Assembly (NCBI RefSeq): GCF_000427405.1
Contig: NZ_ATXY01000003.1
Coordinates: 1-64,000 of the forward strand
Direction of reading: 5' to 3'
DNA: 64,000 nucleotides
Source: Flectobacillus major DSM 103
GTDB taxonomy: Bacteria > Bacteroidota > Bacteroidia > Cytophagales > Spirosomataceae
Below are positions 1-64,000 of the stretch, one piece after another. Below the pieces are notes generated by a model, which did not search any database, was not told the origin of the DNA, and saw only the letters and a list, made by a program, of their open reading frames with translations. Every line of letters starts with the position of its first letter. Position 1 is the first letter of the stretch. The translations under genes and the position numbers were made by a program.

Positions 1-121
1 TTAGTTGGTTTTTAGTAATTGAATGATTTATTGAGGGTTTTGGTAACAATACCAATGGCACTCGCCCAAGGTTGATAGATAACGATCCTTAATAATTTAC
101 CAATCTGTTTATATTAAATTG

Positions 122-317
122 TTTAACACTGTTAAATAACAAAAAATTAGATTTATTATATTTTAAGTGGCTTTTTATTAAATCAAAAATTAACAGATAA
201 ATAATTTAACGCTGTTAAATAAAAGCTTTTAAAAAAATCTAATTACTTGATTAATAATTAGATAAAATAATATAATATGTATATTTAAGTGATATTAAAA
301 TATTTAACACCGTTAAG
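122..317. promoter_or_regulatory. Three copies of a TetR-type operator palindrome
   Basis: Seen: TTTAACACTGTTAAA at 122-136, TTTAACGCTGTTAAA at 205-219 and TTTAACACCGTTAAG at 303-317. Each is a 15-bp palindrome of two TTTAAC half-sites around a 3-bp centre. A fourth copy lies just upstream of the tetR gene at 1035-1049. Inference: these are binding sites of the TetR protein encoded at 421-1020, probably controlling a leftward gene that starts beyond the left edge. Nothing else that looks coding was found in 1-420. Confidence 0.65.
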
Positions 318-420
318 TAGTTATTTGAGAAACCGCCATACTAGCGTAATAGTTCCAGAAAAAATACTTTTTCTAAAATAATTTATGGATAATGCTACAA
401 AGGAAGAAGAAAACAATATT

Positions 421-1020
421 CTAGTTTTGCATCAACGAACGAGTTATTCCCGAAATAGCATCTTTGAGTATCTTATGATTGATTTCGTTAGACAAACCAT
501 TTCCTACCAAATTGATTGAGATAAGCCCATGTACCACCGAAAAGTAGGTATAGTATTTTTGACAAATCGTATCTTCAGAAGGCGTAGAATCTTTCATCAA
601 CTCCATAATAGTAGCCGTAACCAGTCGATAAGGTGTTTTTATTTCGGGATAAGCCATCATTTGGCAGGTTGTCATTTCTACACCAAACATTAATTGATAC
701 ATTTCTTTATTGGCAAATGCAAACTCCCAATAAGTCAACCACATTGCCTCTAGTTGTTCGGCCGTATCGGTTTTGCTATTTTTGGCTTCCATCAAACTTT
801 GGTTAAGCACCCCATAACCTTGTTTGGTTAATTCTTGAAGAATAGCCTCTTTGTTAGCAAAATATTCGTAAATAATCGGAGCTGTGTATTCTATAGCATC
901 GGCAATTTTTCGTAGGCTCAAGCCTTGCCACCCTTCTTCTTTTACGATTTTACAGGCTGCCTCAAGAATATTGTTCTTGATTTCCTCTTTATGCCGTAAT
1001 ATCCTGTCTTTACTTGCCAT
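421..1020 (-). CDS. TetR/AcrR family transcriptional regulator
   Basis: This is a 199-residue one-component repressor. The N-terminal helix-turn-helix spans about residues 34-55 and ends in the family signature YEYFANKEAIL. The rest is a variable all-helical ligand domain. The ATG start at 1020 gives a normal TetR length. A palindrome 15 bp upstream of the start matches three palindromes beyond the 3' end of the gene, so autoregulation plus control of a left-hand neighbour is likely. The ligand cannot be read from the sequence. Such genes in Bacteroidota often sit beside efflux genes, but the target here is outside the window. Confidence 0.9.
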   Translation of the reverse strand: MASKDRILRHKEEIKNNILEAACKIVKEEGWQGLSLRKIADAIEYTAPIIYEYFANKEAILQELTKQGYGVLNQSLMEAKNSKTDTAEQLEAMWLTYWEFAFANKEMYQLMFGVEMTTCQMMAYPEIKTPYRLVTATIMELMKDSTPSEDTICQKYYTYFSVVHGLISINLVGNGLSNEINHKILKDAISGITRSLMQN

Positions 1021-1034
1021 ATTTTATTAAATTA

Positions 1035-1049
1035 TTTAACACCGTTAGG
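1035..1049. promoter_or_regulatory. TetR operator copy upstream of tetR
   Basis: Seen: TTTAACACCGTTAGG, the fourth copy of the 15-bp element found at 122-317, here with a weaker right half. It lies 15 bp upstream of the tetR start codon, a position suited to autorepression. Confidence 0.6.
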
Positions 1050-1050
1050 T

Positions 1051-1723
1051 AAAGTTAAATAATATTAAATTTCAAATCAAAAAAATCATCTTATAATAGT
1101 ATATCCTTAAAACTTATTCGCTCACAAAAAAGTTTGTTTTAACAAAGATTTTTTTTAGGAAGACATACAAAAGGAGAAATATTACGACAGTATTCTTTTT
1201 TGAATAATACTTACCCAAAAGCCTATTTATGGCATTACAATACCCAAAAAAATCACCTGTTTTAGCAAAATTTATCAGCTAAATAACAGTATCAACATAA
1301 TTATTGTATTTTCCTACGCTGAGTACAATGATAAAAATACCTAAGGCGACTTTTGGGGAAATTTAATAGGTGCAAATATTACTTAATCGTTTTGGAGAAC
1401 AAATAGCACTACTTTCTCCTAAAATGCAGTACAACCAATAAACCACTAATAATCAATACATTAAATCTCATAATATATCATATCAACACGATTAATAACT
1501 TTTATACTTGTGAAAAAAGTTACAATACTTTTCCAAAAAAGTCGCATAAGAGCCGATATTGAGACAAAAAATAAATTTCCCCACAAATGTATTAGCACAT
1601 AAACTACTGATTACCAGCAAAATATTATTTATACTTGATGATTTATACATTATTTCGTCTAAAAATTAGAACCAACAACTATTTTAAAAGCAAAAAACAC
1701 TAGCATTTAGGGATAAAAAATGT
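1051..1723. other. AT-rich intergenic region before parA
   Basis: About 670 bp without a convincing gene on either strand. I looked for iterons, DnaA boxes and parS-like palindromes, since a partition operon follows, and found no repeated motif I would defend. It could hold a replication origin or a centromere, but the sequence alone does not show it. Confidence 0.4.
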
Positions 1724-1743
1724 TACTTTTGTTTATACAAAAG
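1724..1743 (+). promoter_or_regulatory. parA promoter overlapped by a palindrome
   Basis: Seen: TACTTTTG at 1724-1731 fits the Bacteroidota -7 element TAnnTTTG. It overlaps a perfect inverted repeat, CTTTTGT and ACAAAAG around TTAT, at 1726-1743. The parA start codon follows at 1764. Inference: the helix-turn-helix of ParA may bind this palindrome to autoregulate, as in type Ia plasmid partition operons. No clear -33 element was found. Confidence 0.45.
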
Positions 1744-1763
1744 ATAAAAAATTACCTAAATGA

Positions 1764-2708
1764 ATGATAACACAAGATAAGATTATTCGTTTTTTACGCT
1801 CAAAACAAGCACTCAATCTTTCTCAAATCGAGAAAGAAGCTAATATCCCTTCCAAAACATTGCATAAGGCTATTTCCGAGCAAAAAGATATTCCTGCCAA
1901 GCATATTCCCGCAATTGATGAAGTTCTCAGAAATTATGGCTACACCGATGCCCTATTCGACAAAGCCCAAGTAATTTCTATTGTTAATCACAAAGGAGGC
2001 GTTGGCAAAACCACTACCACCATCAATTTGGGTAAAGCCCTTAGTATTTTGGGCAACAAAGTTTTGATGATTGATATGGACTCACAGGGCAATCTTTCGC
2101 AGTGTTTTGGCATTCATGAACCCGAGCATCAAGTAATCGATGCACTTTTAGGAAACTTGCCTTTGCCGACCATTACCGTAAGCCACAACTTGGAATTGAC
2201 TCCATCGGATATCCGAATGGCTTATAAAGAATCAGAATTAGGCAACGCCATTGGAGCCGACCGAAGACTTACGCTTAAAATTGATGAAGTAAGAGACCAA
2301 TACGACTATATTTTGATAGATTGCCCACCTAGTTTGGGAATTTGTACAACCTGTTCGTTGGTAGCTTCCAATTATTGTGTAGTACCGATTCAGCCCGAAG
2401 CAAGTGCCTATCATGGCGTTGAAAGCCTTTTCAACAGAATTGCTGAAGTGCGTTCGTATATCAACCCTACCCTGACAGTAAAAGGAATCGTATTTACGAT
2501 GGTACACAAAAACCAAAGTGTCCACAAAAGTATGATGACTCATATTGAGGAAAAATTCAAAAACTTCAATATTTACCAAACCGTTATTGAAAGTGCCACG
2601 GTCATAAAACAGTCGCAGGTGGCTAAAGAAGATTTGTATTCATATTCGCCCAAATCGGCCTCTTGGCAACAATACTATTCGCTTGCAACAGAAATAATGG
2701 CATTCTAA
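1764..2708 (+). CDS. parA: ParA-type partition ATPase with N-terminal helix-turn-helix
   Basis: A 314-residue ParA/MinD-family ATPase for DNA segregation. Residues 1-60 form a small helix-turn-helix domain, as in plasmid type Ia ParA proteins. The deviant Walker A KGGVGKTT is at 77-84, the A' motif LMIDMDSQGN near 100 and Walker B YILIDCPPS near 183. An ATG at 1760 is in another frame and stops at once, so 1764 is the start. The next gene, parB-like, begins 4 bp after the stop. The N-terminal DNA-binding domain suggests autoregulation and favours a plasmid or chromid origin over the shorter chromosomal Soj form. Confidence 0.92.
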   Translation: MITQDKIIRFLRSKQALNLSQIEKEANIPSKTLHKAISEQKDIPAKHIPAIDEVLRNYGYTDALFDKAQVISIVNHKGGVGKTTTTINLGKALSILGNKVLMIDMDSQGNLSQCFGIHEPEHQVIDALLGNLPLPTITVSHNLELTPSDIRMAYKESELGNAIGADRRLTLKIDEVRDQYDYILIDCPPSLGICTTCSLVASNYCVVPIQPEASAYHGVESLFNRIAEVRSYINPTLTVKGIVFTMVHKNQSVHKSMMTHIEEKFKNFNIYQTVIESATVIKQSQVAKEDLYSYSPKSASWQQYYSLATEIMAF

Positions 2709-2712
2709 GAAC

Positions 2713-3558
2713 ATGGCAAAAAAAGATTTTATGAATATTATGAAAGAGAAAACGCATGATTTGCGACCTTCTCTGCTTTCATCTGAAGAGTTGATTAAAT
2801 CGCAAATTGTGATTCTCGACGAGCTTCGTGACCTAATACCACCATTAACAGCCGAAGAATCAACCCAATTAGAACAAAATATAGTGAAGCATGGGGTCAA
2901 AGACCCATTGTCTATTTGGGAAACGGATTCGACCGCTGCGGGCTTAGACCAAGCCAAAACACCTATTTATATCCTTATCGACGGTCATAATAGGTTTAGT
3001 ATTTGTAAAAAAAATCATTTAGATTATCGCATCAATATCATGCGTTTTGCTTCGCTCGACGAAGTAAAAGAATACATGATTGATTTTCAATTGGGCCGTC
3101 GTAACCTTACACCCGAACAAATTTCGTATTATCGAGGCTTGAAATATTTACAGCAAAAAAATACAAGAGGTGGTAATCAAAAAAATGGCGATTTGCTAGA
3201 TGCCTCTGTTGCTCTGAGCCAAGAATATGGTGTAAGTGGTAGAACCATTAAACGTGACGGTGATTTTGCGATGGGGCTTGACAAGCTAGAAACAGGCCTA
3301 AAACAAGATATTTTGGTAGGTAAAACCAAGGTAGCCAAGTCGACTATTACAGCCCTAGGAAAAACGTTGGTATCAAAGCCTATTACCAATATTGAAGAGT
3401 TGGAAAGTGTGGTTCAAGAAAACCTGCCACCTGTAACTGAAACATTACCAGTAAACAGCCTTCAAGCTGAAATACGAGATTTAGTAAATAAAAAGTTAGA
3501 TAAAAACGCTTGCCAAGAGTTAATTACAAAAGCTCAGGAGTTGTTGTTGCTGTTATAA
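2713..3558 (+). CDS. parB: ParB-like nuclease-fold partition protein
   Basis: This 281-residue protein is the likely centromere-binding partner of the upstream ParA. A ParB/sulfiredoxin-fold domain occupies about residues 35-130, with the motif DGHNRFSIC in place of the usual GERRxRA CTP-binding box. A helix-turn-helix follows (EYGVSGRTIKRDGDFA). The segment LGRRNLTPEQISYYRG is typical of mobile-element ParB-like proteins. The GHNR variant means canonical CTP sliding-clamp behaviour should not be assumed. It is translationally close to parA (4-bp gap), supporting one operon. No parS site was identified. Confidence 0.82.
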   Translation: MAKKDFMNIMKEKTHDLRPSLLSSEELIKSQIVILDELRDLIPPLTAEESTQLEQNIVKHGVKDPLSIWETDSTAAGLDQAKTPIYILIDGHNRFSICKKNHLDYRINIMRFASLDEVKEYMIDFQLGRRNLTPEQISYYRGLKYLQQKNTRGGNQKNGDLLDASVALSQEYGVSGRTIKRDGDFAMGLDKLETGLKQDILVGKTKVAKSTITALGKTLVSKPITNIEELESVVQENLPPVTETLPVNSLQAEIRDLVNKKLDKNACQELITKAQELLLLL

Positions 3559-3610
3559 AATATAAAACGTTATTGATAAAGCACAAAAGAAAAGGTATTC
3601 CTATAAAACA

Positions 3611-3964
3611 ATGACAAATCGGAAAATAAGCTCGACAAATTATAACAACCAAGTGTTTTTAACACATAAATGTGCTTTGAATGAGCTAATTTTTGTGCTA
3701 AGCAAACGCTGGATAACCGATGTTTTATTTAGTATCGAAGATGGTCATAAGCGTTTTTCGAGTATCAAAGAAGACCTACAGTTTATTAGTGATAATATTC
3801 TTGGCGAGCGACTAAAATTGCTTGAAAAATATAAGCTTATTCAAAAAGACTTTACCAACGATACACCTACAAAAGTAGAATACTCGATTACTGAAACAGG
3901 TAAAGAACTCAGCGAGTTGCTAGGTAATTTATGTACTTTCGCCGAACACAAAGTTGGTTTGTAA
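3611..3964 (+). CDS. HxlR family winged-helix regulator
   Basis: A 117-residue HxlR-type transcriptional regulator. Visible family features are KRWITDVLFSIEDGHKRFSSIKEDLQ-type winged-helix sequence (helices then the DNA-recognition helix) and ILGERLKLLEKYKLI followed by VEYSITETGKEL, the wing. It lacks the conserved N-terminal CP-x-E cysteine motif; its cysteines are at THKCAL and LCTF, so redox sensing is possible but unproven. It lies 52 bp after parB on the same strand. The target is not obvious, since the next gene is a secreted DUF1080 protein 190 bp away. Confidence 0.85.
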   Translation: MTNRKISSTNYNNQVFLTHKCALNELIFVLSKRWITDVLFSIEDGHKRFSSIKEDLQFISDNILGERLKLLEKYKLIQKDFTNDTPTKVEYSITETGKELSELLGNLCTFAEHKVGL

Positions 3965-4156
3965 TATCGCTTTCAAATGGAAAATAGTAATTAATCGTAT
4001 TGAAAGTAATTGTGAAAAGAGAGGGTGAATATTTTCATCGCACACCCCCACAGACACCCACACAGCAGATTTTGACATTGATAGCCAAAATGTATTCGTA
4101 CATTAGTAATTCAATAAAACAACTCATCCCTTAAAAGGAAAATCAAGAATGTAAAC

Positions 4157-4786
4157 ATGAAAAAACTATCTTTATTTCTCTGCTTGTTGGTATCAATACA
4201 AACGGCTTTTGCTCAGAAAAAAAACAATACATGGATGTCACTTTTTGATGGAAAGTCTTTTGCAGGCTGGCGTGTCAATGAGGAAAATCCAAAAACATTT
4301 TCTATCGAAGACGGAACGATAAAAGTAGCAGGCGAACGCACACATTTATTCTATGAAGGAACTGTGGGAAACCATGATTTCAAAAACTTTGAACTAAAAC
4401 TAAAAGCAAAAACATTACCGGGTTCTAATTCAGGCATATTTATTCATACTGCTTACCAAGCTTCTGGCTGGCCCGAAAAAGGATACGAGATTCAGGTGAA
4501 CCAAACACATACCGACTGGCGAAAAACAGGAAGTTTGTATGGTATTAGTGACGTAAAAGAAAATTTGGCTAAAGACAACGAATGGTACGAATACCATATC
4601 ATTGTGAAAGGCAAAAGAATTGTTATTAAAATCAATAATAAAGTTGCCGTTGACTATACCGAGCCAGATGTTCTTCCTTCCGACCGTGGACTAAAAAAAC
4701 TAAGCTCAGGAACAATTGCCTTGCAGGGGCATGACCCTAAAAGTGTAGCTTATTTTAAAGATATTAAAATCAAGCTTTTGAAATAA
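4157..4786 (+). CDS. Secreted DUF1080 protein (3-keto-glycoside hydrolase-like)
   Basis: A 209-residue exported protein with a signal peptide ending at about residue 19 (TAFAQ). The remainder is a single DUF1080 domain, a concanavalin-like jelly roll starting with the family hallmark LFDGKSFAGW and carrying SGIFIHTAYQ and GYEIQVNQTH. Members act on 3-keto-disaccharides or 3-keto-glucosides in Bacteroidota. This is notable because a GMC oxidoreductase pair of the type that makes 3-keto sugars lies at 15.4-17.8 kb. The substrate is not determined from sequence. Confidence 0.85.
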   Translation: MKKLSLFLCLLVSIQTAFAQKKNNTWMSLFDGKSFAGWRVNEENPKTFSIEDGTIKVAGERTHLFYEGTVGNHDFKNFELKLKAKTLPGSNSGIFIHTAYQASGWPEKGYEIQVNQTHTDWRKTGSLYGISDVKENLAKDNEWYEYHIIVKGKRIVIKINNKVAVDYTEPDVLPSDRGLKKLSSGTIALQGHDPKSVAYFKDIKIKLLK

Positions 4787-4928
4787 TTTTCATTTTATAG
4801 AAGTTGAGCTTATTAAATTAGCCTATTTGAACAGTTTTGTAGATGACCATAAAAGCAGGTAAGGAACTGAATTCTTCCTTCTTTCCAAACAGCACTATCT
4901 TATCAATAGGGTTCATTCTATCACTTTT

Positions 4929-4970
4929 AATACTGCTCATGGAGCTTATCATAGCTCCATGAGCAGTATT
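4929..4970. terminator. Bidirectional terminator hairpin
   Basis: Seen: 18-bp perfect arms at 4929-4946 and 4953-4970 around a 6-nt loop. It lies between the convergent DUF1080 and LytTR genes and touches the LytTR stop codon. Confidence 0.85.
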
Positions 4971-5695
4971 TATTTACTCAGCAGCTTGTTCTTTACTACC
5001 ATATTGATTACTCGCTCTTTGAGATTTCTACTTACGGGTATGATATGATTTTGAATACTTATTTCATTATTTTCTATACCATCAACTTTCGGGATAGCAA
5101 CCAAATAAGATTTATGAACCCGCAAAAATGTATTTGAATCAAGATATTCTTCTACTGTTTTCAGGGGCAAAAGGGTCATGTATTTGCCTTTATTGGTATA
5201 AATAATGACATAGTTTTGGAGTGCTTGTACAAACAATATTTCGTCAACCAGAATTTTCTCGTATTTACTTTCACATTTGATAAAAAGATAATCAGGTTCG
5301 CTCTTCTGAGGAGATAAATTAGGAGGCTGATTTTTAAGAGAATATAATTCTTTGGCTTTGTTAGTAGCTTTAAAAAAGCGATTGAAGGTGATGGGTTTGA
5401 GCAGATAATCTACCACATCAAACTGAAAACCTTCCAGAGCGTAATTGGGGAAGGCGGTAGTCAGTATCACCATTGGGAGATTAGTTTTTATTCTCAAAAA
5501 ATCAAGTCCTGTCATGTGTGGCATCTGAATATCCAGAAATATAAGGTCAACAGCTTGGCTTTCAAGGATTTTATTAAGCTCGATAGGATTTTCGGCAACG
5601 CCAATAAGTGTAAGATAATCAATTACCTCAACATATCTAGTCAGCCCTTCGCTTGCCAATGGTTCATCATCTACTATGACACATCTAAGTTTCAT
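4970..5695 (-). CDS. LytTR-family response regulator
   Basis: A 241-residue response regulator. An N-terminal receiver domain has the acidic pair near DDEPLAS and the phosphoacceptor Asp in LIFLDIQMP. A C-terminal LytTR DNA-binding domain spans about residues 135-235 (LFVQALQNYVIIYT, FLRVHKSYLVAIPKVDGIE). It starts 11 bp after the upstream histidine kinase, so the two form an operon. LytTR proteins bind direct repeats; candidate TGAC repeats are in the promoter region at 6813-6848, shared with a divergent outer-membrane protein gene that is the likely target. Confidence 0.93.
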   Translation of the reverse strand: MKLRCVIVDDEPLASEGLTRYVEVIDYLTLIGVAENPIELNKILESQAVDLIFLDIQMPHMTGLDFLRIKTNLPMVILTTAFPNYALEGFQFDVVDYLLKPITFNRFFKATNKAKELYSLKNQPPNLSPQKSEPDYLFIKCESKYEKILVDEILFVQALQNYVIIYTNKGKYMTLLPLKTVEEYLDSNTFLRVHKSYLVAIPKVDGIENNEISIQNHIIPVSRNLKERVINMVVKNKLLSK

Positions 5696-5706
5696 CTACA
5701 AATGGG

Positions 5707-6771
5707 TTAATTCAAATTGATTGTCAAACTAACATTAAATGAATCAGTTCCTTTTTCAATTTCTAAATGATGTTTTTCTGGATAAACCAAATCTAACCTT
5801 CTTTTTACATTTTTCAGACCGATTCCTGAACTTTCAATATTCGTTTCTGCATGATAACTATTTCGAATACTTAATTCAAAAACCTCCGACTCTTTTACCG
5901 AACAAAGAAGTTTTATGAAATTCTTTTGCGTTTTTCCTTTTGAAATGTGCTTGAAAGCATTTTCGACAAAAGGTAATAAAATAAACGGTGCAATTTTTAC
6001 TCCATGAGCCGATTCATGGTCAATTTCAAACAAAAGTTCGGTCTGATTTTCGTTAAGACGTAATGACTCCAATTCGATAAAATTTTCTAAAAACAGCAAG
6101 TCTCTGCTCAATAAAATCTCTTGGTCGTTACATTCATAAAGCTGATAGCGAAGCATTTCTGAAAAGTTTGCCAGCGATTCAGATGCCAAATCGGGGTTTT
6201 TGTGAATCAAAACAAAAATAGAGTTGATGGTATTGAACAAAAAATGGGGATTGATTTGAGATTTCAGATACTTCAATTCGGTTTCAAGATTGTCCTTTTC
6301 AAGTGTAAGACGTTTCCTTTCGGCATTAAGCCAGTTTTTACCCAATTTTATACTCATGGCCAAGGTCATAGAGCCTACCGTAGAAGGTAAAGCCGCCGTC
6401 GAAAAAATGATAAACCATTGGTCTGGACGTTTGTTGAATAATTCAAAAAAGGTCATTTTTGATAAATAAGCATTCAAAAAATAGCCTAAAGTAATAAAAC
6501 CCGTACAAATCAAAACCGTAAGAATAACCAATAAAATATAGCTGCGGTATTTGCCCACATACAAAAATTTCGGAATCAGATAATACAAATTAAAATATGC
6601 TCCTGCTGCCTGAAAAATAATATATCCAATAAATTTAACAGGTAATTCGCCTTTAAAAAGATACCCAATTACACCATCGAAATTACCTATATTTATCATC
6701 ATCCAAAGCAGATGATAGGCAATCCAAAATGGAATATGATGGAGTTTATATTTGAAAAACCAGTTTTGCAT
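5707..6771 (-). CDS. LytS-like sensor histidine kinase
   Basis: A 354-residue inner-membrane kinase of the His_kinase (PF06580) type. Four hydrophobic helices fill about residues 10-140, followed by a linker, the H-box QINPHFLFNTINSIF, and a C-terminal HATPase domain with FVENAFKH and SGIGLKNVKRRLDL. It has no periplasmic sensor domain of note. It is co-transcribed with the LytTR regulator below it and divergent from an outer-membrane barrel gene. A paralogous kinase-regulator pair lies at 11992-13729 in mirror orientation. Confidence 0.93.
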   Translation of the reverse strand: MQNWFFKYKLHHIPFWIAYHLLWMMINIGNFDGVIGYLFKGELPVKFIGYIIFQAAGAYFNLYYLIPKFLYVGKYRSYILLVILTVLICTGFITLGYFLNAYLSKMTFFELFNKRPDQWFIIFSTAALPSTVGSMTLAMSIKLGKNWLNAERKRLTLEKDNLETELKYLKSQINPHFLFNTINSIFVLIHKNPDLASESLANFSEMLRYQLYECNDQEILLSRDLLFLENFIELESLRLNENQTELLFEIDHESAHGVKIAPFILLPFVENAFKHISKGKTQKNFIKLLCSVKESEVFELSIRNSYHAETNIESSGIGLKNVKRRLDLVYPEKHHLEIEKGTDSFNVSLTINLN

Positions 6772-6812
6772 TTTAGTCTAAAAATGAAAATTAACCACTT
6801 TACTATAAAGTC

Positions 6813-6853
6813 TGACTTGTGATTGACAAAGTGTATAAAATAATTGACCAAAT
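6813..6853. promoter_or_regulatory. Candidate LytTR-binding TGAC repeats
   Basis: Seen: TGAC at 6813, 6824 and 6845. The last two sit in ATTGACAAA and ATTGACCAA, spaced 21 bp. An opposite-strand TTGTCAAT follows near 6878. ATTGACAAA and GTCTGAC also occur in the equivalent promoter region at 11.8 kb. Inference: direct repeats read by the adjacent LytTR regulator. Region 6772-6959 separates the kinase gene from the divergent barrel gene. Confidence 0.45.
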
Positions 6854-6959
6854 GCAAAAAACCGCAAACCCTACATTTTGTCAATATTAATAGTCTGTTC
6901 ATCAATCTCAGAAATGTTCAATTTAGTCTTTTATTTTCTTTGAATCAAAAAACAAGAAA

Positions 6960-9389
6960 ATGAAAAAGCTATTCCTTTTTTTACTGATAACCAATTATGC
7001 TTTTGGACAAATAAGTGGCAAGGTTCTGAATACCAAAAATGAACCGATAGCTTTCGCCAATGTTATTTTATATTCAGCTAAGGATTCGTCTCTGGTTACT
7101 GGTACAACTACCAATGAACTTGGCGTTTTTTCTTTAAATTTTTCACAAGCAGGGGATTTTTTTACTAAAACAAGTTTTATAGGATACGGAAATTCTGTCT
7201 CTAACATATTTAATATCAGCAATATATCAAAAACACACGAATTAGAAATTATTTACCTAAAAGAAGAAAACAATACACTGGAAGAAGTAACTATTGCAGC
7301 CAAAAGAGAGCTAATTCAGACCACTGCCATCGACAAAATCATCAATATCCAAAGTAGTTTATTGACTAAGGGAAGCAATGCCTTGCAAGTTTTTGAAAGG
7401 TTGCCAGGCGTGATTACCAACCGAAGAAATAATCAATTTAGCCTCAATGGACAAAATGGAGTAACAGTTTTGTTTAATGGCAGAAAAGTACAAATGCCCG
7501 TTGAGGAAATTATGGCTTTACTCGAAAATACTGTGGCGGACAATATCGAAAAAATCGAATTGATTACTTCGCCTACTGCCCAATATGATGCCGATGGCGG
7601 AGCAGGTATTATCAATATTATTTTCAAGAATAATGAAACATTGGGTACAAAAATCAATTTTTCGGCCACCGCTGGTTATGGTTATAGAGAGAAAGCTCTT
7701 ACAACCATAGGCTTTTCTAAAGGATATAAAAAGTTAAATCTGAACGCCTCGTACTCCTTCAACCATGATATTCGTAAATCTGGCTATGAAGGCGATGGCA
7801 CGGCAGGGGCTTCGTTTATGTTGGGAGAAACATTTAACACTTTTTACGGGATTGCTCGTCGATACCAAAATACTCATAATCTCAATTTTGCAGCACAATA
7901 TCAACCCAATGCCAAAACTACACTTGGAGTAGATTTTGTAGGAACTTTTGATAAATCTCAAAATTTGGTGAATAATGGCGGTACTTATCAGCCTAAAAAT
8001 AGAGAATATTTTGAAATTGTTATGCTTTCTGACGGATTGACAACCAAACAAAATAATATTGCTTCTGTTTTCCTCAAGCAAAATTTTTCTTCAAAAACAC
8101 AATTCAATGTCGATTTGACCTACATTAATTACGCCAACAATAGTCCTGCCACTATCACTTCAGCATATTTTGATAAACAGAAGCAAGCCATCAAACCTCC
8201 GTTTTCAATTTTTACTTTTGGAAATAGAGGAGAAAGCGTTTCTACAATTGATGTGGGCGTTTTCAAAACCGATTTGAGTACGCAGTTTAGTGAAAAAATC
8301 AATGGCGATTTTGGCATAAAAATCAGTTATGCACAAAATGAAAATGATAGCAAAGTAGAAAGAAAAGTAAATGATGGCTGGGAAATAGACCCACGTTCTC
8401 AAAGCCAACTCAAAAGTCAGGAACAAATTGTTGCGACTTATTCTCAATTCAAATTTTTGCTTAATCATAAGGCTAACCTTCTTTTGGGCTTGCGGTACGA
8501 ATATTGGAAAAGGGATTTTAGTAATCAAGATAAACCTTTTGAGATTTCAAAATTCTTTCCATCAGTACTTTATACGTATGCCGTTAATCAAAATACATCG
8601 ATAAATTTCAATTACAGCCGCAGAATTAGTCGCCCAGCTTATACCGATTTGATTTCTAATTTGTTTTATACCGACCCTACTTTTATTTTCTCAGGAAATC
8701 CCCTTCTCAAACCTACCCTTTCTGATATACTCAAAGTAGAGTATTCAAGAAACGGATTAAGTGTTGGTATTTCGGCACAATACGATTTGAATCCGATTTT
8801 GAGGTATCAGATTACATCAAATGCCACCAAAGATATGGGCATTTCGTCCCCTCAAAATCTTGATTATATGAAAAGTCTGAATTTGTTTTTTACCTACCCT
8901 TGGCAAATAACCCAATGGTGGAAATTTACCTTGAGTAGCCTCACTTCACTAAGAGATTATAAGGTTTCTTACAGCCTATCTCCTACCGAAAAGCGTTATT
9001 TATTTCAAAATCTGAATATTTCACAACAAATCAATTTACCCAAAAACTTTGAAATTGAACTTTCTGGATGGTATAATTTTCCCTATTTTGAAGGCCCTAA
9101 TTTTATCAAAGCTTTTGGTGTAGCCAATGTAGGCATTGGAAAAAAACTCAAGGATGATAAAGGCGTTTTTCTACTTACTTTACCCGACATTTTTCGTTCG
9201 TTTAACGTTTATTCACACAACGGAGGTATGACACCTATTGCTTTTGACATCAACACGATTTCTCATTGGCGTGATGAAACCGCTTTTTATCGGGTTATCA
9301 AATTAACCTATTCGAGGAGTTTTGGAGGGAATATAAAAAAAGCTTCCAATAGCTTTGGCGATGAAGAGAAAAACAGAGTGGGGAACTGA
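6960..9389 (+). CDS. Outer-membrane beta-barrel protein with carboxypeptidase-like N domain
   Basis: An 809-residue outer-membrane protein. A signal peptide (to about residue 16) precedes a CarboxypepD_reg-like domain (ISGKVLNTKNEPIAFANV). A plug-like domain follows at about residues 125-230, including LQVFERLPGV and DADGGAGIINIIFK, and the rest is a large aromatic-rich beta-barrel of the OMP_b-brl_3 type. No clear TonB box was found. It is divergent from the LytS/LytTR pair at 4970-6771 and convergent with a second barrel gene. The substrate is unknown; small peptide or metal-chelate uptake is only a guess. Confidence 0.85.
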   Translation: MKKLFLFLLITNYAFGQISGKVLNTKNEPIAFANVILYSAKDSSLVTGTTTNELGVFSLNFSQAGDFFTKTSFIGYGNSVSNIFNISNISKTHELEIIYLKEENNTLEEVTIAAKRELIQTTAIDKIINIQSSLLTKGSNALQVFERLPGVITNRRNNQFSLNGQNGVTVLFNGRKVQMPVEEIMALLENTVADNIEKIELITSPTAQYDADGGAGIINIIFKNNETLGTKINFSATAGYGYREKALTTIGFSKGYKKLNLNASYSFNHDIRKSGYEGDGTAGASFMLGETFNTFYGIARRYQNTHNLNFAAQYQPNAKTTLGVDFVGTFDKSQNLVNNGGTYQPKNREYFEIVMLSDGLTTKQNNIASVFLKQNFSSKTQFNVDLTYINYANNSPATITSAYFDKQKQAIKPPFSIFTFGNRGESVSTIDVGVFKTDLSTQFSEKINGDFGIKISYAQNENDSKVERKVNDGWEIDPRSQSQLKSQEQIVATYSQFKFLLNHKANLLLGLRYEYWKRDFSNQDKPFEISKFFPSVLYTYAVNQNTSINFNYSRRISRPAYTDLISNLFYTDPTFIFSGNPLLKPTLSDILKVEYSRNGLSVGISAQYDLNPILRYQITSNATKDMGISSPQNLDYMKSLNLFFTYPWQITQWWKFTLSSLTSLRDYKVSYSLSPTEKRYLFQNLNISQQINLPKNFEIELSGWYNFPYFEGPNFIKAFGVANVGIGKKLKDDKGVFLLTLPDIFRSFNVYSHNGGMTPIAFDINTISHWRDETAFYRVIKLTYSRSFGGNIKKASNSFGDEEKNRVGN

Positions 9390-9399
9390 AATTCCCCAC
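9378..9399. terminator. Bidirectional terminator between convergent barrel genes
   Basis: Seen: 8-bp arms GTGGGGAA (9378-9385) and TTCCCCAC (9392-9399) with a 6-nt loop. It contains the stop codon of the plus-strand gene and abuts that of the minus-strand gene. Confidence 0.75.
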
Positions 9400-9402
9400 A
9401 GA

Positions 9403-11790
9403 TTATTGTACTCTTTCTGTCTCTTCGGTAGCAGAATTGTCTCTATTTCGGCGTTTACGGGCATATTTTTCGTTACCAAATCTATAACTGAATGCCAAGC
9501 CAATTCGCTGAGTATCGTTTATATTAATCCTATTTTGGTAAATATTCTGAAAGTTTTCTATTCGTTCTCGGTAGGTATCTGAGTGAAAAATATCGTTGAT
9601 ATTCAGTTTTATTGCTCCTTTGTCTTTCAAAATCTTTTTTTGCATCGAAAAGTAAACAGATGCCCGAGCTAGCACTGTTGTCGGGTAGATTCTTTCTTCG
9701 GTTTTGTACTGCACCGAAAGTTCACTTGACCATCCCTTCCCAAAACTAATTTGTTGGTTGGTAGATACTCTTGCCGTAAAAAATACTGTATGATTGGTTT
9801 CTCCGTTTATGTTACTTTTAATGTCAAATCGAGCCAATTGAAAGTACAATGTTGAGCTTAGCCATTTGGTCGGTTGTAACGTTAAATTATGATTCATAAA
9901 CATTCTGTTACCAATGCCCGTATTAAATGGCTTTCGGATAAATGTTTCGCCTTCTCTGACGGTTATTTCACCCAGAATTCCATCTGCTCCGTCATAGCCA
10001 AAACCCAATGTGTAAATAGATTTATACTGATACTTAAAGCGTACTAAATTCAAGTAAAATGGTTGTAAAGCTGGATTGCCTTGTGTGTAATTATAGGCAT
10101 CTACATAGTTTAGAAATGGATTAAATTGCTGATAATTGGGTCTGTTTATTCTTCTTGTAAAATTAAAACTAAGGTTATGATTTTTTAAACTGTCTAGGTT
10201 ATAACTTAAAAATACACTGGGGAAAAAGTTGGTAAAATTTTGATTAAATCGCTGATATTGAATACTTTCGTTTGGTAACAATTCTCCTAAGATATTGGTA
10301 TTTTCTGCTCTCAAACCCATTTGCAAACTCAACTTCTTATTGATTGATTTTCTAAAATTTACATATCCTGCATTTATATTTTCATGATAAATAAAGTGGT
10401 TACTTCGGCTGTAAATGATTGCAGCGGATTCATTCCGAAAAAGTGCATCGTTGTCGTTTTTGACAAAACTTACCTTTAGTCCACTTTCCAAGCTTGCTCC
10501 TTTGCTCAATGGCAATGAATAGTCTGTTTTGAAGTTATAGATATCAATATTGTTGGATAGTTTGTTGTCAAAAAGCTCATTTTCAGTTACTCTATTAAAG
10601 TTTCGTAAGCCTCCTGACTGATAGTTTAATATGTTCAAATCTCCAGATAACTCATGCCCTTTGCTATTGAATTTATGATTAAAGTTGACATTGGCAGATT
10701 TTGAGTTCCAATCTATTTTGCCATTATTATTGCCTTTAAATTCCTGATTAGCTGTCGTATTTACGTAGTTGGCTTCATCAGAACGGGGTCTATTTTGTAA
10801 AAAAAACTGCACGCCCAAAATAGTTTTTTCACTCAATGTAAAATCTGCCCCAAATCTTCCACTGAGACTATTAGATTTATAATCGCTATAGTTTTTTGAC
10901 TGAATATTGGCTATACTTATTTTGTCATTATCGAAAATGGTTCTTTGTGATGTTTCTTCTGTGTAGTCCTTGTCTAAACTTTGGTCTATTCCCCAAAACC
11001 AATTGATTTTCTGACGATTAAGATTAACGTTTACACTATTATTGGCTCTCAGTTTTTGCCCCATCGACATGCCTGAAGATACATTACCTGTTAAACCTCT
11101 TGCTTTATTCTTCTTCAAAATAATATTGATGATAGATGACCCTGCGGCATCATATTTTGCAGGTGGATTATCCATCAGTTCGAGTTTATCTAACAAACCG
11201 CCTGGTAAAGATTTCAGATAAGCTACCAAATCAGTCCCGCTCATGTAAGTACTGCGACCATCAATCAAAACCATTGCTCCACTTTTTCCATAGAGGCTAA
11301 TATTTCCCTGAGCATCCACTGATATACCTGGTGTTTTTCCCAAAACTTCAAGTGTATTACTGGACGCTGCCGATATCATCGTTCCTACATTTACAACCGT
11401 TTTATCGATTTCTTGCTCAATTAGTGGTTTTTTGGCACTCACAACTACCTCATTTAAAGTAGTACTCCTAGCAGGCAAAAGGATAATAACGGGCAACTCC
11501 ACCTTGGTTTGTTGTTGATCCAATGTCCTTTTTACACTTCTATATTTCAAAAAACCCATTGAAGTGATTTCTAAAAAATAACTGCCGCTAGATAAATTTT
11601 GTAAAAGGAAATTCCCATTTATATCAGTAATTCCTCCTTTCACAAAACTTGAGTCGCTACTGTTCATAAGTTTGACAGTAGCACCTATCACCGATTCATT
11701 TTGAGTATCTTTGACACTCCCGACTATACTTTTATTTTGAGCCAATATTTGACCCGATAGGATTAGTAATAGAAATAGTTTTTTCATCAT
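9403..11790 (-). CDS. Outer-membrane beta-barrel protein, second copy
   Basis: About 795 residues, of the same architecture as the gene at 6960. A signal peptide (MKKLFLLLILSGQILAQ) is followed by a carboxypeptidase-regulatory-like domain (VGSVKDTQNESVIGATVKL). A plug domain (LEVLGKTPGISVDAQGNISLYGK, then YDAAGSSIINIILKK) and a C-terminal barrel complete it. I chose the ATG at 11790 because the longer frame adds a non-signal N-terminus. It is divergent from the kinase-regulator pair at 11992. The two barrels share a layout and probably a family but are clearly diverged in sequence. Confidence 0.85.
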   Translation of the reverse strand: MMKKLFLLLILSGQILAQNKSIVGSVKDTQNESVIGATVKLMNSSDSSFVKGGITDINGNFLLQNLSSGSYFLEITSMGFLKYRSVKRTLDQQQTKVELPVIILLPARSTTLNEVVVSAKKPLIEQEIDKTVVNVGTMISAASSNTLEVLGKTPGISVDAQGNISLYGKSGAMVLIDGRSTYMSGTDLVAYLKSLPGGLLDKLELMDNPPAKYDAAGSSIINIILKKNKARGLTGNVSSGMSMGQKLRANNSVNVNLNRQKINWFWGIDQSLDKDYTEETSQRTIFDNDKISIANIQSKNYSDYKSNSLSGRFGADFTLSEKTILGVQFFLQNRPRSDEANYVNTTANQEFKGNNNGKIDWNSKSANVNFNHKFNSKGHELSGDLNILNYQSGGLRNFNRVTENELFDNKLSNNIDIYNFKTDYSLPLSKGASLESGLKVSFVKNDNDALFRNESAAIIYSRSNHFIYHENINAGYVNFRKSINKKLSLQMGLRAENTNILGELLPNESIQYQRFNQNFTNFFPSVFLSYNLDSLKNHNLSFNFTRRINRPNYQQFNPFLNYVDAYNYTQGNPALQPFYLNLVRFKYQYKSIYTLGFGYDGADGILGEITVREGETFIRKPFNTGIGNRMFMNHNLTLQPTKWLSSTLYFQLARFDIKSNINGETNHTVFFTARVSTNQQISFGKGWSSELSVQYKTEERIYPTTVLARASVYFSMQKKILKDKGAIKLNINDIFHSDTYRERIENFQNIYQNRININDTQRIGLAFSYRFGNEKYARKRRNRDNSATEETERVQ

Positions 11791-11836
11791 TGTTTTTTGA
11801 CAAAGTTGGTTTTCCTGAGATTGCCCAGAAAACAAG

Positions 11837-11889
11837 TCTGACAGAAATCAATTTTGCATTGACAAACATGGAAAAAGGACTGACAAAAA
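11837..11889. promoter_or_regulatory. Three TGAC repeats at exact 21-bp spacing
   Basis: Seen: TGAC at 11839, 11860 and 11881, in TCTGACAGA, ATTGACAAA and ACTGACAAA. Each start is 21 bp from the next, two helical turns. A further TGAC is at 11798, and opposite-strand GTCA copies are at 11915 and 11919. Inference: an array of LytTR half-sites between the divergent barrel and kinase genes, matching the array at 6813-6853. Confidence 0.5.
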
Positions 11890-11991
11890 TTTTAACCTGT
11901 TTAAATACCGTTTCGTCAGTCAAATAATGGATTCTGAAGTCAATAATTTTAATTATAGTTGAGGCTATTCAATTTTGCAGAAAAAAACAAA

Positions 11992-13020
11992 ATGAGCTTT
12001 TTAGAAAAAATATTGGGAAAAGAAGCCGTTAAAATCGGCAATTATTTGGGGCGGTCTATTCTAGCTGCAATACTCCTGTTTACCGTCTTTATGGCATTTG
12101 CAGATATTTTTTTCAAGAATAATGACGACGAAATAGCCTTAATCGCAACTATTTTGTTGTTGCTGGGTGCATTTGTAGGTCGTTTTTTGGCGAGCTTATG
12201 GCAAAAAAAGCATATTAGTAATTGGACATTTATGGTACTTATTGGTTTGACTTTCGCCCTGATAGTATCTTTGATGCCTATTATAGACACTCTTATTTCT
12301 CATCTGGAGTTTTTAGTTGTCGCTATAGCGTTGATTATCTATTTTAGTATTAGTATCTTGATTGGCTTACTCATAAAACTTACACGTATGCGTAATGAAT
12401 ACAAGTTAGACGTAGCCAACACAACTGCTTTGCATAGTCAATCCGAACTACAGCTTCTTCAGTCTCAACTAAGCCCACATTTTTTGTTCAATACCCTCAA
12501 TAATCTGTACGGTTTGTCATTAACCGACCACCAAAAAATACCTAATTTATTGCTAAAACTATCAGATTTGTTGAGGTATTCGGTGTACGATGCCAAAGAT
12601 ATTTTAGTGCCAATGGCAGAGGAAATAAACTATATCAATAACTATAGTGACTTTGAAAAAATACGCTTAGGCGAACGCCTCAACTTAAAAACAGACTTTG
12701 AAGAAAGTAACCCTCAAAAGCCATTTAAAATAGCTCCTATGCTGTTGATTGTTTTTGTAGAAAATGCGTTTAAACATTCCAAAAACAGCTTGGATAATGT
12801 AATAAATATAGAAATTAGCCTTAAAACTTGGGGAAATTCAATACTATTTTCGGTAGTAAACTCTCATAATAATATGTACAACGACAAGCAAAAACATAGC
12901 GGATTTGGCCTAGACAATGTAAAAAAAAGGTTGGATTTGATATATAAAGGCGAGTATGATTTGGAAATTAACGAGACGACAACTAACTACGAAGTAAAAC
13001 TCAGGATAAATGGAAAATAA
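11992..13020 (+). CDS. LytS-like sensor histidine kinase, second copy
   Basis: 342 residues. Four hydrophobic segments lie in about residues 15-130. The H-box is LQSQLSPHFLFNTLNNLY, and the ATPase domain carries FVENAFKH and SGFGLDNVKKRLDLIY. An in-frame TTG further upstream is less likely than the ATG at 11992. It overlaps the following regulator gene by 11 bp, indicating translational coupling. It is divergent from the barrel gene at 9403-11790, the mirror image of the first kinase locus. Confidence 0.92.
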   Translation: MSFLEKILGKEAVKIGNYLGRSILAAILLFTVFMAFADIFFKNNDDEIALIATILLLLGAFVGRFLASLWQKKHISNWTFMVLIGLTFALIVSLMPIIDTLISHLEFLVVAIALIIYFSISILIGLLIKLTRMRNEYKLDVANTTALHSQSELQLLQSQLSPHFLFNTLNNLYGLSLTDHQKIPNLLLKLSDLLRYSVYDAKDILVPMAEEINYINNYSDFEKIRLGERLNLKTDFEESNPQKPFKIAPMLLIVFVENAFKHSKNSLDNVINIEISLKTWGNSILFSVVNSHNNMYNDKQKHSGFGLDNVKKRLDLIYKGEYDLEINETTTNYEVKLRINGK

Positions 13021-13729
13021 AATATCGTGTCTCATTGTAGATGATGAACCTATCGCCAGACAAATTATAGAAAAATACTGCTCTCATTTGCCTGAAATTG
13101 AGTTATTAGCGAGTTGCGAAAATGTTTTTGTAGCTAAGAAAGTATTAGAAAGCCAAACGGTTGATTTACTTTTTCTGGACATTAATATGCCCGTTTTGGA
13201 TGGAATAGCATTTTTAAAAACACTCAAAAATCCACCCTCTGTCATATTCACTACGGCATACAAGGAATTTGCCCTTGATGCCTTTGACCTTTCGGCAATA
13301 GATTATTTGCTCAAACCTTTTTCGTTGGATAGATTTATGATTGCTGTTGATAAAGTCAAAGAAAAATTAGCTTTACTAAAACAACCTTCTATAAAATCGA
13401 TAGAAAAAACCGCAGAAAATTTTACGTTTATCAAAGCTGATGGGAAAATACACAAAGTAGATTTTAGCACTTTACTCTATGCTGAGGCCAAAGGCAATAA
13501 TGTGCTCATTGTTTCCGAAAGCCAAACTATTTTCCCAGTCATGACATTTAGTGATTTTTTAGCATTATTGCCCAATCAAAATTTCCTAAGACTTCATCGG
13601 TCATTTGTAATCAATAAAACCAAAATAAGCCATGTTGAAGGCAACAGGGTATTTATTGATAAAACTGAAATACCTATTGGCGGAAATTACAGAGCAGATT
13701 TTTTGAAAAGCTTGGGAATCGGCAATTGA
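13010..13729 (+). CDS. LytTR-family response regulator, second copy
   Basis: 239 residues. The receiver domain has VDDEPIARQI and the phosphoacceptor Asp in LLFLDINMPVLDG. The LytTR domain runs from about residue 140 (FTFIKADGKIHKVDF, then FLRLHRSFVINKTKISHVEGN). Its start overlaps the kinase gene by 11 bp. The likely target is the phased TGAC array at 11839-11884 upstream of the outer-membrane protein gene. Confidence 0.92.
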   Translation: MENKISCLIVDDEPIARQIIEKYCSHLPEIELLASCENVFVAKKVLESQTVDLLFLDINMPVLDGIAFLKTLKNPPSVIFTTAYKEFALDAFDLSAIDYLLKPFSLDRFMIAVDKVKEKLALLKQPSIKSIEKTAENFTFIKADGKIHKVDFSTLLYAEAKGNNVLIVSESQTIFPVMTFSDFLALLPNQNFLRLHRSFVINKTKISHVEGNRVFIDKTEIPIGGNYRADFLKSLGIGN

Positions 13730-13770
13730 TTTTGGTTAGCAAGCCAACCTATTCGCCTGCCAACCAAAAT
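13729..13770 (+). terminator. Terminator of the kinase-regulator operon
   Basis: Seen: ATTTTGGTTAGC at 13729-13740 pairs with GCCAACCAAAAT at 13759-13770 (one mismatch), starting at the last base of the regulator stop codon. It lies between convergent genes. Confidence 0.6.
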
Positions 13771-13823
13771 CATACGGTTCAATCTATTTTTGCACCCAAA
13801 CAGCGAGCCATTTTAAAAAACAA

Positions 13824-15107
13824 TTACAAATTATTTACCGCATACAAAGGCATATTAATCATCCAGTCTTGTACTCGGCGATTATTCATTGAAAATCGAA
13901 GATTCTGCTCTGTTTGGAATTTTTCGACGAATACTTTCATACTTTTTGATTTGAGGTTTTCTTCGGCTTTTACTTCTATCGGAATAATGGTTTGCTCTTT
14001 TTGAATCATAAAATCTATTTCGGCCGTAGCATTTTGAGCAGACCAATAATAAATTTCATGTTTGATTTTCAATTGCTGTGCCACAAACTGCTCGGTTAAT
14101 GCTCCTTTAAACTCTGTCAGAATACTATTTTTTTCTAACAATATTTTGGGCGAAATACCTGCCATCGCATTGAGCAAGCCCACATCCAAACAAAACAATT
14201 TGAAAATATCAATATCAGAATATGCACTTAGCGGAATGGTTGGTTTTTCAACAATATTCACTTTTAGTACCAAACCAGCATCTGTAAGCCATCGAATAGC
14301 CGTTTCAAAATCTTTTGCTCTTGAACCTTTCTTGATTTGTCCGTAAATAAATTTCCGATTTTCTTTTGCCAATTGACTAATCAAATGACTCCAAACCAAT
14401 CGAATTCTTGGTACTATTTCGATGGGGGCGTATTTGGCAAAATCGTTTTCATAACCCAGCAGAATTTTGTTTTGAATCTCCCGTACTTGATACAAATCTT
14501 GAAATTGGATATAATTAGCAACCGCTTCGGGCATTCCGCCTACGAAATAATAGCGTCGAAGCAAATCGACCAATTTATCATGAAAAGTATCTATTATAGT
14601 CCAATTTTCAGCTTCAATTTGGGCTAAGAGCAGTTGTTGACCCGTATTTTCTAAAAACTCAGCAAAGCTCATCGGGTACATCTGTAAAAAATCTACTTTC
14701 CCAACAGGAAAAGACGTACTTTTTTGTAACGAAACGCCCAACAACGAACCAGCAGCGATGATAAAATAGTCTGGTGCTTGTTCATAGAAATACTTTAAGG
14801 CAGTAAGCCCTTTTTCAGCTTCTTGGATTTCATCAAAAATGAGTAAACATTTGTCTGCCTGAATTTTGTAACCTACTTCAATTTCAATTGTAGTAATAAT
14901 ACGCTGTATATCAAAATCGACTGAAAATAAGCTTTTTAGCCTTTCGCTACTCTCGAAATTCAAGTAAACGGTATGTTCAAATTCCTGTTTACCAAAATCT
15001 TTCATCAACCAAGTTTTACCGACTTGTCTTGCTCCTTGCAAAATAAGGGGCTTTCGTATGGATGAATTTTTCCAATGAACTAAATCTTTATAAAGGCTTC
15101 TTAACAT
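13824..15107 (-). CDS. AAA+ ATPase with DUF4143 domain
   Basis: A 427-residue protein of the AAA_14 plus DUF4143 type. Walker A is in LQGARQVGKTWLM (about residues 24-36), Walker B in LLIFDEIQEAE, and a sensor region in YFIIAAGSLLGV. The C-terminal DUF4143 domain has the nuclease-like core (ENSILTEFKGALTEQFVAQQL, then YYWSAQNATAEIDFMI and IIPIEVKAEENLKSKS). The EID-x(n)-EVK arrangement resembles the PD-(D/E)XK fold. Its physiological role is not established; such genes are often gained horizontally. It stands alone between unrelated operons. Confidence 0.88.
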   Translation of the reverse strand: MLRSLYKDLVHWKNSSIRKPLILQGARQVGKTWLMKDFGKQEFEHTVYLNFESSERLKSLFSVDFDIQRIITTIEIEVGYKIQADKCLLIFDEIQEAEKGLTALKYFYEQAPDYFIIAAGSLLGVSLQKSTSFPVGKVDFLQMYPMSFAEFLENTGQQLLLAQIEAENWTIIDTFHDKLVDLLRRYYFVGGMPEAVANYIQFQDLYQVREIQNKILLGYENDFAKYAPIEIVPRIRLVWSHLISQLAKENRKFIYGQIKKGSRAKDFETAIRWLTDAGLVLKVNIVEKPTIPLSAYSDIDIFKLFCLDVGLLNAMAGISPKILLEKNSILTEFKGALTEQFVAQQLKIKHEIYYWSAQNATAEIDFMIQKEQTIIPIEVKAEENLKSKSMKVFVEKFQTEQNLRFSMNNRRVQDWMINMPLYAVNNL

Positions 15108-15365
15108 TTTTTCAATTGATTATTTGTGCAAATTTACATTTTTACAAACGAATAAATGAAGCAAAATACACTTTTTCAAACAAAAAAACTAAAAGCATTC
15201 ATATTCCCATAAAGTAAGTTGAATATGTAGCCTTCTATATAATTTGCATGAATACCAAATAAAACAAAAATTCTCTTGGAATAATTAAAAACAAAGCTTT
15301 ATGAATAAAATTCAGCATTGAATAAATATATTTGTTTCTCAAAATTATTCAATCCTATAAATAAA

Positions 15366-15995
15366 ATGAACCGAAGAGAAGTCATTAAAAATATAGCCTT
15401 GATGTTGGGGGGAACATTCTCTGCTCCAACAGTCATTGCGATGAGTCATTGGGAAATGGCGACAAAAGTCAATTCCAATATTGCAGCATTTAGTCTAACA
15501 GCAACGCAACAAAAAATTGTTGCCGAAATTGCTGAATTGATTATCCCAAGAACCGATACCGATACGCCCGGCGAGGCGTCGCCCGGAGCAAAAGATGTGG
15601 GCGTACCTGCTTTTATCGAAATGATGCTCAAAGATTGCTACGCTCAAGCCGAGCATTTGAGTTTTTTAGAAGGTTTAAGCTCGATAGAACAAGCCAAATT
15701 CTTGGAAATGAATGAAAGCGAACGCCATGGAGTGCTTAAATATTTGGAACAAGAAACCAAAGCCGAAATGAAAGCTCGCCAAGTAAAACAAACCAAAATG
15801 GGCGATAACGACGACCACGAGGACATCAAAAAAGTACCAAAAGGGCTGCCTTTCTGGCGATTAATGAAAGAATTAACCTTATTGGGCTATTTCACTTCCG
15901 AAGCTGGTATCAAGGCTTCTTTTGAGTACGTACAGATTCCGGGGAAAGTTGAAAATATCAAATTGAAGCCTAACCAAAAATCATATTCGTATTGA
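15366..15995 (+). CDS. Gluconate 2-dehydrogenase subunit 3 family protein
   Basis: About 209 residues from the ATG at 15366. The N-terminus MNRREVIKNIALMLGGTF looks like a twin-arginine signal, followed by the conserved LIIPRTDTDTPGEASPGAKDVGVPAFIEMML of this family. In related enzymes this small subunit carries a partner flavoprotein out through Tat. The GMC oxidoreductase that follows 76 bp downstream is the obvious partner. The pair could be a sugar (glucoside 3-) dehydrogenase or a gluconate-type dehydrogenase; the cytochrome subunit is not in the window. Confidence 0.88.
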   Translation: MNRREVIKNIALMLGGTFSAPTVIAMSHWEMATKVNSNIAAFSLTATQQKIVAEIAELIIPRTDTDTPGEASPGAKDVGVPAFIEMMLKDCYAQAEHLSFLEGLSSIEQAKFLEMNESERHGVLKYLEQETKAEMKARQVKQTKMGDNDDHEDIKKVPKGLPFWRLMKELTLLGYFTSEAGIKASFEYVQIPGKVENIKLKPNQKSYSY

Positions 15996-16071
15996 TTAGT
16001 TACGATTGATAAATTGCTATTAAAGCAAGAAAAATCACACATTAAAACTCCATTTTAAAAACCTTTCAATT

Positions 16072-17787
16072 ATGAATTTGAATATAAAAGCCAATAAAAA
16101 TAATACTTTTGATGCGATAGTGGTGGGTTCGGGTATGACGGGTGGCTTCGCCGCAAAAGAACTGACGGAAAAAGGGCTGAATGTGTTGATGATAGAGCGT
16201 GGTCGTGAAATTAAGCATCCGCAAGATTATGACACCGCCATGAAAGAACCTTGGGATTTTGAGCATCGTGGAAAAATACCAACACATTCGGCTGAGGAAC
16301 TTTGGGCCAATAAGCGTTTCGGGAATTTAGCCAATGAAGAAACTGGCGGACATTTTACCAATGATAAAAATAATCCGTATATAGAGAAACGTCCTTTCGA
16401 CTGGATTCGTGCCTATCATACTGGCGGAAAGTCAATGCACTGGGGACGACAGTCGTACCGATTTAATAGACAAGATTTTGAAGCCAATGCCAAAGAAGGT
16501 GTAGGCATAGATTGGCCAATCAGATATGAGGATTTAGAGCCGTGGTACACTCATGTAGAAAAATTTGTAGGCGTTAGCGGTCAAAAAGAAGGCTTAGATG
16601 TTTTGCCCGACGGACATTTCTTGCCTGCCATGCCATTATTTGCTCCAGAACTTCATTTCAAAAAAATGATGCTTGACAAATTCAATCGTCCCGTAACCGT
16701 TGGGCGTGTGGCAAACCTTTCGCAACCACAAGAAATACATACCAAATTGGGCAGGGCTTCGTGTCAGTATCGCAATAAATGTGCTCGTGGCTGTCCGTAT
16801 GGTGCATATTACAGTTCTTTATCAGGGGCAATTCCAGCAGCCAACCTGACCAAACGATTGAGTATTTTGCATGATAGCATCGTTTCGGAAATTATTTATG
16901 ACGAACAAAAACAAAGAGCCACAGGCGTGCGTGTGATTAACCAAAACACCATGCAAGTAGAAGAGTTTTTTGCCAAAATTATCTTCTTGAATGCAGGTGC
17001 TATGAATACAGCGGCTTTATTGCTCAATTCTAAGTCAAGTCGTTTTACGAATGGTTTAGGAAACGATAGCGACCAAGTAGGCAGAAATATCATGGATCAT
17101 CACTTGGGCGTTGGGGCTACGGCAACGATTGAGGGATTTTTGGATGACTATGTTTATGGACAACGCCCGAATGCTCTGTACATTCCACGTTTCCGAAATT
17201 GGGGAAATGATAAACAAGCTTATCTCAGAGGCTTTGGTTATCAGGGCGGAGCAAGCCGTGAAGGCTGGACCAGAGGCGTAAATGCTGATGGTTTTGGAGC
17301 AGATTTCAAAAAAGATTTAACCAAACCAGGACAATGGACAATTGGCTTTGGTGGTTTTGGAGAAGTATTACCGAATCCAGAAAATCGTATGTACCTCGAC
17401 CCTACCCGTAAAGATAAATGGGGCGTACCAATGATTGTTTTTGATGCCGCCTTCGGCGAAAACGAAATCATGATGCGAAAAGATATTATGAATTCGGCTA
17501 TGGAAATGATGGACGCTGCAGGCTTCAAGAATATTACTGGCTACAACCGCCCAGAAGTACATTTAGGCTTGGGTATTCACGAAATGGGAACTGCTCGTAT
17601 GGGTCGTGATCCCAAAACGTCGGTATTGAATGCTTTCAACCAAGTGCATTCGGTAAAAAATGTTTTCGTGACCGATGGTGCTGCGATGACTTCGTCTTCT
17701 TGTGTCAATCCTTCTATTACTTACATGGCTTTAACTGCTCGTGCAGCCGATTATGCCGTGAAAGCCTTGAAGAAAAGAGAGCTTTAG
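16072..17787 (+). CDS. GMC family oxidoreductase (flavoprotein subunit)
   Basis: A 571-residue FAD-dependent oxidoreductase. The Rossmann motif is VVGSGMTGGFAAKEL at about residues 17-31. Other visible features are the CARGCPYGAYYS cysteine segment, and a C-terminal GMC_oxred_C domain with HEMGTARMGRDP and FVTDGAAMTSSSCVNPSITYMAL, which contains the catalytic and FAD-contact residues. It is the large subunit partner of the Tat-signal protein upstream. Family members oxidise sugars or sugar acids, including at C3 of glycosides. A DUF1080 protein that could act on 3-keto sugars is encoded at 4157. Confidence 0.9.
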   Translation: MNLNIKANKNNTFDAIVVGSGMTGGFAAKELTEKGLNVLMIERGREIKHPQDYDTAMKEPWDFEHRGKIPTHSAEELWANKRFGNLANEETGGHFTNDKNNPYIEKRPFDWIRAYHTGGKSMHWGRQSYRFNRQDFEANAKEGVGIDWPIRYEDLEPWYTHVEKFVGVSGQKEGLDVLPDGHFLPAMPLFAPELHFKKMMLDKFNRPVTVGRVANLSQPQEIHTKLGRASCQYRNKCARGCPYGAYYSSLSGAIPAANLTKRLSILHDSIVSEIIYDEQKQRATGVRVINQNTMQVEEFFAKIIFLNAGAMNTAALLLNSKSSRFTNGLGNDSDQVGRNIMDHHLGVGATATIEGFLDDYVYGQRPNALYIPRFRNWGNDKQAYLRGFGYQGGASREGWTRGVNADGFGADFKKDLTKPGQWTIGFGGFGEVLPNPENRMYLDPTRKDKWGVPMIVFDAAFGENEIMMRKDIMNSAMEMMDAAGFKNITGYNRPEVHLGLGIHEMGTARMGRDPKTSVLNAFNQVHSVKNVFVTDGAAMTSSSCVNPSITYMALTARAADYAVKALKKREL

Positions 17788-17804
17788 GAATAAAAATAGC
17801 TTTG

Positions 17805-17840
17805 AAAAGGCACAAAGAAATCATCCGCTTTGTGCCTTTT
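17805..17840. terminator. Bidirectional terminator
   Basis: Seen: 13-bp perfect arms AAAAGGCACAAAG (17805-17817) and CTTTGTGCCTTTT (17828-17840), with A and T runs on both sides. It separates the convergent GMC and ABM genes. Confidence 0.88.
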
Positions 17841-17844
17841 ATTT

Positions 17845-18249
17845 TTATTTCATTTTCGAAAAAATCAAAGGCATACTTTTAGGGTCAAGCGTGCTCATTT
17901 CTACCAATTTAAGAGATTTTACCATGTGTAAAGTTGCCTTTTTGTAATGTAGAAAATGAGGTGTTTTCAAATGACTTTGATACGCCTCTTTACTGGCATA
18001 TATTTCCAAAAGTCGGAAAGTGGTAGGATGGTCTTTTTGAAACATCGGAAAAATCGAAATTACACCCGTTTCCAACTTGACAGACATGGATGATTCTTCT
18101 TGCAGAATAGCCATATATTCGTCCAAATAAGTAGAGTCAATCTCTATTTCGGCAATACGAACCATCATACTTGAATAGGGCGTTGTTTGTGCATTTACGG
18201 CTAAATGGGTCATTAATGCGAGGGCTAGTATTAAAAACAATGTTCTCAT
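17845..18249 (-). CDS. Secreted antibiotic biosynthesis monooxygenase (ABM) domain protein
   Basis: 134 residues from the ATG at 18249. A signal peptide (LFLILALALMTHLAVNAQ) is followed by one ABM/YgiN-type ferredoxin-like domain (VRIAEIEIDSTYLDEYMAILQEE ... LLEIYASKEAYQSHLKTPHFLHY). These domains form dimers and oxidise quinols or aromatic compounds; the exported form is common in Bacteroidota but poorly characterised. A long in-frame extension upstream lacks signal-peptide character and was not used. It is divergent from the AraC gene at 18391, the likely regulator. Confidence 0.82.
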   Translation of the reverse strand: MRTLFLILALALMTHLAVNAQTTPYSSMMVRIAEIEIDSTYLDEYMAILQEESSMSVKLETGVISIFPMFQKDHPTTFRLLEIYASKEAYQSHLKTPHFLHYKKATLHMVKSLKLVEMSTLDPKSMPLIFSKMK

Positions 18250-18390
18250 ATTTATGTCGTTTGATGAATACAAAATTCGATTAAATATTAACGAAACTCT
18301 TATACAAATTACCTCACTTCTTACCAAAATTCCTGATTTTCTATAAATAACTGATAGAAGAATTATCTTGGACTTATAAAAAAGTAAGAT

Positions 18391-19284
18391 ATGGAAAAAC
18401 TGACCAGTATAACCCAATTTAATACCATTAGAGGACAAATAACGCACCATCCGATGATGACGGTTTTAGACCAATCCCAATCTTGTATGGTATGGTCAAA
18501 GCCCTATTTATCAGAGTTATTTATCATCTTTTTGAAAGATATTCGTTGTGAGGATTTCAAATATGGACGTACTCATTATGACTATGAAGGAGATACGTTA
18601 TTGTTTATTTCGCCAGGACAAATATTTGGTATTGAGTCAGTTGAAGAAAAAATGATTCAGCCAACAGGAGGGGCGATAGCCTTTCATCCTGATTTTATCA
18701 GAGGTACACATTTAGGAAAAACGATTTCGAGCTACCCTTTTTTTCATTATCATTCTCATGAGGCTTTACACGTCTCGTTGCTTGAAAAAGAAATGATTGT
18801 AGACAATATGCAGAAGATAAGACAAGAATTGGAATGCCGAATCGACAAGCATAGCCGCATGATTATAATTAGTGCTATTGAGCTATTGCTTAGCTATTGT
18901 ACACGCTTTTATGACCGCCAATTTATTACAAGAGAAAACCTTAATCGAGATGTTTTAGTCAGATTTGAGCAACTACTTTATGAGTATTTTCAATCCGAAA
19001 AACCACAATTACTCGGAACACCCACGGTAAGTTATTGTGCCGAACAACTACATTTTTCAGCTAATTATTTTGGAGACTTAATAAAGAAAGAGACAGGAAA
19101 AACAGCACAAGAATATATCAAAGACAAAATTATTGAGATTTCAAAAGAGCGTATTTTAGATATATCTCAGTCAATCAGTGAAATAGCCTACGAGTTGGGT
19201 TTTATACATCCACCGCATTTTACACGATTATTTAAACAAAAAGTCGGTATTTCGCCTGTAGAATATAGGTCTATATCAGTGTGA
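18391..19284 (+). CDS. AraC family transcriptional regulator
   Basis: 297 residues. An N-terminal cupin-like effector domain (to about residue 180) is followed by a C-terminal pair of helix-turn-helix motifs: SYCAEQLHFSANYFGDLIKKETGKTAQEYI and ISEIAYELGFIHPPHFTRLFKQKVGISPVEYR, the AraC/XylS signature. It is divergent from the secreted ABM gene, with a 141-bp shared promoter region, which makes that gene a likely target. The effector is unknown. Confidence 0.9.
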   Translation: MEKLTSITQFNTIRGQITHHPMMTVLDQSQSCMVWSKPYLSELFIIFLKDIRCEDFKYGRTHYDYEGDTLLFISPGQIFGIESVEEKMIQPTGGAIAFHPDFIRGTHLGKTISSYPFFHYHSHEALHVSLLEKEMIVDNMQKIRQELECRIDKHSRMIIISAIELLLSYCTRFYDRQFITRENLNRDVLVRFEQLLYEYFQSEKPQLLGTPTVSYCAEQLHFSANYFGDLIKKETGKTAQEYIKDKIIEISKERILDISQSISEIAYELGFIHPPHFTRLFKQKVGISPVEYRSISV

Positions 19285-19433
19285 TATACACTCATCATTA
19301 ATCCTAACTTCAAGGCTTGTTGCCGATTAAACAGTTTTAAAAAACTATTTAAGCAGCTTCGATATACTTCTGTTTGTCACAAGATAACCTAAAATAATAC
19401 ATTCCCCTTTACGACGAAAATTTGACGATACTC

Positions 19434-19441
19434 TATCTTTG
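19434..19441 (+). promoter_or_regulatory. -7 promoter element of the Crp-family gene
   Basis: Seen: TATCTTTG, matching TAnnTTTG, 21 bp before the start codon at 19463. No -33 element at normal spacing was found. Confidence 0.4.
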
Positions 19442-19462
19442 CATAAGGTGAATTTATATTAC

Positions 19463-20023
19463 ATGGAAAAACTACGAACACATATTCAACATATTGCTCC
19501 TATCAATGATGAGGAGTTTGAAGAAATCAAAACGCACTTTACAGTCAAAAGAGTTAGGAAAGGACAATACCTTCTCAGCGAAGGCGACGAAGTAAAACAC
19601 GAGTACTTTGTGCTATCAGGGATTTATAAGGTATTTTATATTGACGGACAAGAGAAAGAGTATATTTTACAATTTGCTCAAGAAAATTGGTGGATGTCGG
19701 ATTACCCTTCTTTCTTCAAAAGAAAAGAAGCAACCATGTATATCGAATGCTTAGTTGAAGGTGAAGTATTATGTTTGACTTTGGACAGCAGAGAAAAGCT
19801 TTCTGCAACTTTTCATAAAATGGAGCATTTTTTCAGGGTAAAACTGACCAATGGATATGTGGCACTACAATTAAGAATCAAGCTTTTATTGTCGGGAACA
19901 CCCCAGCAGCGTTACGAGGAATTTGCAAGACTATACCCCAACCTCATGCAACAAATACCTAAAAAATTAATCGCAGAGTTTTTGGGCGTAAGCCGAGAAA
20001 CCCTCAGCCGTTTGTATCAATGA
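19463..20023 (+). CDS. Crp/Fnr family transcriptional regulator
   Basis: 186 residues from the ATG at 19463; the in-frame upstream TTG is less likely. A cyclic-nucleotide-binding-type beta-roll spans about residues 10-120 (GQYLLSEGDEVKHEYFVLSGIYKVFY). A C-terminal helix-turn-helix ends the protein in FLGVSRETLSRLYQ. The recognition helix keeps the Arg, Glu and Arg that in E. coli CRP (R180, E181, R185) read TGTGA. A perfect TGTGA-N6-TCACA site lies 1.9 kb downstream at 21922-21937. The ligand-binding residues of CRP are not conserved, so cAMP is not assumed. Confidence 0.9.
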   Translation: MEKLRTHIQHIAPINDEEFEEIKTHFTVKRVRKGQYLLSEGDEVKHEYFVLSGIYKVFYIDGQEKEYILQFAQENWWMSDYPSFFKRKEATMYIECLVEGEVLCLTLDSREKLSATFHKMEHFFRVKLTNGYVALQLRIKLLLSGTPQQRYEEFARLYPNLMQQIPKKLIAEFLGVSRETLSRLYQ

Positions 20024-20210
20024 TGAACATTGTCCAAAATAAGTTTTGAATCTTGGTAATCTTATCAATTACAGCATACCTCCTTGCTAACGATATATGT
20101 GAATATTCTATTCCATTGAAGAATACTATTTAGACTAAAAATCAAATAATTACGAGATAATTACCTAATACTAAAATGATGTAAAATTATTTTAAAAAAT
20201 TTATTCAAAT

Positions 20211-20261
20211 ATATTTGGAATAAACATTCCAAATATACTACCTTTACGGAATAAACATTCC
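20211..20261. promoter_or_regulatory. Two operators flanking the SDR promoter
   Basis: Seen: a perfect palindrome with 11-bp arms (20211-20236) and a second, shorter one (20248-20261), both with core GGAAT-AAAC-ATTCC. Their centres are 31 bp apart, about three helical turns. Between them is TACCTTTA (20239-20246), close to the TAnnTTTG -7 element. A third copy of the core precedes the tetR gene at 21070. Inference: the TetR protein at 21149 represses this promoter. Confidence 0.7.
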
Positions 20262-20294
20262 AGATAAGAGATTTGGAATCTAAAACAGAAAAAA

Positions 20295-21050
20295 ATGAAC
20301 AAATTATCAAATAAAATCGCCATCGTTACTGGAGGTAACAGCGGAATCGGATATGCAGCAGCTCAAGAATTAATTTCAGCAGGGGCAAGCGTAATTATTA
20401 CAGGAAGAAACAAAGATTCCCTTGCAACAGCAGCTCAAGAGCTTAATGCCAAGGCAATTGCAACCGACCACGCAGATTTGAAATCAATCGATGCCTTGGT
20501 TGAAGAAGTAAAAGCAACTTATGGTAAAATTGATATTATCTTCTTGAATGCTGGTATTGCAGCCTTTGCTCCTTTAGAATCTGCCTCAGAAGCACACTAC
20601 GATAGTATTATGGATATTAATGTGAAAGGAGTATTTTTTACATTACAAAAATTCTTACCTATTCTCAACGATGGAGCTTCTATCATATTTAATACCTCTA
20701 TCAATGCACACGTAGGAATGCCGAATTCAAGTGTATATGCTGGTAGCAAAGCTGCAATATTGGCTTTTAATAAAGTATTTGCTACCGAATTAGCTCCGAG
20801 AAAAATACGAGTAAATGCTATTTCTCCTGGTCCAGTTGAAACTCCGCTTTATGGAAAATTAGGTTTAGGTCACGAAGAAATAGCTGGTTTTGGTGAAGTG
20901 CTTGGTAAAAAAATCTTATTGAATCGTTTTGGACAGTCAAGTGAAATTGGTAAAGCCGTTGTATTCTTGGCTTCTTCTGATGCTTCGTTTATTACTGGTA
21001 CTGAGCTTGTTGTTGATGGAGGGTTATTGGTTAATCCTATTGTAGGTTAA
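20295..21050 (+). CDS. SDR family NAD(P)-dependent oxidoreductase
   Basis: A 251-residue classical short-chain dehydrogenase. The cofactor motif is TGGNSGIGYA near residues 12-20, NAG is in IIFLNAGIA, the catalytic Ser is in IFNTSINAH and YAGSK holds the Tyr-Lys pair. The C-terminus GTELVVDGGL is typical. The substrate cannot be assigned. Two GGAAT operators flank its promoter, and a TetR gene lies downstream on the same strand behind a strong hairpin, so the pair is probably an inducible detoxification unit. Confidence 0.93.
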   Translation: MNKLSNKIAIVTGGNSGIGYAAAQELISAGASVIITGRNKDSLATAAQELNAKAIATDHADLKSIDALVEEVKATYGKIDIIFLNAGIAAFAPLESASEAHYDSIMDINVKGVFFTLQKFLPILNDGASIIFNTSINAHVGMPNSSVYAGSKAAILAFNKVFATELAPRKIRVNAISPGPVETPLYGKLGLGHEEIAGFGEVLGKKILLNRFGQSSEIGKAVVFLASSDASFITGTELVVDGGLLVNPIVG

Positions 21051-21066
21051 TTTTTTTTGATTCAAA

Positions 21067-21086
21067 TTTGGAATGATTGTTCCATA
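21067..21086. promoter_or_regulatory. Third GGAAT operator, upstream of tetR
   Basis: Seen: GGAAT-GATT-GTTCC core at 21070-21083, flanked by TTT and ATA, with the same 4-bp centre length as the SDR operators and one mismatch in the right half. It lies 17 bp after the SDR stop and before the tetR gene, consistent with autoregulation. Confidence 0.55.
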
Positions 21087-21128
21087 TCAATAGCTTTGCT
21101 CGATAATTATCAGCAAAGCTATTGATAT
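21084..21128 (+). terminator. Strong hairpin between SDR and tetR
   Basis: Seen: 17-bp perfect arms at 21084-21100 and 21112-21128 with an 11-nt loop, ending 20 bp before the tetR start codon. It likely terminates SDR transcription. It overlaps the edge of the operator at 21067-21086, so readthrough into tetR could be restricted by both. Confidence 0.75.
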
Positions 21129-21148
21129 TAAAAAAAATTGATATAATT

Positions 21149-21730
21149 ATGGCAAGAACGAAAGAATTTAACGAAATGGAGGTCTTAGACAAAGCAATAG
21201 ACCTGTTTTGGTTTAAGGGTTATAATGGAGCCTCGATGCAGGATGTCGTAGATTCATTGGGCTTGAGCCGTTCAAGTATCTATGATACTTTTGGTGATAA
21301 ATACCAATTGTATATTGCTTCCCTAGAACAGTACCGAAAACAAGCCGCTGGAGGTTTGATTAATATGGTAACACAATCCACTAATCCTTTACAGACCATA
21401 CAACAGCTTTTTGAAATGCTCTCTAACGATAGCGTTAATGCTGTTTGTAACAAGGGCTGTTTTATGACCAACAGTACTATTGAATTAGCACCACACGACC
21501 CCCAAATTCATAAAATCGTCAAAGATAATATGCAAGATATAGAAGAAGCTTTTTATAATCTTGTAAAAAAAGGACAGGACTTGCGGGAAATTACTAACAA
21601 ACAAGATGCAAGAGCCCTCGCTCGCTTTCTGTTCAATACGATTTCTGGAATCAGAGTTGCCGCAAAATCAGGGGCTGGAAAAGCTGTTTATCAAGATATT
21701 ATCGAGGTTACTCTTTCGGTACTCCGCTAA
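21149..21730 (+). CDS. TetR/AcrR family transcriptional regulator
   Basis: 193 residues from the ATG at 21149, which begins MARTKEFNE as usual for this subfamily. The helix-turn-helix spans about residues 25-47 (SMQDVVDSLGLSRSSIYDTFGDKYQLY). The C-terminal domain resembles the TetR_C family found with short-chain dehydrogenases (CNKGCFMTNSTIELAPHDP). GGAAT-N4-ATTCC palindromes before the SDR gene and before this gene are its probable operators. The CNKGC pair could act as a redox or electrophile switch, as in related regulators, but that is inference. Confidence 0.92.
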   Translation: MARTKEFNEMEVLDKAIDLFWFKGYNGASMQDVVDSLGLSRSSIYDTFGDKYQLYIASLEQYRKQAAGGLINMVTQSTNPLQTIQQLFEMLSNDSVNAVCNKGCFMTNSTIELAPHDPQIHKIVKDNMQDIEEAFYNLVKKGQDLREITNKQDARALARFLFNTISGIRVAAKSGAGKAVYQDIIEVTLSVLR

Positions 21731-21866
21731 GAAGTCTCAATCTTGAATAGACACTTTACCTTTATTAGTTTGAGATAAGAGATGATTACTTATCCCATCA
21801 ATAAAGCCCCTTTCAGCCAATTGCAGGAGTATTCTACTCTTCATACCTACCCCTTTTACAGATAAT

Positions 21867-21913
21867 CCTAAAGCGTACTGTCATCAACAATAGCACCAAC
21901 GGTACGCTTTAGG
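21867..21913 (+). terminator. Inverted repeat after tetR
   Basis: Seen: CCTAAAGCGTAC (21867-21878) and GTACGCTTTAGG (21902-21913), perfect 12-bp arms with a 23-nt loop, followed by a T-rich stretch. It is a probable terminator of the SDR-tetR unit, within the 348-bp gap before the DJ-1 gene. Confidence 0.6.
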
Positions 21914-21917
21914 GTAT

Positions 21918-21941
21918 TTTGTGTGATTCAAATCACACAAA
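21918..21941. promoter_or_regulatory. CRP-like box upstream of the DJ-1/PfpI gene
   Basis: Seen: a 24-bp palindrome with 11-bp arms whose core is TGTGA-TTCAAA-TCACA (21922-21937), identical to the E. coli CRP half-site pair and spacing. A TAnnTTTG-like element, TAATTTTA, is at 21983-21990, which would put the box near position -67. Inference: activation by the Crp-family protein at 19463, or by another member of the family. Confidence 0.6.
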
Positions 21942-22078
21942 CAAAGTGATTTACTTCCTTCTATTTGGAGGCATACACCTTGTAATTTTACATCAGAAAT
22001 CAGAACAAAATCAATACCGAGCGCTCAAGATGAAGTTCTTTTAAAAATCAAGATGTAACAATTAAACTATTGAAAGTC

Positions 22079-22750
22079 ATGGAAACTAAAGTATTAATCA
22101 TCGCTTCAAATGCCAATGCAATTGGCCCTAATAATAGAAGAACAGGCACATTTTTACCTGAAATAGCTCATCCTTATGCCGAATTTAAAAGAGCTGGCTA
22201 CCAAATTGATTTTGCCACATTAACAGGCGACACTCCCTATTTGGATGCTTTATCTCTAGCCGACGACCCCGATAATTTGGCTTTCTTAGTAGGTGATGGT
22301 TGGGCTAAAATGCAAAAAGCCACAAAATTATCGGACGTTGATGTAAGTCAATATGATGCTATTTTCGTTCCTGGAGGTTTGGCACCAATGGTAGATATGG
22401 TTGAAGAACCTCTGTTGAAAAAAGTAATTGCCGAAACTTACGAACGTGGTGCTGTGGTAGGGGCTGTGTGTCATGGGCCTGTTTCGTTATTGAATGTAAA
22501 ATTAAGCGATGGAAGCTACTTGGTAAATGGTAAAAATATTGCTTCGTTTACCACAGCAGAAGAAGACAATTACGCTCGCCCTGATGTGTCATTCGACCTA
22601 CAAACAGCACTAACTGAGCAAGGAGCTATCTTCCATGCTGCCGAACCTTGGTCAGCCAATAGTATCGCCGACGGCCACATTGTAACTGGTCAAAATCCAG
22701 CTTCTGCCAAAGGTGTTGCCGAAAAAATGATTGCTATTTTGGCTGCCTAG
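22079..22750 (+). CDS. DJ-1/PfpI family protein
   Basis: 223 residues from the ATG at 22079. The flavodoxin-like DJ-1/PfpI domain shows the nucleophile elbow VGAVCHGPVSLL (Cys near residue 137) and the motifs IFVPGGLAPMVDM and IVTGQNPASAKGVAEKM typical of the Hsp31-like or type 1 glutamine amidotransferase-like group. Members act as glyoxalase III-type or protein-repair enzymes; which applies here is not shown. A CRP-like palindrome lies 137 bp upstream. A hairpin separates it from the ABM gene downstream. Confidence 0.88.
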   Translation: METKVLIIASNANAIGPNNRRTGTFLPEIAHPYAEFKRAGYQIDFATLTGDTPYLDALSLADDPDNLAFLVGDGWAKMQKATKLSDVDVSQYDAIFVPGGLAPMVDMVEEPLLKKVIAETYERGAVVGAVCHGPVSLLNVKLSDGSYLVNGKNIASFTTAEEDNYARPDVSFDLQTALTEQGAIFHAAEPWSANSIADGHIVTGQNPASAKGVAEKMIAILAA

Positions 22751-22757
22751 GGCTTAT

Positions 22758-22792
22758 GTCCTTGCTCTTATGATTCAAACGAGGGCAAGGAC
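22758..22792 (+). terminator. Hairpin after the DJ-1/PfpI gene
   Basis: Seen: arms at 22758-22768 and 22782-22792, 11 bp with one G-T pair, core GTCCTTGC/GCAAGGAC. It begins 7 bp after the stop codon, so the following ABM gene may be partly or wholly uncoupled. Confidence 0.6.
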
Positions 22793-22837
22793 TATTCTTC
22801 ACATCATATTTTCAAACAACTTAAAAAAAGTAAAGAC

Positions 22838-23137
22838 ATGAACTCAAGTATAATTTTTGTATTCGCTAAATGGCAGGTTGCAGAAAACCAATTGCCAAAC
22901 GTATTAGAACTTTTAAGTGAAGTTGCCCAAAAAAGTAGGACAGAATCTGGCAATCTGTTTTATAAAGTTCATCAAAGCCAAACAGAGCCAAATACCTTAC
23001 TACTATCAGAAGCGTATAAAGATGAGAGTGCCTTGAACGAACATAGAAATTCAGAACATTTCCAAAGCATTGTTGTCGGCAAAATTGTACCCCTTTTGGC
23101 AAATAGAGAGGTTTATTTGACCCATGAAATCTTGTAG
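22838..23137 (+). CDS. Putative quinol monooxygenase (ABM/YgiN-like)
   Basis: A 99-residue cytoplasmic single ABM domain: FAKWQVAENQLPNVLELLSEVAQKSRTESGNLFYKVHQ, then EAYKDESALNEHRNSEHFQSIV. This is the YgiN-like layout with the conserved SEAY-x-D and EHFQ segments. Such proteins form dimers and oxidise quinols. Unlike the ABM gene at 17845 it has no signal peptide. It follows the DJ-1 gene by 87 bp, across a hairpin. Confidence 0.85.
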   Translation: MNSSIIFVFAKWQVAENQLPNVLELLSEVAQKSRTESGNLFYKVHQSQTEPNTLLLSEAYKDESALNEHRNSEHFQSIVVGKIVPLLANREVYLTHEIL

Positions 23138-23178
23138 AATATTGTACAATAAAATTAGCTATGCCTCCCAAAACAAAC

Positions 23179-23228
23179 TATCCAGAATTGTTCCGTGTCT
23201 ATGATTACAATGGGAACAATTCTGGATA
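23179..23228 (+). terminator. Terminator after the ABM gene
   Basis: Seen: 16-bp perfect arms at 23179-23194 and 23213-23228, loop 18 nt, 41 bp after the ABM stop codon. Confidence 0.8.
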
Positions 23229-23384
23229 TATTAATTCATGGATAAGTATTTAGGAAAACAAACCGTAATTAAAAATCTGTCTTAGTGAGCTACACTACAT
23301 GATTTTCTTGAGTTTAGGCTAATCAAAAAAGATGGTAGCACTCATATTTACTCGATACGTTCAGCAACAACGGGGTGTTTTATA

Positions 23385-24194
23385 TTAAATATCAGAATAG
23401 TCAGTTGGACGTAAAAAACGAGTGTCATTTTTTGACACATTATGCTGGTATTCAGGCATTGCAGATAACTTTTTCCAAGTAGGGTCGCTTGAAAAAGCCT
23501 TCCAATGCTCATCTCTGGAAGCCTTATTTTCAAAAGTTGTCATGTAAATCAAATTAGGCATTTGTCCGCCCGAAATAACTTCACCATAAAATACAGCATT
23601 GAAACCAAGGCGTTTAAACAAAGCTACTTCACCCCCTCGGTTAAACATATCGACTTTGTTAAGATACAATTTTTCGGTAGGGCCTTCGTAACTTCTCAAT
23701 TCATATACTCTTTCCGATTTTGGTGAGCTTAAAGCTGGTAAGTTGAACTGTGGGTTATCGACAAATGCAGATAACAAAATCGACTCGATACGAGCATAAG
23801 GAACATTGTTATAAGCAGCGTCCAGATAATCTTGTCCATCAAGAGCATATTGTTTATCGGCTGCTAGCTTTTTATCAAGTTTCAAAAAGTCGTCAGACGA
23901 TTTGAAAGGAATAAATACATATACCAATTGTTCGGTAGGCTCAGGAGCATCGGCGGCTACAATAGGCTTAAATACCCCCACTTTACTAATCCCCAAACGG
24001 TGTAAAGCAGGCAAAAAAGCATTTTCCAAAAAACTATCAAGACGTTTTTCTTGGTCTTTTGTTTTAAGATGATAGATTTTGAGTTGATAAAAGTCACGAC
24101 GAGGAGCAAAAGCTACCGAAGGGAAAGTCCAAGCAAATAGTAGTGCAACAGTAATAATATTGAAAATACTGGTTTTGGTGATACTTAATTTCAT
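23385..24194 (-). CDS. Secreted NIPSNAP family protein
   Basis: 269 residues from the ATG at 24194. A signal peptide (to about residue 30) precedes two NIPSNAP-type dimeric ferredoxin-like repeats: DFYQLKIYHLKTKDQEKRLDSFLENAFLPALHRLG and VYELRSYEGPTEKLYLNKVDMFN, followed by the conserved LVYVFIPFKS and LIYMTTFENKASRDEHWKAF. Function is unknown; NIPSNAP domains are related to ABM domains, two of which are encoded nearby. The gene is monocistronic. Confidence 0.85.
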   Translation of the reverse strand: MKLSITKTSIFNIITVALLFAWTFPSVAFAPRRDFYQLKIYHLKTKDQEKRLDSFLENAFLPALHRLGISKVGVFKPIVAADAPEPTEQLVYVFIPFKSSDDFLKLDKKLAADKQYALDGQDYLDAAYNNVPYARIESILLSAFVDNPQFNLPALSSPKSERVYELRSYEGPTEKLYLNKVDMFNRGGEVALFKRLGFNAVFYGEVISGGQMPNLIYMTTFENKASRDEHWKAFSSDPTWKKLSAMPEYQHNVSKNDTRFLRPTDYSDI

Positions 24195-24247
24195 AATTGA
24201 TGGATGATTAAACATATATAACTATTCTAAGGTGAAACCTTATTTTG

Positions 24248-24255
24248 CAAAGATA
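24248..24255 (-). promoter_or_regulatory. -7 element of the NIPSNAP gene
   Basis: Seen on the minus strand: TATCTTTG, matching TAnnTTTG, 53 bp upstream of the start codon. The rest of the gap, 24256-24542, shows nothing I can name. Confidence 0.35.
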
Positions 24256-24542
24256 TAACTATCAAGAATGACTTGTACCATGTTTTGTATGAAGCCATAG
24301 TACTCATTAAAAAAGGAGTGATTTCGTCAATTAGATAAGTACCACAAAACGAAGTGGTTTAGAGAATTTTTATGAACTATGAACTATTATTACGAGCTAG
24401 TTTTGTTGAAGATAACAGTTATATAGGGCATTTATCACGATAAAAGCAGCAATTTGTTATCATTGAGGTAGTTATTTTTTATAATCGGTGAATAAGCAAA
24501 AGTATTGTTTCAATAATTCTTTTGTTTAGTATTTCTTTTTAG

Positions 24543-24580
24543 CAAAAAAAACGGAGTTGCTCTATCAACAACCCCATTTT
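24543..24580 (-). terminator. Rho-independent terminator of the GH35 gene
   Basis: In the minus-strand transcript, AAAATGGGGTTG pairs with CAACTCCGTTTT through two G-U pairs, followed by a run of eight T. It lies 8 bp after the GH35 stop codon. Confidence 0.85.
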
Positions 24581-24588
24581 CAAAAAAC

Positions 24589-26391
24589 CTATTCCATTGA
24601 CTTATAGCCTTTTACTGGGCTACTTTCTGTTTGGTGTGTGTCAAAAACGATAATTTCATTTTTCCCTTTTTTTAGCCAAACGCCTGGGCAGTACAGTCTT
24701 TGTTGAGGCCCTTTGTCCCAATATTTTCCAAGGTTTCTACCATTTACCCAAACAATCCCTTTTTTCCATTGACTCATATCTAAATAGGTATCTCCTGCTT
24801 CGGTCAAGTCGAATGAGCCTTTAAAAAATACGCCTTGCCTGTTGGTGGTAGCGGTGGTGTTTTTAAGGTTTTTGAGATAATTACTGTCGAAAGGCAGCAA
24901 AAAGGTTTCCCAATTCATCAACGTCATTCCGTTCAGGGTTACACGGTCGGTAATACCTTTTCGGTCAATCATGTATTGAGCAAAATTGATACGCCCCATT
25001 CCTTCTACAAAGATTTCTAATATAGGATCTTTTACATCAGATTTAGGTAATTGGATGGTCCAATTACCACCATCACGGAAAATATGCCCTATATATTTTC
25101 CATTTAAAAATACCGTTGCATAGTCGTGTGGCTCGGTAATCGTCAAACTACCACTTTTATGACCGATAAGTTTGGTACGATATAACATAAAACCACTATT
25201 TTGTCCGTAAGCCTCCATTGGTTTGGGCTGAGGCGAATAAATAGCTTTGGGGAGATTGTCCCACACCGAAGTCATGGTACTGAGCTGAATTGTTGGGATT
25301 TCGATACTCGACACAGGCGGTGTAGGTAAATCAGGAATATTTTTTACATATTTCCCAATCAAATTACGAAGAGCAAAAAACTTTGGTTTAGGGCTACCAT
25401 CTTCGCTAATTGGAGCATCGTAGTCGTAGCTAGTAATATCGGGTTGGTATTCGGTAGGCTTAAAGGCATTGGCCCCCGCCCAATAGCCAAAGTTTGTTCC
25501 ACCATGAGCTACATAAAAATTGACAGACCTTTTGGTATCTAGCAAAAATTTGATTTCTTTCAATAAACCAGCGGTATCGGGTCTTGCCCATTTTTCGCCC
25601 CAGTGAGTAAGCCAACCTGGGTACGACTCACTGCTGAAGGCTGGCACATTAGGATTATGTTTTTGGGCTTCCTTAAAATCTTGTTCACTAGAGCCTGAAT
25701 CTAAACCAATGGCTGCACCATCGATTGCTCCTGCTTCGAGCATAAAGGCGGTTGGGCCGTCGGCTGTATAAAACGGCACATTGATACCGTTACTTCTCCA
25801 TAGCTTTGCCAAAGTGGCAATATATTGCTGGTCATTCCCATAACTTCCGTATTCATTTTCAACTTGTACCATCAAAATTGGCCCACCTTTTGATATTTGT
25901 AAAGGAGCTACCAAAGTCGATAGTTTTTTGATGTACCTTGTAACAGCCTGCATATACACAGGGTCGAGGCAACGTAATTTAATATCGGGGGTTTTTAGCA
26001 ACCATGCTGGCAGTCCACCAAAATCCCATTCAGCACAAACATAAGGCCCTGGACGTAAAAGTACCCATAAACCTTCTTCCTGAGCCATTTTGATAAATTT
26101 TACGATGTTATGGTTTTCGGAAGTAAAATCAAATACGCCTTGTTTTTCTTCATGATAGTTCCAGAAAACGTATGCCGCAATAGTATTACAACCCATGGCT
26201 TTGGCCATTTTGATACGGTGCCTCCAGTATTGAAAAGGTATTCGGGCAGGGTGCATTTCGGCCGAAATAATTTGATATGGTTTATTATCTAATAGAAATT
26301 GGTCTTTCTCCAACTCGAATGTATGTTTTTTTTGAGCAAAAGTGTTGTTAATGGTAAGAATAAACAGAACCCAAAACAGGTATTTTTTCAT
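24589..26391 (-). CDS. GH35 beta-galactosidase, secreted
   Basis: About 600 residues from the ATG at 26391, with a signal peptide ending near residue 20 (TFAQ). The N-terminal catalytic TIM barrel has GH35 hallmarks: SAEMHPARIPFQYWRHRI, the acid/base Glu in QVENEYGSYG, and SSESYPGWLTHWGE with the nucleophile region. C-terminal jelly-roll domains end in WVNGRNLGKYWDKGPQQRLYCP. It probably removes terminal galactose in the periplasm. It stands alone between a NIPSNAP gene and an efflux operon. Confidence 0.93.
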   Translation of the reverse strand: MKKYLFWVLFILTINNTFAQKKHTFELEKDQFLLDNKPYQIISAEMHPARIPFQYWRHRIKMAKAMGCNTIAAYVFWNYHEEKQGVFDFTSENHNIVKFIKMAQEEGLWVLLRPGPYVCAEWDFGGLPAWLLKTPDIKLRCLDPVYMQAVTRYIKKLSTLVAPLQISKGGPILMVQVENEYGSYGNDQQYIATLAKLWRSNGINVPFYTADGPTAFMLEAGAIDGAAIGLDSGSSEQDFKEAQKHNPNVPAFSSESYPGWLTHWGEKWARPDTAGLLKEIKFLLDTKRSVNFYVAHGGTNFGYWAGANAFKPTEYQPDITSYDYDAPISEDGSPKPKFFALRNLIGKYVKNIPDLPTPPVSSIEIPTIQLSTMTSVWDNLPKAIYSPQPKPMEAYGQNSGFMLYRTKLIGHKSGSLTITEPHDYATVFLNGKYIGHIFRDGGNWTIQLPKSDVKDPILEIFVEGMGRINFAQYMIDRKGITDRVTLNGMTLMNWETFLLPFDSNYLKNLKNTTATTNRQGVFFKGSFDLTEAGDTYLDMSQWKKGIVWVNGRNLGKYWDKGPQQRLYCPGVWLKKGKNEIIVFDTHQTESSPVKGYKSME

Positions 26392-26478
26392 ATAAATATG
26401 CATTAAATTACTGATAAATTCATTTTTTTATAAAGTTATCAGATTTGTTAGTATAGCCTATCCTGATACAGAAAAGAA

Positions 26479-26520
26479 TAAAAAAAAGCCCAACGGTGAT
26501 TTATACACTGCTGAGCTTGT
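26479..26520 (-). terminator. Second terminator downstream of the RND operon
   Basis: In the minus-strand transcript, AAGCTCAGCAGTG pairs with CACCGTTGGGCTT (G-U pairs, one mismatch) and a T run follows. It lies about 135 nt beyond the efflux operon and just upstream of the GH35 gene. Confidence 0.65.
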
Positions 26521-26602
26521 ATTATAGATTACATTGGTACTTTATTATTTGTTTAAAGAGGATTCTAGCATTGTTACTTGGGCTATGGGCAAGTAATATT
26601 TG

Positions 26603-26644
26603 GGTTAGTGGGTCAATATTAGTATGTATATTAACCCACTAACC
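26603..26644 (-). terminator. Hairpin immediately after the RND operon
   Basis: Seen: 17-bp arms at 26603-26619 and 26628-26644 with one wobble, core GGTTAGTGGGT/ACCCACTAACC, starting 11 bp after the outer-membrane factor stop codon. Confidence 0.7.
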
Positions 26645-26655
26645 AATTTAATTTT

Positions 26656-28101
26656 TCAATTCCATCCACCACCGAGTGCTCGGTAGGTATTTACCAAAGC
26701 ATTCATTTGTCGCATTCTGGTTTCTATAAGCTCCATTTTTGACTCCAATACATCACGTTGGGTCAACAATACTTCCATATAGTCTGCTCTGGCCGATTTG
26801 AATAGCTTGATTGATATGTCGGTAGATTGCGTTAGGGCTTGCACCTGATTGTTTTTCATCGCGTAGTTTTTTTCGAGGTTATCAATATTCGACAACTGAT
26901 TAGCTACTTCAATATAGGCGTTTAACATAGTACGCTCATAGTTATAAACGGCCTGAATCTGCTTGGCATTGGCATTTTTATAAGTGGCTGTAATAGCATT
27001 TTTGTTGATTAATGGCCCTGCTAAGTCGCCTGCTAAAGAAGCTACCAAAGCTTGTGGAATACTTGCCAAATACAAAGGACTATACGACCTAAAACCAAAA
27101 GCTGCAGAAAGCCCCAACGATGGATAAAAATTAGCTTTGGCTATACTTATATCTAACTTGGCTGCTCCTAACTTCAATTCTGCTTGCTTAATATCTGGTC
27201 GATTCTCTAGTAACTGAGATGGAACACCCGCATACATTTTACTAGGAACTAATGCGTTGAAATTTTGAGAATCACGCTGAACATGCTGTGGAAACCTACC
27301 TACAAGAAAATTGATACGGTTTTCAGTTTCAATAATCTTTTGTTGGATTTCGTACTGAAGGCTTTGTGTTTTATAAACCTCTGCTTCAAACCTCCGTACT
27401 GCTAATTCCGTTACCTTTGCGGCCTGTTTTTCTTGCTTAATAATAGATAACGCATTATTAAGAATGTCGATATTCTTTTTGATAATATCAAGCTGGTTAT
27501 CGAGCGACATCAATTCATAATACGAATTGGCAATTTCGGCAACCAAATTCGTTACCAAGAAATTCTTACCTTCAACAGACGCTAGATAATTAGCTACAGC
27601 CACTTTTCTCGCATTGCGAAGTTTGTGCCAAATATCGACTTCCCAGCTGGCAAAAGCCCCGACATACATATTGGGCAAAACCTCAGGGGTTTCTTTACCA
27701 GCTCTGATTTGTGACATAGCATCACTTGCTCCTTGGCTAGTGTATCTTGAGGCTTTTTCTACACCTGCACCACCACCCAAATTTACGAAAGGTAAATACT
27801 CCCCTTTTCGTGCTTTTATTTCGTTCTGAGCAATTTCTATTTCTTGTAATGTAATATTTAATTCCTGATTATTGTGTAAGGCTGTGTCTATCAGGGCAGA
27901 CAAATATGGATCTGTAAAATAACTTTTCCATACAGTTTTGGCCGTATTGGTGGTATCCAGAGAGTTATTAAAGCTCTCTGGAGTATTCTTATTAACTTTT
28001 TTTTCAACGAAGTTAGCTGGACCAACACAAGCCGAAAACGATAATGCAAAGAACAAAAAGCCTAAGCATTGAAGGGTGAGTTTTTTATTTTGTGTTTTCA
28101 T
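26656..28101 (-). CDS. RND efflux outer-membrane factor (TolC/NodT family lipoprotein)
   Basis: 481 residues. A lipoprotein signal has the lipobox LSFSAC at about residue 25. Two OEP repeats follow, with the NodT-type motifs WKSYFTDPYLSALIDTALHNNQELNI, SWEVDIWHKLRNA and LLENRPDIKQAELKLGAAKLDISIAKANFYPSLGL. It forms the trimeric outer-membrane channel of the efflux pump. Its start codon overlaps the stop of the pump gene by one base (TAATG), so translation is coupled. Confidence 0.95.
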   Translation of the reverse strand: MKTQNKKLTLQCLGFLFFALSFSACVGPANFVEKKVNKNTPESFNNSLDTTNTAKTVWKSYFTDPYLSALIDTALHNNQELNITLQEIEIAQNEIKARKGEYLPFVNLGGGAGVEKASRYTSQGASDAMSQIRAGKETPEVLPNMYVGAFASWEVDIWHKLRNARKVAVANYLASVEGKNFLVTNLVAEIANSYYELMSLDNQLDIIKKNIDILNNALSIIKQEKQAAKVTELAVRRFEAEVYKTQSLQYEIQQKIIETENRINFLVGRFPQHVQRDSQNFNALVPSKMYAGVPSQLLENRPDIKQAELKLGAAKLDISIAKANFYPSLGLSAAFGFRSYSPLYLASIPQALVASLAGDLAGPLINKNAITATYKNANAKQIQAVYNYERTMLNAYIEVANQLSNIDNLEKNYAMKNNQVQALTQSTDISIKLFKSARADYMEVLLTQRDVLESKMELIETRMRQMNALVNTYRALGGGWN

Positions 28102-31100
28102 TATTCTTCTTCGGGTTGAGGGAAACTATCAATTGAATGAACAAAGTCTTCTGATAATGAATCATCATCTTCGTTTTTAATCAGCTTACGGCCGTCGGCC
28201 AAAGTACCAAAAATATAGTACAAGCCCGGCACGATTATTACACCGAAAACTGTTCCAAAAAGCATACCACCCAGTGCCGACGCTCCGATGGTATGGTTAC
28301 CGATTGCCCCTGCACCATGTGCCAGAATCAACGGAATCAAACCTGCAATAAAGGCGAAAGATGTCATTAAAATTGGACGAAAACGTACTTTTGCTCCTTC
28401 AATAGCAGCTTCCATTACAGTAAAGCCTTGCTTGTGTTTCATCATGGCAAACTCTACAATCAATACGGCATTTTTACCCAGCAAACCTACCAACATTACT
28501 AGCCCTACTTGTGCATAAATATCGTTTGCCAAGCCCATCAATTTGAGTAACAAAAACGAACCAAAAATACCCGCAGGTAATGAGAAAATTACCGACAGTG
28601 GAATCAAGAAGCTTTCGTATTGTGCCGCCAATACAAAATACACAAACACTACCACGATAAGGAAAATATAAATGGCTTCATTTCCACGAAGTGTTTCGTC
28701 TTTTGAAAGTGCCGCCCAGTCAATATCAAAGCCTTGTGGTAAGGTTTCTTTGGCTACTTCTTGAATCACTTTAATGGCTTCACCACTACTGTATCCTTTC
28801 GCAGGAGCACCTCTGATGGCGGCTGTATTATACATATTGTAGTGGTTGATTTCGTTTGCGCCCTGTACTTTCTTGATTTTCATAAAGGCAGAAAACGGCA
28901 CCATTTCATCACGATTATTTTTCACATACAATTTCAAAATATCCGTCGGAAGTCTTCTGTATTCTGGTGCAGATTGCACGAATACTTTAAAGAAACGCTG
29001 GAATTTGATAAAACCGAGTTCGTAAGTACTACCAATAAAAATAGACAGCGTATTCATGGCATTACCGATAGAAACGCCTTTTTGCATTGCCAATTGGTTA
29101 TCTATTTCGATTTCATACTGTGGATAGTTGGCACTAAAGAAAGTAAACAAACCTGTTAGTTCTTTACGTTTTTCTAGTTCTTTCATGAAATCATTTTTTA
29201 CTCTTTCCAATTGTTTGTAGTCACCAGAGTTGGTTTTATCTAACAATTGTAGGGCAAAACCACCCGCTGCACCATAACCCGGCACTGCTGGCGGGTCGAA
29301 GAATTCGATGGTCGCTCCTGGTATTTCTTTGGCTCTTTCTTCGAGTTCATAAATAATTTCATTCACCGAGTGCTTACGTTCATCCCACGGTTTTAGGTTA
29401 ATCAAACAAGTACCTGCGTTTGAGCCCCTACCTTCTGTAAGTACCTCATAACCAGCTATTGACGACACCGACTGTACACCTTCTACTTGCTGAATAATTT
29501 CTTGGAGTTTTCCAGAAATATCATTGGTTCTTTCCAAAGTTGAACCCGGAGGTGTTTGAATAATGGCGTAAATCATCCCTTGGTCTTCTGAAGGAATAAA
29601 GCCCGAAGGTAAAATCGTAGTAATACCAAAAATACCAAAGCTAAACGCCAATAATATACCAAAGGTAAGTACTCGGCGGTTTACGATTAACCTTAGTAAA
29701 CCTACATATTTACCTGTCAGTTTTTCAAAACCACTGTTGAAACTATCCAACGCTCTATTCATCCAAGTTTTCTTTCTCGGTTGTCCATGGTTATTTTTCA
29801 AAATCATGGCACAAAGTACTGGCGTAAGGGTAAGTGCAACGAAACCTGAAATGACGATTGAAGTTGCCATCGTAATCGCAAATTGTCGATAGAAAATCCC
29901 TACTGGGCCAGTCATAAAAGCTACTGGAACAAATACGGCTGTCATCAATAAAGTAATGGCAATTACCGCACCGCTGATTTCGCCGATTACTTTTCTTACG
30001 GCATTGTAGGGCGACAGATGTTCTTCTTCCATCTTGGCATGGACGGCCTCGACGACGACGATGGCATCATCGACCACAATACCAATTGCTAATACAAGGG
30101 CAAAAAGCGTAATCATGTTGATTGTTAGCCCGAAAAGTTGCATAAACATAAATGCACCAATCAAGGAAACAGGCACGGCAATAGTAGGAATAAGCGTTGA
30201 ACGCCAGTCGCCCAAAAAGATAAATACTACCAGTGCCACCAAAATAAAGGCATCTCGTAAGGTATGTATTACGTTTTCGGTTGAAGCATCAAGGAAGTTA
30301 GAAACGTCGTAACTAATTTCATAATCCATTCCTGGAGGGAACGATTTTTTCAACTGCTCTAATTGTTCTTTTACTTTTCCAATTACTTCACTGGCATTAC
30401 TACCATAAGTTTGCTTCAAAACAATTGCTGCCGATGGGTGTCCGTTTAGGTTAGAATAAATATCGTAATATTCACTACCTAATTTTACTTCTGCCACATC
30501 TTTTAAGCGAAGAATTTCACCGTTTGGATTCGCTCTGATAATTACATTTTCGTATTCTTCGGGTTTACTAAATCTATCTGAATACGCCAAAACATACTCT
30601 AAAGCCTCCGAACGGCTACCGTCGCCTCTGCCTATACGTCCAGCTTTACCAATCACACTTTGGTCGTTGAGGGCTTCCATTACTTCATCGGGCGAAATCT
30701 TGTAAGCACGCATACGGTCGGGGTTTAGCCATACACGCATAGCGTACTGGCGGCTACCCAAGATTTTTGCTTGCCCTACACCATTAATCCTCTGTAATTC
30801 AGGAATCATGTTAATCCCTGCGTAGTTAAAAAGAAATTTCATGTTGGCGTTTTTGTCCTTACTGAACAAATTAACGTACATCAACATACTTGGCATAATG
30901 GGCGTAATTACCACCCCTTCACGTTGTACAAGAGCAGGTAATTTATTGGTTACTTGTTGTACACGGTTTGATACCTGTACTAAAGCTTCGTCGGGGTCAG
31001 TTCCCAAGTTGAATACAATTTGAATATTGGCTTCACCCGCACTGGTAGCATCGGAAGTCATGTACTTCATACCCCAAGCACCGTTGATTGATTGTTCCAA

Positions 31101-31292
31101 AGGAATAATCACTGATTCGGCCAGTGATTTGGCACTTGCACCCGGATAAGATGCCGAAACCATTACCATCGGAGGAGCAATTGAGGGAAACTGCGAAGTA
31201 GGCAGTGTCTTGATTGCCAGTACGCCCATAAAAATAATAACGAGCGATAATATGATGGCTAATACTGGCCTCTTGATGAATTTATTAAACAT
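28101..31292 (-). CDS. RND (HAE1/AcrB-type) efflux permease
   Basis: A 1063-residue inner-membrane proton-driven multidrug pump of normal length. Twelve membrane helices are arranged with two large periplasmic loops. Visible markers are the N-terminus MFNKFIKRPVLAIILSL, VVDDAIVVVEAVHA in helix 4 with the proton-relay Asp pair, and GIVGLLGKNAVLIVEFA-like sequence (VMLVGLLGKNAVLIVEFAMM) in helix 10. It is the middle gene of an adaptor-pump-channel operon. The drug range cannot be read from sequence. Confidence 0.97.
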   Translation of the reverse strand: MFNKFIKRPVLAIILSLVIIFMGVLAIKTLPTSQFPSIAPPMVMVSASYPGASAKSLAESVIIPLEQSINGAWGMKYMTSDATSAGEANIQIVFNLGTDPDEALVQVSNRVQQVTNKLPALVQREGVVITPIMPSMLMYVNLFSKDKNANMKFLFNYAGINMIPELQRINGVGQAKILGSRQYAMRVWLNPDRMRAYKISPDEVMEALNDQSVIGKAGRIGRGDGSRSEALEYVLAYSDRFSKPEEYENVIIRANPNGEILRLKDVAEVKLGSEYYDIYSNLNGHPSAAIVLKQTYGSNASEVIGKVKEQLEQLKKSFPPGMDYEISYDVSNFLDASTENVIHTLRDAFILVALVVFIFLGDWRSTLIPTIAVPVSLIGAFMFMQLFGLTINMITLFALVLAIGIVVDDAIVVVEAVHAKMEEEHLSPYNAVRKVIGEISGAVIAITLLMTAVFVPVAFMTGPVGIFYRQFAITMATSIVISGFVALTLTPVLCAMILKNNHGQPRKKTWMNRALDSFNSGFEKLTGKYVGLLRLIVNRRVLTFGILLAFSFGIFGITTILPSGFIPSEDQGMIYAIIQTPPGSTLERTNDISGKLQEIIQQVEGVQSVSSIAGYEVLTEGRGSNAGTCLINLKPWDERKHSVNEIIYELEERAKEIPGATIEFFDPPAVPGYGAAGGFALQLLDKTNSGDYKQLERVKNDFMKELEKRKELTGLFTFFSANYPQYEIEIDNQLAMQKGVSIGNAMNTLSIFIGSTYELGFIKFQRFFKVFVQSAPEYRRLPTDILKLYVKNNRDEMVPFSAFMKIKKVQGANEINHYNMYNTAAIRGAPAKGYSSGEAIKVIQEVAKETLPQGFDIDWAALSKDETLRGNEAIYIFLIVVVFVYFVLAAQYESFLIPLSVIFSLPAGIFGSFLLLKLMGLANDIYAQVGLVMLVGLLGKNAVLIVEFAMMKHKQGFTVMEAAIEGAKVRFRPILMTSFAFIAGLIPLILAHGAGAIGNHTIGASALGGMLFGTVFGVIIVPGLYYIFGTLADGRKLIKNEDDDSLSEDFVHSIDSFPQPEEE

Positions 31293-31318
31293 ATTATTAT
31301 GATTTTGAATCGTTATTA

Positions 31319-32404
31319 CTATTCAGCGTACACTTTTAGGTTGGCAAGAACTTGTTTAGGGTCTTGATAATTGTAGCTTATTTTGGTATTATCTTTTACC
31401 TTACGGATACCCTCAAGTAAGATTTTATCGTTTTCGGTAAGGCCATCTTTAATAATATACAAATCAGGCATTTCGGCACTAACTGTAATTTCTTTCGACC
31501 TTACGACATTGTCTTTTCCAACTACAAATACATACTTTTTTTCCAAGACCTCAAAAGTGGCTTTTTGCGGAATAATAATAGCATTTTTGAATGGTACAAC
31601 CATTTCGATATTACCTGTTTCGCCATGACGTAACAGTCCTTTAGGATTCGGGAATGTTGCTCTGAAGGCAATATTACCTGTTTCGTTATTGAAATCGGCT
31701 TCGATGGTTTCGACTACCCCAGGGTGTTCAAATAACTGATGATTTGCCATCGACAATTTTACTGTCATCAGGCTATTTTTAGGAGCTGACGATTTATAAT
31801 TAAGATATTCGGCTTCTTGTACATTATAGTAAACCCACATTTTGCTATTGTCCGACAAAGTGGTAAGTAGGTCGCCCTCTTCCAAAAGACTACCAAGTCT
31901 TACCTGAAAGTGGTCCATGATACCATCAAAAGGAGCTCTAATTTCGGTAAAACCTAAGTGTACTTTTGCAATGCCTAATTCAGCTTTAGCTTTGTCTAAT
32001 TTTGCTTTTGCCAGTGCTAATTCATTGCGAGATACAATATTACTATCAGCCAATTGCTTGGTATTTCGGTATTCTACTTCTACCAAATTAACTTCGGCCT
32101 GAGCTTTTTGTACTTCAGCTTGGTATTGCAAAGGCTGAATCTCAAACATCAATTGCCCTTTTTTAACAAACTTACCTTCGTCTACATAAATCTTTTTAAG
32201 ATACCCTCTTTCCAATGCTCTTAGTTCGATATGTTGGATAGCATGAATCTGACAAACATATTCATTGGTAACAGTTGTATCTTTTCGGATTGGACTGGTT
32301 ACAAGTAGTTTGACATCTTCTTTCTTTTCTTCCTCTTTTTTGGTTTCACAACTGGCAAGGCACAAAAGTGCACCCAAACCCGCAAGGGTGAGAATTTTGT
32401 TCAT
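31319..32404 (-). CDS. RND efflux periplasmic adaptor (membrane-fusion protein)
   Basis: 361 residues. A lipoprotein signal with lipobox CLASC near residue 19 is followed by a biotinyl-lipoyl-like half (RALERGYLKKIYVDEGKFVKKGQLMFEI), an alpha-hairpin rich in AQAEVNLVEVEY- and AKAKLDKAKAELGIAK-type coiled coil, and IRAPFDGIMDHFQVRLGSLLEEGDLL. It is the first gene of the operon; 26 bp separate it from the pump gene. The acidic and lysine-rich linker after the lipobox is usual. Confidence 0.95.
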   Translation of the reverse strand: MNKILTLAGLGALLCLASCETKKEEEKKEDVKLLVTSPIRKDTTVTNEYVCQIHAIQHIELRALERGYLKKIYVDEGKFVKKGQLMFEIQPLQYQAEVQKAQAEVNLVEVEYRNTKQLADSNIVSRNELALAKAKLDKAKAELGIAKVHLGFTEIRAPFDGIMDHFQVRLGSLLEEGDLLTTLSDNSKMWVYYNVQEAEYLNYKSSAPKNSLMTVKLSMANHQLFEHPGVVETIEADFNNETGNIAFRATFPNPKGLLRHGETGNIEMVVPFKNAIIIPQKATFEVLEKKYVFVVGKDNVVRSKEITVSAEMPDLYIIKDGLTENDKILLEGIRKVKDNTKISYNYQDPKQVLANLKVYAE

Positions 32405-32567
32405 GATGATTTTCTTTAATGAGATAGATTAAATAATTGAAATTTTAGATAGTAAATGGCATAACAAGGCTTCTAGCTCATGTAGCTAGCCTATTACTTG
32501 GTTACGAGAAATACTTATAATGGGAAATATTGGGGGCAATACACAACTGCCGCTTAGTAGCATGAAA

Positions 32568-32993
32568 TCATATTCTGAAGACACGGAATACGATAAATAA
32601 TTTGTTAAGAGGATACTGCGAAAAATGCTTACCGAAATGTAAGACTGGTGAAGTGTTGAATAAAGATACTATAGCATACCAGCTATAGAAAATAGCTGAG
32701 GATACATTACTGTTGGCTAGACTCTTTTTATATAAAGTAAAACTTTCTTTTTCGTCTTCTTCTTGTTCTTCATCAAAGTAAAATAACTTTTCTTTACTTT
32801 CAGATGAAACAACTCGGCTGAGTGAAGCCGTCGGAACTTGATGAAAGTTGTTGCCAACTAATTTAATTTCATGAAGGCTTTTGATAGGGGTATAAAATAC
32901 ACGCTCCTTCTGCATATTAGCTGTCAGCTGACCGCTAAAACCCAGTAGGAGAATACACAATGGTATTAGATATTTTATATATGCCTTATTCAT
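32568..32993 (-). CDS. Secreted protein of unknown function
   Basis: 141 residues with a good signal peptide (LIPLCILLLGFSGQLTA). I do not recognise the family. The mature part holds an acidic stretch (DEEQEEDEKESF), a short hydrophobic segment near residues 97-112 (AIFYSWYAIVSLF) and an aromatic, basic C-terminus (LHFGKHFSQYPLNKLFIVFRVFRI). It lies 163 bp upstream of the RND operon on the same strand and may be co-transcribed with it. The leader of the adaptor gene contains an imperfect repeat around CTAGCT and AGCTAG. Confidence 0.6.
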   Translation of the reverse strand: MNKAYIKYLIPLCILLLGFSGQLTANMQKERVFYTPIKSLHEIKLVGNNFHQVPTASLSRVVSSESKEKLFYFDEEQEEDEKESFTLYKKSLANSNVSSAIFYSWYAIVSLFNTSPVLHFGKHFSQYPLNKLFIVFRVFRI

Positions 32994-33327
32994 TGGGACT
33001 AAAGTAATCCACGATTATTATCGTACCAAATTTTTTAGCTATATTTTTCACAAAAAATATTATTTTCCTTTATTTTTCATATTAAATCTTTTATTATTCA
33101 AAATAATCAAATATTAGTTTAGGTATTTTAAAATGATTTTTATTCTTAATCTTCAATGACAATTATCACTTTTTAGTAAAATTATAAGTGGTAAAATATC
33201 TTTCGAAATACTTCCTTTCAACCTTATTTCTTGGAAAATTACTATTGGCATAAAAATTACATCAGGATTGGCACTGTGATTTTAAGAAGGGAATCTCCTC
33301 AACCTGAAAGGCTTACATCATTAACAA
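32994..33327. other. AT-rich intergenic region
   Basis: About 330 bp upstream of the secreted orphan gene. It must hold that gene's promoter, but I see no clear element and no gene. Confidence 0.3.
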
Positions 33328-33410
33328 TCTGATTACTGAACATTTTACAACATAGCATTCCTCACTTATGAATACCCATATTTACTTCGTACAATTGTTC
33401 AGTAATCAGA
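33328..33410 (-). terminator. Inverted repeat after GH88
   Basis: Seen: 15-bp perfect arms, TCTGATTACTGAACA at 33328-33342 and its complement at 33396-33410, separated by 53 nt. It starts 15 bp beyond the GH88 stop codon. It may be a terminator, though the long loop is unusual. Confidence 0.45.
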
Positions 33411-33425
33411 ATCATATCAGGTATG

Positions 33426-34589
33426 CTATTTTTTTATTTTTTTGAGTTGGTTATATCTTAGCAATGCCTCCAAATAATAATAGTCGGCATACACAAGCGG
33501 TACATCCACTTCCGAATTACCTGGCTTATGGCCAGTGCTATGCATCAAAATAAAATGGTTGTTTTGTCCAATCTGAGCTTTGAATGCTTGGCTAGATAAT
33601 GTTTCGAGCATTTTAGTGGCGTTTTGAATATAATATGCTTTTTGTTTTGCGGTTGAATACTGGGCAAGTTCAAATAATGCAGAAGCGGTAATTGCTCCAG
33701 CCGAAGCATCTCTTTCTTCGTTGGGTTTGCTATAATCCCAATACGGAATTTTGTCGGCAGGTAAGTTGGGGTTATTCAAAATAAAAGCGGCAATTTTATG
33801 AGCTTGGGCTAGATATTTAGGGTCTTTGGTTTCACGATACATAACCGTATAGCCATAAAGTCCCCATGCCTGACCACGAGCCCATGCCGATTCGTCGGCT
33901 GCCCCTTGGTGTGTTTTTTTGGCCAAAACTTCGCCATTAGGCCCATAGCAAATCACATGGTAGCTACTGTTGTCGGCTCTAAAATGATTTTTTAAGGTAT
34001 TATCGGCGTGTGTAACACTAATATTGTACAGACTTTTATCGCCCGAAGTTTTTGCAGCCCAAAACAAAAACTCTAAATTCATCATATTATCAATAATTAC
34101 GGGATAATCGTATTTTTGCTGAAATTTATTCCATGATTTAATTAAACCAACCTGAGGGTTAAATCGAGTAGCCAACGATTTTGCCCCCGTGAGCATGATA
34201 TTTTTATACGTTTCATTTTGAGTAAGACGGTAGCCATTTCCAAAAGGGCAATACAACATAAAGCCCAAATCATGTGTACCAGTATTGTATTGTTCTTTTT
34301 CTACAGCCATTGTCCAGCGTTCGGCGGCTTCTTTCCATTTGGGGTCGTGGGTATATTCATACAAGTACCAAAGCGAGCCACCAAAGAACCCACTACACCA
34401 CCAATCTGATTTCATATCACGCGGCGAGCCGTCGGGATTGGTCGACTGTGGAAATTTGGTTAAATCTGGATGAGCCGCCAGCATGCCTTCATATTGCTTG
34501 GCAGCAGACTCAAATTCTTGCTTAACATTGATTTGCCCAATAGTACAATGGGCAATTAGTACCAAAAGAAAAGTTTTAACTATTTTCAT
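33426..34589 (-). CDS. GH88 unsaturated glucuronyl hydrolase
   Basis: 387 residues from the ATG at 34589, with a signal peptide ending near residue 18 (CTIGQ). The alpha/alpha-barrel has the GH88 markers DWWCSGFFGGSLWYLYEYT and GAADESAWARGQAWGLYGYT, the latter holding the catalytic Asp. It removes the unsaturated uronic acid left by polysaccharide lyases. The gene upstream, 51 bp away on the same strand, is a heparinase II/III-type lyase, so the two form a logical uronic-acid glycan operon. Confidence 0.92.
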   Translation of the reverse strand: MKIVKTFLLVLIAHCTIGQINVKQEFESAAKQYEGMLAAHPDLTKFPQSTNPDGSPRDMKSDWWCSGFFGGSLWYLYEYTHDPKWKEAAERWTMAVEKEQYNTGTHDLGFMLYCPFGNGYRLTQNETYKNIMLTGAKSLATRFNPQVGLIKSWNKFQQKYDYPVIIDNMMNLEFLFWAAKTSGDKSLYNISVTHADNTLKNHFRADNSSYHVICYGPNGEVLAKKTHQGAADESAWARGQAWGLYGYTVMYRETKDPKYLAQAHKIAAFILNNPNLPADKIPYWDYSKPNEERDASAGAITASALFELAQYSTAKQKAYYIQNATKMLETLSSQAFKAQIGQNNHFILMHSTGHKPGNSEVDVPLVYADYYYLEALLRYNQLKKIKK

Positions 34590-34640
34590 AATTATATTGG
34601 AGGGTTTAAATATAGACTTAAACACTGGGAAGAATCTCTC

Positions 34641-36566
34641 CTACTCAGTTGTAAATGATATTTTGTATTGCCCTTTGCTTTCGAGCGTAGTTTTGTTAAA
34701 AATAAGCCTTGTAATAGAATTTCTTCCCCATTTTGTTTTGAAACTCTCGTATTCCATACCCTCAGTAGAAGGCTTATCAGTTGCGATACTCCATACTTTG
34801 GGGTCGTAATGAACGATTAGTTGCACGTTGTTATTTCCTTTCAGTAATATTTTTCCTTGCTGAGACAAATCGACATTACAGATTGTCATTAATACTTGTT
34901 GCATTGCTGTTGGTGATGCCGAGAGTACGTAGTTGTCACTAAGCTCTATTATATTTTTGATGCGATTTAATTTTACCAAACGATTCCATACTGTAATCCC
35001 TGCTTCTTTAGGATAACTTGCGGCAATATCCATTGCCAAACTAGCTTCTTTGTCATTGGTAATAGCTTTTACCTGATGAGCCTCATAATTACGGCCAGCT
35101 TTTTGCCCTATTCCATTCACAATAGGTAAATTGTGGTATTCTGACCGTGTAAACCAAAGTTCATAGCGTTGTTTTGAAAAAGTACGAGCAGTATAGTTAC
35201 CTCGGCCTGCATCTATAATCATAGGTTGACCATCAAGATATATAATAAAATCCCCTACGTCGTTATGATTATGGCTTTCGTCATTATGCCCTCCATGAGT
35301 GGCCAAAAACAAACCATTGCTAGAACGTGCCGTAAGTACTTGTATATCGCTAATCCATGCGTCTTTGACAGGCTGAAAAGGAGGCTGGTTTTTATCTATT
35401 TTTTGGACACTCAATAGGTTTTCAATACGACGCATTCGTTGATAACCTTCTGTTTTTATACTTGGATAAGCCGCAAATGCCCAATTACCAAACTGAATAA
35501 GCTTGTCGTCTTGAAGGGCTTTACCAAAACGGTACAACATAAGGCCATCGGGGCGAAGTGTGGGGTCGGCATCGGCAAAGTTGACAAAGTAGTCGCCACT
35601 AATATGGGTTTTGTAAATGTAATTTGCCATATTTTTGATCAAAGCATTGTCATAAATATTGACGGTATTGTGTGTGGCTTTTTGTAGTAACTCCAAACAA
35701 TCGAAGACACTCCCTCCTGCCGCAAACCAGTAGCTTGGCCCTTCGTCGCAACCGCCGTCATCGCCAAGGCTATTAAGATATGAATCTAGCCCAATCATTG
35801 AGCCATACACCATTTCGGCACGACGATTTTCGTCTTTTTCTAATAACAAAGCACTCAAAATCCAATTGGACATAATCCACGGATTCCAGTTATTAACAGG
35901 CTTAGTTTTGCTCATCCATCCGTATCGTTCTGGGTTTTTGAGCAAAGGCTCAAATATCCGTACATTGGTTTCGTGATAAATTCTTTTACGAACCAATGGA
36001 TTGATTTTGTCGAGTTTGTCTCCTACAAAATAGTCTGCTAAACCTACTACAGAAGCAGTTTCTGCCGAAAATAAATCTACGACAGGATTGGTAACATCTG
36101 GCAAACCTGTACCTCCAATATGAGCAGGAACGCCCCAATAACTTTCTTCACAAATAGACCAAATACCATTGAGAATAGCTTCCATAAAGCGGCCCTTATT
36201 TTCAATACTTTCGGCCAGAATCAATTGAACCAAGGCATTCCGTTTGCCATACGAAATTTTACCATGCCTTGAACGATCGCCAGAACGCACATAATCTAAA
36301 GATAGGGTAGCGGTAATAGGTTCAAAATTGTAGGAAAGATTCGCTTCACCGTCTTTAATAATACTCCTTAATACCGAATCTGGGACGGCATCTTTCCACT
36401 CTGCGGGTGTTTTTGGATAAGGATTCCACTGCTTTTGAGGAATGAGGTTCTTTTTAACGCTTTCGAGTTGGTAGCTTTTAGCAAAAATATTCCGTTGAAT
36501 TATTTGTGCATATCCTGCTACATTCATCATTAGTAAGATGATACTAATAAGCTTTATTTTTTTCAT
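34641..36566 (-). CDS. Heparinase II/III family polysaccharide lyase, secreted
   Basis: 641 residues with a signal peptide to about residue 20 (VAGYAQ). An N-terminal alpha/alpha-toroid is followed by the heparinase II/III C-terminal beta-sandwich with the signature SHNHNDVGDFIIYLDGQPMIIDAG. The predicted reaction is beta-elimination on a uronic-acid polysaccharide; heparin, alginate and others are all possible. It is the first gene of the operon with GH88. A TAATTTTG element lies 46 bp upstream of the start. Confidence 0.9.
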   Translation of the reverse strand: MKKIKLISIILLMMNVAGYAQIIQRNIFAKSYQLESVKKNLIPQKQWNPYPKTPAEWKDAVPDSVLRSIIKDGEANLSYNFEPITATLSLDYVRSGDRSRHGKISYGKRNALVQLILAESIENKGRFMEAILNGIWSICEESYWGVPAHIGGTGLPDVTNPVVDLFSAETASVVGLADYFVGDKLDKINPLVRKRIYHETNVRIFEPLLKNPERYGWMSKTKPVNNWNPWIMSNWILSALLLEKDENRRAEMVYGSMIGLDSYLNSLGDDGGCDEGPSYWFAAGGSVFDCLELLQKATHNTVNIYDNALIKNMANYIYKTHISGDYFVNFADADPTLRPDGLMLYRFGKALQDDKLIQFGNWAFAAYPSIKTEGYQRMRRIENLLSVQKIDKNQPPFQPVKDAWISDIQVLTARSSNGLFLATHGGHNDESHNHNDVGDFIIYLDGQPMIIDAGRGNYTARTFSKQRYELWFTRSEYHNLPIVNGIGQKAGRNYEAHQVKAITNDKEASLAMDIAASYPKEAGITVWNRLVKLNRIKNIIELSDNYVLSASPTAMQQVLMTICNVDLSQQGKILLKGNNNVQLIVHYDPKVWSIATDKPSTEGMEYESFKTKWGRNSITRLIFNKTTLESKGQYKISFTTE

Positions 36567-36612
36567 AAAAATAGGATTAATGATTAATACAGATTCAAAA
36601 GATTTGTATTGC

Positions 36613-36620
36613 CAAAATTA
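36613..36620 (-). promoter_or_regulatory. -7 element of the lyase-GH88 operon
   Basis: Seen on the minus strand: TAATTTTG, matching TAnnTTTG, 46 bp upstream of the lyase start codon. The tandem repeat array begins 123 bp further upstream. Confidence 0.4.
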
Positions 36621-36742
36621 TAATCGATGGGATATACACCTTAAAGACAAACGATGAGCTAAAACTACGTAGTATCAAAATTATTTTTTGAACCTAATGT
36701 TCAGAGATCTCAATACTTTCATCCAATACATTTACCCAAAAA

Positions 36743-37241
36743 TCAAAGTGACACGCTGTCACTTTGAAAATCATATTGGATACTGACCATTTTCGAGAAT
36801 CTACTAACTGCCGAATTTATTCGCCAGTTAACTGGAATATATATTAGCATTGAGCAAGGATATTCTACAAGCTACTTAAATAGAGTTTATACATCCAAAA
36901 TCAAAGTGACACGCTGTCACTTTGAAAACCATAGTCGATACTGACCATTTTCGAGAATCTACTAACTGCCGAATCTATTCGCCAGTTAACTGGAATATAT
37001 ATTAGCATTGAGCAAGGATATTCTACAAACTGCTTAAATAGAGTTTATACCTCCAAAATCAAAGTGACACGCTGTCACTTTGAAAACCATAGTCGATACT
37101 GACCATTTTCGAGAATCTACTAACTGCCGAATCTATTCGCCAGTTAACTGGAATATATATTAGCATTGAGCAAGGCTATTCTACAAACTGCTTAAATAGA
37201 GTTTATACATCCAAAATCAAAGTGACACGCTGTCACTTTGA
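36743..37241. repeat. Tandem array: three 158-bp repeats bounded by four 25-bp palindromes
   Basis: Seen: a perfect 25-bp palindrome (11-bp arms, half-site CAAAGTGACA, centre CGC) at 36743, 36901, 37059 and 37217, exactly 158 bp apart. The intervening 133 bp are nearly identical in all three units. Each unit also holds CCAGTTAACTGG (36824, 36982, 37140) preceded by an imperfect inverted repeat AACTGCCGAA/TTCGCCAGTT. The period is not a multiple of three and no frame runs through, so it is not coding. It lies in the 1-kb gap between the divergent lyase and GH32 genes. Candidate roles are a partition centromere, a replication or recombination site, or a regulator-binding array. Confidence 0.9.
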
Positions 37242-37406
37242 AAACCATTTTCAAAATACAATATTCATTGAATAAACTATTTTTGTACAAAAACAACAGT
37301 ACCTATTTAATCCTAACACCTTGTTGTTTAGACTTTGCTAATGCAAAAAGGTGTTAGGAGACTTATTAATAGATGTATCAAAATCTAAATAAATGTAACA
37401 TTATTG

Positions 37407-37538
37407 TACTTTTGTCGCTTTCACAAAACTACAAAATTACACCAATCACCTAAAAATCAATTATTTATATATTGTATCAAAATTTAAGGTATCCGAATAA
37501 TAACTTGAAGAGGTATTGACAAATGCTTTGTACTTTTG
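37407..37538 (+). promoter_or_regulatory. Two -7 elements upstream of GH32
   Basis: Seen: TACTTTTG at 37407-37414 and again at 37531-37538, both matching TAnnTTTG. The nearer one is 28 bp before the GH32 start. A TTG 23 bp upstream of it is a weak -33 candidate. Confidence 0.5.
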
Positions 37539-37566
37539 ACCTATCCAATTGTACAAAACATTAACA

Positions 37567-39174
37567 ATGAAAACCAAAACCATGTATCCAAAAACCTTCG
37601 GAAAGAGTCTTTTCACTGTATTCGTTCTATTATTATCGCTAGGAAACGCTATGGCTCAAGAAACACCACAAGCCACCTATCATGAAACACATCGGCCACA
37701 GTATCATTTTTCGCCCGCCAAAGGCTGGATGAACGACCCCAATGGTATGTTTTATTACGAAGGTGAATATCATTTGTTTTATCAGTATTATCCCGACAAG
37801 ACCGTTTGGGGGCCTATGCACTGGGGGCATGCTGTTAGCAAAGATTTGGCTCACTGGGAAAACCTCCCTATTGCCCTATATCCCGACTCGCTAGGTTATA
37901 TCTTTTCGGGTAGTGCTGTGGTTGACTGGAAAAATACAAGTGGTTTTGGTATCAATAATCAACCGCCTCTGGTGGCTATTTTTACCTATCATGATATGGC
38001 TGGCGAAAAATCAGGTAGAAAGGATTATGAAAATCAGGGTATTGCTTACAGCAATGATAAGGGGCGTACTTGGACAAAATATGTGGGGAATCCTGTGCTA
38101 AAAAACAATGGAACTACCGATTTTAGAGACCCAAAAGTGATTTGGGATGAAGCCCGAAAGCAATGGGTTATGGCTTTGGCTGTACAAGACCATCATGAAT
38201 TTTGGGTATCAAAAGACCTTAAAAATTGGGTAAACACAGGGAGTTTTGGCAAAGAATGGGGCAATCATGGCGGGGTATGGGAATGTGCCGATTTGTTCCC
38301 ACTCAAAAATGGCAATACCACCAAATGGATTTTAATTGTTAATATCAATCCTGGTGCTCCTAATGGCGGTTCTGGAACACAATATTTTGTAGGAAATTTT
38401 GACGGAAAAACGTTTCACCTCGACGAAGATTTCAAACCTTTGGTAAGCAATGGAAATGCGGCTTGGCTCGACTACGGGCGAGATAATTATGCTGGCGTTA
38501 CGTGGTCGGATGTGCCAAAATCAGATGGTCGACGCATTTTAATTGGTTGGATGAACAACTGGCAATATGCCAATCTTGTACCTAGCTTACAGTGGCGAGG
38601 TGCCGCTACTTTGCCAAGAGAACTAAAATTAGTGGCTACTCCACAAGGATACAGAGTGGCGGTTGTACCAGTCAAAGAGCTACAGTCACTAAGAAATATC
38701 AAGCAGGTTTTTTCTCTAAAAAATCAAAAAGTAAAAACGGCTATCGACTTAACGCCTCAATTAGGCTTTAAGTCAACTTTGTCCGAAATAGAAATATCCT
38801 TTGAAAAACCTCAATCAAAAGGTATTCTTGAGATTGAAATAGCCAATAATAAAGGTGAGCGTTATGTCATTGGCTATAATACAAGTACAAATACTTTTTT
38901 TAGCGACAGAACACAATCGGGAAAAATTCAGTTTTCAGACAAGTTTGCCAATAGTGTTCATACAGCACCAAGGTTATCCAATAGCAATACCATAAAGCTT
39001 CATGTATTTTTTGATGTGGCATCTGCCGAGCTATTTGCCGATGGCGGTACTAGTGTTTTGACAGATACATTTTTTCCTAATGAAGACTATACCAAAATTC
39101 AGCTCAAAACCGACGGCACTACAATTGCCATAAAGGAACTGAAAATATGGTCACTAAAAAGTACATGGAAATAA
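37567..39174 (+). CDS. GH32 fructan hydrolase (levanase/inulinase-like)
   Basis: 535 residues from the ATG at 37567. The signal peptide ends near GNAMAQ. The five-bladed propeller shows all three GH32 acidic motifs: WMNDPNG (nucleophile), FRDPKV (transition-state stabiliser) and WECADLF (acid/base). A C-terminal beta-sandwich follows, with VFFDVASAELFADGG. It hydrolyses beta-fructosidic bonds in fructans or sucrose. It sits just upstream of a hybrid regulator whose sensor resembles the fructose-sensing type, which fits a fructan locus. Confidence 0.93.
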   Translation: MKTKTMYPKTFGKSLFTVFVLLLSLGNAMAQETPQATYHETHRPQYHFSPAKGWMNDPNGMFYYEGEYHLFYQYYPDKTVWGPMHWGHAVSKDLAHWENLPIALYPDSLGYIFSGSAVVDWKNTSGFGINNQPPLVAIFTYHDMAGEKSGRKDYENQGIAYSNDKGRTWTKYVGNPVLKNNGTTDFRDPKVIWDEARKQWVMALAVQDHHEFWVSKDLKNWVNTGSFGKEWGNHGGVWECADLFPLKNGNTTKWILIVNINPGAPNGGSGTQYFVGNFDGKTFHLDEDFKPLVSNGNAAWLDYGRDNYAGVTWSDVPKSDGRRILIGWMNNWQYANLVPSLQWRGAATLPRELKLVATPQGYRVAVVPVKELQSLRNIKQVFSLKNQKVKTAIDLTPQLGFKSTLSEIEISFEKPQSKGILEIEIANNKGERYVIGYNTSTNTFFSDRTQSGKIQFSDKFANSVHTAPRLSNSNTIKLHVFFDVASAELFADGGTSVLTDTFFPNEDYTKIQLKTDGTTIAIKELKIWSLKSTWK

Positions 39175-39338
39175 CATCTGTGAAACAGCTTCACCAAGTT
39201 TTGTTTTTCCATGAAAAAAGGTATTTCAATCGTCATCAAGAAGTACTCAGTTGGTTGGCAAAAATTCAATAACAACTTATTAGCTTATTCATTTTTCAAA
39301 ATACTTCTTCTAATAATACTGCATTATACTAGACATAC

Positions 39339-39382
39339 ACGGTATTGTACCAAGCCAAAGTAAAAAATTGGTACAATACCGT
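39339..39382 (+). terminator. Terminator after GH32
   Basis: Seen: 15-bp perfect arms ACGGTATTGTACCAA (39339-39353) and its complement (39368-39382), loop 14 nt, 165 bp beyond the GH32 stop, in the 369-bp gap before the hybrid regulator. Confidence 0.75.
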
Positions 39383-39543
39383 AAAAACCTAGTGCTACTC
39401 TGTGTTATAAAATATTCAAGAATCAAGCATATTTTTATTTTGCTCCATAACTTTAAGATAATTTGCGGTAGCAATTTATCTTTTTCGCTTTATAAAGCCT
39501 CGGCAACTATGGCATGTTTGATACATTATACAAAGACAAACTC

Positions 39544-42255
39544 ATGAAAAGAATCTTTCAAATATTAATATCCATATTTGTTTTGGTATGGCTCAACGCT
39601 TGTCATCGTAAAAGTGAGCCAGCCTTTACTATCGGGTTTTCGCAATGTGGTATGGACGACCGCTGGCGAGTAGAAATGGTAGAAAGTATGAATCGAGAGT
39701 TGAGTTTTTATCCAGAGTCGTCGATGATCCTCAAAGATGCTCGATGGAACAACCAAACACAAATCAATGATATAGAGAATTTTATTGCTCAAAAAGTAGA
39801 TTTAATAATCGTTTCGCCCAACGAAAGCCTTATATTACAACCTGTTATTGAAAAAGCTTTTCAGCAAGGTATTCCTGTAATAGTAGTAGACAGACGCATC
39901 TATTCTAGCCAGTTTACGGCTTTTGTGGGGGCTAGCAATTATTTGGTGGGTAAAAATGCAGGCGAATATGCCAATATATTACTCAATGGAAAAGGGCATA
40001 TTTTAGAGATTGGCTTTGGCCCCACAAGTACTCCTTCTATTGATAGACACGCAGGGTTTCTGCATGCTATCAACCAACATACTGGCTTACACATTGATGA
40101 GTATTATAACAGAAATTGGTCGCAAGAACAGTGGGGGGCTGTACTAAAAGACTACCTGAAAAAGAAGCCAACATCTGTTGATTTAATTTTTCTTCACAAC
40201 GACCGAAGTGCCAACCACTGCTACAAAATCTGTAAAGAATTAGGACTAGAAAAGAAAATCAAAATTATTGGTGTTGATGGAAGTGTCGGCGAAGACCTTG
40301 GACTTGATTTGGTACAAAAAGGTAAAATAAATGCTACCATTTTGTATCCGAGTGGCGGAGAAGAGGCCATCCAAATTGCTATGAAAATTTTGAAAAAACA
40401 GCCTTATCATAAAGAAAATGAGCTATTTAGTACCGTAATTGATGCCAAAAATGTCAGTATTATGCTGGCTCAGCACCAAAAAATCAAAGAACAACAAGAA
40501 GATATTAAGCGACAAGTCACTAAAATTCAGGACTTAACTCGTATCTTTTCCTTTCAGCGAAATACCCTATACCTTACCCTTTTTTTCTTGTTGATGGTAC
40601 TTTCTTTAGGAGGCGTATTATTCTATTTATTAAGAGAAAAACAAAAATCAAACCTTATACTAGAACAGCAAAACCACGCTATTCTGGCTCAAAAAAATGA
40701 AATAGAACGGATTTCGCAGTTGGCCAAACAAGCCACCGAAGACAAACTTCGTTTTTATTCCTATATCTCACACGAATTTAGGACACCCCTGAGCCTTATT
40801 CTAACACCCACCGAAGATATTTTACACCGTAAATCGGGCGATGTCAAAGAAACCCGTCAGGCATTTCAGTTAATTTATAAAAATGCCAATCGGCTGCTTC
40901 GACTGGTTGATCAGCTACTAGAACTCAGAAAAGTAGACGCTGGCAAAATGGAATTAGAGCTTCAACAACGTGACTTGATTGCTTTTGTCAAAGAAATCGT
41001 TACCGATTTCAACCTAAAAGCTAAAACACAACATATTGATTTACAGTTTATTTGTCCATTCAAAACACTACCTTTTTGGTTTGATGCCGAAAAGCTTGAT
41101 AAGGTTTTTTTCAATATTATTTCTAATGCCTTCAAATATACCCCCGAAGGAGGTTCTATTCATATTTCATTACTGAAAAATATAGAGAAAATAGAAATTC
41201 TCATTTCCGATAATGGTATTGGTATGAGCAAAGAAGAAAAAGACCGAGCCTTTGATTTGTTTTACCGAGGCAACCAAAATATTTCTTTGGGTACGGGTTT
41301 AGGCTTGGCTTTATCTCGCGAGTTTGTCTGCCTACATCAAGGAGAAATAGAAGTAGATTCACAGAAAGGAAAAGGCACAACTTTCAAAATCATTTTGCCC
41401 ATCATTAATCCTAGCCCTAATGCTGAGGCCACCGAAAAGGTTGTTGAAAAACCCTATTTGCGTGAGGTACTAGAACCAAAAGTGGTAGCTGATACCGAAA
41501 CCCTTCAATTGCACGACAACACCGTTGTTTTGATAGAAGATAACCAAGATTTGAATTTGTTTTTACGGAAAAAACTAGAAAATTCGTACAACACCGTAGC
41601 GGTAGAAACAGCCGAAAAAGGCTGGGAAGAAATTCTCAAAAATATTCCCGACCTAATAATCAGCGATGTAATGTTACCAGAAATGGATGGATTTTCGTTA
41701 ACCCAAAAAATTAAAAATGATTTTCGTACTTCGCATATTCCTGTAATTTTGCTGACCGCCAAAGGCCAGATGGAAAGCCAAATTGAAGGTACAAAAGCAG
41801 GAGCGGATGCCTATATTGCTAAGCCTTTTAATCAACAATTATTAGAAGAAAAAATCAAAGGATTACTCGAAAATCGTGACAGAATGCGTCGTCGTTTTTC
41901 GAGTGAAATAACCAATCCCAGCCAAATACAAAAAAATGAGCGTAAATTTTTGGTAGAATTTGAATTATTAATTGAAAAAAATATCAAAGATAGCTCTTTG
42001 TCTGTCGAAAAACTCAGTAAGGAATTGGGTATGTCGAGGGTACAATTGTTTAGAAAAATATCGGCACTAACCAATAAAAATGTTACCGATTATATAGCCG
42101 ATTTTAAGCTACTAAAAGCTAAAGCCCTTTTAAAAGAATCCGATAAAACTATTGCAGAAATAGCTTACGAAACTGGTTTTAATAACCCTAGTTACTTCAC
42201 TACCTTCTTCAAACAAAAGACTCATCAAACGCCTTCTGAGTGGCGAAATTCGTGA
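39544..42255 (+). CDS. Hybrid two-component system regulator with RbsB-like periplasmic sensor
   Basis: About 903 residues from the ATG at 39544. Order: signal anchor and Cys, periplasmic sugar-binding domain of the RbsB type (about 25-305; TIGFSQCGMDDRWRVEM, VVDRRIYSSQFTAFVGAS), membrane helix near 345-363, coiled coil, HisKA with the phospho-His at about 410 (YISHEFRTPLSL), HATPase (NIISNAFKYTPEGG, GTGLGLALSREF), receiver (LIISDVMLPEMDGF) and AraC helix-turn-helix (IAEIAYETGFNNPSYFTTFFKQKT). It is the built-in regulator of the adjacent SusCD locus; RbsB-type sensors of this family bind monosaccharides, fructose in the best-known case. Confidence 0.95.
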   Translation: MKRIFQILISIFVLVWLNACHRKSEPAFTIGFSQCGMDDRWRVEMVESMNRELSFYPESSMILKDARWNNQTQINDIENFIAQKVDLIIVSPNESLILQPVIEKAFQQGIPVIVVDRRIYSSQFTAFVGASNYLVGKNAGEYANILLNGKGHILEIGFGPTSTPSIDRHAGFLHAINQHTGLHIDEYYNRNWSQEQWGAVLKDYLKKKPTSVDLIFLHNDRSANHCYKICKELGLEKKIKIIGVDGSVGEDLGLDLVQKGKINATILYPSGGEEAIQIAMKILKKQPYHKENELFSTVIDAKNVSIMLAQHQKIKEQQEDIKRQVTKIQDLTRIFSFQRNTLYLTLFFLLMVLSLGGVLFYLLREKQKSNLILEQQNHAILAQKNEIERISQLAKQATEDKLRFYSYISHEFRTPLSLILTPTEDILHRKSGDVKETRQAFQLIYKNANRLLRLVDQLLELRKVDAGKMELELQQRDLIAFVKEIVTDFNLKAKTQHIDLQFICPFKTLPFWFDAEKLDKVFFNIISNAFKYTPEGGSIHISLLKNIEKIEILISDNGIGMSKEEKDRAFDLFYRGNQNISLGTGLGLALSREFVCLHQGEIEVDSQKGKGTTFKIILPIINPSPNAEATEKVVEKPYLREVLEPKVVADTETLQLHDNTVVLIEDNQDLNLFLRKKLENSYNTVAVETAEKGWEEILKNIPDLIISDVMLPEMDGFSLTQKIKNDFRTSHIPVILLTAKGQMESQIEGTKAGADAYIAKPFNQQLLEEKIKGLLENRDRMRRRFSSEITNPSQIQKNERKFLVEFELLIEKNIKDSSLSVEKLSKELGMSRVQLFRKISALTNKNVTDYIADFKLLKAKALLKESDKTIAEIAYETGFNNPSYFTTFFKQKTHQTPSEWRNS

Positions 42256-42274
42256 TGTATCATTACTGATAAAT

Positions 42275-42310
42275 AGGTAACAAAAGTTGAATATTCAACT
42301 TTTGTTACCT
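42275..42310 (+). terminator. Perfect 36-bp palindrome after the hybrid regulator
   Basis: Seen: 18-bp arms (42275-42292 and 42293-42310) with no spacer, core AAAAGTTGAATATTCAAC, 19 bp after the stop codon. It is most likely a terminator. Confidence 0.75.
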
Positions 42311-42413
42311 CAATAAAAAACACACAACACTCTGATTAGCAAATATTTACACACCTGTATCAATATCAATATTCTTTGAAAGAATACTTACATTCATTCC
42401 TCTCGTTATAAGA

Positions 42414-42421
42414 TAATTTTG
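42414..42421 (+). promoter_or_regulatory. -7 element for the SusC-SusD operon
   Basis: Seen: TAATTTTG, matching TAnnTTTG, 257 bp upstream of the SusC start. The implied leader of about 250 nt contains short frames with no family resemblance, which I treat as chance. Confidence 0.4.
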
Positions 42422-42678
42422 ATTCATCGAAAACTTCTAAAAGTTCAACTATGAATCTAATTATACTTACTTTCTCATACACACATACCTTCGTATCGAA
42501 CCAACTACTACGGAGGTTTAATCACATTATAATAACTATTATGATGGCCATTTGTCAACAGCTACAACAATTTTGTCTATTAACTCCCAATCATACCAAT
42601 ACCCGTCGATTCAACCGAATCGCCACACAAATAAAAAGTACCAATTAAAAACCATTTTTAACCTAATATCCAAAAATA

Positions 42679-45600
42679 ATGAGAAAAACTTTATTATTCA
42701 TGCTCACCTGTGCCTTGCTTGCCACTGTGCAAGTAACCTTTGCACAGCAACGAACCATTACAGGCAAGGTTGTAGCTGCCGAAACAAATGAATTACTAAT
42801 TGGGGCAAACGTACAGATTACTGGTACGTCGAAAGGGGCAACCACCAATTCCGAAGGTACGTTTTCGCTCAATTTACCCGAAAATGCTACTTCATTGACG
42901 GTATCTTTTGTAGGATATACTACCCAAGAAGTACCTATAGCAGGACAAAGTAATATTGTAATAGCCCTAAAAGCTGGAAAAGAATTGAGCGAGGTAGTAG
43001 TAGTAGGTTATACCTCTTCTCGTAAACAAGATTTGACGGGGTCGGTAGCGGTAGTAGATATGAAACCCCTCAAAAATATTAGTTCGGGCAACCCGATGCA
43101 GTCCTTGCAAGGGCGTGTTGCTGGCTTGTACATCGAAAAGGACGGCTCGCCTAATGGCTCAAATAGCCGTATTTTGATTCGTGGAGCTAATACTTTGGGC
43201 AACAACGACCCACTCTATATTATCGACGGTATTCCAACTACTCGTCCTGAAGTATTTCAAAATATTAGCCCATCCAATATTGAGTCGGTACAAGTATTGA
43301 AAGACGCTTCGGCCGAATCTATTTATGGTGCTCGTGCATCGAATGGGGTAATTATTGTTACCACCAAAAATGGCGGGAATACCAACGGAAAAATAGAATT
43401 TCAGTACAATAGCAGTGTGTCGATTCAGTCAGAAAAATCTATGCGTTTGAAAATGCTCAATGCTGTAGACAGGGGAAAAGCCCTTTGGCAAGCATCTATC
43501 AACGACGGGCAAGACCCAGCAGCAGGCTATGGCGAAATCTATAATTTTGACTGGAACAAAAACTTTAGCAATCCTGTACTCAATGGTATTTCGGTAAAGC
43601 CCTTTGTTGGTGGCGACCCTAACACTCCTGTAGGCGATACCAATTGGCAAGATGTTATGTACAAAACAGGTATTGTAACCCGCAATGATTTTACGATTTC
43701 GACAGGTAACAAAACTTCGTCAATTGAGGTAAACTTTGGACAACTCAAAAATACAGGGATGTTGCGTTTTACTGGCTACGAGCGTTTGAGCGGAAGCATC
43801 AATGCCATTACACGTGCATTTGACGACAAGCTCAAAATTGGCCTTAGTTTAAGGGTAGCCAATTCTGACGAAACCCTAACCGCTAGAGATTTGGGGGGTG
43901 CTACAACAACCTTTTTGGCTGTAACATTAGCTCCAACAATTCCAGTTTACCAAAAAGATGGCATTACGTATGCTGGTGCGTCGGGTGCTGGGTATTCAGA
44001 CAGAAATAACCCTTTGCACATGCAAGATTTGGCAAAATGGAACAATGCCAATCGCTTGAGTACTTTTGGAAACGTATTTATTGAAGTACAACCTATCAAA
44101 AACTTGTTTTTCAAAACCAATATTGGTGCCGACGATGCACGATTTTTAAACAAAGTCATTACACCGACTTTCTCGGAAGGAGCTTTCAACCGTACCACCA
44201 ACAGCTTACAGTTTGATCAAAACCATTTTTTGAGCGTAACTTGGTCAAATACCCTTCGATATAACTGGGATTTGAGCGATATTCATCACTTTAAGTTTTT
44301 GGTAGGAACAGAGTATATAAAAACAGATTTAGATTTTCAAACCACCAAAAAAGAAGGCTACGCTCTTCAAACAGAAGATTATTTTACCCTTAATGCAGGT
44401 ACAGGTAATACCACTGTTTCGGGTGGTTCTACAGGACACCGCTTGTATTCACAATTTGCTAGGGTTGATTACAACCTTTCTGACAAATATTTGGCGGCTC
44501 TTACGATTCGCCGTGATGGTTCGTCAAGATTTGGTGCCGATAACCAATATGGTATATTTCCAGCAGCTTCGTTTGGTTGGAAACTCGACCGAGAAAATTT
44601 TATGAAAGACAGCAAAGTGTTCTCTGAATTAAAAGCAAGAGTTGGGGTAGGCCGAGTAGGAAACCAGCAAATTGGTGACTTAGCACGTTTTGGGCTATTC
44701 GATACCCGATATGGTACTACACAAGCACAGTTGGGAGGTGGTTTTTGGGAGCAATACATGAATATAGGTACAGCTTATTCACTGTCAGGAGCTAATACAG
44801 GTACATTACCGTCGGGTTTTGTACAAACACAAGCTGCCAACTCAGCCCTAAAATGGGAAAGTACCGAAGAAATCAATGCAGGGGTAGACTTTGCTTTTTT
44901 GAATAACAAAATCTTTGGTTCATTCGACTACTTTACCCGCAATACCACTGGTATTTTGATTACACCTCCAGTAGCATCGGCACTAGGTGAAGGACAATCA
45001 AAAGCCGTAAATGGTGCTTCAAAATCCAATAAAGGTTGGGAATTGGTACTGGGCTATCATGGCGATACTGACAATGGGCTCAAATATAATGTAACAGCCA
45101 ACTTTGCTCATTTTAGAGACAAAATCACTGAATTGCCAGAAAATGTTCGTCCAGCCTATGCAGGAAACCTCATCAATACCATTATAGGGCATTCGCAATT
45201 TGATATTTTTGGTTACAAAACCAATGGCCTTTTCCAATCGCAAGCCGAAGTAGATGCTGCACCCACTCAGGTAGGAGCAGGGCCAGGCCGAATCCGCTAT
45301 GTTGATACCAACAACGATGGTAAAATAGATGACCTTGATAGAACTTGGTTGGGTACAACCCTTCCTGCTCTTGAGTATGGTTTAAGAATAGATGTGTCGT
45401 ACAAAAAATGGGACTTGGCCTTATTTGGTTCGGGCGTAGCGGGCAGAACAGGCTTTGATGTATATACCTTGTTCAACAACCTCATGAAAGGTAGAGAAAA
45501 TGTAGGCCCTGGGGTATTTAATGGATGGACTCCACAAAATCCAAATACAAGAGTACCAGCCCTAACACTAAAAGATAACAACAACGAAGGCCGTACTTCC

Positions 45601-45825
45601 GACTATTTTATTGTAAATACCTCGTATTTCAAAATGCGTAATATTCAATTAGGCTATACGATTCAGCCAAAGGCGGTATTCTCGCGAATTCGTGTTTTTG
45701 CCATGGCCGAAAACTTATTTTGGCTCAAAAGCAGTAGCTACCAAAGCCCCGACCCTGAGCGTATCGATCTAGACCCTGTTCCGATTCCAAAAACTTTTAC
45801 GTTTGGTATAAACGCATCTTTTTAG
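42679..45825 (+). CDS. SusC/RagA TonB-linked outer-membrane transporter
   Basis: 1048 residues. Signal peptide to about residue 23 (VTFAQQ), a CarboxypepD_reg_2 domain (TITGKVVAAETNELLIGANVQI), the SusC TonB-box-like segment LSEVVVVGYTSSRKQDLTGSVAVVD, a plug domain (LQGRVAGLYIEKDGSPNGSNSRILIRGANTL; ESVQVLKDASAESIYGARASNGVIIVTTK) and a 22-strand barrel ending in FTFGINASF. It imports oligosaccharides with the SusD partner encoded 73 bp downstream. Confidence 0.97.
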   Translation: MRKTLLFMLTCALLATVQVTFAQQRTITGKVVAAETNELLIGANVQITGTSKGATTNSEGTFSLNLPENATSLTVSFVGYTTQEVPIAGQSNIVIALKAGKELSEVVVVGYTSSRKQDLTGSVAVVDMKPLKNISSGNPMQSLQGRVAGLYIEKDGSPNGSNSRILIRGANTLGNNDPLYIIDGIPTTRPEVFQNISPSNIESVQVLKDASAESIYGARASNGVIIVTTKNGGNTNGKIEFQYNSSVSIQSEKSMRLKMLNAVDRGKALWQASINDGQDPAAGYGEIYNFDWNKNFSNPVLNGISVKPFVGGDPNTPVGDTNWQDVMYKTGIVTRNDFTISTGNKTSSIEVNFGQLKNTGMLRFTGYERLSGSINAITRAFDDKLKIGLSLRVANSDETLTARDLGGATTTFLAVTLAPTIPVYQKDGITYAGASGAGYSDRNNPLHMQDLAKWNNANRLSTFGNVFIEVQPIKNLFFKTNIGADDARFLNKVITPTFSEGAFNRTTNSLQFDQNHFLSVTWSNTLRYNWDLSDIHHFKFLVGTEYIKTDLDFQTTKKEGYALQTEDYFTLNAGTGNTTVSGGSTGHRLYSQFARVDYNLSDKYLAALTIRRDGSSRFGADNQYGIFPAASFGWKLDRENFMKDSKVFSELKARVGVGRVGNQQIGDLARFGLFDTRYGTTQAQLGGGFWEQYMNIGTAYSLSGANTGTLPSGFVQTQAANSALKWESTEEINAGVDFAFLNNKIFGSFDYFTRNTTGILITPPVASALGEGQSKAVNGASKSNKGWELVLGYHGDTDNGLKYNVTANFAHFRDKITELPENVRPAYAGNLINTIIGHSQFDIFGYKTNGLFQSQAEVDAAPTQVGAGPGRIRYVDTNNDGKIDDLDRTWLGTTLPALEYGLRIDVSYKKWDLALFGSGVAGRTGFDVYTLFNNLMKGRENVGPGVFNGWTPQNPNTRVPALTLKDNNNEGRTSDYFIVNTSYFKMRNIQLGYTIQPKAVFSRIRVFAMAENLFWLKSSSYQSPDPERIDLDPVPIPKTFTFGINASF

Positions 45826-45898
45826 GCAATCCACAAAAACTGGTCGCAGGTACATAACAAGCCATTGAATTAACTTTTCCAACTTCGATTCTAAAAAA

Positions 45899-47605
45899 AT
45901 GAAACATAAGATATTTTCACTCATGCTAGTTGCAGGATTATTAACATTAGATTCTTGCAAAGAGGCACTCGATTATACCCCTACAGGTGTATTGTCTTCC
46001 TCAGACCTAACTTCACCAACGGCCATTGATGGCCTAGTAACTGCCGCTTATGCAGCCATTGGCAATGGCGATATGATTGGCCCTATTTATAGCAATTGGG
46101 CGTATGGAAGTGTTCGCTCGGACGATGCCTACAAAGGCGGTGGCGGTACTGGCGACGTTGGCGAAGTAGATGCCCTTGAGCACTACAACTTAGTAACTCC
46201 TACTATGGGCTCGTTTGTAACACGTACTTGGCAAAACCTTTTCAAATCTATTTCAAGATGTAATGTGGCTTTGCGTGCTGTAAATACCCTTTCAGAAGCC
46301 AATTTTCCTAATAAGAAAACTCGCTTGGCCGAATTGCGTTTTCTGCGGGCTCATAGTTATTTTACGATGAAGCTTTTGTATAAAAACATTCCTATTTTTG
46401 ACGAAACAGCCACCGAAGAAGAAATTTTAAAGGTATCAAATACCCTTTCTAATGACGAATCGTGGAATAAAATTGCGGCTGATTTTCAATTTGCAGTAGA
46501 TAATCTCCCCGTAAATCAGGCCGAAATAGGAAGAGCCAACAAAGTAGCAGCTCAGGCATATTTGGCCAAACTAAAATTGTACCAAGCTTATGAGCAAGAT
46601 GCCAACCATAAAGTAATCAATATCAACAAAACAAGGTTGCAAGAGGTAGTGAATCTTACTCAGGCCGTTATTTCGTCTGGTAAATATAGTTTGAGCAAAG
46701 ATATTGCCGATAACTTTTTACCCGAAACAGAAAATGGTCCCGAATCTATTTTTGCTATTCAATTTACTATCAACGATGGTACAACTGCAGGCCGTTTGAG
46801 TTTTGAAGATGGCCTCAATTACCCTCATGGTGCCCCTCAATATGGCTGTTGTGGTTTTCATGCCCCAAGCCAAAACTTGGTAAATGCTCATGCTACCGAC
46901 GAAAATGGCTTACCCAAATTTGCTACTTTCAACAACGGAAACATAGATTTGAATACCGCTACTGTAGACCCACGCCTTGACCACACTGTCGGAATAGACG
47001 GCCACCCTTACAAATACGACAACACTAAACCTTTTAGTAATAGCTGGGTGCGTGATGCTGGGGTATATGGCAATTTCCACTCGATGCGCTTTCAACAATT
47101 AGCCACAAGTGGTTCGTATTTTAAATTAGGCCCCTTTATGGGAACAGCCAAAAACTACGATATTCTTCGCTATGATGATATTTTGTTGATTCAGGCCGAA
47201 GCTTATATAGAACTTGGACAGCCCGAAAAGGCTTTGCCTCTGATTAACCAAATCAGAAAAAGAGCTTCTGAAAGTACAGGTCGATTAAAAAAAGCGGATG
47301 GTACTTTTGCCTCGAAATACCTAGTAAATGAATATGGTAGCACAGGCTGGACACAAGACTTTGCCAGAAAGGCTTTACAGTGGGAACGTCGCTTGGAGTT
47401 TGCTACAGAAGGAGCTCGTTTCTTTGATTTGGTACGTTGGGGTATTGCCGAGCCAACACTGAATGCCTATATCAATGTCGAAAAAACCAAAAGAACTTAC
47501 TTGGCAACAGCCAAATTTACGGCAGGTAGAGACGAATATCTGCCTATACCACAAGCAGAAATTACTTTTACCAATGGTTTGTACAAACAAAACCCTGGTT
47601 ATTAA
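45899..47605 (+). CDS. SusD/RagB family surface glycan-binding lipoprotein
   Basis: 568 residues. A lipoprotein signal has the lipobox TLDSC near residue 20. N-terminal TPR-like helices contain AELRFLRAHSYFTMKLLYKNIPIFDE, and the SusD C-terminal region has YDDILLIQAEAYIELGQPEKALPLINQIRKRA, LQWERRLEFATEGARFFDLVRWG and YLPIPQAEITFTNGLYKQNPGY. It caps the SusC transporter and binds the imported glycan. It is co-transcribed with susC; a strong terminator follows. Confidence 0.96.
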   Translation: MKHKIFSLMLVAGLLTLDSCKEALDYTPTGVLSSSDLTSPTAIDGLVTAAYAAIGNGDMIGPIYSNWAYGSVRSDDAYKGGGGTGDVGEVDALEHYNLVTPTMGSFVTRTWQNLFKSISRCNVALRAVNTLSEANFPNKKTRLAELRFLRAHSYFTMKLLYKNIPIFDETATEEEILKVSNTLSNDESWNKIAADFQFAVDNLPVNQAEIGRANKVAAQAYLAKLKLYQAYEQDANHKVININKTRLQEVVNLTQAVISSGKYSLSKDIADNFLPETENGPESIFAIQFTINDGTTAGRLSFEDGLNYPHGAPQYGCCGFHAPSQNLVNAHATDENGLPKFATFNNGNIDLNTATVDPRLDHTVGIDGHPYKYDNTKPFSNSWVRDAGVYGNFHSMRFQQLATSGSYFKLGPFMGTAKNYDILRYDDILLIQAEAYIELGQPEKALPLINQIRKRASESTGRLKKADGTFASKYLVNEYGSTGWTQDFARKALQWERRLEFATEGARFFDLVRWGIAEPTLNAYINVEKTKRTYLATAKFTAGRDEYLPIPQAEITFTNGLYKQNPGY

Positions 47606-47708
47606 GCCATAATGTACTGCAAGTTTTATGCACTTTTATGGACTTTGTTTTTACGAAAATGAAAGTAAAATACACCATTCTACTGGTTAATGAATTTGAA
47701 GGTGATGC

Positions 47709-47778
47709 AAAAAAGGTAGTCGATAAGGCTACCTTTTTTCTTTATACTCCATACTCAACCACCAATGTTTGGTGGTTG
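47709..47778 (+). terminator. Two hairpins after SusD
   Basis: Seen: AAAAAAGGTAG/CTACCTTTTTT (47709-47719, 47729-47739), a typical terminator with a T tail, and a second hairpin with 10-bp arms around AACCACCAA/TTGGTGGTT (47756-47778). They end the SusCD transcript within the 349-bp gap before the GH5-like gene. Confidence 0.82.
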
Positions 47779-47954
47779 TTTTGACCATCATCATGTACAC
47801 AAAATTCGCCCCAATAGCCTATTTTGATACAAATTCTACCTTTTTGAGACGTTTTGACTAATAATTGAACAAAACAATCAAAGAATTACTATTTACTTTG
47901 TTCTATTATTTATAAGAATATTTTTATAAAAGTATTTTAAAGACATTTTTTATA

Positions 47955-49073
47955 ATGAAAAAAACGTATCTCTACCTAAGCATCTTATTGATGGCTATGG
48001 GCTTAGTAGCTTGCCAAAAACCTCAGAAAATTCGCCAAATATGGTCGAAAGAAGAGGCCAACCAATGGTACCAAAAACAGAGCTGGCTTGTTGGGGCTAA
48101 TTATATTCCTAAAACAGCCATCAACCAACTAGAAATGTGGCAAGCCGACAGCTTCGATACCCTCAATATCAACAAAGAACTTGGGCTAGCCGAGTCGCTA
48201 GGAATGAATACTATGCGTGTATTTTTGCATGATTTACTATATCAACAAGACTCGGTAGGCTTTTTGAAAAGAATGGATACTTTCCTTCAGATTGCCGAAC
48301 GTCATCATATCAAGCCGCTATTCGTTTTGTTTGACTCATGCTGGGACCCTTTTCCTCTATTGGGCAAACAACGCAGCCCCAAACCGTTTGTACATAATTC
48401 GGGATGGGTACAAAGCCCCGGCTACAAAACTTTACAAGATTCTACACAATTTCCACGATTAGAACAATACGTAAAAGGTACTGTTGGGCATTTTGCCCAC
48501 GACGAACGTATTTTGGGCTGGGATGTCTGGAACGAACCCGATAACCTAACGGGGGCTTCTTATGAAAAAGTAGAATTAAAAAACAAAGTTGAAATTGTAA
48601 CTCGTTTGTTAGCCGACGTTTTTGTATGGACACGTTCGGCAAATCCTATCCAACCTATCACTTCGGGTATTTGGGCAGGCGACTGGTCGAGCGATAGCAA
48701 GTTAAAAGCCATTGAAAAACTGCAATTAGAGCAATCAGATGTTATTTCTTTTCATAATTATGACAAAGCTGAAGTCCTCGAACAAAAAATCACACAGCTT
48801 GAACGCTATGGCAAACCATTGTTATGTACAGAATATATGGCTCGCCCCAACGGAAGCACCTTCAGAAGCTCGTTGCCTGTAGCTCAAAAGCACCATGTAG
48901 CCATGATGAACTGGGGTTTTGTAGAAGGTAAAACACAAACGATTTATCCTTGGGATAGCTGGACGAAACAATATACAGCCGAGCCACCTGTTTGGTTTCA
49001 TGACATTTTTAGAAGCGACGGTACACCCTACAATATCGAAGAAGTAAACTTGATTCGTAAAATGCTTCAATAG
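47955..49073 (+). CDS. GH5-like (clan GH-A) glycoside hydrolase lipoprotein
   Basis: 372 residues with lipobox LVAC near residue 20. The TIM barrel shows clan GH-A features: SLGMNTMRVFLHDLLYQQD, HHIKPLFVLFDSCWDP, the acid/base Glu in WDVWNEPDN, and the nucleophile Glu in PLLCTEYMARP. The length is short for GH5, with no accessory domains. The predicted location is the periplasm or cell surface. The bond cleaved is not evident; endo-acting mannan, glucan or xylan activity is possible. It is part of the SusCD locus by position. Confidence 0.87.
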   Translation: MKKTYLYLSILLMAMGLVACQKPQKIRQIWSKEEANQWYQKQSWLVGANYIPKTAINQLEMWQADSFDTLNINKELGLAESLGMNTMRVFLHDLLYQQDSVGFLKRMDTFLQIAERHHIKPLFVLFDSCWDPFPLLGKQRSPKPFVHNSGWVQSPGYKTLQDSTQFPRLEQYVKGTVGHFAHDERILGWDVWNEPDNLTGASYEKVELKNKVEIVTRLLADVFVWTRSANPIQPITSGIWAGDWSSDSKLKAIEKLQLEQSDVISFHNYDKAEVLEQKITQLERYGKPLLCTEYMARPNGSTFRSSLPVAQKHHVAMMNWGFVEGKTQTIYPWDSWTKQYTAEPPVWFHDIFRSDGTPYNIEEVNLIRKMLQ

Positions 49074-49261
49074 ATAACAATAAGTAGGAGGGATGACAAG
49101 TGATGCGTGTTGAGGCGAAATAATTACGTACGAGTTATGTTTTCATAACAGATTATTGTAAGTCTAAAGGGGCAAAGCTACTCGTAATACTGATGACCAA
49201 CCCGCTAAATTGCAATTCACTTGCCTATTCATTCGCTAAAACACTCAATCTGAAAGATACC

Positions 49262-50287
49262 ATGTTCAAACAACCGATATTATTTATTGCTCTCTTGCTT
49301 TTGAGTTATACCAGTATTGCCCAACAATTAACCAATCCATTATTACCAGCAGGAGCAGACCCTTACAGTTTTTTTAAAGATGGCTATTACTACTATACCC
49401 ATACTGTTGGCAATAGATTGATGCTATGGAAAACCCAAAATCTAGCTGATTTAAAGGCTGCTCCAAGCAAAACCATCTGGACTCCACCACAAGGAACGCC
49501 ATACGCTAAGAATATTTGGGCTCCTGAAATACACTATATTCAAGGCAAATGGTATATGTATTTTGCGGCTGACGATGGCAAAAACGAAAACCACAGAATG
49601 TATGTCATAGAAAATGCCTCGCCCGACCCTATGCAGGGTGAATGGGTATTCAAAGGGAAAGTTGCTGACAAAAATGATAAATGGGCTATTGATGGTGATG
49701 TTTTTGAGCATAACAAACAGCTATATATGATTTGGTCGGGTTGGGAAGGCGACATCAACGAGCAACAAAATATTTATATTGCTAAAATGTCTAATCCTTG
49801 GACAATTGCTAGTGAAAGAGTTAAACTCTCAGGGTCGGATTTTGACTGGGAAAAGCATGGCGACTTGCACGATGCCAACAACCCACCACACGTAAATGTC
49901 AATGAAGGCCCTCAGTTTTTGAAACATGGCAATAAAATATTCATTATTTACTCAGCAAGTGGCTGCTGGACAGACTTTTACGCTTTAGGAATGCTTACTG
50001 CCAATGCTTCGGCAGATTTGATGAAGCCTACCAGTTGGAAAAAATCGCCCAAGCCTGTATTCAAGCAATCTACTGAAAATAAGGTGTTTGCTCCCGGGCA
50101 TAATTCCTTTTTTAAATCCCCTAATGGTAAAGAAGACTGGATTTTGTACCATGCCAATCCAGAAGCAGGACAAGGCTGTGGGGGGCATCGTTCGCCAAGA
50201 GCTCAAAAATTTACTTGGGACAAAAACGGTATGCCTAATTTTGGCACACCTGTTAGTACAATTACAAAATTAGCTGTACCTCAGTAA
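49262..50287 (+). CDS. GH43 family glycoside hydrolase, secreted
   Basis: 341 residues from the ATG at 49262, chosen because it gives a clean signal peptide (ILFIALLLLSYTSIAQQ). The five-bladed propeller has the catalytic Asp in LPAGADPYSFF, WAPEIHYIQGKWYMYFAAD, the pKa-modulating Asp in WAIDGDVFEH and the acid Glu in NVNEGPQFLKHGNKIFIIYSAS. It is probably an exo-acting arabinofuranosidase or xylosidase type. It lies 188 bp after the GH5-like gene on the same strand. Confidence 0.9.
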   Translation: MFKQPILFIALLLLSYTSIAQQLTNPLLPAGADPYSFFKDGYYYYTHTVGNRLMLWKTQNLADLKAAPSKTIWTPPQGTPYAKNIWAPEIHYIQGKWYMYFAADDGKNENHRMYVIENASPDPMQGEWVFKGKVADKNDKWAIDGDVFEHNKQLYMIWSGWEGDINEQQNIYIAKMSNPWTIASERVKLSGSDFDWEKHGDLHDANNPPHVNVNEGPQFLKHGNKIFIIYSASGCWTDFYALGMLTANASADLMKPTSWKKSPKPVFKQSTENKVFAPGHNSFFKSPNGKEDWILYHANPEAGQGCGGHRSPRAQKFTWDKNGMPNFGTPVSTITKLAVPQ

Positions 50288-50683
50288 TTACGAAACAAAA
50301 ATAGACCACTCATTTACAATAAGTTACAAAATAATTTATACCCAATTTTCTTCAATATATTCCTACTGTTGGTTAGCAATAATTTTACCCATTCGTAAAT
50401 GACGTTGTCTACAGTTTTCAGGGTAATAGAAGTGCTGAATTACAAAAGCCTATTAGAATAAGTAATTAATTATCAAGAAATAGCTAGATTTCAAATCTCT
50501 GGATTTTTAATATGAAAGGATTTTGAGGGGTTTATTGCACAAATATCCTCTATAGATTTTTCCAAACAGAAAAACATTGACAATGCTATGTACCCAAAAG
50601 CGTGTAGTTCTTAATCTTTTAGTTCCCATGTACTCTCGACGCTATTACTATGAAAAGCAAAATTTATTGACTTTACTATATTT

Positions 50684-50717
50684 CTTGGTATAGTCATCTA
50701 AGAAAGGCTATACCAAG
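50684..50717 (+). terminator. Inverted repeat in the GH43-DUF4965 gap
   Basis: Seen: CTTGGTATAG (50684-50693) and CTATACCAAG (50708-50717), loop 14 nt. The 559-bp gap holds no gene and no other clear signal. It may be a terminator or a leader structure. Confidence 0.45.
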
Positions 50718-50846
50718 TTGATTAATAAACGAATACCTGAGTAACTCAGCCAACAAAGGTATCTTGAAAAGCTAATTAATCACTGATTATCAAACACTTA
50801 ATAAATACAAAAAGAATCTCATCCATATCAATACTCTTTGTCTCGT

Positions 50847-53249
50847 ATGAAAAAAATAATCATGGCATTTTGTAGTCTTTTTGCCATATCAGCACAAGCA
50901 CAACAATTACGTCCACCAGCCTATCCATTGATTACCAACGACCCATACTTTAGTATTTGGTCGTTTTCAGACCAAGCTAATCAATCGGTAACACGCCACT
51001 GGACAGGCAAAAACCATTCTTTACAGGGTATTGTTGAGGTCGACGGCAAAGCATTTCAGTTTTTAGGAATGCCACAAATCCAATATAAAACCTTAATTCC
51101 AACAGCTTTAGAGAAAGAATACTCGGCCAAGTATACCTTCAATACCCCTAGTACTGGTTGGGAAAAAGAGCAGTTTGACGATAGCCAATGGGCTATTGGC
51201 AAAGCACCGTTTGGCGACGGGGCAGGTAGTAACCCCATACGCCCAAATACAGCTTGGAAAACCAAAGATATTTGGTATCGTCGTACGATTACACTCAGTA
51301 ATTTTTCTCCCGAAAATATCCGTCTACAAGTCAGCAACGACGACGACGTAGATGTTTACCTCAACGGCGTATTAGCTTACAGTTGTGGCCCATGCTATAT
51401 TGCTGGATACGAAAGCTACAAACTTTCTCCAGAAGCTCAAAAATCTCTAAAAAAAGGCCTCAATACCCTTGCGGTACACTGTAAAAATCCCCAAGGTGGT
51501 GGCTATATCGACGTAGGAATGGTAGAAGAAATTCCTGCTAAAAATACCATAGCAAACGCTCAACAAACACAAGTATCGGTCAAAGCAACCAATACGCATT
51601 ATACTTTTTTGGCTAACGGAGTCGAGCTAAAAGTGATATTTACATCGCCCTTGTTGATGGACGAACTAGAGGTATTAGCACGTCCTGCTTCGTATATTAC
51701 TTTTGAAGCAAAATCACAAGATAACCGCTCGCACAGCGTAAAGGTAAAGTTTGAGGTATCGGCCGACCTAGCCGTAAATATGCCTACTCAGGAGGTAATT
51801 ACCCAAGTACAAGCCAATACCCCAAAAGGTCTACAATTGGTGTCGGCAGGGTCTAAAAGCCAGAAAATTTTGGGAAAGAAAGGCGATGACCTCCGTATCG
51901 ACTGGGGGTATGCCTATTTGGCAGGCAAAGAAGTTACACTGGCAGTAGGTAATAGCAACGACAGAGTCATGAAAAGTACCCTTAATTTGGGCAATGTCGG
52001 TACTAAAGCCTCACAAAAACACTTAATTTTGGCTTATGACGATATTTATTCGGTACAGTATTTTGGTAAAAATCTTCGTGCTTGGTGGCGAAGAAACCCG
52101 TCGATGACTGTTCAAAAAATGTTGGATGAAGCCGAAAACAACTATACTAGACTGATGAATAAAACGGCTCAATTTGACACACAACTATATCAAGATGCCC
52201 AAAAAGCAGGAGGAAAAGAATATGCCAACTTGTGTGAATTAGCTTATCGTCAGGCAATTGCAGCACACAAAGCCGTTGACCGTGGCGATGGTACGCTTTT
52301 GTTCTTTTCAAAAGAAAACTTTTCCAATGGCTCTATAGGTACTGTAGATGTTACCTATCCATCTGCTCCGATGTTTTTGTTGTACAACAATACCCTGATG
52401 AAAGGACTCTTAGAGTTTATTTTTGAGTATTCAGAATCGGGCAAGTGGGGAAAACCTTTTGCTGCTCATGACGTAGGAACGTACCCTTTGGCCAATGGAC
52501 AAACCTATGGCGAAGATATGCCCGTAGAAGAGTGTGGCAATATGGTGATTTTGGCGGCTGCCGTTTGTCAGAAAGATGGTAATGCTGATTTTGCAAAAAA
52601 ACACTGGCCAACCCTTACTACTTGGGTAAAATACCTTGTAGAAAATGGCTTTGACCCAGCCAATCAACTGTGTACCGACGACTTTGCGGGGCATTTGGCT
52701 CGCAATATCAACCTTTCGGCTAAGGCTATTGTGGCTATAGCAAGCTATGGCAAAATGGCAGCCTTGATGGGCGATACCCAAACCGCTACAAAATACAGCC
52801 AAATTGCCAAAGAATACGCCAACAAATGGCAAGAGATGGCACAAGCAGGTTCTCATTATGCCTTGACTTTCGATAAAAAAGATACTTGGTCTCAGAAATA
52901 TAATCTTGTATGGGACAAACTTTTGGGATTGAATCTATTTCCTGCTTCGGTTATGAAAAAAGAAATAGATTATTATTTGACCCAACAACAAACCTACGGA
53001 TTACCGCTTGATTCAAGAAAAACCTATACAAAGTCAGACTGGATTGTTTGGACAGCTACTATGGCCGACAACCAGCAAGATTTTGAGGCATTGATTAAGC
53101 CTATTTGGAAATTTGCCAATGAAACACCATCGAGAGTCCCATTGACAGACTGGCACGAAACTACTACTAGCAAACAAGTGGGTTTTCAGGCACGTTCGGT
53201 AGTAGGAGGGTATTTTATCAAAATGCTCGAAGGAAAAATTAATAAATAG
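50847..53249 (+). CDS. Secreted DUF5127/DUF4965/DUF1793 (glutaminase A-like) protein
   Basis: 800 residues from the ATG at 50847, with a signal peptide to about residue 19 (ISAQAQ). The N-terminal DUF5127 region (LRPPAYPLITNDPYFSIWSFSDQ) contains an inserted jelly-roll (TGWEKEQFDDSQWAIGKAPFGDG, DVDVYLNGVLAYS), then DUF4965 (LAYRQAIAAHKAV, FFSKENFSNGSIGTVDVTYPSAPMFLLYN) and a DUF1793 alpha/alpha-barrel (YKTHDVGTYPLANGQ-like AAHDVGTYPLANGQTYGEDMPVEECGNM). The family was named for fungal glutaminase A, but in polysaccharide loci a glycosidase role is more likely. Confidence 0.85.
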   Translation: MKKIIMAFCSLFAISAQAQQLRPPAYPLITNDPYFSIWSFSDQANQSVTRHWTGKNHSLQGIVEVDGKAFQFLGMPQIQYKTLIPTALEKEYSAKYTFNTPSTGWEKEQFDDSQWAIGKAPFGDGAGSNPIRPNTAWKTKDIWYRRTITLSNFSPENIRLQVSNDDDVDVYLNGVLAYSCGPCYIAGYESYKLSPEAQKSLKKGLNTLAVHCKNPQGGGYIDVGMVEEIPAKNTIANAQQTQVSVKATNTHYTFLANGVELKVIFTSPLLMDELEVLARPASYITFEAKSQDNRSHSVKVKFEVSADLAVNMPTQEVITQVQANTPKGLQLVSAGSKSQKILGKKGDDLRIDWGYAYLAGKEVTLAVGNSNDRVMKSTLNLGNVGTKASQKHLILAYDDIYSVQYFGKNLRAWWRRNPSMTVQKMLDEAENNYTRLMNKTAQFDTQLYQDAQKAGGKEYANLCELAYRQAIAAHKAVDRGDGTLLFFSKENFSNGSIGTVDVTYPSAPMFLLYNNTLMKGLLEFIFEYSESGKWGKPFAAHDVGTYPLANGQTYGEDMPVEECGNMVILAAAVCQKDGNADFAKKHWPTLTTWVKYLVENGFDPANQLCTDDFAGHLARNINLSAKAIVAIASYGKMAALMGDTQTATKYSQIAKEYANKWQEMAQAGSHYALTFDKKDTWSQKYNLVWDKLLGLNLFPASVMKKEIDYYLTQQQTYGLPLDSRKTYTKSDWIVWTATMADNQQDFEALIKPIWKFANETPSRVPLTDWHETTTSKQVGFQARSVVGGYFIKMLEGKINK

Positions 53250-53379
53250 TTGGTCAAAACTCATCAAAGGTCTGATTAGGGTATATTTTATGACATGGAG
53301 TACTTCACGAGTTTTTACCATTTTTCTCTGTGAAGCTCCATATTTAACCCACAGATAATAGCTATTTTACTTTTTGAGA

Positions 53380-53423
53380 TTTTCCTATTGGTTAGCATAC
53401 CTGTTGGCTAGCTAATAGGAAAA
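53380..53423 (+). terminator. Terminator after the DUF4965 gene
   Basis: Seen: TTTTCCTATTGGTTAGC (53380-53396) pairs with the segment at 53407-53423 through two wobble positions, loop 10 nt. It lies about 130 bp beyond the stop codon, in the 531-bp gap before the AraC gene. Confidence 0.7.
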
Positions 53424-53647
53424 CTCATTACAAAAATTTATTGTTGAAAAACAAGCTAAAACGCTGTATTTCTTAGGGTTTCGCTCACCAAAACTATTTC
53501 AGCATATTTTCTCTAGTCCAAAGCATGTTTTGATGTATCTGGCAATTACAGCCAATACTTCCCTTAAATGCCATTGTTCTATTTATCTACAAAAAATAGC
53601 CTCTCAGCTATCCGCCCTATCTTCCAAGTTGATTGATTAGTAATTAT

Positions 53648-53680
53648 TTGATTTTCGTAAGTAATAGTTTGATTTTTGTT
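53648..53680 (+). promoter_or_regulatory. AraC-type direct repeats
   Basis: Seen: TTGATTTTCGTAAGTA at 53648-53663 and TTGATTTTTGTT at 53669-53680, starts 21 bp apart. The same element, TTGATTTTTGTAAGTG, recurs at 54677 before the aldo/keto reductase gene. Inference: half-sites of the AraC protein encoded at 53781. Confidence 0.5.
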
Positions 53681-53702
53681 CAAAATACGTCGGTTATTCT
53701 TC

Positions 53703-53710
53703 TACTTTTG
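53703..53710 (+). promoter_or_regulatory. -7 element of the araC gene
   Basis: Seen: TACTTTTG, matching TAnnTTTG, 70 bp before the start codon and 22 bp downstream of the direct repeats. Confidence 0.45.
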
Positions 53711-53780
53711 CGAGAAATAAAATACGCTATTCTTTATAAAAAAGCTAGAAATAGCCTTCAATCCTATTTGTTGAGCAACT

Positions 53781-55711
<1,931 letters not shown>

Positions 55712-56154
55712 CCACCACTTCCATACTTTTATTGAGGGAAATATTAAGGAGTTTTTTGAGCCAGTAAGCCAACAATACCCAGTAAATCAATTCAAAAACG
55801 TTGAATAATTGAAGTGGATATATTTGTAGGCAAGCAACCAAAAAAGGAATTTCTGCCAGCATGACTGCTTTAAATAGTATTGAAAAAACTACTTTACGGT
55901 CAAAGAAAAAGAAGCCTGTTTGTAGAACAAGAGTAACAAGAAAAATTTAATTAAATAAAAGCCAGACATAAGTATGATATTCATGCCCATTGATGAGACT
56001 GTTCAATAATATTATCCCTTTTTTCTACTATTAACTATTCAGATAAAAACTATAATAGAGCGTATTAGAAAGTAAAAGAGATTTATCACAAATGTTAATA
56101 TCAATGAATATATGTGGATTATAGTTGTTTGAATGTTGCAAATAAGTTTTTCAT
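55712..56154 (-). pseudogene. Decayed copy of the 232-residue membrane protein gene
   Basis: This segment matches the gene at 59603-60301 closely at DNA level, in the same orientation. It starts with the same ATG (56154), MKNLFA, but stops at about codon 12. It lacks about 120 bp inside (joining the equivalent of 59792 to 59914) and lacks the last 25 codons. It abuts the stop codon of the aldo/keto reductase gene. It is clearly non-functional and is one arm of a direct duplication around the exporter genes. Confidence 0.85.
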
Positions 56155-56167
56155 ATACACCTATAAT

Positions 56168-56341
56168 TCATTTTTTTATATCTCTATTTAATAATTGTAT
56201 TAAGGTATAAAATGAAGGTATTACTGAAATTAATATAAATACAATAACTAATTCTTTTGGAAACGTTAAGAAACCCATGATTGTTAGTATGAGTATAATA
56301 GAGAATATCAATGCTATGATGTTTAAAATTTTGAGTAGCAT
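56168..56341 (-). CDS. 57-residue membrane protein, duplicate copy
   Basis: 57 residues, starting MLLKILNIIALIFSI, with two predicted membrane helices (about 8-26 and 30-50). It differs from the copy at 60315-60488 at only four residues and has the same length. I used the start shared with the other copy; a longer in-frame start at 56392 exists. It remains open although the neighbouring copied gene is broken. No function is known. Confidence 0.55.
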   Translation of the reverse strand: MLLKILNIIALIFSIILILTIMGFLTFPKELVIVFILISVIPSFYTLIQLLNRDIKK

Positions 56342-56765
56342 GGGATGACAGTATTTACGTTTATGCCATCTGAATGTCACTGTTCTCTCCATAAAATTAT
56401 AATAATAGACACATTTAATAATATCGATTTATTTTAAATACTTATACCTGATCATAGCTAATTAAAAATACCCGTGAAACCCCATTATAGACTTAAGCTT
56501 TCTAAATATGAATGTCCTAATAGCTTTAAATTCTCATATAATTCTGATGTTGAAGCATTCTACTTTAAACAGTCATGGCATCAAACTCACTGATTCCATA
56601 CTGAGGTAAAGCCATTATTGACAATGTCAAGGATATTTTCTAATTTTTTAATACTAAGAATTGGTTTCTATAATTCGAAACCACAAAATATAATATTTCA
56701 GATACTTAGTTTTTTCTATCAATACTTTTCAAGAACTATCCCCAAAAACAATGTATTCTCATTTA
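56342..56765. other. Intergenic region with the end of the duplication
   Basis: About 420 bp. Homology to the other copy ends near 56358. I found no gene and no convincing terminator for the exporter gene that ends at 56766. Confidence 0.35.
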
Positions 56766-58928
56766 TCAAGTGTAACTAATCTGAGTATTAACAATGTTCA
56801 TCTCATATGTAATACCCTTTTCTAAAATAAAAACATTATCTGCTTTCTCGGCGATACTATTACGGTGAGTAACCATTAAAATCCCTATTTCAGATTTCAA
56901 TTTTCTGAGTAAATCAAGCACAAATTGTTCTGTTTGACCATCCATTGCAGAAGTGGCTTCATCAAGTAATAATATACTTGGCTGACTATATAAAGCTCTT
57001 GCCAAAGCGACTAATTGTTTTTGCCCTCCTGAAAGATTGATACCTTCTTCACCTACGATTGTTAAATAGTTTTGTGGAAAATTGTCAAATATTGTATCTA
57101 AACCAATTGATTTACAAAACTCTACGGCTTTTTCTCCTTCGGTTATTACATCGCCTAATATGATGTTATCAATTAATGTTCCATTGAAAATCTTAACATC
57201 TTGCGGAACAACGCCTATCTTTCCACGCCAAACATCTGGGGCTATATCATTGAATGGTAAATTATCATTGATAATTATTTCGCCCGCTTCATAATTCTGA
57301 AATTTTTGTAGAATCTGTAATAATATACTTTTTCCAGAACCCACTTCCCCTAATAATACGACCATTTTGCCTTTACCAACCGAAAGTGAAACGTTTTTTA
57401 GCAATTGACTTCTCCCTACAAAACGAAAAGATAAGTTATTGATTTTTAAAGAATTAACATATTTCAACTTTGTAATATTCCACTTCTTTTCTTTATTATT
57501 TTCCGGTTTAATACTCGCAAATTCATACATTCTTTCAAAAGCAACTTTGGCTTCTTGGAGTTGTATATTCGTTGTTGTCAGTCTCCCAACTGACCCAATC
57601 ATACCCGATGCAATGGAGATTATTGCCATCATTTCACCAATTTTGATATCTTTATGTAGCACTGCAAATGACGAAACAGATAAAATAACAGTAATTAATA
57701 GTGTATTTAAAACCTCATTCCAAAGTCCGTAGCGATTGCCTAATGTACCTAAGTCATAAACTTTTTGTTGAAAAAATTGATAATAAACCTTTCCAATTTG
57801 CCCAAACAATGATTCTTTATTCACTGCCTTAATGACAGAAATCCCTGTGATTGCATCCACAAAATGGCTTTCCGTACTAGCATATTGACTCATTACGTCT
57901 TTTTGATGTTTGATGATTCCATCATTGTATTTCCATATCAAAAAGCCAAATAATGGCAAACTCAACAAAGACAGCAAACCAACCGTTATGGAATAATTGA
58001 AAATGTAAACTGCTGAAACTAATAGAACCAATACATCTATCACAACATTGCCTGTGAGATAACTAATAACGTGTTGGATTCGGCGGGTATCGTTGAGTCT
58101 TGCGACGATTTCACCCGTTTTGCGAGTATCAAAAAATGACTTGGGAAGACGTAAGAGTTTATCATAAAAATCATCCATCAAACGATTATTAAAATCTCTA
58201 CTTTGACGAAGTAAAAAGAAACCTCTCAAATAACTCAACCCTGCCCTTGCCAATAATAAAATACACAATAAGCCCATCCCTAACCATAAACGTTGGATTT
58301 GGTGTTTGGGTAGAATTTCATCTAATAATTTCTGACTAAAGATAGCAGTAGTCATACCCAAAGCTGCTAAAACAATCCCTAAGACTACGGCAATTGAAAG
58401 CATAGGAGCATCTTCTCGTAATAAATCTTTGAACCATACAATTTTTTTATGATTATTTTGGGGGACTTTCTCAAAGGATTCTGTAGGATTCAAAATCAAA
58501 ACTGCCCTTGTTTTCCAACGATATAATAATTCTTCTTCGCTCCATGTTTCAATGCCTCTGGCTGGGTCGCCAATAATAAAATCCCCATTGGCTAATGCCT
58601 CAAAGCAAACCACATAATGTTCTAATTTTTCATCAATTACAACGTGCAGAATACAAGGAAAAGTCGCTTCTTTTTTGAAAACCCCAAGGTCATCTACTTC
58701 AAATGCCTCTGCTTGAAAATTCAGACTATTGGCTGATTGTTGTAGACCTAAAAGGCTTGTCCCTTGAATACTCGTACCACTTGATTCACGCAAGCGTTCA
58801 AGGCTACTTTCGCCTCCGTGATAGTGAATAATGGATAAAAGACAAGCTACGCCACAATCGGATTCGTCTTGTTGAAGCACAAATCTTTTGATTATATAAG
58901 ATGAGTTTGTAGAAAAATTATTTTTCAT
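56766..58928 (-). CDS. C39 peptidase-containing ABC exporter (bacteriocin type)
   Basis: 720 residues from the ATG at 58928. The N-terminal C39 peptidase has the catalytic Cys25 (QDESDCGVACL), His104 (LEHYVVCF) and Asp121 (FIIGDPARG). A six-helix membrane domain spans about 165-450. The ATPase domain has Walker A GEVGSGKSIL, signature LSGGQKQLVALARAL, Walker B ILLLDEATSAMD and the switch His in MVTHRNS. It cuts double-glycine leaders and exports the mature peptide. Two such peptides are encoded upstream at 60830-61212. No HlyD-type adaptor gene is in the window. Confidence 0.95.
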   Translation of the reverse strand: MKNNFSTNSSYIIKRFVLQQDESDCGVACLLSIIHYHGGESSLERLRESSGTSIQGTSLLGLQQSANSLNFQAEAFEVDDLGVFKKEATFPCILHVVIDEKLEHYVVCFEALANGDFIIGDPARGIETWSEEELLYRWKTRAVLILNPTESFEKVPQNNHKKIVWFKDLLREDAPMLSIAVVLGIVLAALGMTTAIFSQKLLDEILPKHQIQRLWLGMGLLCILLLARAGLSYLRGFFLLRQSRDFNNRLMDDFYDKLLRLPKSFFDTRKTGEIVARLNDTRRIQHVISYLTGNVVIDVLVLLVSAVYIFNYSITVGLLSLLSLPLFGFLIWKYNDGIIKHQKDVMSQYASTESHFVDAITGISVIKAVNKESLFGQIGKVYYQFFQQKVYDLGTLGNRYGLWNEVLNTLLITVILSVSSFAVLHKDIKIGEMMAIISIASGMIGSVGRLTTTNIQLQEAKVAFERMYEFASIKPENNKEKKWNITKLKYVNSLKINNLSFRFVGRSQLLKNVSLSVGKGKMVVLLGEVGSGKSILLQILQKFQNYEAGEIIINDNLPFNDIAPDVWRGKIGVVPQDVKIFNGTLIDNIILGDVITEGEKAVEFCKSIGLDTIFDNFPQNYLTIVGEEGINLSGGQKQLVALARALYSQPSILLLDEATSAMDGQTEQFVLDLLRKLKSEIGILMVTHRNSIAEKADNVFILEKGITYEMNIVNTQISYT

Positions 58929-59001
58929 AAATTTAGGCAAAAAGAAGGGTAAAATCCACACCAATAAGAAAGATGAGAACCTGAATTAACTTTTATATAA
59001 T

Positions 59002-59520
59002 TTATCGCTTTTGTTTAGTTTTGACATATTTCAAGAGTGCTTCCACTTTTGTTTCACCTTTAAATTCCTTTTGTAATGTATATTCATGGTCATAAATAAA
59101 AATATGAGGTATTGAAATTGAGCCAAATACTTGGGTTACTTTTTCAGCTTCGAGATATGCTAAATATGAGTGGGGATGTGTTTCTAAGGCATATTTTTTA
59201 CCAAATGTTTTGATTGAGGAACTATCCGCAAAAGAAATCCACCATAAATTTACACCCACAAATTCTTTTTGTTTTTCCGTAATAGTTTTTGCTTCATATT
59301 GGCAATGCTGACATTCTGGGTGGAAGAAAAGTACAATCGTTGAAAACTCATTTATGCTTGGTTTTTCTCCTATCCATTGAAAAGTTGAAGGCGAAGGTTG
59401 GCGTTTTATTTGCTCTACAAATTCATTTTTAGCCTTAATTTTTTGATAAGATTGATAGCCAAAATAAGTCATTATTGACAAAATGGATAATATCAGACCA
59501 AATAATAATAGTTTTTTCAT
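59002..59520 (-). CDS. Membrane-anchored thioredoxin-like protein
   Basis: 172 residues from the ATG at 59520 (a start at 59535 is also possible). One N-terminal membrane helix (LLLFGLILSILSIMTYFGY) anchors a periplasmic thioredoxin fold with the CxxC motif PECQHC and the cis-proline segment SISIPHIFIYD. It could be an oxidase or isomerase of disulfides. It lies 73 bp upstream of the exporter gene, and the peptides in this locus carry two and four cysteines, so a role in their disulfide formation is plausible. Confidence 0.82.
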   Translation of the reverse strand: MKKLLLFGLILSILSIMTYFGYQSYQKIKAKNEFVEQIKRQPSPSTFQWIGEKPSINEFSTIVLFFHPECQHCQYEAKTITEKQKEFVGVNLWWISFADSSSIKTFGKKYALETHPHSYLAYLEAEKVTQVFGSISIPHIFIYDHEYTLQKEFKGETKVEALLKYVKTKQKR

Positions 59521-59602
59521 AAGGTAGAAATTCATTCTATGGTATATGTATTTAAAAAAAACGTACTTAAATATTCCCCCTCGGGGCGATCAAACGTTTC
59601 TG

Positions 59603-60301
59603 TTAGGGGGCTATATTTATGCTCAGAAATGTTATGAATACTACCCAAAGCAAAAGCCCAGTACCATAACTAGAAGCCACCACTTCCATACTTTTATTGA
59701 GAGAAATATTAAGGAGTTTTTTGAGCCAGTAAGCCAACAATACCCAGTAAATCAATTCAAAAACGTTGAATAATTGAAGTGGATATATTTGCCAAGTAGA
59801 CAGACTTTTGACATCAAATAATTGTAAAGCTGAAAGAGGAAAAAAATATTGTAAATCGTTTAAAGTATAGTGCGTTTGGATAAATAAAAACCAAAATAGT
59901 TTAATAACAGGAACAACCAAAAAAGGAATTTCTGCCAGCATGACTGCTTTAAATAGTATTGAAAAACCTACTTTACGGTCAAAGAAAAAGAAGCCTGTTT
60001 GTAAAATAAGGGTAACAAGTGTAAATTTAATTAAATAAATAAAAGCCAGACATAAGTATGATATCCATGCCCATTTATGAGACTGTTCAATAATATTTTC
60101 AATTTTTTCAATAGTTAACTGTTCAGATAAAGAGTTATAATAGAGTGTATTAGAAAGTAAAAAAAAATTTATCGCAAATGTTAACATCCATGAATAAATA
60201 ATTAAACCAATGTATATATATCTATTTTTAAGAGTACGTAAATAAATCATTGAATATCGGGGAGTTATATTTTTTTTGAGTACTGCAAATAAATTTTTCA
60301 T
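59603..60301 (-). CDS. Multi-spanning membrane protein of the peptide locus
   Basis: 232 residues from the ATG at 60301 (a GTG two codons earlier is in frame). I do not recognise the family. About five hydrophobic segments are visible: near residues 28-48, 75-100, 115-140, 165-190 and 212-230. It lies 82 bp upstream of the thioredoxin-like gene and 13 bp after the small membrane protein gene, all on one strand. A decayed copy exists at 55712-56154. By position it may serve export or self-immunity. Confidence 0.75.
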   Translation of the reverse strand: MKNLFAVLKKNITPRYSMIYLRTLKNRYIYIGLIIYSWMLTFAINFFLLSNTLYYNSLSEQLTIEKIENIIEQSHKWAWISYLCLAFIYLIKFTLVTLILQTGFFFFDRKVGFSILFKAVMLAEIPFLVVPVIKLFWFLFIQTHYTLNDLQYFFPLSALQLFDVKSLSTWQIYPLQLFNVFELIYWVLLAYWLKKLLNISLNKSMEVVASSYGTGLLLWVVFITFLSINIAP

Positions 60302-60314
60302 ATACACATATAAT

Positions 60315-60488
60315 TCATTTTTTTATATTTCCATTTAATAGTTGTATTAAGGTATAAAATGAAGGTATTACTGAAATCAATATAAATACAATAACAAATT
60401 CTTTTGGAAATTTCAAGAAGCCCATGATTGTTAGTATGAGTATAATAGAGAATATCAATGCTATGATGTTTAAAATTTTGAGTAACAT
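60315..60488 (-). CDS. 57-residue membrane protein
   Basis: 57 residues with two membrane helices and a short basic C-terminus (GNIKK). It is preserved in a second copy at 56168-56341 with four substitutions. It precedes the 232-residue membrane protein by 13 bp, which suggests co-translation. Small two-helix proteins in bacteriocin loci are often immunity proteins; this is inference only. A TACTTTTG element lies 69 bp upstream. Confidence 0.6.
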   Translation of the reverse strand: MLLKILNIIALIFSIILILTIMGFLKFPKEFVIVFILISVIPSFYTLIQLLNGNIKK

Positions 60489-60557
60489 GGTATGACAGTA
60501 TTTATGTGAATTGTTTTAAATTGATTTTGAAAACATTGAAAAAGAAAAAAGAATGAA

Positions 60558-60565
60558 CAAAAGTA
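60558..60565 (-). promoter_or_regulatory. -7 element inside the peptide locus
   Basis: Seen on the minus strand: TACTTTTG, matching TAnnTTTG, 69 bp before the 57-residue gene. The 341-bp gap 60489-60829 is very AT-rich and otherwise empty, so the export genes may be transcribed separately from the peptides. Confidence 0.4.
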
Positions 60566-60829
60566 TTTGAGTGTTTTTTTAATATATATCAACGTAAGAC
60601 ACATTGCTTTTTTTTAAGCTCCGAAATAACATGTTTAGTTTAATTCTGAGTTTCATAAGTTTATGCTGAGATTATACAGAAAGTCGAAATATTTTTCGCT
60701 TAAATATTTTATTCTAAATATATTTACTTAGAATCCTATATTATCAAATTTTATACTTCAGCGTAAAAATTAAATGATTTTGGGAAAATTATTTAATTTA
60801 ATCTCCTATACAACCTCAGCATAGTAAAA

Positions 60830-61009
60830 TTATCCGCAAACATAGACTGCGGCACCGCAAGCTGCGACAGCCCGCAAGCCAGGGATTATAACCGCTGGAG
60901 TCCAGCCAACTGCAATTGTAGCACCAACGGCTGCACCGCATCCAAGACCAGCAAAAAAGCACCCCCATCCCCCACCATTGATTCTTTCAAGATTTTCTAT
61001 TTTTTTCAT
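60830..61009 (-). CDS. Double-glycine peptide B (class IIb bacteriocin-like)
   Basis: 59 residues from the ATG at 61009. The leader MKKIENLERINGG has hydrophobic residues at -7 and -4 and GG at -2/-1. The 46-residue core is hydrophobic, with cysteines at 4, 11, 38 and 45, W23-x-P25 in the middle, and GAAVG (GxxxG). It aligns without gaps with peptide A, sharing C4, G16, A20, W23, P25, G31, A40, Y43 and C45. The extra C11 and C38 are each seven positions inside the outer pair. It follows peptide A by 17 bp. Confidence 0.85.
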   Translation of the reverse strand: MKKIENLERINGGGWGCFFAGLGCGAAVGATIAVGWTPAVIIPGLRAVAACGAAVYVCG

Positions 61010-61026
61010 GATTTTCAATTGTTATA

Positions 61027-61212
61027 TTATTTACAAAAATACGCACCAGCTAAACCGACAGTTCCAACAACTCCTCCCAAAGCCCAACCTATTGGATTCC
61101 AAGAATTTGCCAGAATAATACCTGCAGAACCCACAACCATTCCCATTACTAAACTGCACCTATCACTTCCTCCATGTAAATGCTCAATGTTCAATGTCTC
61201 TAATTTTTTCAT
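61027..61212 (-). CDS. Double-glycine peptide A (class IIb bacteriocin-like)
   Basis: 61 residues. The leader MKKLETLNIEHLHGG fits the consensus with L at -12, I at -7, L at -4 and GG. The 46-residue core has cysteines only at positions 4 and 45, a central WNP turn (23-25) and several glycine pairs four apart (GMVVG, GGVVG). These are typical of two-peptide bacteriocins that pack helices in membranes. It is encoded directly upstream of peptide B and downstream of a glycosyltransferase gene. Processing by the C39 exporter at 56766 is expected. Confidence 0.87.
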   Translation of the reverse strand: MKKLETLNIEHLHGGSDRCSLVMGMVVGSAGIILANSWNPIGWALGGVVGTVGLAGAYFCK

Positions 61213-61272
61213 AATTACTATTTTTTAAGAATAGCCTTGCAATATCACAAGGTATCGTAAACTTACAGGATG

Positions 61273-62613
61273 CTACTGAACTAAAAGTTCAGTGGAGAAA
61301 AAATCTTCTAAAAAACTTTCATTACTATATTTCTCATATAATACTTCACTGAATATTTGTGTTTTCTGTTGATAAATGGGGTTGTTTAATAACTCATTAA
61401 TCGTGTTCTCAATGGCTTTCTTACTATCCTTTAGCTTTGCCTTTATACCCAAACCATGATAAACTACTCGTGCAGTATTGCCATTCTGATCCCATTTATT
61501 ATTAAGTGGTACAAGCAACATTGGTACGCCAGCGTAGGCACTTTCCAAAACAGAATTTAAACCTCCATGCGTTATAAAAACATTCACTTCTTTTAATAAG
61601 CCTCTTTGTGGTACGGTTTCTAAAATTTTTATATGTTTTGAGGCTGTTTTGAGGTTGTTTTTTAATTCTTTCCCAACGGATAATATCAAATAACAATTGT
61701 TATCTTTTTCAAAAATAGAGCATAATTTCTCGAAAAAATGTGCTGATTTACCCTTCGTATGTACATTATGTAAAGTACCTAATGATGCGTAAATAATCTT
61801 TTTATTTTGGCTTTTAGCGTTGTTTACAAAATTTTGTAAATTATCAGGAAGTATTTGTTTTTGGGTGTCGGTCATTAAGCCTAAATAGTGCTGATTAGTA
61901 TTTTTTGGTTTGCCCAAAAATTCTATTTCCTGAGGTGCTAAAACCCATTCTTCAATACTTTGAAACCCTACATGAAATACTTTATCATCAATGATAGCAT
62001 ATTTTTTTAAAATATGATTCTGCTTGAATTTTCGTTTGATAAGTAATGAATTACTCAACCCTAAAAAACGAATCAAATCAAAGCTTTGTGATAAGGCACG
62101 TTTTATCTTCATTTTTTGCCATGCTATCTTTACTTTATTGGCATTATCAGGCAAAATAAAAGTATTCAAAGGTGGTGTAAAACCGTCATTATAAGGCGAA
62201 AGCATAGTTTGGACAAAAACTAATTTAATGACACTTTGTCTAATGAGTGATTCTATTAGAATAAAGTCTGTGCTATAAAAAGAATCAACCAAAATTAGGT
62301 CAGGCTGATATTTGTTTAACCATTTCTCATAATCTTTCTTGCGTTCATTATAACTCAAATCTTGAAATCTATCCAATAGACTTTCCAAATAGGGGCTACT
62401 GGTATTTTCATATTGCATATCCTCTAAACCAAGCCCAAAAGGTTTACTTTGAGATAATACTAACTCAAAGCCATTTTTGATGATGACCTCTCTAAATTCA
62501 GGCGTTGAGGCAAAAACACAGCGATAGCCTAATTTCTGTAAGCATTGGGCTAATTTTATAGTTGGGTTTAAATGCCCCCACGCAGGGAGCATACTGAAAA
62601 ATGCCGTTTTCAT
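61273..62613 (-). CDS. GT1/MGT-type glycosyltransferase
   Basis: 446 residues of the UDP-glucosyl/glucuronosyl-transferase superfamily. The N-terminal acceptor domain starts MKTAFFSMLPAWGHLNP with the catalytic-type His. The C-terminal donor domain has the sugar-nucleotide motif ITHGGLNSVLESAYAGVPMLLVPLNNKWDQNGNTARV. Known members glycosylate small molecules such as macrolides, flavonoids, sterols and carotenoids. Here it sits between a helix-turn-helix gene (38 bp upstream) and the two bacteriocin-like peptides (60 bp downstream), so a peptide or a co-made lipid could be the acceptor. Confidence 0.88.
   Translation of the reverse strand: MKTAFFSMLPAWGHLNPTIKLAQCLQKLGYRCVFASTPEFREVIIKNGFELVLSQSKPFGLGLEDMQYENTSSPYLESLLDRFQDLSYNERKKDYEKWLNKYQPDLILVDSFYSTDFILIESLIRQSVIKLVFVQTMLSPYNDGFTPPLNTFILPDNANKVKIAWQKMKIKRALSQSFDLIRFLGLSNSLLIKRKFKQNHILKKYAIIDDKVFHVGFQSIEEWVLAPQEIEFLGKPKNTNQHYLGLMTDTQKQILPDNLQNFVNNAKSQNKKIIYASLGTLHNVHTKGKSAHFFEKLCSIFEKDNNCYLILSVGKELKNNLKTASKHIKILETVPQRGLLKEVNVFITHGGLNSVLESAYAGVPMLLVPLNNKWDQNGNTARVVYHGLGIKAKLKDSKKAIENTINELLNNPIYQQKTQIFSEVLYEKYSNESFLEDFFSTELLVQ
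61275..61293 (-). other. Hairpin at the glycosyltransferase stop codon
   Basis: Seen: ACTGAACT and AGTTCAGT around AAA, a 19-bp perfect stem-loop overlapping the stop codon. A near-copy lies at the 3' end of the preceding gene (62645-62665). Confidence 0.55.
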
Positions 62614-62644
62614 TGATTCGATTTTCCTGCAAAAACGAAACTCT

Positions 62645-62665
62645 CACTGAATTAAAAGTTCAGTG
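62645..62665 (-). other. Hairpin at the 3' end of the helix-turn-helix gene
   Basis: Seen: CACTGAATT and AGTTCAGTG around AAA, one wobble, overlapping the stop codon. The flanking 40 bp also resemble those of the hairpin at 61275-61293. They may be processing or attenuation structures within one transcript. Confidence 0.5.
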
Positions 62666-62966
62666 AAAAAAAATTTCTAAAATAAATTACCGAGGATGTT
62701 CTACCACCATTCAAATTAGCGGTTTCTTGTTTGGAGAGTTTACGGAAGCCTATTTCAAAAGATCCCTCTTCGGTATAAACATAACTTCGGGTATATGGGC
62801 AGTAGTCAATAGGGAGGTGCAAATCATTGACTAATTCATCACGGAATTTATACCATGCTCGTTCAGTGATACCCAATTTTTGGGCAAGCTCTTTAGGAGT
62901 TCCTGTAGCTTTTTGTTTGATAAGTTTATCTAAGTAATTTAGGCGTTGACAAATTTTCCAAAGCAT
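62652..62966 (-). CDS. Helix-turn-helix protein ending in a double-glycine leader
   Basis: 104 residues. Residues 8-65 form a small winged or helix-turn-helix domain (KATGTPKELAQKLGITERAWYKFRDEL) of a type often found beside Bacteroidota bacteriocin genes. Residues 77-88 read LSKQETANLNGG, matching the C39 leader consensus: L at -12, S at -11, E at -8, L at -4, GG at -2/-1. A 16-residue tail without cysteine follows (89-104). It is first in the gene order of the peptide locus. Whether the exporter cuts it is untested; if so, the tail could be a signal peptide. Confidence 0.75.
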   Translation of the reverse strand: MLWKICQRLNYLDKLIKQKATGTPKELAQKLGITERAWYKFRDELVNDLHLPIDYCPYTRSYVYTEEGSFEIGFRKLSKQETANLNGGRTSSVIYFRNFFSLNF

Positions 62967-63357
62967 GTTATTAAAGTTGTAGTTAATTATAAAATTGTAA
63001 TAGGGTATTATTCAAAAAGTACGCATAGATATTTATATAAATATATAAAGTTTTTTATTTAATTTATCACAGACCACATAAGAAATAATTATTTCATGTA
63101 ATGGGCATTTTAATTTATCAAAAGTCATTTTTATACACATATCTCCCTATCACTTTTAGCCTTTCTCACTATCAAATTTGTTGTGTATAGTCCAATATTT
63201 ATTAAAGTAAATTGATTTAAGCTTTGTAAATACAACCTTAATACCCTAATTTGTTGTATTCTACAAAATACCCATCGAGGTATACCTCAATCTCTGAATT
63301 GTAGTTCAAGTAACTACCTATCTAATTCCTAGTATAAGAAAAACGAACCCTTATTTT
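62967..63357. other. Intergenic region between divergent genes
   Basis: About 390 bp upstream of both the peptide locus and the antiporter gene. On the minus strand TACTTTTTG (63013-63021) resembles the -7 element with one extra T. No gene or repeat was seen. Confidence 0.35.
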
Positions 63358-64000
63358 ATGCAAAGTTTATTTATCGAATACGTATATCTCATTTTGATCA
63401 TTTTGGCATTGGTGATGCTAGCCAACAAACTACGCATAGCATATCCTATTGTTTTGGTGTTGGGAGGGCTGGTTCTCAGTTTGGTTAATCGGTTTGCCAA
63501 TATTACGATTGACCCCGAATTAGTTTTTTTTATTTTTCTACCTCCTTTGCTCTACGAAGCTGCGTGGCAGGTTTCATGGAAAGAATTTTGGAAATGGCGA
63601 CGAGCTATCACAAGCTTTGCTTTTCCTGTAGTTATTATTACATCATGTGTTATAGCACTGGTAGCACAAGCCATTATTCCCGATTTTACGTTGGCTCTTG
63701 GTTTTTTGCTTGGAGGTATTATTTCGCCACCCGATGCGGTATCGGCAACCACTATTATGCGTCAGGTAAAAGTACCCAAATCGCTAGTAAGTATTGCCGA
63801 AGGCGAAAGCCTACTCAACGATGCCTCATCATTGATAGTTTTTCGCTTTGCACTGGCGGCCATTATTACAGGACAATTTCATATTCAGGAAGCAGCCAAT
63901 AGCTTTTTTGGGGTAATTGTTATGGGTATATTGATTGGCTTGGTGGTGGGCTTAATTTTTTATGCTATTCATAGATGGATGCCTACCACGCCTAGTATAG
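63358..64000 (+). CDS. CPA1-family Na+/H+ antiporter, N-terminal part
   Basis: The frame opens at ATG 63358 and runs off the right end (214 complete codons). It begins MQSLFIEYVYLILIILALVML. Visible NhaP/CPA1 motifs are FFIFLPPLLYEAAW, GGIISPPDAVSATTIMRQVKVP with the ion-binding Asp, and SIAEGESLLNDASSLIVFRFAL. At least six membrane helices are present. It exchanges sodium or potassium for protons at the inner membrane. It is divergent from the peptide locus and shows no link with it. Confidence 0.93.
   Translation, partial: MQSLFIEYVYLILIILALVMLANKLRIAYPIVLVLGGLVLSLVNRFANITIDPELVFFIFLPPLLYEAAWQVSWKEFWKWRRAITSFAFPVVIITSCVIALVAQAIIPDFTLALGFLLGGIISPPDAVSATTIMRQVKVPKSLVSIAEGESLLNDASSLIVFRFALAAIITGQFHIQEAANSFFGVIVMGILIGLVVGLIFYAIHRWMPTTPSI

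Follow-up and report, generated by a model that had tools for sequence, protein, structure and literature searches.

The 64,000-nucleotide stretch of Flectobacillus major DSM 103 analysed here (the window) carries on its minus strand a series of genes which, in order of transcription, encode an HTH protein, a GT1-like glycosyltransferase, two short precursor peptides (A and B), a small membrane protein (SM57), a larger membrane protein (MEM234), a thioredoxin-like protein and a C39 exporter (Table 1). As the original prediction stated, A and B are adjacent double-glycine (GG) peptides with cores of 46 residues. Both begin with ATG; in the case of B this is the ATG at 61009, the listed TTG start at 61018 being superfluous, and 17 bases separate the stop of A from the start of B. 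With two adjacent GG-leader precursor genes and a C39 exporter, the window has the layout of class IIb bacteriocin loci.

Table 1. Features of the peptide locus in the window.
Feature	Coordinates	Strand	Notes
HTH protein, optional neighbour, possible regulator	62652..62966	(-)	leader-like C-terminal end
41-nt repeat, inverted repeat CTGAACT..AGTTCAG	62646-62686		at 3' end of HTH gene
GT1-like glycosyltransferase, optional neighbour directly upstream of A	61273..62613	(-)	Pfam UDPGT 9.8e-17; in 9/81 loci
41-nt repeat, inverted repeat CTGAACT..AGTTCAG	61275-61315		at 3' end of glycosyltransferase gene
Peptide A precursor	61027..61212	(-)	leader MKKLETLNIEHLHGG; 15-aa GG leader + 46-aa core; Cys 4/45; NSWNPIGW turn
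Peptide B precursor	60830..61009	(-)	leader MKKIENLERINGG; 13-aa GG leader + 46-aa core; Cys 4/11/38/45
SM57, 57-aa strongly hydrophobic membrane ORF, candidate immunity protein	60315..60488	(-)	assigned by position and size
MEM234, ~230-aa membrane protein, family unclassified	59603..60301	(-)	phylum-wide partner of thioredoxin + C39
Membrane-anchored thioredoxin-like protein, CQHC	59002..59535	(-)	Pfam AhpC-TSA 1.6e-6
C39 peptidase-containing ABC exporter	56766..58964	(-)	Pfam Peptidase_C39 3.5e-29; TIGR01193 bacteriocin_ABC 5e-115, under curated cut-off
SM57 second copy, open frame	56168..56392	(-)	repeat at 92-93% identity
MEM234 second copy, decayed, internal stops	55712..56093	(-)	duplicate

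The landmarks first assigned to the two cores, Cys4, Cys45, W23-x-P25 and Tyr43, are all found at those positions, and the GxxxG motifs are as claimed. The additional Cys11 and Cys38 of B form an inner pair nested within Cys4/Cys45, again as described. The claim that the cores align without gaps stands in part, as this alignment reflects mainly the equal length together with the Cys, Trp and Pro residues. Ungapped identity is 9 of 46 residues, and a BLOSUM permutation of the alignment gives p=0.011, rising to p=0.12 once the two Cys columns common to A and B are left out, so the gapless similarity beyond Cys is not significant. As judged from the sequences, the equal length and the common landmarks of A and B are genuine, and clear paralogy of the two is not supported.

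The locus does contain the CxxC thioredoxin-like gene and the C39 exporter that had been reported beside the peptides. The thioredoxin-like protein is of the ResA/AhpC-TSA type with an N-terminal anchor, and it has no match to the NCBIfam PedC/BrcD model. For MEM234, an alternative GTG start would extend the frame to 60307. Neither MEM234 nor SM57 scores above cut-off against the Pfam and NCBIfam profiles, and the same searches with A and B returned nothing above cut-off, including no bacteriocin family; a comparison of A and B with PF10439 (Bacteriocin_IIc) likewise gave no match. A comparison of the MEM234 fold with the PDB gave six Foldseek matches, none significant, and the best VIA-align Z, 2.8, was uninformative. 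Downstream of the C39 gene (55712-56392) lies a duplicate of the MEM234-SM57 block, 90-99% identical, in which MEM234 is broken and SM57 is open. At its C-terminal end the HTH protein has a leader-like sequence, KLSKQETANLNGG, followed by a short tail, and its relatives adjoin several other cassettes.

Homology searches with A or B within the family gave weak matches only, the sister species excepted, and no homologues were found in viral contigs. Relatives were located with MEM234 as the anchor, after the A/B searches had yielded little. Within the family Spirosomaceae, 30 of the 222 genomes contain MEM234, and when named genomes were scanned, 80 of the 122 loci obtained were kept. The MEM234 loci span Cytophagia, Flavobacteriia, Sphingobacteriia, Chitinophagia and Bacteroidia, with one Kapaibacterium genome. 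When 81 loci were clustered without prior selection of families, the only widely recurring families were MEM234 itself (81), the C39 exporter (77) and the thioredoxin (74), nearly all on the same strand; several of the absences of thioredoxin or exporter are due to contig ends. CxxC is present in all 70 matched thioredoxin relatives with a readable motif, and two loci, L077 and L078, encode two-Cys peptides with no thioredoxin match. Across the 81 loci no HlyD- or TolC-like gene, such as the membrane-fusion protein gene of the tripartite type I secretion of class II microcins, is conserved beside the exporter, and no conserved sensor kinase or receptor gene belongs to the cassette. The sister species Flectobacillus longus has the same operon order, including the upstream glycosyltransferase, and a 65% identical SM57, with different peptides of 51 and 61 residues that carry Cys 11/39 and 7/48. 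The cassette is widespread in Gram-negative Bacteroidota and apparently unnamed, a literature search of incomplete coverage having found no account of it. A 61-kb plasmid of Flammeovirga pectinis (NZ_CP034564.1) carries a MEM234-thioredoxin-ABC cassette whose neighbours include transposase genes, a LanC-family gene and a glycosyltransferase; public annotation lists its MEM234 as 'hypothetical protein' and its thioredoxin as 'redoxin domain-containing protein'. This is the single plasmid relative, and a viral or mobile origin of the cassette is unsupported.

The peptides encoded at these loci, chosen by leader features alone, share a simple design. Among the 127 peptide clusters encoded on the cassette strand, 102 (80%) have exactly two Cys, where composition would predict 27%. 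These Cys are placed near the ends of a hydrophobic core, spanning on average 0.74 of it compared with 0.35 for random placement. Where Pro lies between the Cys residues, 73% falls in the central 30% of the interval, against 30% of Gly and Ala. The control consisted of 40 further C39 loci from the same family, with neither MEM234 nor the thioredoxin. Their 27 GG-peptide clusters contain 0, 1, 4 or 6 Cys and in no case two (102/127 vs 0/27, Fisher p about 5e-16), and they are not hydrophobic, with a median GRAVY of -0.13 as compared with 0.95 for the cassette cores. The absence of the two-Cys design beside other C39 exporters ties the staple to this cassette rather than to C39 exporters generally. 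The original prediction, which took a lack of homologues with the same spacing to count against it, holds up here, since comparable Cys spacing does exist beside the same exporter and thioredoxin.

Ten cassette peptides, B included, contain four Cys, and the nesting described for B recurs: exactly symmetric pairs are seen in B, L080, L106 and both peptides of L160, where a spacing of seven residues from inner to outer Cys is frequent in both arms. The significance of this symmetry, at a combined p of about 6e-5, is inflated by related, not fully independent members. Symmetric Cys placement is what a pair of antiparallel helices would need if held together by one rung or two. The W-x-P turn, by comparison, does not extend to the family. 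Relatives of core A were found in the same cassette in distant Bacteroidota, L152 (3.6e-5) and L128 (1.2e-4), where the turn of A recurs as NWWNPIGW and NWWNPVGW, respectively. WxP is nevertheless present in just 7 of 100 cassette peptides, and the pattern C-x18-W-x-P-x19-C, which had been proposed for profile searches, was rejected as a family signature; the general signature is instead Cys / central Pro / Cys.

Structure prediction bears on the same point. AF2 was run on core B with a two-sequence alignment of B and A alone; a multi-sequence core alignment was discarded, as MAFFT had misaligned the cores. The resulting model is a two-helix hairpin (helices 2-21 and 25-45, turn G22-W23-T24, mean pLDDT 83), which agrees with the earlier proposal of a helical hairpin joined at W23-x-P25 and with the family-wide placement of Cys near the ends and Pro midway. 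In Foldseek searches the model aligns with designed antiparallel helical proteins over 42-43 of 46 residues at a TM of about 0.7; the E values are not significant, and we read the model as a compact, generic hairpin. As a structural hypothesis built on prediction, the stapled hairpin is well supported.

The closest precedent is gallocin A of Streptococcus gallolyticus (GllA1/GllA2, BlpT, GIP), in which two adjacent GG-leader peptides of low charge, 42 and 60 aa when mature, each carry two Cys and form helical hairpins (PMC10100652). LC-MS confirmed the inter-helix disulfide and reducing agents abolished it, killing depends on a thioredoxin-domain protein, the immunity peptide is short and hairpin-like, and the bacteriocin is assigned to Pfam Bacteriocin_IIc (PMC10100652). 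The window has the corresponding parts: an adjacent GG pair, Cys near each core end (4/45 in A; 4/45 plus the inner pair in B), an antiparallel helical hairpin as the predicted fold of core B and a thioredoxin-domain protein in the locus. SM57 is a candidate for the immunity protein. Gallocin A differs in being Gram-positive, in lacking MEM234, in having a surface-located thioredoxin, and in having two Cys per peptide rather than four and unequal peptide lengths; no sequence relation to A or B was detected. Thermophilin 13, brochocin C and ABP-118 were named in that study as likely similar, their disulfides being only modelled (PMC10100652). In each of them, as in the cassette peptides, both peptides carry two Cys close to the two termini and have hairpin models, but these bacteriocins are Gram-positive and lie in a different gene neighbourhood. 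Since the staple is documented for gallocin A and modelled for these three (PMC10100652), class IIb-type peptides that carry it are less rare than had been claimed when the cysteine ladder of B was first remarked upon.

Other known systems are related in part. PedC/BrcD-type disulfide isomerases also stand as thioredoxin-like accessories beside disulfide-bearing class II bacteriocins (PMC4919988, PMC13289728), from which the anchored, ResA/AhpC-TSA-like protein of the window differs. Bacteriocin_IIc matches 26 of 114 cassette peptides weakly to clearly at E<=0.01 (best 1.1e-8; ~1 expected by chance), A and B not among them, and part of the cassette family is, from these profile matches, probably a distant branch of that family or convergent with it. 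Class II bacteriocins have been predicted across Bacteroidota by genome mining with IIBacFinder in 2025; the accessible part of that account does not describe this cassette, the hairpin staple or MEM234 (PMC12648078). We consider that A and B together probably, at odds of roughly two in three, constitute a bacteriocin resembling gallocin A, in which both peptides are helical hairpins stapled by disulfides.

The pairing of the peptides is the point on which this reading is most directly met by another, namely that A and B are two separate single-peptide bacteriocins, which use the same exporter and thioredoxin, act on their own and each have an immunity protein. The numbers of peptides are what one would expect of such a system, with one to four per cassette locus; partners are mostly dissimilar, and the 51- and 61-residue peptides of the sister species are not a matched pair. 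On the other hand, exactly equal lengths occur in 7 of 24 adjacent cassette pairs, against 0.94 expected by re-pairing, and the count holds when one member of a related pair is dropped and the window pair is added (7/24 vs 0.90). This excess suggests, at the level of sequence, that partners are matched, and the window pair is followed by a single small membrane ORF rather than by two. Independent action is therefore unlikely, although it keeps appreciable weight. Because many loci have one, three or four peptides, and most are without equal-length partners, strict two-peptide cooperation is not general; two-peptide action is likely in the window, and these counts do not establish it for the cassette as a whole.

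The peptides might also be secreted signals, or agents that act on the producer's own envelope instead of on competitors. C39 exporters also export pheromones, and the lack of an outer-membrane export component in the cassette would suit such a role. The cores are, however, long, highly hydrophobic and highly diverse in sequence, no conserved sensor or receptor accompanies them in the 81 loci, and both the small candidate immunity ORFs and the Bacteriocin_IIc matches point away from signalling, which makes this explanation improbable. Glycosylation of A and B by the neighbouring enzyme, as in glycocins, is more improbable still: the GT1-like gene lies directly upstream in both the window and the sister species, but a glycosyltransferase occurs in only 9 of 81 loci whereas the Cys design is general, and the GT1/macrolide type is not one that glycocins are known to use. 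That A and B are chance hydrophobic frames with coincidental Cys, as their short length and low-complexity composition might suggest, is hardly credible given the good GG leaders, the operon position, the conserved cassette and the homologues, and the comparative data already contradict it.

Under the stapled two-peptide reading, the C39 exporter, whose peptidase domain is intact, would cleave behind the GG leaders and export both cores to the periplasm. There the membrane-anchored CxxC thioredoxin may help to form or to correct disulfides, acting presumably in either the oxidase or the isomerase direction. A would acquire one disulfide (4-45) and B two nested ones (4-45 and 11-38), a geometry consistent with the prediction and with the family-wide placement of Cys and Pro. 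Each core would fold as two hydrophobic, Gly/Ala-rich helices lying back to back with the turn at W-x-P, and the pair could then insert into and permeabilise the membrane of susceptible, probably related, bacteria, as gallocin A leads us to expect.

SM57, from its place and size, may protect the producer. In 36 of 67 loci, small ORFs with at least two hydrophobic segments are situated between the peptide genes and that of MEM234, while the same class is found on the opposite strand in 3 of 67 and further upstream in 6. Orphan immunity genes are common in bacteriocin loci, and the second SM57 copy, downstream of the C39 gene and beside the decayed MEM234, resembles them. Two other roles for MEM234 were set aside. 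It is conserved phylum-wide while the peptides vary, which favours an invariable component of the machinery for export or maturation over an immunity protein, and none of its invariant or nearly invariant columns holds a Cys, which counts against re-oxidation of the thioredoxin in the manner of DsbB.

The stapled-hairpin idea itself is not new, gallocin A (2023) being a close precedent; what is new is the extent of the cassette across a Gram-negative phylum, the ladder of four Cys, the constant partnership of MEM234 and the excess of equal-length pairs. A larger proposal, which we regard as tentative and doubtful as a whole, is that these form a phylum-wide Bacteroidota system of stapled, membrane-inserting hairpins in which MEM234 would be a new kind of membrane partner of C39 exporter and thioredoxin, and in which length-matched partners with one- or two-rung ladders would assemble into a matched four-helix membrane lesion, with no dedicated outer-membrane export component. 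If the stapled-hairpin reading of the cassette is right, a design that a 2023 study described for one bacteriocin of streptococci would be widely found across a Gram-negative phylum that inhabits soils, waters, seas and guts, accompanied by its own oxidative-folding protein and by a conserved membrane protein of unclassified family. This reading also raises the question of how hydrophobic peptides cross the outer membranes of producer and target. The analysis yields >100 candidate peptides, and the MEM234-thioredoxin-C39 cassette offers a simple finder for more.

Cys-rich GG peptides of other kinds were also seen. At six other Spirosomaceae C39 loci (L191, L199, L201, L205, L227 and L228) the GG peptides have either 4 Cys or 6, and a conserved WCC-x-SCG(S)-type motif stands at the end of some of them; they differ from the cassette peptides and seem to make up a family of their own. 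One Bacteroidales genome (L125:8311-9577) has a pair of GG peptides downstream of its cassette, the first with 5 Cys and the second with 9; the latter is a Cys-rich CTxGxCT-like repeat peptide.
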